Shown piece by piece: positions 1 to 37,558 of a DNA stretch of 37,558 nt. This DNA comes from Nitrospira sp. (GTDB lineage Bacteria; Nitrospirota; Nitrospiria; Nitrospirales; Nitrospiraceae). The position numbers and the translations under genes were made by a program. Where the stretch lies: positions 1 to 37,558 of the forward strand of contig JAJONL010000019.1 in assembly GCA_021323395.1 (NCBI GenBank), in the 5' to 3' direction. Position 1 is the first letter of the stretch, and the number at the start of each line of letters is the position of its first letter. A model generated the notes under the pieces. That model did no database searches. It was not told the DNA's origin and saw only the letters and a list, made by a program, of their open reading frames with translations.

Positions 1-1
1 G

Positions 2-505
2 GCCATCGAGCAACATCGCGCCCGGCTCGATGTTTTGCTGTGTAACGCCGGGGCTGCAGGCGGACAGCTGGTCGTCACCTGCCCTGAGGAAGCCTGGCAA
101 CGGACCATCGACACGAACCTGACCGGCACCTATCACTGCATGAAGGCCGCCGCGAACGTGATGAGGACGCATGGAGGAGGATCCATCATGGTGATCGGGT
201 CCTATGCGGGCTTACAAGGGGCGAGTGGACAGGGCGCCTATGCCGCCTCCAAAGCCGGACTTACGGGCCTTGCGAAGACCGCAGCGCGAGAATGGGGGCC
301 GCACAATATCCGCGTCAATGTGGTTTGTCCCGGTTGGCAACAGACGGAAATGGCGGGGGATTCCTTCCCTATGGGGTCGCAACTTCGCCATCATGTGTTG
401 GAACGGACGTCTAATCTGGATGATGTCGCCAGGACCATCTGCCAGCTTGCACAACTCGCCGACCTCTCGGGACAAATCTGGAATTTGGATAGCCGGATTC
501 TCTAA
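2..505 (+). CDS. SDR-family oxidoreductase (FabG-like), 5'-truncated by the window edge
   Basis: The frame is already open at base 2, so the N-terminal NAD(P)-binding glycine motif lies outside the window. The visible 167 residues carry the SDR hallmarks: a CNAG version of the NNAG motif just after LDVLL, a serine in the VIGSYAG segment, the catalytic YAASK (Tyr80 and Lys84 counted from base 2), and the VNVVCPGW loop that follows the active site. The family reduces or oxidises carbonyl/hydroxyl groups with NAD(P)H. FabG itself is the 3-oxoacyl-ACP reductase. The gene precedes bioD on the same strand, so it may be a FabG-like reductase serving pimeloyl-ACP or biotin synthesis; that role is inference from position. 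A palindromic repeat starts three bases after the TAA stop. Confidence 0.9.
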   Translation, partial: AIEQHRARLDVLLCNAGAAGGQLVVTCPEEAWQRTIDTNLTGTYHCMKAAANVMRTHGGGSIMVIGSYAGLQGASGQGAYAASKAGLTGLAKTAAREWGPHNIRVNVVCPGWQQTEMAGDSFPMGSQLRHHVLERTSNLDDVARTICQLAQLADLSGQIWNLDSRIL

Positions 506-507
506 GC

Positions 508-627
508 GGATGCTGAAAAAGGCGCCAGCGTCGTTCTCAGTCGTCTGTCTCCTTGCGACCTACCGTAAAGGTACGCTTCTGTCGCCGCACTCCTTGCGGC
601 CTTGCTGGACGGTCATTTTGAGCATCC
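508..627. repeat. Intergenic palindromic repeat (~120 bp), possible dispersed element
   Basis: The segment starts GGATGCTGAAAAAGGC and ends with the imperfect reverse complement (GGTCATTTTGAGCATCC), giving outer arms of about 20 bp. The middle can form a smaller hairpin around TACC-GTAAA-GGTA. It fills most of the gap between the SDR stop and bioD. The architecture and wording resemble intergenic repeats I associate with Nitrospira genomes, but only one copy is visible in this window, so dispersal is not shown here. It could act as an intercistronic RNA stem or terminator. I see no ORF inside it worth calling. Confidence 0.55.
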
Positions 628-719
628 TGCTGGGATGTTGACTCGTGGTCCCAGATACCTGACTTGTCGATTGTGCAGAGCGGAACAGAGTTTTCCACGG
701 CCTGCGTGACGGAAAGAGC

Positions 720-1490
720 ATGGGAATGTGTCACGGAATCTTTGTGACCGGTACGGATACCGGCGTGGGCAAAACCGTCGTGTCGTCCGCGCTTGCCCGC
801 AAGTTGGTGCTCATGCGCTGTTCGGTGGGCGTCATGAAACCGGTTGAAACCGGCGTGCAATCCGAGTCGGCTGATCAGACCGATGCCGGTCGTCTGATGG
901 CTGCGGCCGGTGCGCGGGATGCGCTCGATCTCGTCTGTCCCTACCGATTCCGGGTCCCGCTCGCTCCCTTCGCGGCAGCCGGCGCGGAAGGACGTTGCAT
1001 AACCATGCAAGGTATTCTGCGGCCCTATGCGCAGCTGGCCGAGCGACATGGATGTATGGTGGTTGAAGGCGCCGGAGGGTTACTGGTTCCGATGGGACAG
1101 GATTGGTCCATGCGTGACCTGATCGTTCGGCTTGGCCTTTCGGTTCTGCTGGTGGGCCGGGCTGGATTGGGGGGGATCAACCATGCGCTGCTCACGTTGG
1201 AATGTCTCCGACGCGAAGGCATCACAGTTCTGGCGCTGGTGTTAAATGAAACCGCGCCTTCGAACACTTCCGTTGAACAAGAACAGATTGCCTCAACGGT
1301 GTCGTTGCTGCAAGCCACGGCCGACGTTCCTGTGTTGGGACCGCTCCCCTATCAGGTACGGCTCGACGACGATTGGCCGGGTACAATTGAGGAGCTGGCT
1401 GGAAGTCGTTTGATTATGGATTTGGCCGAGCAGGTGTGGCGAGCGACTGCTGGAAGCGCCGGATCGCCGATCCAAGATCAGGGGCTGTGA
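720..1490 (+). CDS. bioD: ATP-dependent dethiobiotin synthetase BioD
   Basis: BioD closes the ureido ring of 7,8-diaminopelargonic acid with CO2 and ATP to give dethiobiotin, the penultimate step of biotin synthesis in the cytoplasm. The 256-residue protein has the family P-loop GTDTGVGKT (Lys18), the KPVETG substrate-binding segment near residue 40 and the VVEGAGGLLVPM motif near residue 112. The length is close to the usual 220-240, with a slightly long C-terminus. The ATG at 720 follows GGAAAG by a few bases; an in-frame ATG at 726 is the alternative. The C-terminal 77 bp overlap thiE, which converges from the other strand. The link to biotin matches the biotin-dependent accB/accC downstream. 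Confidence 0.95.
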   Translation: MGMCHGIFVTGTDTGVGKTVVSSALARKLVLMRCSVGVMKPVETGVQSESADQTDAGRLMAAAGARDALDLVCPYRFRVPLAPFAAAGAEGRCITMQGILRPYAQLAERHGCMVVEGAGGLLVPMGQDWSMRDLIVRLGLSVLLVGRAGLGGINHALLTLECLRREGITVLALVLNETAPSNTSVEQEQIASTVSLLQATADVPVLGPLPYQVRLDDDWPGTIEELAGSRLIMDLAEQVWRATAGSAGSPIQDQGL

Positions 1491-2073
1491 GGATCGCGGA
1501 GATGACGGCCACGCCGTTCGCTCCTGCCGCCATGATCATTGGAGAGGACTCGGCGGTGATGCCCCCGATGGCAAACAGCGGGAGTGTGGTCAGGGCGCGC
1601 GCCGCGCGCAATCCTTCCAGCCCCACCACCGGATCGTGATCAGTTTTCGTTGACGTGCTGAAGATCGGTCCAAAGCCGATATAGTCGGGCTGCGCGCCGA
1701 CTGCCTCCTGGACTTGCGCCTGGGTATGTGTCGACAATCCGATGATCTTGCCGGGCCCCAACAGTCGTCGAGCGTAGGCGATGGGGAGGTCTTCCTGTCC
1801 CAGATGTACCCCATCCGCATCGACGGCCAGGGCTAAATCACAGCGATCGTTGACGATGAACAACGAGTCCGTCTCTGCCGCTGCCTGTCGTAAGGCTCGC
1901 GCGCAAAGATAGGCGTCCTTCATCGTCGCCTGCTTGTCCCGATATTGAAAGAGGCGAACGCCATGTCCGGCTGCTTCCCGGAGCACATCGAGCAGCGGAC
2001 GGTTTGCAGACACGGCGGGGTCGAGGATGAGATAGAGTCCCGCAAGAAATCGCTGTTTGGTGATCTGAACCGT
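1414..2073 (-). CDS. thiE: Thiamine-phosphate synthase ThiE (probable non-AUG start)
   Basis: ThiE couples HMP-pyrophosphate with the carboxythiazole phosphate to make thiamine phosphate. The TIM-barrel signatures are clear: QYRDKQ, FIVNDRCDLALAVDADGVHLGQEDLP, GLSTHT, DYIGFGPIFSTSTK and FAIGGI. The first canonical start is the GTG at 2013, but it would remove the first barrel strand (GLYLILDP), which is encoded in frame just upstream. No ATG, GTG or TTG exists in that frame back to the stop inside accC. An ACG at 2073-2071 lies 6 nt after a GGAG (2083-2080) and would give 219 residues, a normal ThiE length, so I annotate it as the likely start. The gene lies just after accC (stop at 2100) and overlaps bioD 3' to 3'. 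I saw no TPP riboswitch. The function is sure; the start is not. Confidence 0.9.
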   Translation of the reverse strand, partial: TVQITKQRFLAGLYLILDPAVSANRPLLDVLREAAGHGVRLFQYRDKQATMKDAYLCARALRQAAAETDSLFIVNDRCDLALAVDADGVHLGQEDLPIAYARRLLGPGKIIGLSTHTQAQVQEAVGAQPDYIGFGPIFSTSTKTDHDPVVGLEGLRAARALTTLPLFAIGGITAESSPMIMAAGANGVAVISAILTAPDLGSAIRRFQQSLATPARPNP

Positions 2074-2099
2074 GGCGCGCTCCGTCGAGCCCTGGCGGG

Positions 2100-3449
2100 T
2101 TAAGAGGTTTGGCCGGCGAGAAATCGATCAAGGAACGTCGTCGAGACATGGCCTTTTTGAAAATCTGGATCGTTGAAGATTTTCCGATGGAGCGGAATCG
2201 TGGTCTTGATGCCCTCAATCACGAATTCATCCAATGCGCGCCGCATGCGGGCCATGGCCTCCTGGCGGTCACGCCCGTGAGTAATCAATTTGGCGATCAA
2301 CGAGTCGTAATAGGGCACCACGACGGCGTTCGGCTCCATCGCGGAATCGACCCGGACACCGAAGCCTCCGGGAGCTGAATATTTCGTGATCTGGCCCGGG
2401 CATGGAGTGAACTTTTCGGGATCTTCGGCATTGATGCGGCACTCGAAGCTGTGCCCCGTGAGTTTGATGTCCGGCTGCTTGAACGAAAGCGTCATGCCTG
2501 AGGCGATCCGGATTTGTTCCTTCACGAGGTCGATGCCGGTGACCATCTCCGTGATGGGGTGCTCGACTTGAATGCGCGTGTTCACTTCCATGAAGAAGAA
2601 GTTGCGGTCTTTATCGAGAAGGAACTCCACGGTGCCGATATTGCAGTAGCGAATGGCTTTGACGGCTTCGACCGCGACACGGCCGATTTCCCGACGCAAT
2701 CGTTCATCGATGGCCGGCGAGGGCGTCTCCTCCACCAGTTTTTGATGGCGGCGTTGAATCGAACAATCCCGTTCCCCGAGATGCACCACATGGCCGCGGT
2801 TATCGGCGACGATCTGTACTTCGATATGCCGTGGTTCGAGAAAATAGCGTTCGAGGTAGACTCCATCGTGACCGAAGGTGGATTTGGCTTCTGCCTGCGC
2901 CGCTTGAAACGCACGCGCCAACTCCTCGGGTTTGTTGACGACGCGCATGCCGCGTCCTCCGCCTCCGGCCGAGGCTTTGATAATGACGGGAAAACCGATG
3001 GTTTTGGCGGCCTCCAGGGCATCCTGCTCGCTGCGGAGTTCCCCGGGACTACCGGGCGTGACCGGAAGCCCCCTCTTGGCCACCACCTCGCGCGCTTTCG
3101 ATTTGTCCCCCATCAAGGCGATGTTTTCCGACGTGGGGCCGATAAACTTCACGCCGATCGATTCGCAAACTTCCGCAAAGTGCGCATTCTCGGACAGAAA
3201 GCCGTAGCCTGGATGGATGGCGTCGGCTCCCGTGACCTCGGCAGCGCTCAACACATTGGGTATGTTGCGGTAGCTCAGCGCGGCTTCCGGCGGGCCGACG
3301 CAGACATGTTCATCCGCGGCCCGCACATGTAAGCTGGCTGCATCCGCTTCCGAGTGAATGGCGACGGTTTTGACGCCGAGTTCTTTGCAGGCTCGGATGA
3401 CACGGAGCGCGATCTCTCCGCGATTGGCGACTAAGACTTTCTTAAACAC
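2100..3449 (-). CDS. accC: Acetyl-CoA carboxylase biotin carboxylase subunit AccC
   Basis: AccC carboxylates the biotin of AccB using ATP and bicarbonate, the first half-reaction of acetyl-CoA carboxylase in fatty acid synthesis. The 449 residues equal the usual bacterial length. It begins [16 protein letters not shown], has [10 protein letters not shown] near residue 80, the ATP-grasp glycine-rich loop (GGGGRG, 162-167), [15 protein letters not shown], and the catalytic region [14 protein letters not shown]. It lies about 180 bp downstream of accB on the same strand and is followed at once by thiE. The pairing with accB, efp and aroQ is a widespread bacterial order. The last codons overlap an open thiE frame but not its likely start. 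Confidence 0.97.
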
Positions 3450-3627
3450 GACCTGCTCCGGCGTCGATCACACCGACCCTCCCCTGATCATCGTCATTTC
3501 TCAATCTGTCCGGCGCGAGGCCGGTGAGCGCTCCGTCATCGCTCGGCGTTCGCCATTCGCGTTGCAGTCACCATCATGAGGAACGGTCCCCGAACGGTTT
3601 CACCAGGAACCCTCATGAACCAGGCGG

Positions 3628-4203
3628 TTAGGGCGTGGCGTTGGGGTCAACTAAGAAGAGAGGTTGTCCATATTCGACCGGCTTGGTGCTCTCCGCCAAA
3701 ATCTTGGTAATTCGTCCGTCGGCCTCGGATTCGATCTCGTTCATGAGCTTCATCGCTTCGACGATGCACAACACCTGGCCCTTTCTTACGTAATCCCCCT
3801 CCTCTACGTAGGGATCCGCGTCGGGCGAGGGGGAGCGATAGAAGGTGCCGACGATGGGAGAAGTGATCGTGACTTGCCCTTCGGTGTCGGCCGAGGGATG
3901 CGCCTGGGCAGCCGGGGCCGTGCCGGTAGAGGTCGCCTGGCTGAGGACGGTTTCTCCCGTCTGAACGGGCGCCATTCGGCCCATGGGCTCGTGCCGGATG
4001 CGGATACGCATTCCGCTGCGCTCGATTTCCAGTTCCGTCAGATGATTGCGCTTCAGCAAATCCGCCAGTTGTTGAATTTGGGCCGCTTGATCCGGCGACA
4101 GCAGCGTCTCCGAACCGGGGGATCGAGGCGCGAATGCGCTCGGCAGCACAATCGGTTTACCGACGGCTTTCCCTTTCCCGCTTTGCTTGCGTGAGGAACT
4201 CAA
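3628..4203 (-). CDS. accB: Biotin carboxyl carrier protein AccB
   Basis: AccB carries the biotin that shuttles carboxyl groups between AccC and the carboxyltransferase. The C-terminal biotinyl domain is complete: [23 protein letters not shown], then EAMKLMNE with the biotinylated lysine at Lys152, about 39 residues from the end. A helical segment ([20 protein letters not shown]) and a Pro/Ala/Thr-rich linker precede it, as usual. The start is a TTG whose last two bases overlap the efp TGA stop (TTGA, 4203-4200), implying translational coupling. This gives an N-terminal extension of about 35 residues rich in Ser/Lys/Pro, so a later start cannot be excluded. At 191 residues it is longer than the E. 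coli protein (156). Confidence 0.95.
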
Positions 4204-4760
4204 CGAACGCGCTCCACAAACTCACGGGTCCTGGTGTCGATGCGAATGACCTCTCCGATTTCCAAATAAAGAGGAACTTTGATCGTCGCGCCGGTTTCGA
4301 CGATGACCGGCTTGCTGCCGCCGGAGGCCGTATCACCGCGCACACCGGGTTCGCCGTCAACCACTTTCAATTCAATAAAGTTGGGCAGGACGACGGCAAT
4401 CGGCCGATGTTGATAAATAAGGATCTTGGCGATCATGTTCTCTTTGAGGAGGTCCGCATTCGTCCCGAGCTGGCTCTTCTCGTAGGTCGATTGTTCGTAC
4501 GTCGCCGTATCCATGAAGGTATAGGAGTCATTGGTGGCATAGAGAAACTGCATGTCGCATTCTTCGAGGTCCGGATCCTCGAATCGTTCGCCGGAACGGA
4601 AGGTTCGGTCCAACACATTGCCCGTGAGATAACTTTTCAGTTTGGTCCGCACGAATGCCCCACCCTTACCGGGTTTGACGTGCTGAAATTCCACAATGTA
4701 GAAGGGTTGCCCCTCTACCATCAAACGACTGCCGTTTCGAAAATCTGTGGTCGAAATCAC
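4200..4760 (-). CDS. efp: Translation elongation factor P
   Basis: EF-P binds between the ribosomal P and E sites and rescues stalling at polyproline. The protein begins [13 protein letters not shown] and shows the KOW-like first domain with the modification loop [10 protein letters not shown]. The tip lysine is Lys32, equivalent to the modified Lys34 of E. coli. It ends with the [15 protein letters not shown]-terminal motif. I chose the GTG at 4760 because AAGGAG lies 7 nt upstream and the resulting 186 residues match the family; a start at 4790 would add ten unconserved residues and swallow the ribosome binding site. It lies 26 bp after aroQ and overlaps accB. No modifying enzyme (EpmA, EarP) is visible in the window. 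Confidence 0.95.
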
Positions 4761-4786
4761 AACAACACTCCTTGGTACGACAAAGG

Positions 4787-5287
4787 TCAACGGCGCGAAG
4801 CCGCGGGTTTTTTTCTGTCCGGTGCGGGTCGCGAGCGCGACGGCGTACGATTGTTTTCGAGATGCGCTACCAGACCGTCCATCGCCAGCAAATAACCGGT
4901 CGGGCCGAATCCTGAAATTTGTCCGAGCGCGACTCCTGCGATCAAGGAGCGGTGGCGGAACTCCTCTCGCTGATACACATTGGAAAGATGCACTTCCACC
5001 GTCGGGAGTGCGATGGCGGAAATCGCATCACGAATCGCGATGCTTGAATGCGTGTAGGCGGCCGGATTCAGCACAATGCCGTCGAAATGGCCCTTGGCAT
5101 TCTGGATCCAGGTCACCAGTTCACCTTCCACATTGGTCTGTTTACTCTGCACGGCGATCCCCAAAGTGCCGGCATGCTGAGCAATGGACTTGTCGATATC
5201 GCCGAGGGACAGGTGTCCGTAGACGGATGGTTCTCGCGTCCCCAGGAGATTGAGATTGGGCCCATGAAGCACCAGTAGCCGCAGCAT
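4787..5287 (-). CDS. aroQ: Type II 3-dehydroquinate dehydratase AroQ
   Basis: AroQ removes water from 3-dehydroquinate to form 3-dehydroshikimate, step three of the shikimate pathway. The protein opens with [14 protein letters not shown] and carries the catalytic Tyr23, the NPAAYTHSS block (Asn74, His80), EVHLSN (Glu98, His100) and the lid arginine region REEFRHRS (Arg107). The usual type II length is about 145-150. This one has 166 because of a basic, proline-rich C-terminal tail ([20 protein letters not shown]) that is outside the fold and may be unstructured. It heads the aroQ-efp-accB-accC block. The gap upstream to the TPR gene (5288-5416) holds no recognisable gene. Confidence 0.96.
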
Positions 5288-5416
5288 GTCTCGGGTCGCA
5301 GGTCTCGGTTAACAGTCGGCTGCAATAGATAGGGAAGTCAGCAGCGGCGGCATTCTAACAGGCTGTCCAGGGTGGGTCAAACGCTCTGATGAGGACGGAT
5401 AGGTAGGCAAGGTTTA

Positions 5417-6094
5417 CTAGCTTCGATCAGGATCGATCCGACGCTGTGCGTGAATGGTCCGCAGCCAGCCTTCGAGGCGCGCGATCGTCGCCGCATGTTT
5501 CAGCGAGGGTGGTTCAGCCGTTTGTTCAGGAGATAATACGGGTGATGTGGCCGTGCTGTGAGAGACGGATTCAGACCTTTTCCCCACCTGCGCGACTTTC
5601 CCTGTCGCTGGTCTGATGTGAGCGCCGGCGCGGGTCTTCCCGCGGTTGGCGGGCGGGAGATCATCGGAAGTCCCGATGACACGTCGTTTGATGGCGAGCG
5701 CCTCTTCATCCGATGGATTGGCGGCCAGGATCGCGCCGCACGACCGCAACGCCAGATCCGCCTGACCCTCGGCATGATACAGCTTGGCCAGAACACGATG
5801 TGCGCGAAGATTGTCCGGACGTTGCCTCACCACGTCTTCGAGAATCGCTTTCGACTTCACCGGCTGACCCAGTTGATTGTAGACTCGACCCAGCGCCGCC
5901 ATCGCCGTGACAAAACCCGGATAGGCCTTCAGACCGTCCTCGAGCACCGCTGCGGCTTCCTGCCACATGCCGGCCTTGATGTATTCATCCGCAAGTGGAA
6001 GGAAGTCTTTCGAACGAGGGTCTTTGGCGACGGCGGTCGCCAAGCGATCGATTTCAAACGCGATAGAAGGATCGATACGCGGTGAGGACTCCAC
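5417..6094 (-). CDS. Tetratricopeptide-repeat protein of unknown function
   Basis: Residues about 20-135 form three to four TPR helix pairs: DFLPLADEYIKAGMWQEAAAVLEDGLKAYP, then AMAALGRVYNQLGQPVKSKAILEDVV, then AHRVLAKLYHAEGQADLALRSC. The remaining 90 residues are low-complexity and basic and end in a short predicted helix (TIARLEGWLRTIHAQRR). There is no signal peptide or membrane segment, so it is probably cytoplasmic. The GTG start at 6094 follows GGAG by 6 nt and lies three bases beyond the coaBC stop, so it is likely co-translated. TPR units mediate protein-protein contacts; the partner cannot be told from the sequence. Confidence 0.85.
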   Translation of the reverse strand: MESSPRIDPSIAFEIDRLATAVAKDPRSKDFLPLADEYIKAGMWQEAAAVLEDGLKAYPGFVTAMAALGRVYNQLGQPVKSKAILEDVVRQRPDNLRAHRVLAKLYHAEGQADLALRSCGAILAANPSDEEALAIKRRVIGTSDDLPPANRGKTRAGAHIRPATGKVAQVGKRSESVSHSTATSPVLSPEQTAEPPSLKHAATIARLEGWLRTIHAQRRIDPDRS

Positions 6095-6097
6095 GCT

Positions 6098-7357
6098 CTA
6101 CTCCTCGCGAGGCCTTTGTGTCCGCGACGATTTTTCGGGCGCCCCGGGCATGGGCTGTAACGTCAACATATGGGCCAATATTCGGTCGGCCACATCCCGT
6201 TTAGATAACAGTGGTAATGCCTCCGTCCGTCCTGTGCGATCCAGAAGTATCACGCGGTTAGTGTCCGAGCCGAATCCGGACCCGGCGGCCGTCACATCAT
6301 TGGCGATCAACAAATCCACGCCCTTAGCATGCAGTTTTTCCTGAGCATGGGCAAGCAGATCCTCGGTTTCCGCCGCAAATCCCACGAGCAATTGCGTGGT
6401 ACGACGCTTTGACAGTTCCCGGAGGATATCCTCCGTGGGCTCCAGCGGGAGGGTTGCGATGGGGCCCTGTTGTTTCTTGAGTTTCTGAGTGGACGGGCGT
6501 ACCGGACGAAAATCTGCGACTGCTGCGGCCATGATGACGGCATGGCTCCAGGCAAGCCTGCTCTGGATCGCCTTGCCCATTTCCTCTGCGGTCTCCACCG
6601 ACAGCACTTCGACCCCGGCAGGTGGTTGAAGGGCCGTGGGTCCCGAGACCAGCAGGACCTCAGCGCCGCGCTTGCGGGCCGCCTCGGCAAGCGCGTATCC
6701 CATTTTCCCCGACGAACGGTTGGAAATGAACCGCACCGGGTCGATGGGTTCCTGGGTGGGTCCGGCAGAAATCAGAAGGCGCCGCCCGGCCCAATCTCGA
6801 CGCGGACTGACGGCTGATTGAAGCGCCTCCAGGATGAGATGTTCCTCGGCCAGCCGTCCCTGCCCCACCCGGCCGGATGCGAGGGGACCCTCGTCAGGGG
6901 CAACGATGATGGCCCCGCGACGACGAAGGGTTTCGACATGCTCCGCGACCGTGGGATGACGCCACATATCACCGTCCATGGCCGGTGCAAAAATCACCGG
7001 GCACTGGGTGGTCAGGAGCATGGTCGAGAGGAGGTCGTCGGCCAGCCCCAGAGCGGCCTTGGCCAGACAATTCGCCGTCGCCGGCGCGATCAGGATGGCA
7101 TCTGCCTGCTCCGGCAGAGACAGGTGCAGCATTTCCTGGTGAGCTTCAAAGAGGTCCGTCGCCACATGGGCGCCGGACAGGACTTCAAAGGTTAGGGGGG
7201 TGACGAATCGGCAGGCGCCCGCGGTCATCACGACGTTCACATGAGCCGATTCCTGGCGAAGGCGGCGCAGGAGCGAGACGGCTTTGTACGCCGCAATACT
7301 CCCTGTCACGCCGAGCACAATACGGAAACCGGTGAGAGCGGGGCCGGTATTCTGCAC
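6098..7357 (-). CDS. coaBC: Bifunctional phosphopantothenoylcysteine decarboxylase/phosphopantothenate-cysteine ligase CoaBC (Dfp)
   Basis: CoaBC joins 4'-phosphopantothenate to cysteine (CoaB) and decarboxylates the product to 4'-phosphopantetheine (CoaC) in coenzyme A synthesis. The N-terminal flavin-binding CoaC half shows GVTGSIAAYKAVSLLRRL, LHLSL with the conserved histidine, and APATANCLAKAALGLADDLLS. Its PAMxxxMW motif reads PAMDGDMW where the family often has Asn, a natural-looking variant. The CoaB half shows SAGPTQEPIDPVRFISNRSSGKMGYALAEAA, AAVADFRP and the QKLKK lysine loop. The 419 residues are typical. The start is a GTG. It sits between rpoZ and the TPR gene, an order (gmk-rpoZ-coaBC) common in bacteria. 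Confidence 0.96.
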   Translation of the reverse strand: MQNTGPALTGFRIVLGVTGSIAAYKAVSLLRRLRQESAHVNVVMTAGACRFVTPLTFEVLSGAHVATDLFEAHQEMLHLSLPEQADAILIAPATANCLAKAALGLADDLLSTMLLTTQCPVIFAPAMDGDMWRHPTVAEHVETLRRRGAIIVAPDEGPLASGRVGQGRLAEEHLILEALQSAVSPRRDWAGRRLLISAGPTQEPIDPVRFISNRSSGKMGYALAEAARKRGAEVLLVSGPTALQPPAGVEVLSVETAEEMGKAIQSRLAWSHAVIMAAAVADFRPVRPSTQKLKKQQGPIATLPLEPTEDILRELSKRRTTQLLVGFAAETEDLLAHAQEKLHAKGVDLLIANDVTAAGSGFGSDTNRVILLDRTGRTEALPLLSKRDVADRILAHMLTLQPMPGAPEKSSRTQRPREE

Positions 7358-7366
7358 GAGGGCGAA

Positions 7367-7726
7367 CTACTCCTCGCCCTCCGTGGCGGCGGGCTTCACG
7401 GTATCGTCGACATAGACGCTCAATTCCTTCTTGATCTCTTTCGCGTCCTCTCCGGTCATCATGGCCAGACGCTCGGTCTCGCCTTCTTTGACCCGCTTCG
7501 ATTCCTTGATGGCGTCGCGCGCTTCCTTGCCAATGAGAAACTTCACTTTGTGCCGGAGGACCTCGTCGAGCGCGATGCTGGTCTCTTTGGTGAATTTCGA
7601 CTGGCCGGCTGCGCGGGCGCCCTGCACGAGCTGCTTGGCACGTTGTGCCGCGATGATCACCAAGCGGTGCCGCGAGTCGAACTCTCCCGCGACGTATTGC
7701 GGTAACAGCGATAACATTTCACCCAT
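7367..7726 (-). CDS. rpoZ: DNA-directed RNA polymerase omega subunit RpoZ
   Basis: Omega binds the beta' C-terminus and helps assemble RNA polymerase. The diagnostic segment is FDSRHRLVIIAAQRAKQLVQGA (residues about 16-37), followed by a conserved helix with KETSIALDEV. The protein has 119 residues, longer than E. coli omega (91), with an acidic C-terminal tail ending EGEE. The start overlaps the 3' end of gmk by 8 bp, with AAAGGAG about ten bases upstream inside gmk. The gmk-rpoZ-coaBC context supports the call. Confidence 0.93.
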   Translation of the reverse strand: MGEMLSLLPQYVAGEFDSRHRLVIIAAQRAKQLVQGARAAGQSKFTKETSIALDEVLRHKVKFLIGKEARDAIKESKRVKEGETERLAMMTGEDAKEIKKELSVYVDDTVKPAATEGEE

Positions 7727-8435
7727 GGTGCATGTGCTCCTTTGATGCGGGCGCAGCGGTGGAATGCCCCTGCTTGCCCTCTTTGTCGAGAATAAATTTT
7801 TCTTCCAGCCAGGTCATGTTCAACCGTTTGGTTTTGATCCGTTCGGCAAGAAAGATACTTTCCAGCTCTTTTAAGGATTGCTTCAAATCGTCGTTGCGAA
7901 CAATATAGTAATACTCTCGATAACTCCACACCTCTTCTTTGGCTTTCTGCAATCGGCGCTGAATTTCATCGGGCGAATCCCCCGCCCTGTTCTGCAGTCT
8001 CGTTCGTAGCGTGTCGAACGACGGCGGAAGAATGAAGATGTAGACGGCATCCTCGAATCTCTTTTTGACCGACCGCGCCCCCTGCACGTCGATTTCAAGC
8101 AGCACATCGATTCCTTGTTCCAATTTGTCGGACAAGACCTTGCGAGGCGTCCCATACAGGTTGCCATAGACATGTGCCCACTCAACGAATTCGTTCCGAT
8201 CGATCATCTGGCGGAACGACGCTTCGTCGAGAAAATAATAATCCTCTCCCTCTCTCTCTCCGGGACGCGGCTTGCGGGTGGTGTAGGAAATCGAGTGCCA
8301 GAGTCCTGGGACAATGGCAGCGATTTGTTTGCACAGCGTCGTTTTTCCGCTGCCGGAGGGAGCAGAGATGATAAACAGGATGCCGCGGCGCACCTGAGCC
8401 GGCTTGTCGTTGGATGGAACGGGCGCGATGGTCAT
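7719..8435 (-). CDS. gmk: Guanylate kinase
   Basis: Gmk phosphorylates GMP to GDP with ATP. The P-loop is SAPSGSGKT (Lys31). The GMP-binding signature follows: SISYTTRKPRPGEREGEDYYFLD, then FVEWAHVYGNLYGTP and LLEIDVQGARSVK. Residues up to about 210 form the usual kinase. The C-terminal end (residues 215-238, with a His-rich EHMHHG finish) is an extension that overlaps the rpoZ start. It follows yicC by 31 bp on the same strand, the common yicC-gmk-rpoZ order. No obvious Shine-Dalgarno precedes the ATG at 8435. Confidence 0.96.
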   Translation of the reverse strand: MTIAPVPSNDKPAQVRRGILFIISAPSGSGKTTLCKQIAAIVPGLWHSISYTTRKPRPGEREGEDYYFLDEASFRQMIDRNEFVEWAHVYGNLYGTPRKVLSDKLEQGIDVLLEIDVQGARSVKKRFEDAVYIFILPPSFDTLRTRLQNRAGDSPDEIQRRLQKAKEEVWSYREYYYIVRNDDLKQSLKELESIFLAERIKTKRLNMTWLEEKFILDKEGKQGHSTAAPASKEHMHHG

Positions 8436-8466
8436 AAATTATTCGGTGGCGAAGGTGCCGTCGACC

Positions 8467-9345
8467 CTATTCCACATTCTGTACTTGTTCACGTAATTTT
8501 TCCAGTTCGGCCTTCATGCGGACAACCAACGCCGCAATGTCGGCGTCATTGGCTTTCGAACCGATGGTGTTCACTTCGCGGCCCATTTCTTGGAGGAGAA
8601 ATTCCAGCGTCTTCCCCACTGACTCCTTGCTCTTGAGGGTCTGGTCGAACTGTAGCATATGTGACTCAAGTCTGACCAATTCTTCCGAAAGGTCGGAACG
8701 ATCTGCAAACAGGGCCAATTCCTGGGAAAGACGAGCCTGATCCGGGATGGCGCCCTGCAGCAGAGCTTGGACTCGGGTTTTCATCCGGTCAAACGCCTCC
8801 TGGGCCAAGCTGGGCGCCTTCTTTGCCACCGCGATCTTCGCGGTTCGAATGGCTTCCAAATGACTCGCCAGGTCCTTGGTGAGCGCTTCCCCTTCCCGTC
8901 GACGCATGCGGTCCAAATCCGTGAGGGCACCACCGAGGGCGCGTAACACCGTTTTGGAGACTTGATTGGAGTCGACGGGTTGATCGGAGACAGACACAAT
9001 ATCCCGAAATCCGGCGAGCACCGACATGTCCACCGCCCCTCGCATGCCCAGTGTTTTCTGAAGCTTGGTGAGTGCGGCATGGTATTGCTTCGCCAGCGCC
9101 TGATCGATTTGAACAGTCTTGAGCCCGCCGCCATTATTGTGCAGGGTGACGGAGACATCGACCCGTCCGCGGAGGCAGTGCTGCTGAACGGTTTTTCGAA
9201 TCTGTTCCTCCAACTGTGCGAGTGAGCGTGGAACCCTGACGGCGACTTCCAAGAATCGGTGATTCACCGACCGGATCTCCACCGTGACACCGGCCTGCTT
9301 GGAGGTGTCGTCCTTTTTCCCATAACCGGTCATACTCCGAATCAT
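8467..9345 (-). CDS. YicC-family endoribonuclease
   Basis: The protein begins with the family-defining MIRSMTGYGK and has the conserved EIRSVNHRFLEVAVRVP block. Its C-terminal DUF1732 region contains DRSDLSEELVRLESHMLQF and KTLEFLLQEMGREVNTIGSKAND. YicC proteins are reported to be endoribonucleases and usually sit next to gmk and rpoZ, as here. I placed the start at the ATG at 9345 because it begins the conserved sequence and overlaps the nth stop as ATGA, suggesting coupled translation. A longer frame to 9465 would lie inside nth and add 40 unconserved residues. The 292 residues match the family. Confidence 0.94.
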   Translation of the reverse strand: MIRSMTGYGKKDDTSKQAGVTVEIRSVNHRFLEVAVRVPRSLAQLEEQIRKTVQQHCLRGRVDVSVTLHNNGGGLKTVQIDQALAKQYHAALTKLQKTLGMRGAVDMSVLAGFRDIVSVSDQPVDSNQVSKTVLRALGGALTDLDRMRRREGEALTKDLASHLEAIRTAKIAVAKKAPSLAQEAFDRMKTRVQALLQGAIPDQARLSQELALFADRSDLSEELVRLESHMLQFDQTLKSKESVGKTLEFLLQEMGREVNTIGSKANDADIAALVVRMKAELEKLREQVQNVE

Positions 9346-10013
9346 CGTGCGAGTTTCCCTTCCCAATGGCACTCGGCATACAAGGCACAATCTAAACATT
9401 TTGGTCTGCGAGCGAGACACACGTATCGTCCATGCAGAAGCAGCCGTTGTGAGGCTTCCGTCCATTGGTCTTCAGGCAAGAGTTGCTGGAGATCTGATTC
9501 GATCTTGGTCGGATCCGTGTGAGTAGTAAATTGGAGGCGTCCGGCCACTCGTTTCACATGCGTATCGACCACCACAGCCGGCTTGCCGAACGCATTCCCT
9601 AAAATGACATTGGCGGTTTTTCGTCCTACCCCAGGCAAGGCCGCGAGGGCTTCCATGGTGTCGGGAACCCGCTCATGAAATTGGTCCGTCACGACCTTGG
9701 CGCATCGAATGAGATTGTTGGCTTTGGTCTTAAAGAACCCGGTCGAGCGGATGAGGACTTCCAACTCGGCGGGACTGGCTTTCGCATAGTCGCGTGGCTG
9801 GCGGTATTGTCGAAAGAGATTGGGCGTGACCTGATTGACGCGCTGGTCGGTACATTGTGCCGACAAGATGGTGGCCACGAGAAGTTCCCAGGGGTTGCGG
9901 TGGTCGAGTTCCACCTTCATATCCGGTATCGAGGTGCGCAACGCCGTCAGAATCCGAGCTACGCGGCTCCTGCGCGGACGGGCAGAGGAGGCATGTGTCA
10001 CAGCTCTCGTCAT
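9342..10013 (-). CDS. nth: Endonuclease III (DNA glycosylase/AP lyase)
   Basis: Nth removes oxidised pyrimidines and cleaves the abasic site in base excision repair. The helix-hairpin-helix is LPGVGRKTANVIL with the catalytic lysine (Lys132 from this start), followed by VDTHVKRVAGRL with the catalytic aspartate (Asp150). The C-terminal [4Fe-4S] motif is complete: C-X6-C-X2-C-X5-C at residues 199, 206, 209 and 215. I chose the ATG at 10013 because it gives 223 residues, near the E. coli 211, and leaves the hflX end free. The frame stays open to a start at 10097, which would overlap hflX by 53 bp and add 28 unconserved residues. The stop overlaps the yicC start. Confidence 0.95.
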   Translation of the reverse strand: MTRAVTHASSARPRRSRVARILTALRTSIPDMKVELDHRNPWELLVATILSAQCTDQRVNQVTPNLFRQYRQPRDYAKASPAELEVLIRSTGFFKTKANNLIRCAKVVTDQFHERVPDTMEALAALPGVGRKTANVILGNAFGKPAVVVDTHVKRVAGRLQFTTHTDPTKIESDLQQLLPEDQWTEASQRLLLHGRYVCLARRPKCLDCALYAECHWEGKLAR

Positions 10014-10044
10014 GATGCGCGAATGGCGGCCAATTGTGAAGGGG

Positions 10045-11742
10045 TTACGAATGAGATGCAAGCGCCAGATTCGGCGGTGGCTGCCCGGGTTCTTCATCCG
10101 CCGCCGGAGGCGTGGGGAGTGCCGGCAAGAGGGTCTCGAGGTGGGTGATCAACGGACGGAGTGAATCCCGGTGCTGGGCTGAAATGCCGATCGCGTGGTA
10201 TCGTTCGCACAGAACAAGAACCTCGTGGGCGGAGAGCCGGTCGCACTTGTTGAGAATTGGCACACGCGGGATCTTGTCTAATTCCAGTGAGCGCAAGATG
10301 GTTTCCACCGCGGTCATTTGTACATCGAGGTTGTTGGCTGTGGCGTCGATGACATGCAGCAGAATATCGGCATCCCGCAATTCGTCGAGGGTCGTGCGAA
10401 AGGCTCCGACCAAATCCTTGGGCAGATCTCGGATAAACCCGACCGTATCGGTCACGATGACTTCGCGATCATGGGGAAATCGAAGACGACGGCTGGTTGT
10501 ATCGAGCGTTTCGAAGAGGCGGTCTTGGGCCGGGACCTGACTGTGGGTCAGCGTATTGAGCAGCGTGGACTTTCCCGCATTGGTATAACCCACAATGGAC
10601 AGGATGGGAAGCGCTTGCCGGAGACGACGCGACCGGCGTTGATCTTGATGGCGGGCGACATCGTCGATGTCTCGCTCAAGGTGCGAAATGCGATCCCGGA
10701 TCCGACGGCGATCGGTTTCAAGTTTTGTTTCGCCGGGTCCCCTGGTTCCGATCCCGCCCCCGAGACGAGACAAGGACGTTCCATGTCCCGAGAGCCGTGG
10801 GAGCAGGTACTTGAGTTGGGCCAATTCCACCTGAACCTTGCCCTCACGGGTATGTGCGCGTCGGGCAAAAATATCGAGGATGAGTTGGGTGCGGTCGATC
10901 ACCTTGAGATCGGTGACTTCCGAAATAGCGCGGGCCTGCGCCGGCGCCAGATCTTGATCGAAGATCAACAGGTCTGCGCCCTGTTGAAGAGCCCGAATGA
11001 CCACCTGTTTCAGTTTTCCTCGTCCCAGAAGGAAGCGTTGATAATCTTCTTGAGTGCGCTGGAGAATCCGATCCAAGACCACCACCCCCGCCGACTCCGC
11101 CAATTCGTTCAATTCCTCCAGATGCTCTTCCTGCTCCGCATGACTTTTGGATGAAGCGCTGACGAGGATGGCCGATTCCTTGCCGTCGCCGACGGCGTGG
11201 TGCGTATCCGCCCGAAGGAGATCGCTGTCGAGCGAGTGGATAAAGGTGTCGAATTGAAGGTCCAGATCACGGAACGCCACCGCCGGCAGGAGCCGGCAGA
11301 CTTCCTTCTGCTGATTGGGCGGCAGCAGGTGTGCTAGATGCAGCAGGGAGGGCTCGCCCGCTTTGTCCACTCCCACCAGACCGATCAGATCCAACCGCAG
11401 GAGTGCCAACTGAGTCAGATCTTCCTGGCTGAGCGGGGCATCGTCGAGCTGCGTGCGGATGAGGCGGAGGCCCCGCAGGGAATGCGGACCGACTCGAAAT
11501 TTAGCCAACGATTCGTGGGTGGGCGCGCAGCCGGCCCCCACCAGAACCTGTTCAATTACCCCCCGCCGCGTGATGAGGAGTCCGACGGGACGTCGAATAT
11601 CACGGGTGAGTTGGCTGGTCGTGCGCGCCAGCTCAAGGGTGATCAGGGCCGACGAAGGAACGCGTCGCCGATACAACCGCTCTAAGGCCGACAGGTGACT
11701 GGCTTTGAGCCCGCTGACCTGTCCGTGAATGGTTGGGATAAT
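10045..11742 (-). CDS. hflX: Ribosome-associated GTPase HflX (probable AUU/AUC start)
   Basis: HflX is a ribosome-splitting GTPase involved in stress recovery. The N-terminal nucleotide-binding domain is followed by the glycine-rich GGGIGTRGPGETKLE linker, then the G domain: P-loop GYTNAGKST (about residues 385-393 from this start), the DTVGFIRDLP switch II and NKCD. The protein is longer than the E. coli form (426) because of an N-terminal extension found in many HflX proteins. The first canonical start is the TTG at 11676. However, the conserved stretch IHGQVSGLKASHLSALERL lies in frame upstream of it. A very strong TAAGGAGG (11753-11746) stands 3 nt before an ATT and 6 nt before an ATC; no ATG, GTG or TTG is available there. 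The function is firm; the start needs proof. Confidence 0.92.
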   Translation of the reverse strand: MIPTIHGQVSGLKASHLSALERLYRRRVPSSALITLELARTTSQLTRDIRRPVGLLITRRGVIEQVLVGAGCAPTHESLAKFRVGPHSLRGLRLIRTQLDDAPLSQEDLTQLALLRLDLIGLVGVDKAGEPSLLHLAHLLPPNQQKEVCRLLPAVAFRDLDLQFDTFIHSLDSDLLRADTHHAVGDGKESAILVSASSKSHAEQEEHLEELNELAESAGVVVLDRILQRTQEDYQRFLLGRGKLKQVVIRALQQGADLLIFDQDLAPAQARAISEVTDLKVIDRTQLILDIFARRAHTREGKVQVELAQLKYLLPRLSGHGTSLSRLGGGIGTRGPGETKLETDRRRIRDRISHLERDIDDVARHQDQRRSRRLRQALPILSIVGYTNAGKSTLLNTLTHSQVPAQDRLFETLDTTSRRLRFPHDREVIVTDTVGFIRDLPKDLVGAFRTTLDELRDADILLHVIDATANNLDVQMTAVETILRSLELDKIPRVPILNKCDRLSAHEVLVLCERYHAIGISAQHRDSLRPLITHLETLLPALPTPPAADEEPGQPPPNLALASHS

Positions 11743-11745
11743 CGT

Positions 11746-11753
11746 CCTCCTTA
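11746..11753 (-). promoter_or_regulatory. Strong Shine-Dalgarno of hflX without a canonical start codon
   Basis: The minus strand reads TAAGGAGG, a near-complete match to the 16S rRNA 3' end, followed by ACG ATT ATC CCA. The downstream reading frame is the conserved HflX N-terminus. ATT is 3 nt and ATC 6 nt from the last G. Confidence 0.7.
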
Positions 11754-11780
11754 ATAAACGAACGTCAATAAACGAACGTC
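11753..11780. repeat. Perfect 14-bp tandem duplication in the hflX leader
   Basis: The unit AATAAACGAACGTC occurs twice in a row, filling most of the 48-bp spacer between the tsaD stop and the hflX ribosome binding site. On the minus strand the downstream end abuts the TAAGGAGG sequence. Confidence 0.9.
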
Positions 11781-11790
11781 GTCATCGTGT

Positions 11791-12843
11791 CTAGTCGGCG
11801 CTGCTCGGGGAACGGAGCGTATCATCGGGAACTGCTTCGCAATCAAAGGATGCCACCCTTCCCTGTTGAAGGGCTCGGCGGCCTGCCGCGGCGATCATGG
11901 CCGCGTTGTCCGTGCAATAGGCGAGGGCGGGAAGGCCCAGCTCGATCCCCTCCTCCGACGCGCGCGCCGTCAGTCTAGCCCGCAGTCGCGAGTTGGCGGA
12001 GACGCCTCCCACGACGGCGAGCGCCGAGACGCCGGATTGTGTGAGGGCTGCGAATGCCTGGCGAACGAGCACATCGACGATCGCTTCCTGGTAACCTGCT
12101 GCCAAGTCGGCCTGTTGCTCGAGGATCGTTTGGGGATTCATGTCTTGAAGATGATAGAGCAAGGCCGTCTTGAGTCCGCTGAAGCTGAAATCGAGCTGGC
12201 CGGTCTTGACTCGCGCGCGCGGAAATCGCACAGCCGTGTGACGGCCATCGCGAGCAGCCTTGTCGATCAGCGGTCCTCCCGGGTATCCCAAGCCTAACAT
12301 TTGAGCGCCCTTGTCGAACGCTTCCCCCGCGGCGTCGTCGATGGTTTTCCCCAGGAGATGAAAATCACCATTTTCCTGCGCCTGGAAGAGATGGGTGTGT
12401 CCGCCGGAGGCGATTAATACGACACAGATTTCCGGAAAAGACGGACGGTCGATCCAGGCTGAAGCAATATGCCCTTCAAGGTGATTCACACCCACCAACG
12501 GAATGCCGAGCGCATAGGCTAAGGACTTGGCATAACTGATTCCAACGAGGAGTGCACCCGCGAGACCCGGACCTTGAGTGACGGCAATAGCGGAAAGATC
12601 GTGCCACCCTAAGTTCGCTTCCTTGAGGGCTCGTCGAGTGACCTCGTCCACATTCTGAATATGCGCACGGGATGCCAATTCCGGCACGACACCGCCGAAT
12701 CGCTCATGCACGGCCTGCTGGGATGAAATCACATTGGCGAGCACGCGACCCGTTCCGTCGATAATGGCCGCGGCCGTTTCATCGCAGGAGGTTTCGATAC
12801 CGAGAATCGGGCCGAACGTATCGGTTGGTATCAGGCGGCTCAT
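11791..12843 (-). CDS. tsaD: tRNA N6-adenosine threonylcarbamoyltransferase TsaD
   Basis: TsaD transfers the threonylcarbamoyl group to A37 of ANN-decoding tRNAs, working with TsaB, TsaE and TsaC. The protein begins near GPILGIETSCDETAAAII. It has the metal-binding HLEGH motif (in VGVNHLEGHIASAW), IASGGHTHLF, DDAAGEAFDKGAQMLGLGYPGGP and FSFSGLKTALL. It ends with the VVGGVSANSRLR and CTDNAAMIA motifs. I chose the ATG at 12843, giving 350 residues; a TTG at 12876 would add eleven residues. Neither has a clear Shine-Dalgarno. The gene lies downstream of clpC, beyond its terminator-like hairpins, and upstream of hflX. Confidence 0.96.
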   Translation of the reverse strand: MSRLIPTDTFGPILGIETSCDETAAAIIDGTGRVLANVISSQQAVHERFGGVVPELASRAHIQNVDEVTRRALKEANLGWHDLSAIAVTQGPGLAGALLVGISYAKSLAYALGIPLVGVNHLEGHIASAWIDRPSFPEICVVLIASGGHTHLFQAQENGDFHLLGKTIDDAAGEAFDKGAQMLGLGYPGGPLIDKAARDGRHTAVRFPRARVKTGQLDFSFSGLKTALLYHLQDMNPQTILEQQADLAAGYQEAIVDVLVRQAFAALTQSGVSALAVVGGVSANSRLRARLTARASEEGIELGLPALAYCTDNAAMIAAAGRRALQQGRVASFDCEAVPDDTLRSPSSAD

Positions 12844-12981
12844 ATAGACGAGGGCCTGGACCAGCCGGACAGCCAATCGTCATCGAAGGTCAAGGCCGGC
12901 CGGTTGCGTTCTTCAGGCAGTAGTGGGAAGGAGTTCAGTAGATTGTTCTGAGGGTAAGACCAGGACAAAGGTGATTCCGTT

Positions 12982-13027
12982 GTAAAATGCGACAACCCCC
13001 GGGCCCGATCGAGGACCACGGGGGTTG
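12982..13027 (-). terminator. Probable Rho-independent terminator of clpC
   Basis: On the minus strand CAACCCCCG (13027-13019) pairs with CGGGGGTTG (13001-12993) across a 17-nt loop, followed by a short T-rich stretch (ATTTTAC). A second possible hairpin with 7-bp arms (AAGGATC/GATCCTT) lies between it and the clpC stop at about 13034-13063. The rest of the 12844-13085 gap shows no convincing gene. Confidence 0.7.
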
Positions 13028-13085
13028 CCAAATGATCGAAAGGATCTTTTAAGATTCGATCCTTGGGCAATAGTTGAGAGGAAAA

Positions 13086-15515
13086 CTAGACACCCGCCAT
13101 GGCTTCTTGTTCAATGAAAGCCGGTGCGCCGTCGCGTAGGACCACTTTGATCTTCCTATTGTCCTTGAAGCGGCCCTTGATCAGTTCTTCGGACAGCGGG
13201 TCGCCGATCGCCCGTTGAATGATGCGGCGCATGGGACGAGCCCCGTAGAGCGGTTCGTACCCTTCTTTGATGAGCCACTGTTTGACCTCGTCCTCCACCT
13301 CGATGGTGACGTTCTTCTCGATGAGGCGAAGATTGAGTTCGTGCAGCAGGATATCCAAGATATGGATCAAGTGCTCCTTCTCCAGGGAATGGAAGATGAC
13401 GATTTCATCGATCCGGTTGAGAAACTCCGGACTAAAGGATCGTTTGAGTTCTCCCATGACTTCTTCTTTGCGGCGCAGGAGCTGCCCGCCCTTTTCGTCA
13501 TTTTGGAATCCGAGCGAGACACCCTTCTGAATCAACTTTGTGCCGATGTTCGAGGTCATGATCACGACCGTATTTTTGAAATCGACCTTGCGACCGAGGC
13601 TGTCCGTGAGGACGCCGTCGTCGAGCACCTGAAGCAAGACGTTGAACACGTCCGGATGCGCCTTTTCAATTTCGTCGAACAGCACCACGGAATAGGGACG
13701 ACGGCGTACCTTTTCCGTGAGTTGTCCACCTTCTTCGTAGCCGACATATCCAGGAGGGGCTCCGAATAACCGTGAACTGGTGAACTTTTCCTGGTACTCA
13801 GACATATCGATTCGGATAAGCGCGTCTTCACTGTTGAAAAGGAATTCTGCCAGCGTCCGCGCCAGCTCCGTTTTACCGACACCGGTGGGGCCGAGAAAAA
13901 TAAAGGAGCCGATGGGTTTCTTCGCTTCCTTCAGACCTGCCCTGGATCGACGGATGGCGCGAGCCACAGCCGAAATGGCCTCATTCTGGCCGATGACCCG
14001 CTTGTGGAGGAATTCTTCCATGCGGAGCAGCTTGTTGGATTCTTCTTCCTCCAACTTGAAGAGCGGAATGCCGGTCATCTTCGACACGACATAGGCGACT
14101 TCTTCTTTGCCGATGGTCGGCTTGTGCTTCTCTTGATTTTTCTTCCATTCGCGCTTGGATTCATCGAGCAGTTTTCGGAGCCGCTCTTCTTCCTCACGAT
14201 GGCGGACTGCCTCCTCGAAGTTTTGCATCGAGATCGCCAGTTCTTTTTCACGGGAGATTTTTTTCAGTTCCTGCTCCAGGGCCTTGAGTTCAGTGGGCAA
14301 CGCATAAGTTTGCAGCTTTGCCCGAGAACCTGTTTCATCGATGAGGTCGATGGCCTTATCAGGCAGGAATCGATCGGTGATGTAACGATCCGCCAGCTTG
14401 ACCGCTTCGACGATGGCGTCCTCTGTAATTTCAACGCCGTGGTGTTCCTCATACCGATCCCGCAGGCCCTGGATGATGCGGACGGTCTCATCGGTGCTGG
14501 GCGGCTGCACGTGGATGGGTTGGAACCGTCGCTTGAGTGCGCCATCTTTTTCAATGTGCTTGCGGTACTCGTCCAGCGTGGTGGCGCCGATGCACTGTAT
14601 CTCGCCGCGGGACAATGCCGGCTTCAGCATATTCGAGGCATCAATGGATCCCTCTGCCGCTCCGGCGCCTACCAACGTATGCAACTCGTCGATGAAGATA
14701 ATGATGTTGCCCGCCTGTACGATCTCCTTCATCACGACCTTCAAGCGCTCTTCGAACTGCCCGCGATATTTAGTGCCGGCCACGAGCGAGCCCAGATCGA
14801 GGGCGATGACCCGACGGGACAACAAATTGTCCGGGACTTCCGACGCGACAATGCGTTGCGCCAGTCCTTCGACGATGGCCGTTTTTCCCACGCCGGATTC
14901 GCCGATGAGCACCGGATTGTTCTTGGAGCGACGGCTGAGAATTTGGAGGACGCGCTCGATTTCGTCGGCCCGTCCGATGACAGGATCCAACTGCCCTTCT
15001 TGAGCCAGTTGCGTCAGGTCGCGACCGAATTCGTCGAGTGCCGGTGTGTTGCTCTTACGGTCACGTTCACGCGGAGCAGATTTCCGCAGGAAGGTCACCG
15101 TGAGTTGCCGCGCGGTGAGCAGATTCGCTCCAAGGCTACGGAGAATCTTTCCTCCGATTCCCTCCTCCTCTCGAAGCAAGCCCAGCAACAGATGTTCGCT
15201 GCCGATGTGGTTGTGGCCGAGCAATCGGGCTTCTTCCACACCATACTCAATTACCTTCTTCACCCGGGGGCTGAATGGAATCTCCCCGAAGGTCATCGTC
15301 GTGCCGCCGCCCGGGAGATTCCGCTCGATCTCAAGCCGAATCTGTTCCGTCGACAGTCCCATTTTTTTGAGGATCATCAGCGCAATTCCATCCGTCTCGC
15401 GAAGGATGGCCAACACCAAGTGTTCGGTGCCCAGATAGTCGTTCTGATGGCGCTCGGCTTCTTCACGTGCCAGGATGATGATCTTGCGACCCTTGTCCGT
15501 GAACCGTTCGAACAT
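13086..15515 (-). CDS. clpC: ATP-dependent Clp protease ATP-binding subunit ClpC
   Basis: ClpC is an AAA+ unfoldase that feeds substrates to ClpP. The 809 residues hold two N-terminal Clp-N repeats (about 1-145), the first AAA module (Walker A GESGVGKT, 205-212; Walker B IIFIDE), a coiled-coil middle region with a UVR-like segment (about 428-446, [16 protein letters not shown]) that marks ClpC rather than ClpA or ClpB, the second AAA module (GPTGVGKT, 542-549; [10 protein letters not shown]) and the C-terminal D2-small domain. The start has AAGGAGG a few bases upstream. It has its own promoter and a terminator-like hairpin, so it may be a separate transcript from tsaD. No ClpP, McsA/McsB or CtsR is visible in the window. 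Confidence 0.96.
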
Positions 15516-15606
15516 CCCGCCTCCTTATGGGTGATGGGGCCTGTAAGAGAAGCCTTAGCTGAATGATGAAATACGCGTCAAAAGGCTCGAAATCTCTGAT
15601 GTTGTG

Positions 15607-15635
15607 ATTCTAACTAGCGCAATAGGGGGTGTCAA
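15607..15635 (-). promoter_or_regulatory. Sigma-70 promoter of clpC
   Basis: Reading the minus strand, TTGACA (15635-15630) is a perfect -35 box, followed after 17 nt by TAGAAT (15612-15607), a 5/6 match to the -10 box. Transcription would start near 15600 and give a leader of about 85 nt. No CIRCE element is visible in this leader. Confidence 0.8.
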
Positions 15636-15721
15636 GGCATAGAGCGAATCGTAAAGGCTCTCGCACGCACGACAGCACTTCACGGCGTGACTCACACCCG
15701 AGCCCATGCGCAGGGCTCTCA

Positions 15722-15751
15722 TTGACAGTCCAAGAATCATCCCGATACAAT
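15722..15751 (+). promoter_or_regulatory. Sigma-70 promoter of nadK
   Basis: TTGACA (15722-15727), an 18-nt spacer and TACAAT (15746-15751, 5/6) form a near-consensus promoter, with a start site expected near 15758 and a leader of about 45 nt. It faces away from the clpC promoter, about 90 bp distant. Confidence 0.75.
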
Positions 15752-15802
15752 CGCCCGCCTGTCAGCCGCCCCTCATCTTACACTGCCGCGATCCCATCTA
15801 TT

Positions 15803-16663
15803 ATGAAAAGCAAAAGCATTGGAATTCTGACAAAGCCAAAGTTCCCCGAAGTCAAGACGACTGTTCAAGCCGTGGTCACCTGGCTTCGTTCTCGCAACAT
15901 CGATGTTCTTTTGGATACCACGGCAACCACGTTGCTCGGCGAGCAAGGCGGGTTTCAGAAAACGCAGTTGGCCAGCAAAGCCGATGTCTTGCTCGTGCTG
16001 GGTGGTGACGGGACGATGCTCAATGCGGCGAGATTGGCCGGCGAGCGGGGCATTCCCATTCTCGGCGTGAACATGGGTGGGCTAGGGTTCTTGACCGAAG
16101 TCCTATTGGAAAATTTGTATCCGTCGCTGGAGCGGATGTTCGCCAACGACTTTGTGCTCGACGAGCGGCTCATGCTGAAAACCCACGTGCATCGGCACGG
16201 GGAAACGGTCGCCCGTGGTGTCGTCCTCAACGACGTCGTGATCAGCAAGGGAACGCTCGCCCGCATGATCGAACTCAAAATCGCTCTGCAGGGCCAATTC
16301 GTGACAAACCTGCGGGGAGATGGGCTCATCATCAGTACACCGACCGGATCCACCGCCTATTCCCTTTCCGCCGGCGGTCCCATCATTAATCCGGCGGTAC
16401 AATCATTGATCCTCACGCCCATCTGTCCGCACACGCTGACGCATCGTCCCTTGATCGTTCCCGCGCATGCCGAAATTGAAGTCGTGTTGACGAGTAAAGA
16501 CGACGGGGCGATGGCCACGCTTGATGGCCAGGTGGGGGTCGCTCTCGCGCAGGGGGACACTGTGGAGATCAAGGCTTCCGAGCACCTGACTCGGTTGATC
16601 CGGTTTCCTGAGAGCAGCTATTACGAAGTGTTGCGCGAGAAGTTGAAATGGGGAGACGGATAA
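15803..16663 (+). CDS. nadK: NAD kinase
   Basis: NadK phosphorylates NAD to NADP, controlling the NADPH pool. The 286-residue protein has the catalytic GGDGTML (residues 67-73), the NDVVISKG motif and RGDGLIISTPTGSTAYSLSAGGP, followed by a family-typical C-terminal beta-rich domain. I chose the ATG at 15803 because the conserved protein begins there (KSIGILTKP) and the promoter lies just upstream. A frame open to 15629 would start upstream of that promoter. There is no clear Shine-Dalgarno. It converges with the flavoprotein gene, with 14 bp between the stops. Confidence 0.95.
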   Translation: MKSKSIGILTKPKFPEVKTTVQAVVTWLRSRNIDVLLDTTATTLLGEQGGFQKTQLASKADVLLVLGGDGTMLNAARLAGERGIPILGVNMGGLGFLTEVLLENLYPSLERMFANDFVLDERLMLKTHVHRHGETVARGVVLNDVVISKGTLARMIELKIALQGQFVTNLRGDGLIISTPTGSTAYSLSAGGPIINPAVQSLILTPICPHTLTHRPLIVPAHAEIEVVLTSKDDGAMATLDGQVGVALAQGDTVEIKASEHLTRLIRFPESSYYEVLREKLKWGDG

Positions 16664-16677
16664 TCGAATGTCAGGCG

Positions 16678-18048
16678 CTACCGGCGACCTCGCTCGATGT
16701 GGGCCAGCATGTCGGCGTTTGACGCGAACTTGAATTCCCCGATGGCGTCGGGCGCGCCGGCATGAATTTTCTCTACCGCTTCTAGCGCCCTGAGCCCATC
16801 AAGATCCACCGGCTGACTCTTCCGTTCTTTCAGGATCGCCTGCAGTTTGGCGATGACATCCGCCATCGTCGCGCGCGGCCGTGACGCGCGGGCGGCGAGG
16901 TATCGACCAATGACTTCCGCGCACCAATCCCCGTCGCGTTTGGCAATGCCCACGAGACCCTCGCTGGCTTTGCGTGCCCACCCGGCCAGAAACACGCCAT
17001 CGATCGTCTGACCGGATTTCTCATCATAGGCTTGAAAGAGCGCGTCATCGGGATCATTGCCGGTTTTGTTGGGATTAGTGACGTACACACCGTTCTTATA
17101 CGGAAGACCGACGGTTTCATCCACCCGATCCCCGACGGCGAAGACGACGCTGTCGACCGGAAATTCGTAAAGCCGCTTGAGCCCGACCGCGGCGGTGTCG
17201 TCTCCTTTTAGCTCCAGCTTGTTGTCTTCCATTTCGAGTGCGCGCACCCGATTGCTGGCATCGACCAATACACGCTTCGGCGAGGCGAGAAACCGAAATC
17301 CCATTTTGGAAGGGCTGCCGGTCGATTCGCACTTCGTGAACTCGGCAGTCATGCCGGCCTGGACCTCGTCCGCATGTTGTCCCACTGCGGTCAGCCGGTC
17401 CTTGATGCGGGCAAATTCCTGCGCAATGCCTGCCAGGTCCATGTTTGAACAGACAGCGCGAATCTCTTTCGGATTGTATTTCCGTTCCGCAGGCCCGCGG
17501 CGCGCAATGGCGGTCACCCGTTCCACCTTCTTGTATCGAATCAGCCAATGCGCAATGTCGACCATGACGTCGCCGACGCCGATGATCGCGACGTGTTTCC
17601 CCATATCGAAGGGACGGTCACCGAAACCGGGCAGACGATTGAAGTGGTACACCACATCCTTAGCGTGGAACACGCCTTGGGCGGAATCCCCCTCAACGCC
17701 GATGGCCTTCGTGCCTTGAGCGCCGATTGAAAACGCAATCGCGCTCGCGCCGAGTCCGCGCAGATTCTCGACCGTGAGGTCTTTTCCCTCTCCGATCGAC
17801 ACATTGCCAAAGTACTGCACGTTGGGCTGTTCGAGCATCTCCCAGTACTGTTTCTTCAATCCGCCGCGCAACTTCAGTTTGCTGGGGAAAATGCCGTACT
17901 CCGCCAGTCCACCGAATTTGATGTCGCGATTGAGTATGATAACTTCATGGCCGGCATCCGCCAATTTCTTAGCCAGGGCCATGCCGGCCGGACCGGCACC
18001 CACCACAATAACGACATGCCCGCTTCGATCCGCACCCGTTCCACTCAT
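16678..18048 (-). CDS. Adrenodoxin reductase/FprA-like FAD-dependent ferredoxin-NADP oxidoreductase
   Basis: This soluble flavoprotein should pass electrons between NADP(H) and ferredoxin or a similar carrier. The FAD-binding glycine motif GAGPAG is at residues 17-22, followed by an acidic strand end and the FGGLAEYGIFPSKLK segment, equivalent to the GGLVRYGVAPDH segment of FprA proteins. A second Rossmann motif, IIGVGDVMVDIAHWL, binds NADP. The RRGPAERKYNPKEIRAV block and the C-terminal GVFLAGWARKASEGLVGIAKRDG are also family-like. The 456 residues match FprA (about 450). In an organism using the reductive TCA cycle it could supply reduced ferredoxin or NADPH; that is inference. A glutamate-synthase small-subunit-like role is less likely because no N-terminal Fe-S domain is present. 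Confidence 0.8.
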   Translation of the reverse strand: MSGTGADRSGHVVIVVGAGPAGMALAKKLADAGHEVIILNRDIKFGGLAEYGIFPSKLKLRGGLKKQYWEMLEQPNVQYFGNVSIGEGKDLTVENLRGLGASAIAFSIGAQGTKAIGVEGDSAQGVFHAKDVVYHFNRLPGFGDRPFDMGKHVAIIGVGDVMVDIAHWLIRYKKVERVTAIARRGPAERKYNPKEIRAVCSNMDLAGIAQEFARIKDRLTAVGQHADEVQAGMTAEFTKCESTGSPSKMGFRFLASPKRVLVDASNRVRALEMEDNKLELKGDDTAAVGLKRLYEFPVDSVVFAVGDRVDETVGLPYKNGVYVTNPNKTGNDPDDALFQAYDEKSGQTIDGVFLAGWARKASEGLVGIAKRDGDWCAEVIGRYLAARASRPRATMADVIAKLQAILKERKSQPVDLDGLRALEAVEKIHAGAPDAIGEFKFASNADMLAHIERGRR

Positions 18049-18116
18049 TATCTACCCTTCAATCTCTCTATAGGAATCGTACGCCGTCAGGCGACGGAGA
18101 ATCAAAAATTTTGCGC

Positions 18117-18146
18117 ACGTTAACATAGGGCTCCTTAGGCTGTCAA
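18117..18146 (-). promoter_or_regulatory. Possible sigma-70 promoter for the FprA-like gene
   Basis: On the minus strand TTGACA (18146-18141) is followed after 18 nt by TAACGT (18122-18117), a weak -10 (T, A and final T only). It lies about 70 bp upstream of the ATG. The remainder of the 18049-18204 gap holds only short imperfect stems. Confidence 0.4.
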
Positions 18147-18204
18147 AAACGACGGCACGTGGCATGATCGGTCTACCGTACCATCTGGACGGTCCGAATG
18201 GCTC

Positions 18205-19680
18205 TCAGCCTCCCGCGCTTCCGACCGGCCCGCCCGCCTGAGTCATGCGCCAGGGATCCAAGAGTTGAGCGAGCCGCTTGTCCGGCAGCACGTTTTGTTC
18301 GCGCGCCACCTCTCGAACCGTTTTGCCGGATTTATACGCATCTTTCGCCAGTTTGGCTGCGGCCTCGTAGCCGATGACCGGAGCGAGCGCCGTGCACATG
18401 GCGAGGCTTTCTTCGATAAGGCTTTTGCACCGTTCCTCGTTCGCCTTGATGCCGTCGATACATTTCACCGCAAAATTGTTGGAGGCCGCCGCCAAGAGTT
18501 CGATGGCTTGCAGCAGGTTATACGCCATCACCGGCAGCATGACGATCAATTCGAAGTTGGCTGCCTGTCCCCCGACCGTAATCGTGACATCATTGCCGAT
18601 CACCTGGGCGCAGACCATCGTGACGGATTCAGCGATGACCGGATTCACTTTTCCCGGCATGATCGATGACCCCGGTTGTGTTTCGGGCAGATTGATCTCG
18701 CCGAGGCCGCAGCGCGGACCGGATCCCAACCAGCGAATATCGTTGGCAATCTTCATGAGACTGACAGCCAAGGTTCGCAATTCCCCGCTCGCCTCAACGA
18801 GAGAGTCTTGGGCCGACTGCCCTTCAAAGTGGTTCACGGCTTCTTGAAAGGGGCAGCCGGTCTCCTTGGAGATGATGGCCATCACCTTGGCCGCAAATTT
18901 CGGATGGCAGTTGAGGCCTGTGCCGACCGCGGTGCCGCCCAGCGCCACTTCACTCAAGGCCGCTTGCGCCCGTTTCATGCGGGCGATGCCCAGTTCGATT
19001 TGTCTGGCATACCCGCCGAACTCCTGGCCCAAGCGAACGGGCGTCGCATCTTGTAGGTGGGTCCGTCCGATCTTGACGATCTTGTCGAACTCGCGGGCTT
19101 TCCCGGTCAGCGCCTTGTGGAGACGCGTCAGCGCGGGGATGAGTTGTCGTTGAATGGTTTCTGATGCAGCGATGTGGATGGCTGTCGGAATGACGTCATT
19201 GCTCGATTGCCCGAGATTCACATGGTCGTTCGGGTGCACCAGTTTACTGCCCCTGGCGCCGCCGAGAAGTTCCGTCGCGCGATTTGAAATCACCTCGTTG
19301 GTATTCATATTGGTGGACGTGCCTGAGCCGGTCTGGAAAATGTCTACCGGAAATTCGGCGTCGAGCTGTCCCTCGACCACTTCCGACGCGGCGCGTCTGA
19401 TGGCTTCGGCCGGTTTTTTGTCGAGGAGCCCGAGGGAATGATTGACCTCGGCTGCGGCTCGCTTGATGAGTCCCATGGCTCGAATCATGGCGCGTGGCAT
19501 GCGAAGCGAACTGATAGGAAAATTTTCGATTGCGCGGGCCGTCTGGACACCATAATACGCGTCGGAAGGCACCGGCAATTCGCCCATCGTATCCCGCTCC
19601 ATGCGCATGTTTACCCTGAGGGATGCGGCGGGTCGTTGAGTGAGTGCGGCTGCGCCGGTCCTGCGTGAGCGCTTCTTCAT
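18205..19680 (-). CDS. fumC: Class II fumarate hydratase FumC
   Basis: FumC interconverts fumarate and malate, iron-free and oxygen-tolerant, in either direction of the TCA cycle. It shows the class II signatures: MRMERDTMGELPVPSDAYYG, QTGSGTSTNMNTNEVI, the THLQDA histidine (His208), and the catalytic loop GSSIMPGKVNP (337-347). The usual start corresponds to the methionine at residue 25 or 27. I keep the ATG at 19680 because GAGGAG lies about 8 nt upstream, whereas no good site precedes the later methionines. This gives a basic N-terminal extension of about 24 residues. Residual malate-lyase relatives such as aspartase are excluded by the MPGKVNPV context and overall similarity to fumarases, though not rigorously. 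Confidence 0.94.
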   Translation of the reverse strand: MKKRSRRTGAAALTQRPAASLRVNMRMERDTMGELPVPSDAYYGVQTARAIENFPISSLRMPRAMIRAMGLIKRAAAEVNHSLGLLDKKPAEAIRRAASEVVEGQLDAEFPVDIFQTGSGTSTNMNTNEVISNRATELLGGARGSKLVHPNDHVNLGQSSNDVIPTAIHIAASETIQRQLIPALTRLHKALTGKAREFDKIVKIGRTHLQDATPVRLGQEFGGYARQIELGIARMKRAQAALSEVALGGTAVGTGLNCHPKFAAKVMAIISKETGCPFQEAVNHFEGQSAQDSLVEASGELRTLAVSLMKIANDIRWLGSGPRCGLGEINLPETQPGSSIMPGKVNPVIAESVTMVCAQVIGNDVTITVGGQAANFELIVMLPVMAYNLLQAIELLAAASNNFAVKCIDGIKANEERCKSLIEESLAMCTALAPVIGYEAAAKLAKDAYKSGKTVREVAREQNVLPDKRLAQLLDPWRMTQAGGPVGSAGG

Positions 19681-19943
19681 CGTCGGATCTCCTCGAATGG
19701 CTGACTGGCGGTTGATCTGTTGGAGCGGCGCATCTTAAACGGTCACGCAGTGGAAGCACAAGCGTGGGCTGGGGTGCGGGGGCGAGCAGGCGTGATGGAT
19801 CTTCACGCGGCAGGTGCGGTGGAGACAGTAGGAAGGGGTCGAAAATCTAGGTCCGCATGCGTCGATAAATACAGGGGGCGGACTTGCAAACTCGAGTCCG
19901 TGTACAGTGGGGATGCATGTGATAGCCCGAAGGGAGGATGAGC

Positions 19944-19975
19944 CGAAAAGAGACGGCCCGCCAAGGGCGGGCCGT
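19944..19975 (-). terminator. Rho-independent terminator of hsp20
   Basis: Perfect 10-bp arms ACGGCCCGCC/GGCGGGCCGT (19953-19962 and 19966-19975) with a 3-nt loop are followed on the minus strand by CTCTTTTC. It lies 25 bp beyond the Hsp20 stop. The rest of the 19681-19999 gap shows no gene I would call. Confidence 0.88.
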
Positions 19976-19999
19976 GTGCCACGAGATCATGGACCCTGT

Positions 20000-20455
20000 T
20001 CAGCCAATCTTCACGTCAATCTGTTTCGGTTTCGCCTTTTCCGATTTCGGCAAATGCAGGTTCAACACGCCGTCGGCATATTCCGCCCGCACCTTGCCCT
20101 CGTCGACCGTATCAGGAAGTGTGAAGCTCCGCACAAACCGGCCGTACGATCGCTCGATCCGGTGATACTTCTTTCCTTTCTCTTCCTTCTCCTGTTTCCG
20201 TTCGCCTTGAATGGTCAGGACACCGTCTTCTACGGTGACTTTCACGTCTTCTTTCTTGACCTCCGGAAGCTCCGCCTTGATGGCATATTCGGCCTCCGTT
20301 TCGCTGATATCCACGGTGGGGGTCCAGTCGGCCACCGTCATGACTTCTTTCCCCTGTCCACCGGCCTGGTTGATCGATGGCCTTGCAATCATCCGATTCA
20401 ACCGGTCCGACATCTCTTCCAACTCCCGGAACGGATCCCATTTCACGAGCGCCAT
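20000..20455 (-). CDS. Hsp20/alpha-crystallin family small heat-shock protein
   Basis: Small heat-shock proteins are ATP-independent holdases that bind unfolding proteins. The 151 residues begin MALVKWDPFRELEEMSDRLNRM, typical of bacterial class A Hsp20. The alpha-crystallin domain runs from about residue 44 (WTPTVDISETEAEYAIKAELP) to the end, with the GVLTI motif and YGRFVRSFTLP. The C-terminal ADGVLNLHLPK precedes the short tail; the canonical I-X-I motif is represented weakly by IDVKI. The ATG at 20455 follows AGGAGG by about 7 nt. A possible promoter (TTGACT, 16 nt, TACCTA) lies at 20549-20522. No CIRCE or ROSE-like element was obvious. Confidence 0.94.
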   Translation of the reverse strand: MALVKWDPFRELEEMSDRLNRMIARPSINQAGGQGKEVMTVADWTPTVDISETEAEYAIKAELPEVKKEDVKVTVEDGVLTIQGERKQEKEEKGKKYHRIERSYGRFVRSFTLPDTVDEGKVRAEYADGVLNLHLPKSEKAKPKQIDVKIG

Positions 20456-20521
20456 GGTTCTACCTCCTTGTGTGAATCTGCTGAGTGTTTGTATGTACGG
20501 GACATCCTGTTCACTGGTGGG

Positions 20522-20549
20522 TAGGTAATCTTTGCGCCGGTGAAGTCAA
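20522..20549 (-). promoter_or_regulatory. Candidate promoter of hsp20
   Basis: On the minus strand TTGACT (20549-20544), a 16-nt spacer and TACCTA (20527-20522) resemble a weak sigma-70 promoter. It would give a leader of about 60 nt. Confidence 0.4.
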
Positions 20550-20581
20550 GGGCGATGATCGGGAACTGACGACGACGTGAG

Positions 20582-20600
20582 GGCCTTGACATTCAAGGCC
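20582..20600 (+). promoter_or_regulatory. Palindrome overlapping a TTGACA box upstream of the micropeptide
   Basis: GGCCTTGA-CAT-TCAAGGCC is a perfect 8-bp inverted repeat whose centre contains TTGACA (20586-20591). An AT-rich stretch follows (20605-20617), but no single strong -10 stands out. It could be an operator or a hairpin; either would regulate the ORF at 20646. Confidence 0.4.
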
Positions 20601-20645
20601 TCGGCATTATTTATTAGCCCCCTTTGGCGGACGGAGAGGTGATCT

Positions 20646-20735
20646 ATGTTGGAATTCGTGTCGTATGCGGTGCTTGGTGGGATTATGTTCGTGACATCCA
20701 TTGTTTTGTGGTGGTTCATCGGTCGAACCGAATGA
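20646..20735 (+). CDS. 29-residue single-span membrane micropeptide
   Basis: The ORF reads MLEFVSYAVLGGIMFVTSIV and then LWWFIGRTE. About 22 of the 29 residues form one hydrophobic helix, with a Glu near the N-terminus and a short polar R-T-E tail. AGGTGATC, an excellent extended anti-SD match, precedes the ATG, and an inverted repeat with a TTGACA box lies 45-65 bp upstream. It is transcribed away from hsp20 and converges on the citrate synthase gene, whose stop lies 5 bp beyond. I do not recognise a family. It is either a real small membrane regulator or subunit, or a chance ORF with a lucky ribosome binding site; the translation signal makes me favour the former. Confidence 0.6.
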   Translation: MLEFVSYAVLGGIMFVTSIVLWWFIGRTE

Positions 20736-20739
20736 TCGG

Positions 20740-21873
20740 TCACCGCTGTTCGATCGGCACGTAGGACCGGTTGTGGTCCCCCGAGTAAATTTGATCAGGC
20801 CGGTAGAGTTTGTTCTCCCGCAGCTGCTCCAACCAATGCGCCAGCCATCCGCTCACCCTCGCCATGGCAAACAGGGGTGTAAAGAGATCCACCTCGATCC
20901 CCATCTTGTCGTAGATGATGCCGGAATAGAAATCGACGTTCGGGTGAATACCCTTTCCTTGGAGCCGTTCGTTGGCGAGTTGCTCCACCGTCACCGCCAC
21001 CTCGTAGAGCGGCGATGTGCCGCAGACATTGAATAACCGCATGCAGAGTCCCTGCAGCACGGTGGCGCGGGGATCTTTCACCTTATATACGCGGTGTCCG
21101 AATCCCATGAGTTTGTGTTTTTCCTCGAACGTGGCCGCCACAGCTTCGCGCGCGTTTGCCGGCGTGCCGATTTTTCTCAGCATGGTCACGACTTCCTCAT
21201 TCGCGCCTCCGTGCAGCGGCCCTTTCAACGCCCCGATCGACGAGGCCACTACGGTATAGGGATCCGCCAGGGTCGAGGCTGTGACCATGCCGGCGAATGT
21301 CGAGGCATTCATCGTGTGTTCGGCGTGAAGGATCAGGCAGTCGTCAAACACTTCGCTCCACAACGGATGGGGAACAGTTTCAGTCAGCATGTACAGAAAA
21401 TTATCGGCGAATGGGAGGTCGTCGCGCGGAGGGATGTACTCGTCCCCTCGCCGCAGTCGAGCCCAGGCTGCCACGATGGTCGGGAGTTTGGCGATGAGTC
21501 GCACCGCCGACCAGTAGTTATTTTCTACGTCCTTTACATTGCGGCCCGGATAAAACATGCCCAATGCGGCGACGGCAGCCTGCAAGGCGTCCATGGGATG
21601 GCCATGTTCGGGAAGGACCTTCAGCAGATCCACAATACGAAACTTGATCCGCCGATGGTGAGTCACGTCTTCAACCCAGCGGGCAAGTTCTTCAACGGTC
21701 GGCAGCCGTGCGAACAGCAACAGATAGCTCGTTTCCAGGAATGTAGAGTGCCGGCACAGCTCCTCGACTCGAATGCCACGATACTCGAGCACGCCTCGCG
21801 TGCCGTCCACATCACTGATCGCTGATTTTGCGGCGGGAACGCCGGCGAGGCCCGGCATAAAGTCATGCGGCAT
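20740..21873 (-). CDS. gltA: Citrate synthase
   Basis: Citrate synthase condenses oxaloacetate with acetyl-CoA. All catalytic and binding residues are visible from this start: His186 (LHAEHTMNAS), His221 (GPLHGGANE), His260 (GFGHRVYK) and Asp314 (NVDFYSG). The C-terminal arginine is in RPDQIYSGDHNRSYVPIEQR. The 377-residue size is that of the short bacterial/archaeal type, not the NADH-regulated long E. coli type. I chose the ATG at 21873 because GGGGAGAG lies just upstream and the homologous sequence starts there; the frame extends to 21948. A 2-methylcitrate synthase cannot be excluded by sequence reading, but no methylcitrate genes are near. In a reductive-TCA organism it could run either way; that is inference. 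Confidence 0.92.
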   Translation of the reverse strand: MPHDFMPGLAGVPAAKSAISDVDGTRGVLEYRGIRVEELCRHSTFLETSYLLLFARLPTVEELARWVEDVTHHRRIKFRIVDLLKVLPEHGHPMDALQAAVAALGMFYPGRNVKDVENNYWSAVRLIAKLPTIVAAWARLRRGDEYIPPRDDLPFADNFLYMLTETVPHPLWSEVFDDCLILHAEHTMNASTFAGMVTASTLADPYTVVASSIGALKGPLHGGANEEVVTMLRKIGTPANAREAVAATFEEKHKLMGFGHRVYKVKDPRATVLQGLCMRLFNVCGTSPLYEVAVTVEQLANERLQGKGIHPNVDFYSGIIYDKMGIEVDLFTPLFAMARVSGWLAHWLEQLRENKLYRPDQIYSGDHNRSYVPIEQR

Positions 21874-22062
21874 ACGTCTCTCCCCTCTCGCGAAAGGTGC
21901 TCCAGCAGGTATCATTACTGAGCCCACTTCGGCACTCGTTGATTGCAACCCGGCCTGGCTCAGCTTACCATGATCAGCAGCATCGACTCAGCCATCACCT
22001 TGAATTGATCGGACTGCATTGGCATACTGACCCACAGCTTTGCCCTGTTCATACGAGGCCGT

Positions 22063-22323
22063 GTGACCCGATTGGTGCGGATGCTTCTGTTGTTCGGATT
22101 GCTGGTGCTCGGCGTGGCTGTGATCGTATTGTGGCGGGATGATCGTGCTGCGCATCCCGCGAAGCCAGCCGCTGCCCACGGAGAACCGCGCATCGGCCGC
22201 AGCACACTGAGCCATGGGGGCCCGGGGGTCGACGGTCCATTCGGGGCGCCCGGCAGCTCCTTGCCCCCTCCGCAGAACGCGCCTTCCGGTCAATCTCCTC
22301 CGGCGACGAGAGGTACAGAATGA
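22063..22323 (+). CDS. Small membrane-anchored protein of unknown function
   Basis: An 86-residue protein from a GTG start preceded by GAGG. The N-terminal segment LLLFGLLVLGVAVIVLW (residues about 8-24) is a membrane anchor or uncleaved signal. The remainder is a Gly/Pro/Ser/His-rich, probably disordered tail lying outside the membrane. It is divergent from citrate synthase. Its TGA overlaps the ATG of the next gene (ATGA), so the two are probably made together. I recognise no family. Confidence 0.6.
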   Translation: MTRLVRMLLLFGLLVLGVAVIVLWRDDRAAHPAKPAAAHGEPRIGRSTLSHGGPGVDGPFGAPGSSLPPPQNAPSGQSPPATRGTE

Positions 22324-22703
22324 GATTGGTCCGTGCCCTGGCGGTCGAAACGTTTTTCCTGTGCCTCCTCCAGGTTCCCGTTTGGGCTCAGGTGGACGTG
22401 ACGGCCTTCGCCGTCGTCAGTGATCCTCCGAAAGATAAAATGCGCGTAGCCGCGAAAACACTCCTCGATGGCGCGGTAGCCGATATGAAACTCGTGCCGG
22501 CCGAAACCGTGCTCGGCAATCCCGTCTGGCGCACGCTGGAGGTTTGCCATGCGCTCAAGCTCGAAGGGGTGAAATCGGGGGATGGATTCAAAGTGAATTC
22601 CGCGCGGGTCTTGGACGCCAGCATGTTGCCCATGGCGCTGCAGGGATACGCAGGAGATTGCTTAATCAAGAAAGCGGTGGAAATTGCCCCTCTCGCGGAT
22701 TAA
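22320..22703 (+). CDS. Secreted hypothetical protein
   Basis: A 127-residue protein with a clear signal peptide (hydrophobic core TFFLCLLQVP, likely cleavage after VWA at residue 23). The mature part is about 104 residues with two cysteines (in EVCHALKLEG and GDCLIKK) that could form a disulphide. It is translationally coupled to the preceding anchor protein through an ATGA overlap and converges on the gene at 22777. Function unknown; a periplasmic or outer-membrane location is inferred. Confidence 0.7.
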   Translation: MRLVRALAVETFFLCLLQVPVWAQVDVTAFAVVSDPPKDKMRVAAKTLLDGAVADMKLVPAETVLGNPVWRTLEVCHALKLEGVKSGDGFKVNSARVLDASMLPMALQGYAGDCLIKKAVEIAPLAD

Positions 22704-22776
22704 GCGTGCGTCGGACATGCGGAATTCCTTGGCGCCTGAGTCCGGACTGTAATCCTCAATGAGGCGTCAGCGAGGG

Positions 22777-23154
22777 CTACGAGGTGCATTCCGGGCAGGA
22801 CGACGGCTCTTCTTCCGCGTCGCACTCGTCGGTCGTCAGAGGAAAGAGTTGTTCGCAAAGCGAGCAGGGTCGAATTTCAAAGTAGGCGACGCCCTGGTCG
22901 TCGATCTCGGTCGGCAGTAACAGTTCAAGGGGGTCGTAACCGAGGCGAACGTTGTCTTCGAAACAAATGATCGCCAGACGGTCGTTGAAGACTTCGAATG
23001 TGGCTTCCTTGCCCTTCCGATCCAGTCGGTGACCGAGGACAAAGACCGGTTGCCCCTTGCGCTTCGTGCGCAGGTCTTTCAATGTGCGTTGAGTCGACGT
23101 GGCGCAGGAAAACTTGCCCGTCTGATTGCTGGTGTCGGTTCCGTATGTCGGCAT
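22777..23154 (-). CDS. Hypothetical protein with a C-terminal cysteine-rich (zinc-ribbon-like) tail
   Basis: 125 residues with no signal peptide. The middle is a beta-rich segment (KGQPVFVLGHRLDRKGKEATFEVF). The end carries CSLCEQLF and, after an acidic stretch, CPEC, giving two CxxC pairs that could bind zinc or an Fe-S cluster. The acidic spacer (DECDAEEEPSS) is unusual for a zinc ribbon. It is divergent from the ArsC-like gene. I do not recognise the family. Confidence 0.6.
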   Translation of the reverse strand: MPTYGTDTSNQTGKFSCATSTQRTLKDLRTKRKGQPVFVLGHRLDRKGKEATFEVFNDRLAIICFEDNVRLGYDPLELLLPTEIDDQGVAYFEIRPCSLCEQLFPLTTDECDAEEEPSSCPECTS

Positions 23155-23223
23155 AGGATGTCAGTGCTGTCGTGTCGTGTAGTGATGTAACACAGGTGAA
23201 AAATTTGCGTCAAGGAGACGTCT

Positions 23224-23595
23224 GTGAAAGGAAACACCGAAGACATGGCGGAAATCACGATCTATCAGAAACCCACCTGTTCGACCTGTCGTGAAGCGGT
23301 TCGTCTGGTGCGGGAAAGCGGTCACCCCTTCAAGGCCATCAATTATTACGAACAGCCGTTTACCAAGACCCTTTTGAAAGCGCTCTTGAAGAAGGCGAGG
23401 CTTGCCGTGCGCGATGTTCTGCGTACAAAAGAAGATCTGTACAAGTCCCTCAAGCTATCGAACGACAAGCTGAGTGATGAGGACCTGCTCGATCTGATGG
23501 TCAAGCACCCGGACTTGATCCAGCGCCCCCTCGTCGAAAAGGGGGACCAGGCCATGCTTGCGAGACCGGCCGAGACAATCGCCAAGTTGGTGTAA
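23224..23595 (+). CDS. ArsC/Spx-like thioredoxin-fold protein
   Basis: The 123 residues match the arsenate reductase (glutaredoxin-like)/Spx fold: ITIYQKPTCSTCREAVRLVRESG with a CxxC redox pair (Cys19/Cys22), then INYYEQPFTKTLLKALL and the C-terminal KHPDLIQRPLVEKGDQAMLARP, which in ArsC carries the arsenate-binding arginine. Family members reduce arsenate or act as transcription-linked redox regulators; no ars genes are near, so arsenate reduction is only a possibility. I chose the GTG at 23224 because AAGGAG lies 6 nt upstream. The ATG at 23245 would start at the usual MAEITIYQKP and is a serious alternative. Confidence 0.85.
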   Translation: MKGNTEDMAEITIYQKPTCSTCREAVRLVRESGHPFKAINYYEQPFTKTLLKALLKKARLAVRDVLRTKEDLYKSLKLSNDKLSDEDLLDLMVKHPDLIQRPLVEKGDQAMLARPAETIAKLV

Positions 23596-23657
23596 CAGGG
23601 GTGGGCTCGAAGCGTTTGCGCGGGAGCACCGGCGCGACACGAAGGAGGACCGCGTCC

Positions 23658-23900
23658 ATGTATGCGTTCAGTTCTGTTGATCGAATGTCTTTTGTCGGGC
23701 GGATTCTGCAGCGACTCAATCTGCGCTTTCCGTCCCTCTTCGTACTCTTCGCCCTGCTCACCCTGGCCGATCTCGTCATTCCCGACGCCATTCCGCTTGC
23801 CGACGAAATCGGCTTGGCGCTGCTGACATTGTTGCTGGGATTGTGGAAGGACCGTCGAATCCATCGACGGGCAGGATTCCCTCGCCGTCCGACCAGGTAA
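23658..23900 (+). CDS. Small membrane protein, possibly DUF6116-like
   Basis: 80 residues from an ATG preceded by AAGGAGG. Two hydrophobic helices are seen (FPSLFVLFALLTLADLVIP and IPLADEIGLALLTLLLGLW), followed by a strongly basic tail (KDRRIHRRAGFPRRPTR) that should stay in the cytoplasm. The D-LVIPDAIPLADEI loop resembles small inner-membrane proteins I recall as DUF6116, but that assignment is uncertain. It is downstream of the ArsC-like gene by 62 bp and may share its transcript. It converges on rnd. Confidence 0.65.
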   Translation: MYAFSSVDRMSFVGRILQRLNLRFPSLFVLFALLTLADLVIPDAIPLADEIGLALLTLLLGLWKDRRIHRRAGFPRRPTR

Positions 23901-23945
23901 TTCCGATGCGGAATCGTCTCGGTGGCAGGAAGCGTGAGGGGCAAA

Positions 23946-25154
23946 TTAGACCGGATGATCGAGGTGGCCGAATCGAAGCTTGCCCAGTTCCGGGTCGATC
24001 CACACCTTCAGATCCCCTGCCAAGACACTCAGCAGGGTTTCACCGACCAGCTGACGGCGCCATCCCCGCAGTACCGGAATATCGACTTCCTCGTCCGGTG
24101 AGGCGCGTTCGACGAGGGTTTGCAAGTCGCCCGTGGTGGCGATCAAGGTGGGAGCGATGTTCTCCATGGCGGCTCTGGATTTCAGCACCGATTGGAGGAG
24201 TTCCAGCACGCCGGTGGATTCAGGGTCCGGTTTGCGGTCGCGTGGGACCTCAGGCCATTCGGATTCGGGTCTCGCCAGCGCCTGCTGCATGGTGGCGAGC
24301 AGAGCCTGGCCGTTCCGTTCCACTTCAGAGGAGTACATGCCACGCATGCCGCGGAGCTGATCGAGCGTGCGAGGCGTCTGGCGAGCCAATTGCACCAAGA
24401 CCTCGTCACGCATGACTCGTCCTCTCGGGACATTACGACGCCGGGCCTCCCCTTCCCGCCAGGCCGCCAAGTCGCGTAACACCGCGGCGGCGCGAGGTTT
24501 GAGGCTTTCCCATCCGCGAATCCGTTGGTATCGCTCTTGCGGGTCACGGGCCTGCGCGCCAAGTGAGACTTCCAAGCGTGAAAACTCCTCATCGACCCAA
24601 TTCAGTCGGCCCATGACGGTCAGTTTTTGCCGGAGATGCCGGTGAATGGGCAAGAGGAAGGTCACATCGTCCAGCGCATAGACCAGCTGTTCTTGACTCA
24701 GCGGGCGCTGGCTCCAATTGGTAAAGGTGTGGGCCTTGTCGAGTTTCACACCCTGGACCCGCTGCACCAAGTTGGCATAGGCGGTTTGCGCGCCGTAGCC
24801 GACCATGGCCGCTGCAATCTGTGTATCGAAGAACGGCTTCGGCAAGCGGCCCGCATGGTGGGCAAACAGTTCAAGATCTTGCCGTCCGGCGTGCAGCACC
24901 TTTTCGATGCGGCTGTCACAGACAATGTCCCAAAATCTGGCCATGCCTGCGCTGTCCTGCAGGGCGGGAAAGTCGATGACTCCTCCCACGCCCTCTGCCG
25001 CGACTTGAATCAATTCCAGGCGAGGAACGAAGTGTTCTTCTCCCATGAACTCGGTATCGATGGCGATGACCGAGCTGTCCTCAAGGCGGTCGCACAGCAC
25101 ATCCAGCGACTCATCGGAGGCAATCAAGGTTTGGTCAGGTTGCGTGGGCGGCAT
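23946..25154 (-). CDS. rnd: Ribonuclease D
   Basis: RNase D trims tRNA and other RNA 3' ends. The DEDD exonuclease motifs are visible: AIDTEFMGE (Asp33, Glu35), the KVLHAGRQDLELF block and the Exo III motif YALDDVTFLLPIH. After residue about 210 comes an HRDC domain (LKPRAAAVLRDLAAWREGEARRRNVPRGRVMRDEVL) and a second HRDC-like region near the C-terminus, the standard RNase D layout. The 402 residues match the family (E. coli 375). It begins 3 bp after the J-domain gene stop on the same strand, so the two are probably co-transcribed. Confidence 0.93.
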   Translation of the reverse strand: MPPTQPDQTLIASDESLDVLCDRLEDSSVIAIDTEFMGEEHFVPRLELIQVAAEGVGGVIDFPALQDSAGMARFWDIVCDSRIEKVLHAGRQDLELFAHHAGRLPKPFFDTQIAAAMVGYGAQTAYANLVQRVQGVKLDKAHTFTNWSQRPLSQEQLVYALDDVTFLLPIHRHLRQKLTVMGRLNWVDEEFSRLEVSLGAQARDPQERYQRIRGWESLKPRAAAVLRDLAAWREGEARRRNVPRGRVMRDEVLVQLARQTPRTLDQLRGMRGMYSSEVERNGQALLATMQQALARPESEWPEVPRDRKPDPESTGVLELLQSVLKSRAAMENIAPTLIATTGDLQTLVERASPDEEVDIPVLRGWRRQLVGETLLSVLAGDLKVWIDPELGKLRFGHLDHPV

Positions 25155-25157
25155 GGG

Positions 25158-25787
25158 TTATTCGGTAGGACGATATTCCGCTCCGCGCGAAATCGGCGGT
25201 TCGGTATTGCTGAGGCTCAGATACTCCTTTAAGAACTGATAGGCCTCGAGAATCCGCCGGAGTTCCGGCTCCGAACTGCGGTCTCCATTGCGCGCATCCG
25301 GATGCAATTCCTTGGCGCGCTGGCGAAAAGCCGCGGTCACATCTGCCAGCGGGGTGCCGAACTCCAGACTCAAAATTTGATAGGCGTCGTACGCGTTCGT
25401 GACTTCACTGGTCGAGCCGGCAGGATTGCCTTCCCCTCCCGCCGCCTTCAGGAAATCCGCGAGATTGATCTTCCGTCGACGGCGCCGCGGCCGCTCGCGC
25501 ACTTCGCTGTCGAGTTCATCCCAACGGTCTTCCACGAACTCCAGGCGGGACTCCAATCGCACGGCGGCGGACACATCCCGTACCTGCTCCAATTCGTCTT
25601 CAATTTGTTGCAGTGACCGTTCCACTTCATCGAGGCCCGGTTCGATGCGGAAATAACTGTCGACGCGCTCCTGCATCATGAAGTCCACGGCAAATTCCAT
25701 ACTGTCGACGTTCTTGGCCCGGAGCATGCCGATTCGACGGCGCATGCCTCGTTGATACTTGAACAGTCGATTGTTTGAAAAGGCCAC
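25158..25787 (-). CDS. J-domain (DnaJ-like) protein
   Basis: The 209 residues have an N-terminal coiled-coil or helical region (about 48-100: GLDEVERSLQQIEDELEQVR...), a strongly basic linker (RPRRRRRK) and a C-terminal J domain (about 133-195: AYDAYQILSLEFGTPLADVTAAFRQRAKELHPDARNG) containing the HPD tripeptide at 162-164, which stimulates the ATPase of DnaK-type chaperones. There is no G/F region, zinc finger or client domain, so it is a type III J protein with a dedicated, unknown target. The start is a GTG with GAGGA just upstream. It is probably an operon with rnd. Confidence 0.85.
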   Translation of the reverse strand: MAFSNNRLFKYQRGMRRRIGMLRAKNVDSMEFAVDFMMQERVDSYFRIEPGLDEVERSLQQIEDELEQVRDVSAAVRLESRLEFVEDRWDELDSEVRERPRRRRRKINLADFLKAAGGEGNPAGSTSEVTNAYDAYQILSLEFGTPLADVTAAFRQRAKELHPDARNGDRSSEPELRRILEAYQFLKEYLSLSNTEPPISRGAEYRPTE

Positions 25788-25893
25788 TGGTCCTCGTTAA
25801 CCGACCCGGTGAGCAAAGGTCGAACGCATCTTAGCACAACACTTTGTGTGGCGATAAGAGTTCGCCGTGCAGCCGGCAGGCGTCACCGGTGCA

Positions 25894-27153
25894 TTACAAG
25901 TACCAGAATGCCAAGATTGCCATGAGTGTGGGCGGCAGGGCAGCGAGGAAAAGTCCGACCGGATGAATGGTTTCATCCTCGAAATGATCGCGCAGGATGG
26001 CCAGTCCGGCCGGGTTAGGCGCATTGGCAATGATCGTCAATCCACCGCCCGAAACCGCCCCGGCGACCAAGGCGTATTTAAATCCATCCGATAGACCTTC
26101 GACCAGTGACCCGAGGTACGTCAGCGCCGCATTGTCCGTGAAGGCGGTCAGGATTACCGCGCCGAAGAATACCCCCTCGTTGCTCATGCTCATCAGCAAC
26201 GGCTGGAGCCACCATTGTTGCTGACCACCCAAGACGACCAGTCCGGCCAGAAAAAATGCGACTAGCAGCCCTTCGCGCAGGATCAACCGATCTTGGTGGC
26301 GTTCATAAGCCTGAGCCACGCCGAGGAATAATAGGAACAGTCCTAGAAACATCGCAGGATGGTGGGCGAAGACCACCACACCGCAGAGAATCAGCAGGTG
26401 AACCACGATCAGGATGGATGGAAGGTTGTCTCCGTTTATCCGGCCTGCCTCGGCGGACGCCGCGCAGAGTTCTTTGCGAAACAAGACCGTTGCGACCAAG
26501 GCGTTGATAATCAGGGCGACCGCAGCTTTCCAACCAAAGGTCAGCAACATGAAGCTGGTATCCCAGCCCCATGTGCCCGCCACCATCAAGACCGGCGGTG
26601 CGGCAAAGGGGGTGAGCGTGCCGCCGATGGAGATATTGACGAGCAGAATGCCCAATGTCGCGTACTTGAAACGTGTGGAAAGGCCGTTTTGAAAGAAGCG
26701 TTCACGCAGAATCAGGGCGGCCAGCGTCATGGCGGCTGGTTCCGTGATGAATGAGCCCAAGAGCGGCACCAGAACCAGGACGGTGAAATAGAATCCCATG
26801 TTTGCGGGAAGCGGGACCGCCCGGCTCACTATGCGGACGCCTCGCCGCGCACAGTGCAGAATCGGACGTGTGCCGGCGATGACCATAATCGCGAAGACGA
26901 ACATCGGTTCGGTGAAGTTGCGCGAGTCCAAATAGCTGGTGGCGACGGTCGCGCCGTCGGTCATGAACATGGCGACCATGAGGACCAATGCCCAAAAGCC
27001 GAAGACCACCTCGACTTCACCCAGCAGGTGCCAAAGTCCCGCATGCGCCGGCCGCGTATGGGCCAAGTGCTCGAAGAACGAGGTGGCAAACGTATGGAGG
27101 ATGGCGGTCGCAAACAGCAGGGCGCCGATCAATTGGATGGTTGTGGGGCTCAC
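25894..27153 (-). CDS. Putative Na+/H+ antiporter (Na_H_antiport_3-type membrane protein)
   Basis: The 419-residue protein is almost entirely hydrophobic, with about ten to twelve membrane segments. Conserved polar motifs lie in membrane-embedded positions: the GSFITEPAAMTLAALIL segment, IGGTLTPFAAPPVLMVAG, FFGAVILTAFTDNAALTYLGSLVEG and GGLTIIANAPNPAGLAIL. These resemble the NhaD/ArsB ion-transporter superfamily, especially the uncharacterised putative Na+/H+ antiporter family. The second half repeats the TxxAxP/DNA-like motifs of the first half, the usual inverted repeat of such carriers. The start is a GTG. Sodium specificity is inferred from the family only. Confidence 0.8.
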   Translation of the reverse strand: MSPTTIQLIGALLFATAILHTFATSFFEHLAHTRPAHAGLWHLLGEVEVVFGFWALVLMVAMFMTDGATVATSYLDSRNFTEPMFVFAIMVIAGTRPILHCARRGVRIVSRAVPLPANMGFYFTVLVLVPLLGSFITEPAAMTLAALILRERFFQNGLSTRFKYATLGILLVNISIGGTLTPFAAPPVLMVAGTWGWDTSFMLLTFGWKAAVALIINALVATVLFRKELCAASAEAGRINGDNLPSILIVVHLLILCGVVVFAHHPAMFLGLFLLFLGVAQAYERHQDRLILREGLLVAFFLAGLVVLGGQQQWWLQPLLMSMSNEGVFFGAVILTAFTDNAALTYLGSLVEGLSDGFKYALVAGAVSGGGLTIIANAPNPAGLAILRDHFEDETIHPVGLFLAALPPTLMAILAFWYL

Positions 27154-27278
27154 AGGGTTTCTCTGCAGTCGACTCGGTGATTATGAGATATCGGCGTACT
27201 CTACATGGCTTGCGCAGGGTACGCCAAGCATGAATAGAAACCATGAAGAGAAAAGGCGTGCGGCGTATCGCGGAGGGG

Positions 27279-28721
27279 TTAGTAGAGGTCGTCGTCGATT
27301 CTGACGCGGCGTCGGGCGACACCGGTGGCGCGTGCGGCCGCGGCGACGGCTTTGGCGACGCGAGGTACCACGTCCCGGTCGAATACACTGGGCATGATGT
27401 AGTCTTCGGAGAGGGCCGCAGGCGGAACGCATTCGGCGATGGCCCGGGCTGCCGCAAGCTTCATGGCCTCGTTGATTTCGCCGGCTTGAACGTCGAGTGC
27501 CCCGCGAAAAATTCCCGGAAAGGACAAGGCATTGTTGATCTGGTTCGGAAAGTCCGAACGGCCGGTCGCAAATATTCTGGAGACTTCATCGCCCATCTTG
27601 GGATCGATTTCCGGGTCGGGATTGGCCATGGCGAACACGATACGATCCTGGTTCATAGACTCGAGGTCGTCCTTGTTCAGCACGTTGCCGACCGACAGTC
27701 CGATGAACACATCGGCTCCCTTCAGCGCGTCGCGCAACGTCCCACGCGGTCGGTCACGCCGGATGCAGGCCTGCAGATCGGTGCGGCAAGCGCGCAATTC
27801 TTCCGCCTCTCCCAACAGTACGATGCCCTCCTTATCACATCCGACGAGATGACAGGCGCCCGCGGCGAGCAGAATCCGGCAGCAGGCAGTTCCCGCCGCG
27901 CCGAGGCCATTCACCACGATCCGAACGTCCTCCATGTGCTTCCCGACCACCTTGAGCGCATTGGTCAGCGCGGCCAGCAAGACGACGGCCGTGCCGTGCT
28001 GGTCGTCGTGCATGACGGGAATGTCGAGCGACGTTTTGAGCGCGCGTTCAATCTCGAAGCAGCGCGGCGCGCTGATATCTTCCAGATTGATGCCACCGAA
28101 ACCGGGGGCGATGCCGCGTACGATGCGAATGATTTCTTCCGTATTCTGGGTCCCCAGACAGATCGGCCAGGCGTCGATCCCGGCCAACTCCTTGAACAGC
28201 ATGACCTTGCCTTCCATGACCGGAAGGGCCGCCGCCGGACCAAGATCCCCCAATCCGAGCACGGCGGAGCCATCCGTGACGACAGCCACGCTGTTGCTCT
28301 TGATGGTGAAGGCATAGGCTTTGGCCGGATCCTTAGCGATGGCCTGGCACACGCGGCCGACGCCCGGCGTGTAAATCATGGAGAGGACGTTACGCGTATT
28401 CACAGGCACTTTGCTCTGGACACGGATTTTTCCACCCAGGTGAAGCAGGAAAATCCGGTCAGAGGCGGAGAGCACCGTCACCTCCGGCAGACTTTCCAAC
28501 CGTTCCAGAACCCGCTCGCCGTGGGTTTCATTCTGCACATCGAACGTGATGTCGCGGATCATGCGCTCGGCATTGGCCGACACAATGTCGACGGCGCCGA
28601 GGTTCGCCCCCTCCTCTGCCAGGAGGGCCGCCACCTTGGCGAAGATGCCCGGTTTGTTGAGAAGGGCGAGACGGACGGTCAGGCGGTAATTCGAATAGGG
28701 TCCGATGTCGTCGGTGGTCAT
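27279..28721 (-). CDS. NAD-dependent malic enzyme with N-terminal ACT domain
   Basis: Malic enzyme oxidatively decarboxylates malate to pyruvate with NAD(P). Residues about 12-88 form an ACT domain (NYRLTVRLALLNKPGIFAKVAALLAEEGANLGAVDIV), a small-molecule sensor. The catalytic part begins with IYTPGVG (Tyr117), has KSNSVAVVTDGSAVLGLGD, the catalytic lysine in MEGKVMLFKELAGIDAWPICL (Lys172), DISAPRCFEIE and the metal ligands HDDQHGTAVV. The Rossmann motif VVNGLGAAGTACC follows, then SFPGIFRGALDV and the end. The 480 residues fit the short bacterial class with an added ACT domain. ACT-malic enzymes are probably controlled by an amino acid; the ligand is unknown. Confidence 0.93.
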   Translation of the reverse strand: MTTDDIGPYSNYRLTVRLALLNKPGIFAKVAALLAEEGANLGAVDIVSANAERMIRDITFDVQNETHGERVLERLESLPEVTVLSASDRIFLLHLGGKIRVQSKVPVNTRNVLSMIYTPGVGRVCQAIAKDPAKAYAFTIKSNSVAVVTDGSAVLGLGDLGPAAALPVMEGKVMLFKELAGIDAWPICLGTQNTEEIIRIVRGIAPGFGGINLEDISAPRCFEIERALKTSLDIPVMHDDQHGTAVVLLAALTNALKVVGKHMEDVRIVVNGLGAAGTACCRILLAAGACHLVGCDKEGIVLLGEAEELRACRTDLQACIRRDRPRGTLRDALKGADVFIGLSVGNVLNKDDLESMNQDRIVFAMANPDPEIDPKMGDEVSRIFATGRSDFPNQINNALSFPGIFRGALDVQAGEINEAMKLAAARAIAECVPPAALSEDYIMPSVFDRDVVPRVAKAVAAAARATGVARRRVRIDDDLY

Positions 28722-29006
28722 GGGCTTGACCTACGAGGGTGAGTGGCTTTTTTAAAGCTTATCATAGACATCAGGAGAGAGCGTCTCGTGGATGATGCAA
28801 GGAATGGAAGCGGTTCATGAGAATTGCGGAAGAATATGGGGTGCGTGGAATAACAGAATCATTGGTTGATATATGTGCTGTATGCGCACGATACTAAATA
28901 AAAAGTTATATCATTCACGATTATAACGGCAGTCTGATACGGAAGGGATATCTAGGCAGGGCAGCTGCTGGTTCTGAGCTCAAGAACATCGCTCGCAAGT
29001 GTTCCG

Positions 29007-29036
29007 TTGACATTTATCCCCGCGGTTGGCTACCCT
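29007..29036 (+). promoter_or_regulatory. Candidate promoter of the Lys/Glu-rich secreted protein
   Basis: TTGACA (29007-29012), an 18-nt spacer and TACCCT (29031-29036; T, A and final T match) give a start near 29043, just upstream of the tandem repeats. The region 28740-29000 is AT-rich (notably 28850-28930) and contains no gene I can support. Confidence 0.55.
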
Positions 29037-29058
29037 CAGGCGCCCTTGTGGTGGGCAC

Positions 29059-29102
29059 AATTAATCTCAACCTTTCAAGCAATTAATCTCAACCTTTCAA
29101 GG
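29059..29102 (+). repeat. 22-bp tandem duplication in the leader of the 59-residue gene
   Basis: A 22-bp unit beginning AATTAATCTCAACC and ending TTTCAAG(C/G) occurs twice in tandem at 29059-29080 and 29081-29102, with one mismatch at the last base. The second copy runs directly into the AAGGAGG ribosome binding site. Confidence 0.9.
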
Positions 29103-29112
29103 AGGGGTTCCC

Positions 29113-29292
29113 ATGAAGCGTGCATTATTTGCAGTCGTTGCGGCAGCCATCCTCGTTGCATTCACCGCTCCGTCGTTTGCCGGCGAAGAGAAGAAGAAGG
29201 ACGAGAAGAAGGGCGGACACTTCTCCCAGACCCTCTTCGGTGAAGAGAAGAAGGAAGAGAAGAAAAAAGACGAGAAGAAGGGCGGACACTGA
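29113..29292 (+). CDS. 59-residue secreted Lys/Glu-rich protein with a duplicated GGH motif
   Basis: The ATG follows AAGGAGG with 7-nt spacing. Residues 1-23 are a standard signal peptide (MKRALFAVVAAAILVAFTAP then SFA, cleaved before GEE). The mature 36 residues consist of two charged blocks, GEEKKKDEKKGGH and GEEKKEEKKKDEKKGGH, separated by FSQTLF. A 22-bp identical DNA repeat (29200-29221 and 29269-29290) encodes the shared DEKKGGH ends, so the gene arose by internal duplication. The terminal His and Gly-Gly-His could bind metal ions. A strong terminator lies 32 bp downstream. No family is recognised; a periplasmic location is inferred. Too highly charged to be an enzyme. Confidence 0.75.
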   Translation: MKRALFAVVAAAILVAFTAPSFAGEEKKKDEKKGGHFSQTLFGEEKKEEKKKDEKKGGH

Positions 29293-29323
29293 TCTCAGGT
29301 CCCCACGTTCTTTCGTAATCTTG

Positions 29324-29366
29324 AATTGGCTCGCGATCCGGAGGCCGGCGCGAGCCAATTTTATTG
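29324..29366 (+). terminator. Rho-independent terminator after the 59-residue gene
   Basis: Perfect 12-bp arms AATTGGCTCGCG (29324-29335) and CGCGAGCCAATT (29349-29360) with a 13-nt loop are followed by TTATT. It insulates this one-gene unit from the DUF5329-like gene. Confidence 0.9.
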
Positions 29367-29491
29367 GTGTCCATTCTCGATTGTATTCATCCCCGAAGTT
29401 TTCATCACATCCGGTAGCGTGATCCCCGTCTCAGCTGCATCCTGGGCAACATGCGGGTGTAGACTTGCGGCAGAGAACATTCGGACGCGAT

Positions 29492-29872
29492 ATGGAGAGT
29501 CAGCGGAAGAAACCGATCATTGTCGTCCTACTTCTCCTGTGCGCCTCACTCGCCTCAGCCGACGAGCCCGATGCGGCGGCGAGGGACGAGATTGCGCACC
29601 TGTTTTCTTCTCTAGCGGCATCCGGCTGTCAGTTCTATCGCAATGGCTCCTGGTACAGCCCTTCACGCGCTGTCGGTCACCTCCAGCAGAAATACGAGTA
29701 CTTTCTAAAAAGGAAACTCGTGTCGACGGCCGAATCCTTTATCACGCAAGCTGCAACCGCGAGCAGCACGAGTGGAGACCCGTATCTGGTCAAATGCGGC
29801 GAGGCGCCGGCGATCGAAAGCGCTACGTGGTTTACTCAACAGCTGACGCGATATAGGGCAGCGTCGAAGTAG
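29492..29872 (+). CDS. DUF5329-family secreted protein
   Basis: The protein starts MESQRKKPIIVVLLLLCASLASADE, a signal peptide with likely cleavage after ASA. The mature part has the DUF5329 pattern: DEIAHLFSSLAASGCQFYRNGSWYS, HLQQKYEYFLKRKLVSTAESFI, and SGDPYLVKCGEAPAIESATWF with two conserved cysteines that probably form a disulphide. The function of the family is unknown; the location is the periplasm. I use the ATG at 29492 because it begins the signal peptide; a frame open to 29465 adds nine residues. It lies about 100 bp before the large fusion gene. Confidence 0.82.
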   Translation: MESQRKKPIIVVLLLLCASLASADEPDAAARDEIAHLFSSLAASGCQFYRNGSWYSPSRAVGHLQQKYEYFLKRKLVSTAESFITQAATASSTSGDPYLVKCGEAPAIESATWFTQQLTRYRAASK

Positions 29873-29940
29873 TATACAAGCATGGGTTTGGGCTGCACGT
29901 CCCCAAGAACGCAGCGGTCGATTATGGCCGGCACGTTTCA

Positions 29941-29970
29941 TTGACCCATTTGATCGACGCGTGATACGGT
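29941..29970 (+). promoter_or_regulatory. Possible promoter giving a leaderless message for the fusion gene
   Basis: TTGACC (29941-29946), an 18-nt spacer and TACGGT (29965-29970) match the same TTGACx-N18-TAnnnT layout as at 29007. The expected start site, about 7 nt after the -10, coincides with the ATG at 29977. There is no Shine-Dalgarno. Confidence 0.4.
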
Positions 29971-29976
29971 TCGCGC

Positions 29977-32900
29977 ATGACACATACAAATGCCCCGCGC
30001 CAGCCGAATCGCCTCATTCATCAGACCAGTCCCTATCTTCTTCAACATGCCCACAACCCGGTGGACTGGTATCCCTGGGGGCCTGAGGCACTGGCCCAGG
30101 CGGCGCGGCTAAAACGTCCGATTCTCCTCTCCATCGGGTATTCGTCCTGTCACTGGTGCCATGTGATGGAGCGAGAATCGTTTGAGAACGAGTCGATTGC
30201 CCGCCTGATGAACGACCATTTTGTGTGCGTCAAAGTCGATCGGGAAGAGCGGCCGGATCTCGACGAGATTTACATGCAGGCGACTCTGGCGTTGAACCGC
30301 AATCAGGGCGGCTGGCCGATGACGGTATTTCTCACGCCGGATCAGAAACCGTTTTTTGCCGGCACCTATTTTCCGCCCGAGGACCGCTGGGGCCGGCCCG
30401 GCTTTCCGACTCTTCTCAAGAAAATTGCGGAGTACTGGGAGAAAGACCAAGCGGGGGTGCTGTCACAAGCGTCCAGCCTCACGGCCCGCCTGCAGGAGGG
30501 AGGTCATGCCCCTTCCCCCACCACAGTGGGCGAAGCGGAACTCGATACGGCAGTGACCCAGTTCGCGGAAGACTTCGACGCCAAGCATGGGGGATTCGGC
30601 GGGGCGCCCAAGTTTCCTCCTGCGACCGGCTTATCGCTCTTGCTCCACTGTCACCACCGCACGAAAGATCCCCACACGCTGACGATGGTCCGAACCACGC
30701 TGGATGCCATGGCAGCCGGCGGCATCTACGATCAGATCGGCGGCGGCTTTGCCCGCTACTCCACCGATGAGCGCTGGCTGGTGCCGCATTTTGAGAAGAT
30801 GCTGTACGACAATGCCCTGCTGGCCCGTGTGTATGTCGAAGCCTATCAAGTGACCGGTGATGCCAATTATCGTCGCGTGGCCTGCGAGACGTTGGATTAC
30901 ATCCTGAAAGAGATGACCTCCCCGGAAGGCGGATTTTATTCCGCGACCGACGCCGACTCGGAAGGGGTCGAGGGTAGATTCTTCGTCTGGACGCCCGACG
31001 AAATTCGAGCGGCGGTGGAAAACGATGAGGATGCGAGGCGATTCTGCGCCTATTACGACGTCACACCGGGTGGAAATTGGGAACACAAGAATGTCCTCCA
31101 TACGCCTAAGACTGTCGAGGCCGTTGCCAAGGAATTAGGGATTACCGCGGACGAGTTGCAGCAGACCGTCGCGCGGGTCAAGCCATTGGTCTATGCCGCG
31201 CGCGCCGCACGAATCGCTCCCGGACTTGACGACAAGGTCATCACCGCCTGGAACGGCATGATGATCAGCGCCATGGCGGAAGCCGGACGTGTGTTCGAGT
31301 TGCCGCGGTATCGCGACGCGGCCCAACGCGCGTCCGATTTTCTTCTCGCCGGTCTCTCGAAACCGGACGGGCGGCTTCTGCGCACCTATCGCGCCGGCAC
31401 AGCCCATTTGGACGCCTATCTGGAAGATTATGCCTATTTCGCCGAGGGCTTGATCGAGACCTATGAAGCGGGCGGCAATGAGCGCTATCTTTCAGCAGCC
31501 ATCCGTCTGGCCGAGCGCATGTTGGCGGATTTTGCGGATGCGAAGCATGGCGGGTTCTTCACCACGGCCACGGACCACGAGGCCTTGATCATGCGAAGCC
31601 GGGAAGGGCCGGACGGAGCCACACCGAGCGGCAATGCGGTCGCTGCATCAATCCTGGCTCGGTTGGCCTATCATTTCGACCGGGATGAATTCCGTCAGGC
31701 GGCGGCTGCGGCCGTGCGAGCCTATGGCCGGCAGATAGCCCGCTATCCCAGGGCCTTTGCCAAGAGTTTGCTGGTGGTGGATCTTCTGACAAGCGGGCCG
31801 ATGGAGATCGCCCTGGTCGGCTCGCCGAACGATCCCCACACGGCCTCTTTACGTGCCGCAGTCAGCCGGGCCTATCTGCCGAATCGTGTCATCGCCTATC
31901 GGGATCCGCAACAGCCAGAGACAAGCCATCCATTGTTGCAAGGCAAGACGTTGATCGACGGCAGGGCGGCGCTGTACGTCTGTCGTAACTTTGCCTGCCG
32001 GCAGCCAATCACCGACCCGGCGGAGCTTCCTGCCCTGCTCAATTCTCAGCAGGCGGCACAGCCTTCTCCCACCGCTTCGGAGCAAAAGGTATTGGGCGGA
32101 ACGTTGCTGTCTGGCGCGGCTACCATCCAGGGCACAGCGGCCTATGCGGCACGAAAGATCCATGAGGCCTCAGCGGCTGGGTCCCTCGCGAAAGGATTCG
32201 GACCGTTCGGGGCTACTGGACTCACGGTGAGCCGTCTCGGGTTCGGCACCTATCGGATTGGCCAGCGTGATGGTGAACAGCGGGATGCCCTGACCAAGGC
32301 CCTGCGTATGGGCTGTAACCTGATCGACACCTCGACCAATTACATGGACGGCGAGAGCGAACAGCTGGTGGGATCCGTCCTGCAGCAGTTGATTAGCGCC
32401 GGCGAGGTGACTCGCGAGGAAATCATCGTCGTGTCGAAGATCGGGTATGTGCAGGGCCAGAATCTGACGCAGGCTCAGGCAAGGGAAAAGGCCGGCAAGC
32501 CCTATCTGGATATGGTGAAGTACGGCGAGGATATCTGGCACTGTATCCATCCGGAGTTTTTGGCCGACCAGCTCACCCAGTCGTTGGATCGTTTGGGACT
32601 CGCCACATTGGATATCTGCCTGCTCCACAACCCGGAATATTTTCTCTCCCACGCGACCCGCCTTGGCAGTACGGACGCGCCTGATCTGCCTGCATTGCGC
32701 GATCAATTCTATGCGCGAATCCAACTGGCTTTCGAGTACTTCGAGACGCAAGTGCAAGCCGGACGGATTCGTGCCTATGGCCTGTCGTCGAATACGGCTA
32801 CCGCGCCTCCCAGTGATTCGAGCGCCACTTCCCTGTCCCGCATGGTGGCGGCGGCGAAGGCGGCTGCCAAGAAGATCGGAGCGTTGGCCCATCACTTCGC

Positions 32901-33675
32901 CGTCCTGCAATGTCCGATGAATCTCTACGAATCCGGCGCAGCTCGGATCCCAAACACCGGTGCGAATGAGAGGTATACCTTGATGGAAGAGGCCATGCGG
33001 GAAGGCACGGCGGTGTTGGTCAATCGTCCGTTGAACGCGATGCCTGCGCAACGGGGCGGGGTCGTGCGTCTGGCGGATGTGACAGTTCAATCAGCCACGG
33101 TAGAATTCGACCAGCAGCGGCAGAAGGTCGCGACACTGGAGGAGGAATATCGGACAGCCCTGGCCCCGTCCGTGCCCCATAGCGGACAAGGCATCGCGCC
33201 CAGTGATTTTTTCCGCTGGGCTGATGAGCTGGGCCGCATCCGCTCGCAAGTGCAGGGATTGGAGCATTGGGAACAAGTCGAGCAACAGATGATCGCACCC
33301 CACGTCAATCAGGTCATGAGGGCGCTTTCGGAAGCCTTCACTGGAGCCGTGGCCGAGCAGTGGGAAACCTGGCGTGATCGTTATGTGCCTGAATTGCTGG
33401 CGCTTTTGAAAGCGCTGCAGGCAGAGGCCGCCGAACGAAGCCGGATGCGCAGCGAGGACATGCATCGCCTGTTGAATCCGTTGCTGCCGGAAGCGAAACG
33501 TAAGGCCTCGTTGTCGCAAAAAGCCTTGTGGATTCTTGCCAGCACGCCAGGTGTGACCGCCGTGTTGAATGGGATGCGGTCGCCGGCCTATGTGGACGAT
33601 GCCCTGGAGATCTTGCGTTGGGACCCCTTGCCGGATCCGCGACGGATCTATGACCTCTGTGCCGCGAAGAAGTAA
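29977..33675 (+). CDS. DUF255/YyaL thioredoxin-domain protein fused to an aldo/keto reductase
   Basis: A single 1232-residue frame joins two families. Residues 1-~180 are the DUF255 thioredoxin-like domain ([13 protein letters not shown], then [13 protein letters not shown] with Cys58 and Cys61, and [12 protein letters not shown]). Residues ~190-700 are the six-hairpin glycosidase-like part of YyaL proteins ([45 protein letters not shown]), as in bacterial YyaL and SPATA20. After a ~40-residue Ala/Thr-rich linker comes an aldo/keto reductase (from about 740, [18 protein letters not shown]) with the catalytic tetrad Asp784, Tyr789, Lys821 and His884 intact. The reductase has a helical insertion (about 1042-1170) before its C-terminal region. 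No signal peptide. The substrate is unknown; the fusion suggests the two activities act together, which is inference. The YyaL part usually stands alone at about 680-700 residues. Confidence 0.9.
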
Positions 33676-33750
33676 CTTGCCTCGTTCGCGCGATTTGATT
33701 ATTCTGGGCGCCGTAGCATCCACGAACCCCACTTTCCCCCGGAGGTCTTC

Positions 33751-34326
33751 ATGATTCGTTTGCGCGCTTGTGTCCTGCTGGGACTTCTTGCCGTCGCCGG
33801 ACCGGTATTTCTTGACGGCTGTGCAAGCAAATCAGGAACCAGTGGAGGGAACACCGCGACAACGCCGAAGCCTCGCCTGGAAGAGCGCATTGTCGCCGCG
33901 CCGGTGCAGGAAACGGCGCCCCCGCCTCAGGCAGCCCCGGTTCCCCTTCGATCCACGGAAATGGCCGCCCGTAATGCCAGCGGAGAGCAGAATATTCCGT
34001 TTCCCGACGTGCTGTTTGATTTCGACCAATACGTCTTGCGGGACGACGCCCTCACGGCCGTCGAAGATAATGCGAGACGATTGAAGGATCACCAGGTCAC
34101 CAGGGTGATCTTGGAGGGCCGTTGTGATGAAATCGGCACCGCCGAATACAATCTTGTATTGGGTGAGCGGCGCGCGCTCTCCGTGAAACGGTATCTCGAA
34201 TCGTTGGGCTTCAGTGAATTGCAGGTGGATGTGACGAGCTTCGGAAAAGATCGTCCCCTGTGCCTCCAACACAACCCCGTCTGCTGGCAAAAGAATCGCA
34301 GCGTGCATTTCGTCGTCAAAGACTAG
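33751..34326 (+). CDS. OmpA/Pal-family peptidoglycan-associated lipoprotein
   Basis: The 191 residues start with a lipoprotein signal, hydrophobic and ending in FLDGC (lipidated Cys24). A Pro/Ala/Thr-rich linker follows (about 25-80), then an OmpA-like domain: FPDVLFDFDQYVLRDDALTAVEDNARRL, and GRCDEIGTAEYNLVLGERRALSVKRYLESLG, the Pal signature that contacts meso-diaminopimelate of peptidoglycan. Two late cysteines (LCLQHNPVCWQ) lie near the end, outside the core, and may form a disulphide. The ATG has GGAGG about 6 nt upstream. It is probably outer-membrane bound. No tol genes are nearby, so it may be a Pal paralogue rather than the Tol-Pal partner. Confidence 0.9.
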   Translation: MIRLRACVLLGLLAVAGPVFLDGCASKSGTSGGNTATTPKPRLEERIVAAPVQETAPPPQAAPVPLRSTEMAARNASGEQNIPFPDVLFDFDQYVLRDDALTAVEDNARRLKDHQVTRVILEGRCDEIGTAEYNLVLGERRALSVKRYLESLGFSELQVDVTSFGKDRPLCLQHNPVCWQKNRSVHFVVKD

Positions 34327-34526
34327 CGCCTCTCCGCCCTTCCGGTTGCGGCGGCACAGGATACCCGCCCCTGCCGCTCAGGCTCCCTCGCCGTCTCCCG
34401 TTTCATCATGCCGGTTCTACTACGTAACACATAATTTACCAACGCGTGATCTCAATGGAATCTTCGCGCGGTAGATTCGAGGATAGCAATTCCCGAGAGT
34501 CTGATCCGAACGAAGGAGTTCTTCGC

Positions 34527-34760
34527 ATGGTGAAAGCAGCTAGTCTCCTGACAGGATTCGCGTCATTCATGCTCGTCTGCATGCCCATCATGTACGCGAT
34601 TCGCACTCTCATCGGCATGAAACGAAAGGATGTGTATCCCCTGCTACGAATTCGCCGTGCGGACGGGACCTGCGTGCCCGTGATCAGAATCAATGCGAAT
34701 CGCGAATTTTTGGGAACAGTGCAAACGGTAACCAATGAGGGCCGGTGGCACAGGGGGTAG
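34527..34760 (+). CDS. Small single-span membrane protein of unknown function
   Basis: 77 residues from an ATG preceded by AAGGAG at 8 nt. The helix LLTGFASFMLVCMPIMYAI (about 7-25) is followed by a basic turn (MKRKD) and a beta-like domain with RIRRADGTCVPVIRINANREFLGTVQTV. No family recognised. The frame is open further upstream (to 34446), but the ribosome binding site and the conserved-looking start favour 34527. Region 34327-34526 before it shows no gene. It lies 47 bp before the CBS gene. Confidence 0.65.
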   Translation: MVKAASLLTGFASFMLVCMPIMYAIRTLIGMKRKDVYPLLRIRRADGTCVPVIRINANREFLGTVQTVTNEGRWHRG

Positions 34761-34807
34761 CCGGTCGTAACAGCGCGGTTTCACAACCTATCAAGAGGAG
34801 GTTCACA

Positions 34808-35191
34808 ATGGTCACGATCAGTCAACTCATGACCCGAGATCTCATCAAGGTACAAGCCGGCACGTCCGTGGACAAGGCCGCGAGGATGATGACGGAGTGC
34901 AAGGTCGGGAGTGTCTTCGTAGAGCAAAACGAGCGGCTCGTGGGCATCGTGACGGAGCCGGATATCGTGAGGAAAGTTGTGGGTGAGTCCAAGCAGCCCT
35001 ACTTCGTGCAAGTCGAATCCATCATGAGCACACCCGTGATCGGGATCGACGAGCGCCGCCCAATCACCGAGGCGGCCGATCTCATGCAGCAGCACGGAAC
35101 GCGGCACCTTGCCGTGATGAAATGCGGAGCGATTGTCGGTGTACTGTCGGTCCGAGACCTGTTGCAGCCGGTGTCGGTGGATGAGTTTTGA
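34808..35191 (+). CDS. Tandem CBS-domain protein
   Basis: The 127 residues consist of just two CBS domains: VTISQLMTRDLIKVQAGTSVDKAARMMTECKVGSVFVEQNERLVGIVTEPDIVRKVV, then VESIMSTPVIGIDERRPITEAADLMQQHGTRHLAVMKCGAIVGVLSVRDLL. Such stand-alone pairs bind adenosyl nucleotides (AMP, ATP or others) and often act as energy sensors for partner proteins. The ATG at 34808 follows GAGGAGG by 6 nt; a frame to 34745 adds residues without conservation. No partner enzyme is adjacent. The gap that follows (35192-35687) contains no gene I can support. Confidence 0.92.
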   Translation: MVTISQLMTRDLIKVQAGTSVDKAARMMTECKVGSVFVEQNERLVGIVTEPDIVRKVVGESKQPYFVQVESIMSTPVIGIDERRPITEAADLMQQHGTRHLAVMKCGAIVGVLSVRDLLQPVSVDEF

Positions 35192-35687
35192 TAGGGAGTT
35201 CGGTTCCTGAGTGTCGTCTCCTGTTCCGTACATCCGATTCCGCCGTGACGGTCGGCCTCGTCACGGCCAGGGCGTCAGACCCGGAATATTCCCTCTTCTT
35301 CCCAGATTATTTCCTCCCGGCTGATGAAGAGCTCCGGTACGCTCTAAATGAGCCGCGATCATCCCTGCTGTGACAGTTTCAGCTCAGAAGTGAAAATCAC
35401 TGTCTGCCCTGATAAGACTCGTCAGTTCTTTGATGGATACGATATGTCCACGCCTTTGCTCGGCACTGAAACAGCCGCCATTCCCGCTGTGAGACGGGGT
35501 CTCCGCATTACATCCGCGTAAACATTTCTGCACGCCAGTCCTTCACGACCAGCATTAACCGAGTCGTAACAGCGCCGTCATCCCTTCGTCATGCCCCGGT
35601 CCGATACTCGCCGCGTGAAATCGTCTGACCGACAGCATTGCAAAGCGTGCTTTACCCATCGCCGTCTTACAGCTTGAGGAGGAGTGA

Positions 35688-37199
35688 ATGAAGTACCGCG
35701 CAAGATTTGTTTTGAAATGGTTCGCAACGGCACTGTATGTGGGGGGAGCTCTCATGACCCTGCCCATACAGGCGTCGGCAGGTGCGGCTGAGCCGCAGCC
35801 CATGCTGGTGGCCCAGGGAGTAACACAAGCGAACCCGGCCACCTACGCGGCTGAACCTGTTCCCTCCGTCACTCCGTCGGGACTGAGCCCCGATCGAGAA
35901 ACTTCAGGGCAACGACTGACGATTGAGAGCACGTCGTTGGAAAGTCTCTTGCTCGAGAAGGGCGTCATTACGCAACAGGACTGGATTCGACTGAAAGCCG
36001 AAGAAGAACGTCGAATTTTTGAACAGTCGGCTGAATTGCAAATGGCCGGCAACCCCCGTTGGTATGAGCGCATTCGCATCACCGGTTATATGCAATTTAA
36101 ATACAATATGGGCGCCACTGATAGACGGTTTGATTTGCCATTAAACGACAGCTTCGGTGATCAGCAGGGAAACGAATTTTACGCCAGACGACTTCGGTTG
36201 GTATTTCAAGGTCAAGTGTCTGAACGGGTAGCGTTCTTTACGCAGTTCGCACTGGAAGGAACTCAGCAGCAACTCGCAAATAATGAGATCATCGACGCTT
36301 ATTCGGACTTCTATCTTACCAAAGATAAAGTGAACCGGATTCGGTGGGGTCTCCATCGTGTGCCCAACTCCTTCGATACCTACCGATCGAGCACCAACCG
36401 GCAGGAAATGGATCGGCACGAATCGATCCAGAGCGGTGCGCCTGGAGAGCGAGATCTGGGCATCGCTTATTACTGGAGTCCTAAAATCGCGCAAGAGCGG
36501 TTTTCGCAACTCGCGGCCTATCACAACGGGCCGGGCGACTACGGTGTGTTCGGCATCATGGTCTATAACGGTCAGTCACGCAGCCGGTTAGAGCTCAATA
36601 AGGACAAGCATATCGGAGCGAAACTCGCTTATCCTTTTCAGTTTCCAAACGGGCGTTTGCTCGAAGCCGGCGTCCTCGGGTATCACGGGGTGTTTGCCGT
36701 GCAAGGAGCCAGCCAACCCACCGTGGCCAGCGCGGCCCGCTGTATCAGCCCGCTGACCTCGGAAGGCGGTTGCGATATCAAAGATCAGCGTGTCACCGCC
36801 TATGTCTGGACCCCTCCGCAGCCGTGGGGTCTGTTGGCGGAGTTTACCGTCGGACGCGGCCCCAAACGGAATGGCCAGACAAATTTTATTGAAGAAAGCC
36901 AGATTATCGGCGGGTACGTTCAAGGTTACTACACGTGGCGCTATTCGGATGTCGGCATGTTAACGCCGTATGTTCGTTACGGCGAATATTATGGCGGTTT
37001 TAAATCATTGAATGGGGCTCCGGATGGACAATCCCGCACTTGGAATCTCGGCCTGGTGTGGGAACCTGATACCCACTGGCGTTTTACTGCTGACTGGGTC
37101 TTCAAAGATGGACTTAACAGCACCTTAGTAGTCAATCAGGCACAGGATGCCTTCGATGCCTCACAATTGCGACTTCAGGCGCAGTGGTTTTGGAACTAG
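35688..37199 (+). CDS. OprO/OprP-type (phosphate-selective family) outer-membrane porin
   Basis: The 503 residues start with a signal peptide (cleavage likely after QASA, residue ~31), then a variable region and a predicted coiled-coil or helix (LESLLLEKGVITQQDWIRLKAEEERRIFEQ). The beta-barrel begins near 130 with RIRITGYMQFKYNMG and continues with alternating amphipathic strands (FYARRLRLVFQGQVSERVAFFTQFALEGT ... GGYVQGYYTWRYSD) to the terminal aromatic LQAQWFWN, as required for outer-membrane insertion. The layout fits the porin O/P family, which includes phosphate- and polyphosphate-selective channels; selectivity here is unknown. The ATG follows GGAGGAG. A 13-bp stem follows the stop. Confidence 0.85.
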   Translation: MKYRARFVLKWFATALYVGGALMTLPIQASAGAAEPQPMLVAQGVTQANPATYAAEPVPSVTPSGLSPDRETSGQRLTIESTSLESLLLEKGVITQQDWIRLKAEEERRIFEQSAELQMAGNPRWYERIRITGYMQFKYNMGATDRRFDLPLNDSFGDQQGNEFYARRLRLVFQGQVSERVAFFTQFALEGTQQQLANNEIIDAYSDFYLTKDKVNRIRWGLHRVPNSFDTYRSSTNRQEMDRHESIQSGAPGERDLGIAYYWSPKIAQERFSQLAAYHNGPGDYGVFGIMVYNGQSRSRLELNKDKHIGAKLAYPFQFPNGRLLEAGVLGYHGVFAVQGASQPTVASAARCISPLTSEGGCDIKDQRVTAYVWTPPQPWGLLAEFTVGRGPKRNGQTNFIEESQIIGGYVQGYYTWRYSDVGMLTPYVRYGEYYGGFKSLNGAPDGQSRTWNLGLVWEPDTHWRFTADWVFKDGLNSTLVVNQAQDAFDASQLRLQAQWFWN

Positions 37200-37219
37200 C
37201 TGAGTCGTGCGTGAATAGT

Positions 37220-37252
37220 AGGGAGTCCGGATCTCTGCAATCCGGACTCCCT
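37220..37252 (+). terminator. Probable terminator hairpin after the porin
   Basis: A perfect 13-bp stem, AGGGAGTCCGGAT (37220-37232) and ATCCGGACTCCCT (37240-37252), encloses a 7-nt loop, 20 bp beyond the porin stop. There is no T-tract, so it may act as a 3' RNA-protecting stem. The region from 37253 to the end (37558) shows no convincing gene, only a small imperfect inverted repeat (CTTTCAA... at 37484-37510). Confidence 0.75.
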
Positions 37253-37558
37253 GGGTGTCTCGGCCGCGGCTCTCTCGATCAGCCGCCTTCTGCACCTTTG
37301 CTTTTCCCCCTTCGTTCTGTCCTTCTGCCCTACCCTGGTCAAGCGAGGGCGCTTCGTCCTCTGCGCTGCCCTACTGATGCACCGGTTGCCAATGAGGATC
37401 CTGCCGTGGGCTGCAGGCCAATGGTTTTGTGTCAGGCGCTCTATGCGGAGTGGCGTCAGACAGGCGTCACGTGAAGGGCTTTACTTTCAAGGGTCCGAGG
37501 CCTTTGAAAGATGTACCCGTTTGAGTTCTAGGATGCCTGGAATGACGCGCGTCTAGGG

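Follow-up and report, generated by a model that had tools for sequence, protein, structure and literature searches.

The open reading frame at 29113-29292 of the window (the whole 37,558-nucleotide stretch of Nitrospira sp. DNA that was analysed) is a real gene. Its conservation and a pN/pS of 0.10 put it beyond chance. It belongs to a family of small exported repeat peptides that is near-universal in the Nitrospiraceae and specific to them. Two copies of the family appear, from their sequences, to be ancient and separately regulated paralogs. The genomes compared support the gene and its conservation, a predicted export signal and conserved charge. They also support two classes of promoter, the terminators, homogenised paralogs and, in most members, 5' hairpins. 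We infer high abundance, disorder in vivo and a material role for the product. Our tentative choice is an abundant, disordered, Sec-exported polyampholyte that may act as bulk envelope or matrix material.

Among the nitrite oxidisers of wastewater and of many natural environments, Nitrospira are dominant. The family has two defined regulatory regimes and a simple product that can be synthesised, so its role becomes testable. It also offers a marker for sigma-54 regulation in organisms that lack routine genetics, with the exact enhancer-like site occurring no more than once per genome.

The gene and its signals

The features of the window copy are as follows.

29007..29036 (+), sigma-70-type promoter, TTGACA - 18 - TACCCT, at a fixed position upstream of the copies at the malic/yyaL locus
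29042..29056 (+), short 5' UTR stem-loop, GCCC-N7-GGGC, placed where the transcript is expected to start, position kept in relatives
29058..29101 (+), 22-bp tandem duplication in the 5' UTR, with no counterpart in relatives
29100..29105 (+), Shine-Dalgarno AGGAGG, 7 bases before the ATG
29113..29292 (+), ORF for the exported repeat peptide, 59 aa, frame conserved in relatives, low pN/pS
29113..29181 (+), signal peptide, read directly off the sequence and conserved family-wide
29182..29289 (+), mature Lys/Glu part, 36 residues, two KKGGH blocks
29185..29229 (+), repeat copy 1, 45 nt
29254..29298 (+), repeat copy 2, 45 nt, 89% identical
29324..29368 (+), terminator, 12-bp stem then TTTTATT

The product is MKRALFAVVAAAILVAFTAPSFA / GEEKKKDEKKGGHFSQTLFGEEKKEEKKKDEKKGGH, where the slash marks the predicted cleavage site after ...SFA. 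The signal peptide was assigned by eye, and the promoter and hairpin assignments rest on sequence only. A sequence-only reading of this DNA had described a 59-residue protein with a signal peptide, two GGH blocks in a 36-residue mature part, a strong ribosome binding site, its own promoter and a strong terminator. All of these are borne out, and the signal peptide is of the Sec type. The promoter is conserved across the genus: TTGACA lies at 29007-29012 and TACCCT at 29031-29036, and the aligned relatives have TTGAC(A/T)-17/18-TACC(C/T)T at a fixed place. A generic promoter scan did not flag it, and the sole match of that scan was a chance-level site at 28866. The terminator hairpin (29324-29360) folds at -27.7 kcal/mol, with a z of -4.4, and is kept with covariation in 20/20 type-A genes inspected. 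Its arms change together across relatives, with GGCTCGCG/CGCGAGCC becoming GGCCCGCG/CGCGGGCC. Such features support the further suggestion of a single-gene unit built for high expression.

The protein was called unrecognised, and it has no Pfam or NCBIfam match above cut-off and no relative among the solved structures searched. The NCBIfam family NF041742 (WGxxGxxG) gives a weak profile match over the signal-like N-terminus (E 0.076), at 13.6 bits against a cut-off of 35. The AlphaFold2 model is of low confidence (pLDDT 60, pTM 0.25).

An identical 22 bp had been noticed twice within the gene and read as a recent duplication. The identity is there (29200-29221 and 29269-29290), but the repeats are ancestral. 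Nearly all orthologs have 74 aa and three repeats. Exactly 45 bp (KDEKKGGHLSQTVFG) are missing in frame from the window gene, between short GAAGAGAAGAAG-like repeats. This exact loss relative to the three-repeat orthologs makes the window gene a contraction, not a recent duplication. The recent duplication at this copy is the tandem in the 5' UTR (29058-29079/29080-29101), which is absent from relatives and moves the promoter from -84 to -106; the sequence-only reading had passed over it. Elsewhere in the family, one locus (L159, G085:C56:131636-132181) carries two copies in tandem.

Distribution and selection

Conservation of the reading frame in relatives had been set beforehand as a check. 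The frame is conserved, and a 14-sequence profile matches 158/175 Nitrospiraceae genomes (155/175 with a single query). Across the phylum 104/110 Nitrospiraceae match, where 110 is the matched members plus six listed non-matching ones, versus 3/~286 other Nitrospirota, and all three of those are weak. The family is absent from a few Nitrospiraceae, and the sigma-70 copy from some genomes. Loci taken from different collections overlap in part. A weak family match in the window genome (L062, G000:C96:5709-5900, minus strand) is a small exported Lys/Met-rich protein (MKQIMLSLIAIMCLVGFTSLSFADEMGKTKDEMKGDMK...) that is probably unrelated, and it was dropped.

The window gene has both marks of the family, which are a signal peptide ending APSFA/APAFA and repeated [DE][DE]KKK[DE]EKKGGH blocks. 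Among 88 members the mature part averages 49 aa with 32% Lys/Arg (almost all Lys), 27% Asp/Glu and 17% Gly. Its GRAVY is -2.1; Cys and Trp are absent, and Arg and Pro nearly so. For 19 full-length orthologs pS is 0.26 and pN 0.027, which gives the pN/pS of 0.10, and 2609/2875 differences fall at third codon positions. D/E swaps make up 539/804 nonsynonymous codon differences in this set, as pairwise counts rather than independent events. Two thirds of the amino-acid differences are thus D/E swaps, and this points to selection on charge.

Conserved charge combined with drifting residue identity is in keeping with a disordered bulk polyampholyte. In the mechanism we propose, the mature repeat peptide would probably be made in large amounts. 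It would work outside the inner membrane as bulk material, and not through one folded active site. The short charged Lys/Glu blocks might serve as spacers that alternate with GGH-aromatic patches acting as stickers. Many weak electrostatic contacts could then form or condition a hydrated periplasmic gel or an extracellular matrix, and a matrix conditioned this way may pack cells into microcolonies. An envelope role had been proposed along with others for this gene. It fits best among them, as an interpretation of the sequences. It must be noted that the GG-His motif is better conserved than pure filler would need. The missing sigma-70 copy in some genomes, and the missing family in a few Nitrospiraceae, also count against a material role.

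The histidines raise another line of reasoning. The His of KKGGH and the nearby acidic residues could bind Cu, Ni, Zn or Fe, which would make the peptide a periplasmic metal buffer or carrier. His follows KGG in 174/210 blocks of the 88 members, and these repeated blocks conserve their charge. Yet the other 36/210 blocks have another residue there, mostly Lys or Tyr, and 6/88 members are free of His. There is no Cys or Met cluster, and the neighbours at both loci are not metal genes. Like ATCUN peptides, the window peptide contains Gly-Gly-His. An ATCUN site has X-X-His at the mature N-terminus, whereas here GGH is internal or C-terminal as made and the predicted mature start is GEE. Proteolysis after Lys-Lys would expose a Gly-Gly-His N-terminus, which is a classic ATCUN copper/nickel site. 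Since His after KGG is common but not universal, we treat metal binding as a rival and not as the main reading, and we consider it unlikely.

Two loci with two promoter classes

The window copy is flanked by a malic enzyme gene and yyaL, an arrangement conserved within the genus and in other genera too. In most genomes of the window's genus another copy lies next to mug, nudix and gcvT. The one in the window genome is L061 (G000:C177:6321-6545, minus strand), which has a sigma-54-type promoter and an enhancer-like element at C177:6699-6729. Copies at the mug/nudix/gcvT locus have a putative -24/-12 sigma-54-type promoter (GGCAAGGACCTTGC) about 70-90 bases before the ATG. A dyad-like element, GGCGGTTTAG-N8-13-CTATTCTGCCACAG, lies about 123 bases further upstream.

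Locus and promoter class coincide almost perfectly. The malic/yyaL locus has 33 sigma-70 promoters and 1 sigma-54 promoter, and the mug/nudix/gcvT locus has 0 sigma-70, 55 sigma-54 and 1 of neither kind. These are counts of distinct sequences, but the genomes are related, and the nominal Fisher p (1e-23) therefore overstates their independence. The upstream dyad occurs in 58/67 regions of the sigma-54 class versus 0/29 sigma-70 regions, with the 67 drawn loosely enough that the type-A genes L001 and L002 were wrongly included. A sigma-54 match upstream of the window copy and L002 is a chance product of the loose pattern, and it disappears once position is restricted.

In 21 genomes the exact enhancer-like site occurs at most once per genome. 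It is present in 12, upstream of the sigma-54 copy, and was not found elsewhere in the 21, so a wider regulon was not identified. The upstream regions of three N. moscoviensis nxrA genes show no enhancer-like site by eye and no fitting sigma-54 site. Sigma-54 has been argued to control mainly the bacterial exterior (PMC3162934). On that argument, a role at the exterior suits a family with one sigma-54-controlled copy.

In most members of both classes a stem-loop can form near the expected 5' end. The arms differ yet stay complementary (GTGCC/GGCAC, ACGCCGA/TCGGCGT, GTACCGA/TCGGTAC, GTTTGCCTGA/TCAGGCAAAC), and the automatic arm search takes in some chance hairpins. Mean z is -1.3 over the first 32 nt, versus -0.26 (sigma-54 class) and -0.04 (sigma-70 class) over the last 32 nt. 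The stem of the window copy is short and weak, and its UTR as a whole shows no unusual stability (z +0.66). One can imagine a regulatory RNA, with stem-loops at both ends of a short transcript that matters in itself while the peptide is incidental. The pN/pS, the conserved frame, the Shine-Dalgarno sequence and the signal peptide all argue against this, and we give it hardly any credence.

Homogenisation of the paralogs

In 11 genomes with both copies, the mature parts of the two are 94.8% identical when taken from one genome and 88.6% when taken from different genomes (permutation p ~1e-4). No such effect is seen for the signal peptides, at 61% both ways. Both copies in G003 have an unusual GEGKKK start, and the mature proteins of the two copies in G023 are identical. 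The within-genome similarity implies either gene conversion or selection acting in parallel, so that two regulated sources yield one mature product.

Expression and function

We take G082 to be N. moscoviensis. It has five nxrA-like genes, and its bacterioferritin pair and a third bacterioferritin copy sit at places that fit published tags. Its third copy of the peptide family (2324069-2324290) encodes a 73-aa protein, MKRFSMMVALAAFVGAGAMATVAMADEDKKEEKKGGH..., and is 46-52 called genes away from the bacterioferritin that we equate with NITMOv2_2541, as counted with a simple home-made caller. The tag distance from NITMOv2_2496 to NITMOv2_2541 is 45. Among 76 genes the third family copy scores highest for nxr-like codon use, and no other small exported candidate lies nearer. 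Genome-average tag density puts NITMOv2_2496 ~14 kb away from it, so the match is not certain. We argue from gene order that the third family copy is probably NITMOv2_2496. That gene is listed with nxrA/B/C among the most transcribed genes of N. moscoviensis (PMC6606698).

If so, a top-transcribed gene of N. moscoviensis belongs to a near-universal family confined to the Nitrospiraceae. NITMOv2_2496 is then probably a divergent third paralog in that genome, with a signal peptide and DDKKDEKKDKGGHVVF repeats. It differs from the window copy in signal peptide and locus, and neither promoter class was found there. The check for a transcript is therefore answered in part: a probable paralog in another species is among the top transcripts, but this does not show that the window gene itself is expressed. 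No named match to the family turned up in the literature on N. marina proteomics or on a comammox metatranscriptome.

Composition suggests a further possibility. Hydrophilins are defined by Gly above 6% and a strongly hydrophilic composition, and the window mature part has both (Gly 6/36, GRAVY -2.39). It shares with hydrophilins and LEA-like proteins a glycine-rich, very hydrophilic, repeated and disordered-looking sequence, and might protect periplasmic proteins against water or osmotic stress. Unlike them it is exported, restricted to one bacterial family and without a family match. Against the LEA/dehydrin Pfam families the search returned only DUF4179 (E 0.14), below cut-off. One of the promoters is of the general sigma-70 type. 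The transcriptome in which the probable N. moscoviensis paralog ranks at the top came from steady chemostat growth without stress (PMC6606698). We regard a protectant as distinctly improbable.

The peptide could also be a dedicated partner of nitrite oxidoreductase (NXR), for example in assembly or packing of the periplasmic enzyme. The probable paralog is transcribed at NXR level, and in many genomes of two large genera one copy lies ~13 kb from nxrA. This neighbourhood was striking at first. However, about a dozen ordinary housekeeping genes lie between the family copy and nxrA, and in the window's genus the family copies do not neighbour nxrA. An NXR operon component would be adjacent to nxr or in its operon and co-occur with it in all genomes; neither was found. 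Several genomes have NxrA without the family (e.g. G034, G068, G124), and some show the reverse (G030, G119). Distribution and gene order disfavour an NXR partner, and we consider it very unlikely. At E <= 1e-30 there is no NxrA match in the window genome (G000, a 99.7% complete Nitrospira assembly) or in the single-contig relative G119. Either a gap in the assembly or a true absence could explain this.

The bulk polyampholyte is our preferred reading. Its fullest version is an exported bulk polymer that is specific to this lineage of nitrite-oxidising and comammox bacteria, has not been described before and is produced at NXR level. It would come from two concertedly evolving genes, one with a general promoter and one with a sigma-54 promoter and its own enhancer site. 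The polymer would form a condensed periplasmic or matrix phase, and might be cleaved at Lys-Lys/Gly-Gly-His to expose copper-binding N-termini. Taken as a whole, this version is speculative and has a low probability.

The region downstream of the gene

In relatives, L033, L034 and L053 among them, yyaL starts ~150 bp after the stop codon of the peptide gene. The window has ~0.5 kb of extra DNA between the two genes, which holds a putative exported 135-aa ORF with a TTG start (29465-29872, plus strand). The yyaL-like gene that follows (29977-33675, plus strand) encodes 1232 aa and is, by eye, apparently fused to an aldo/keto-reductase-like domain.
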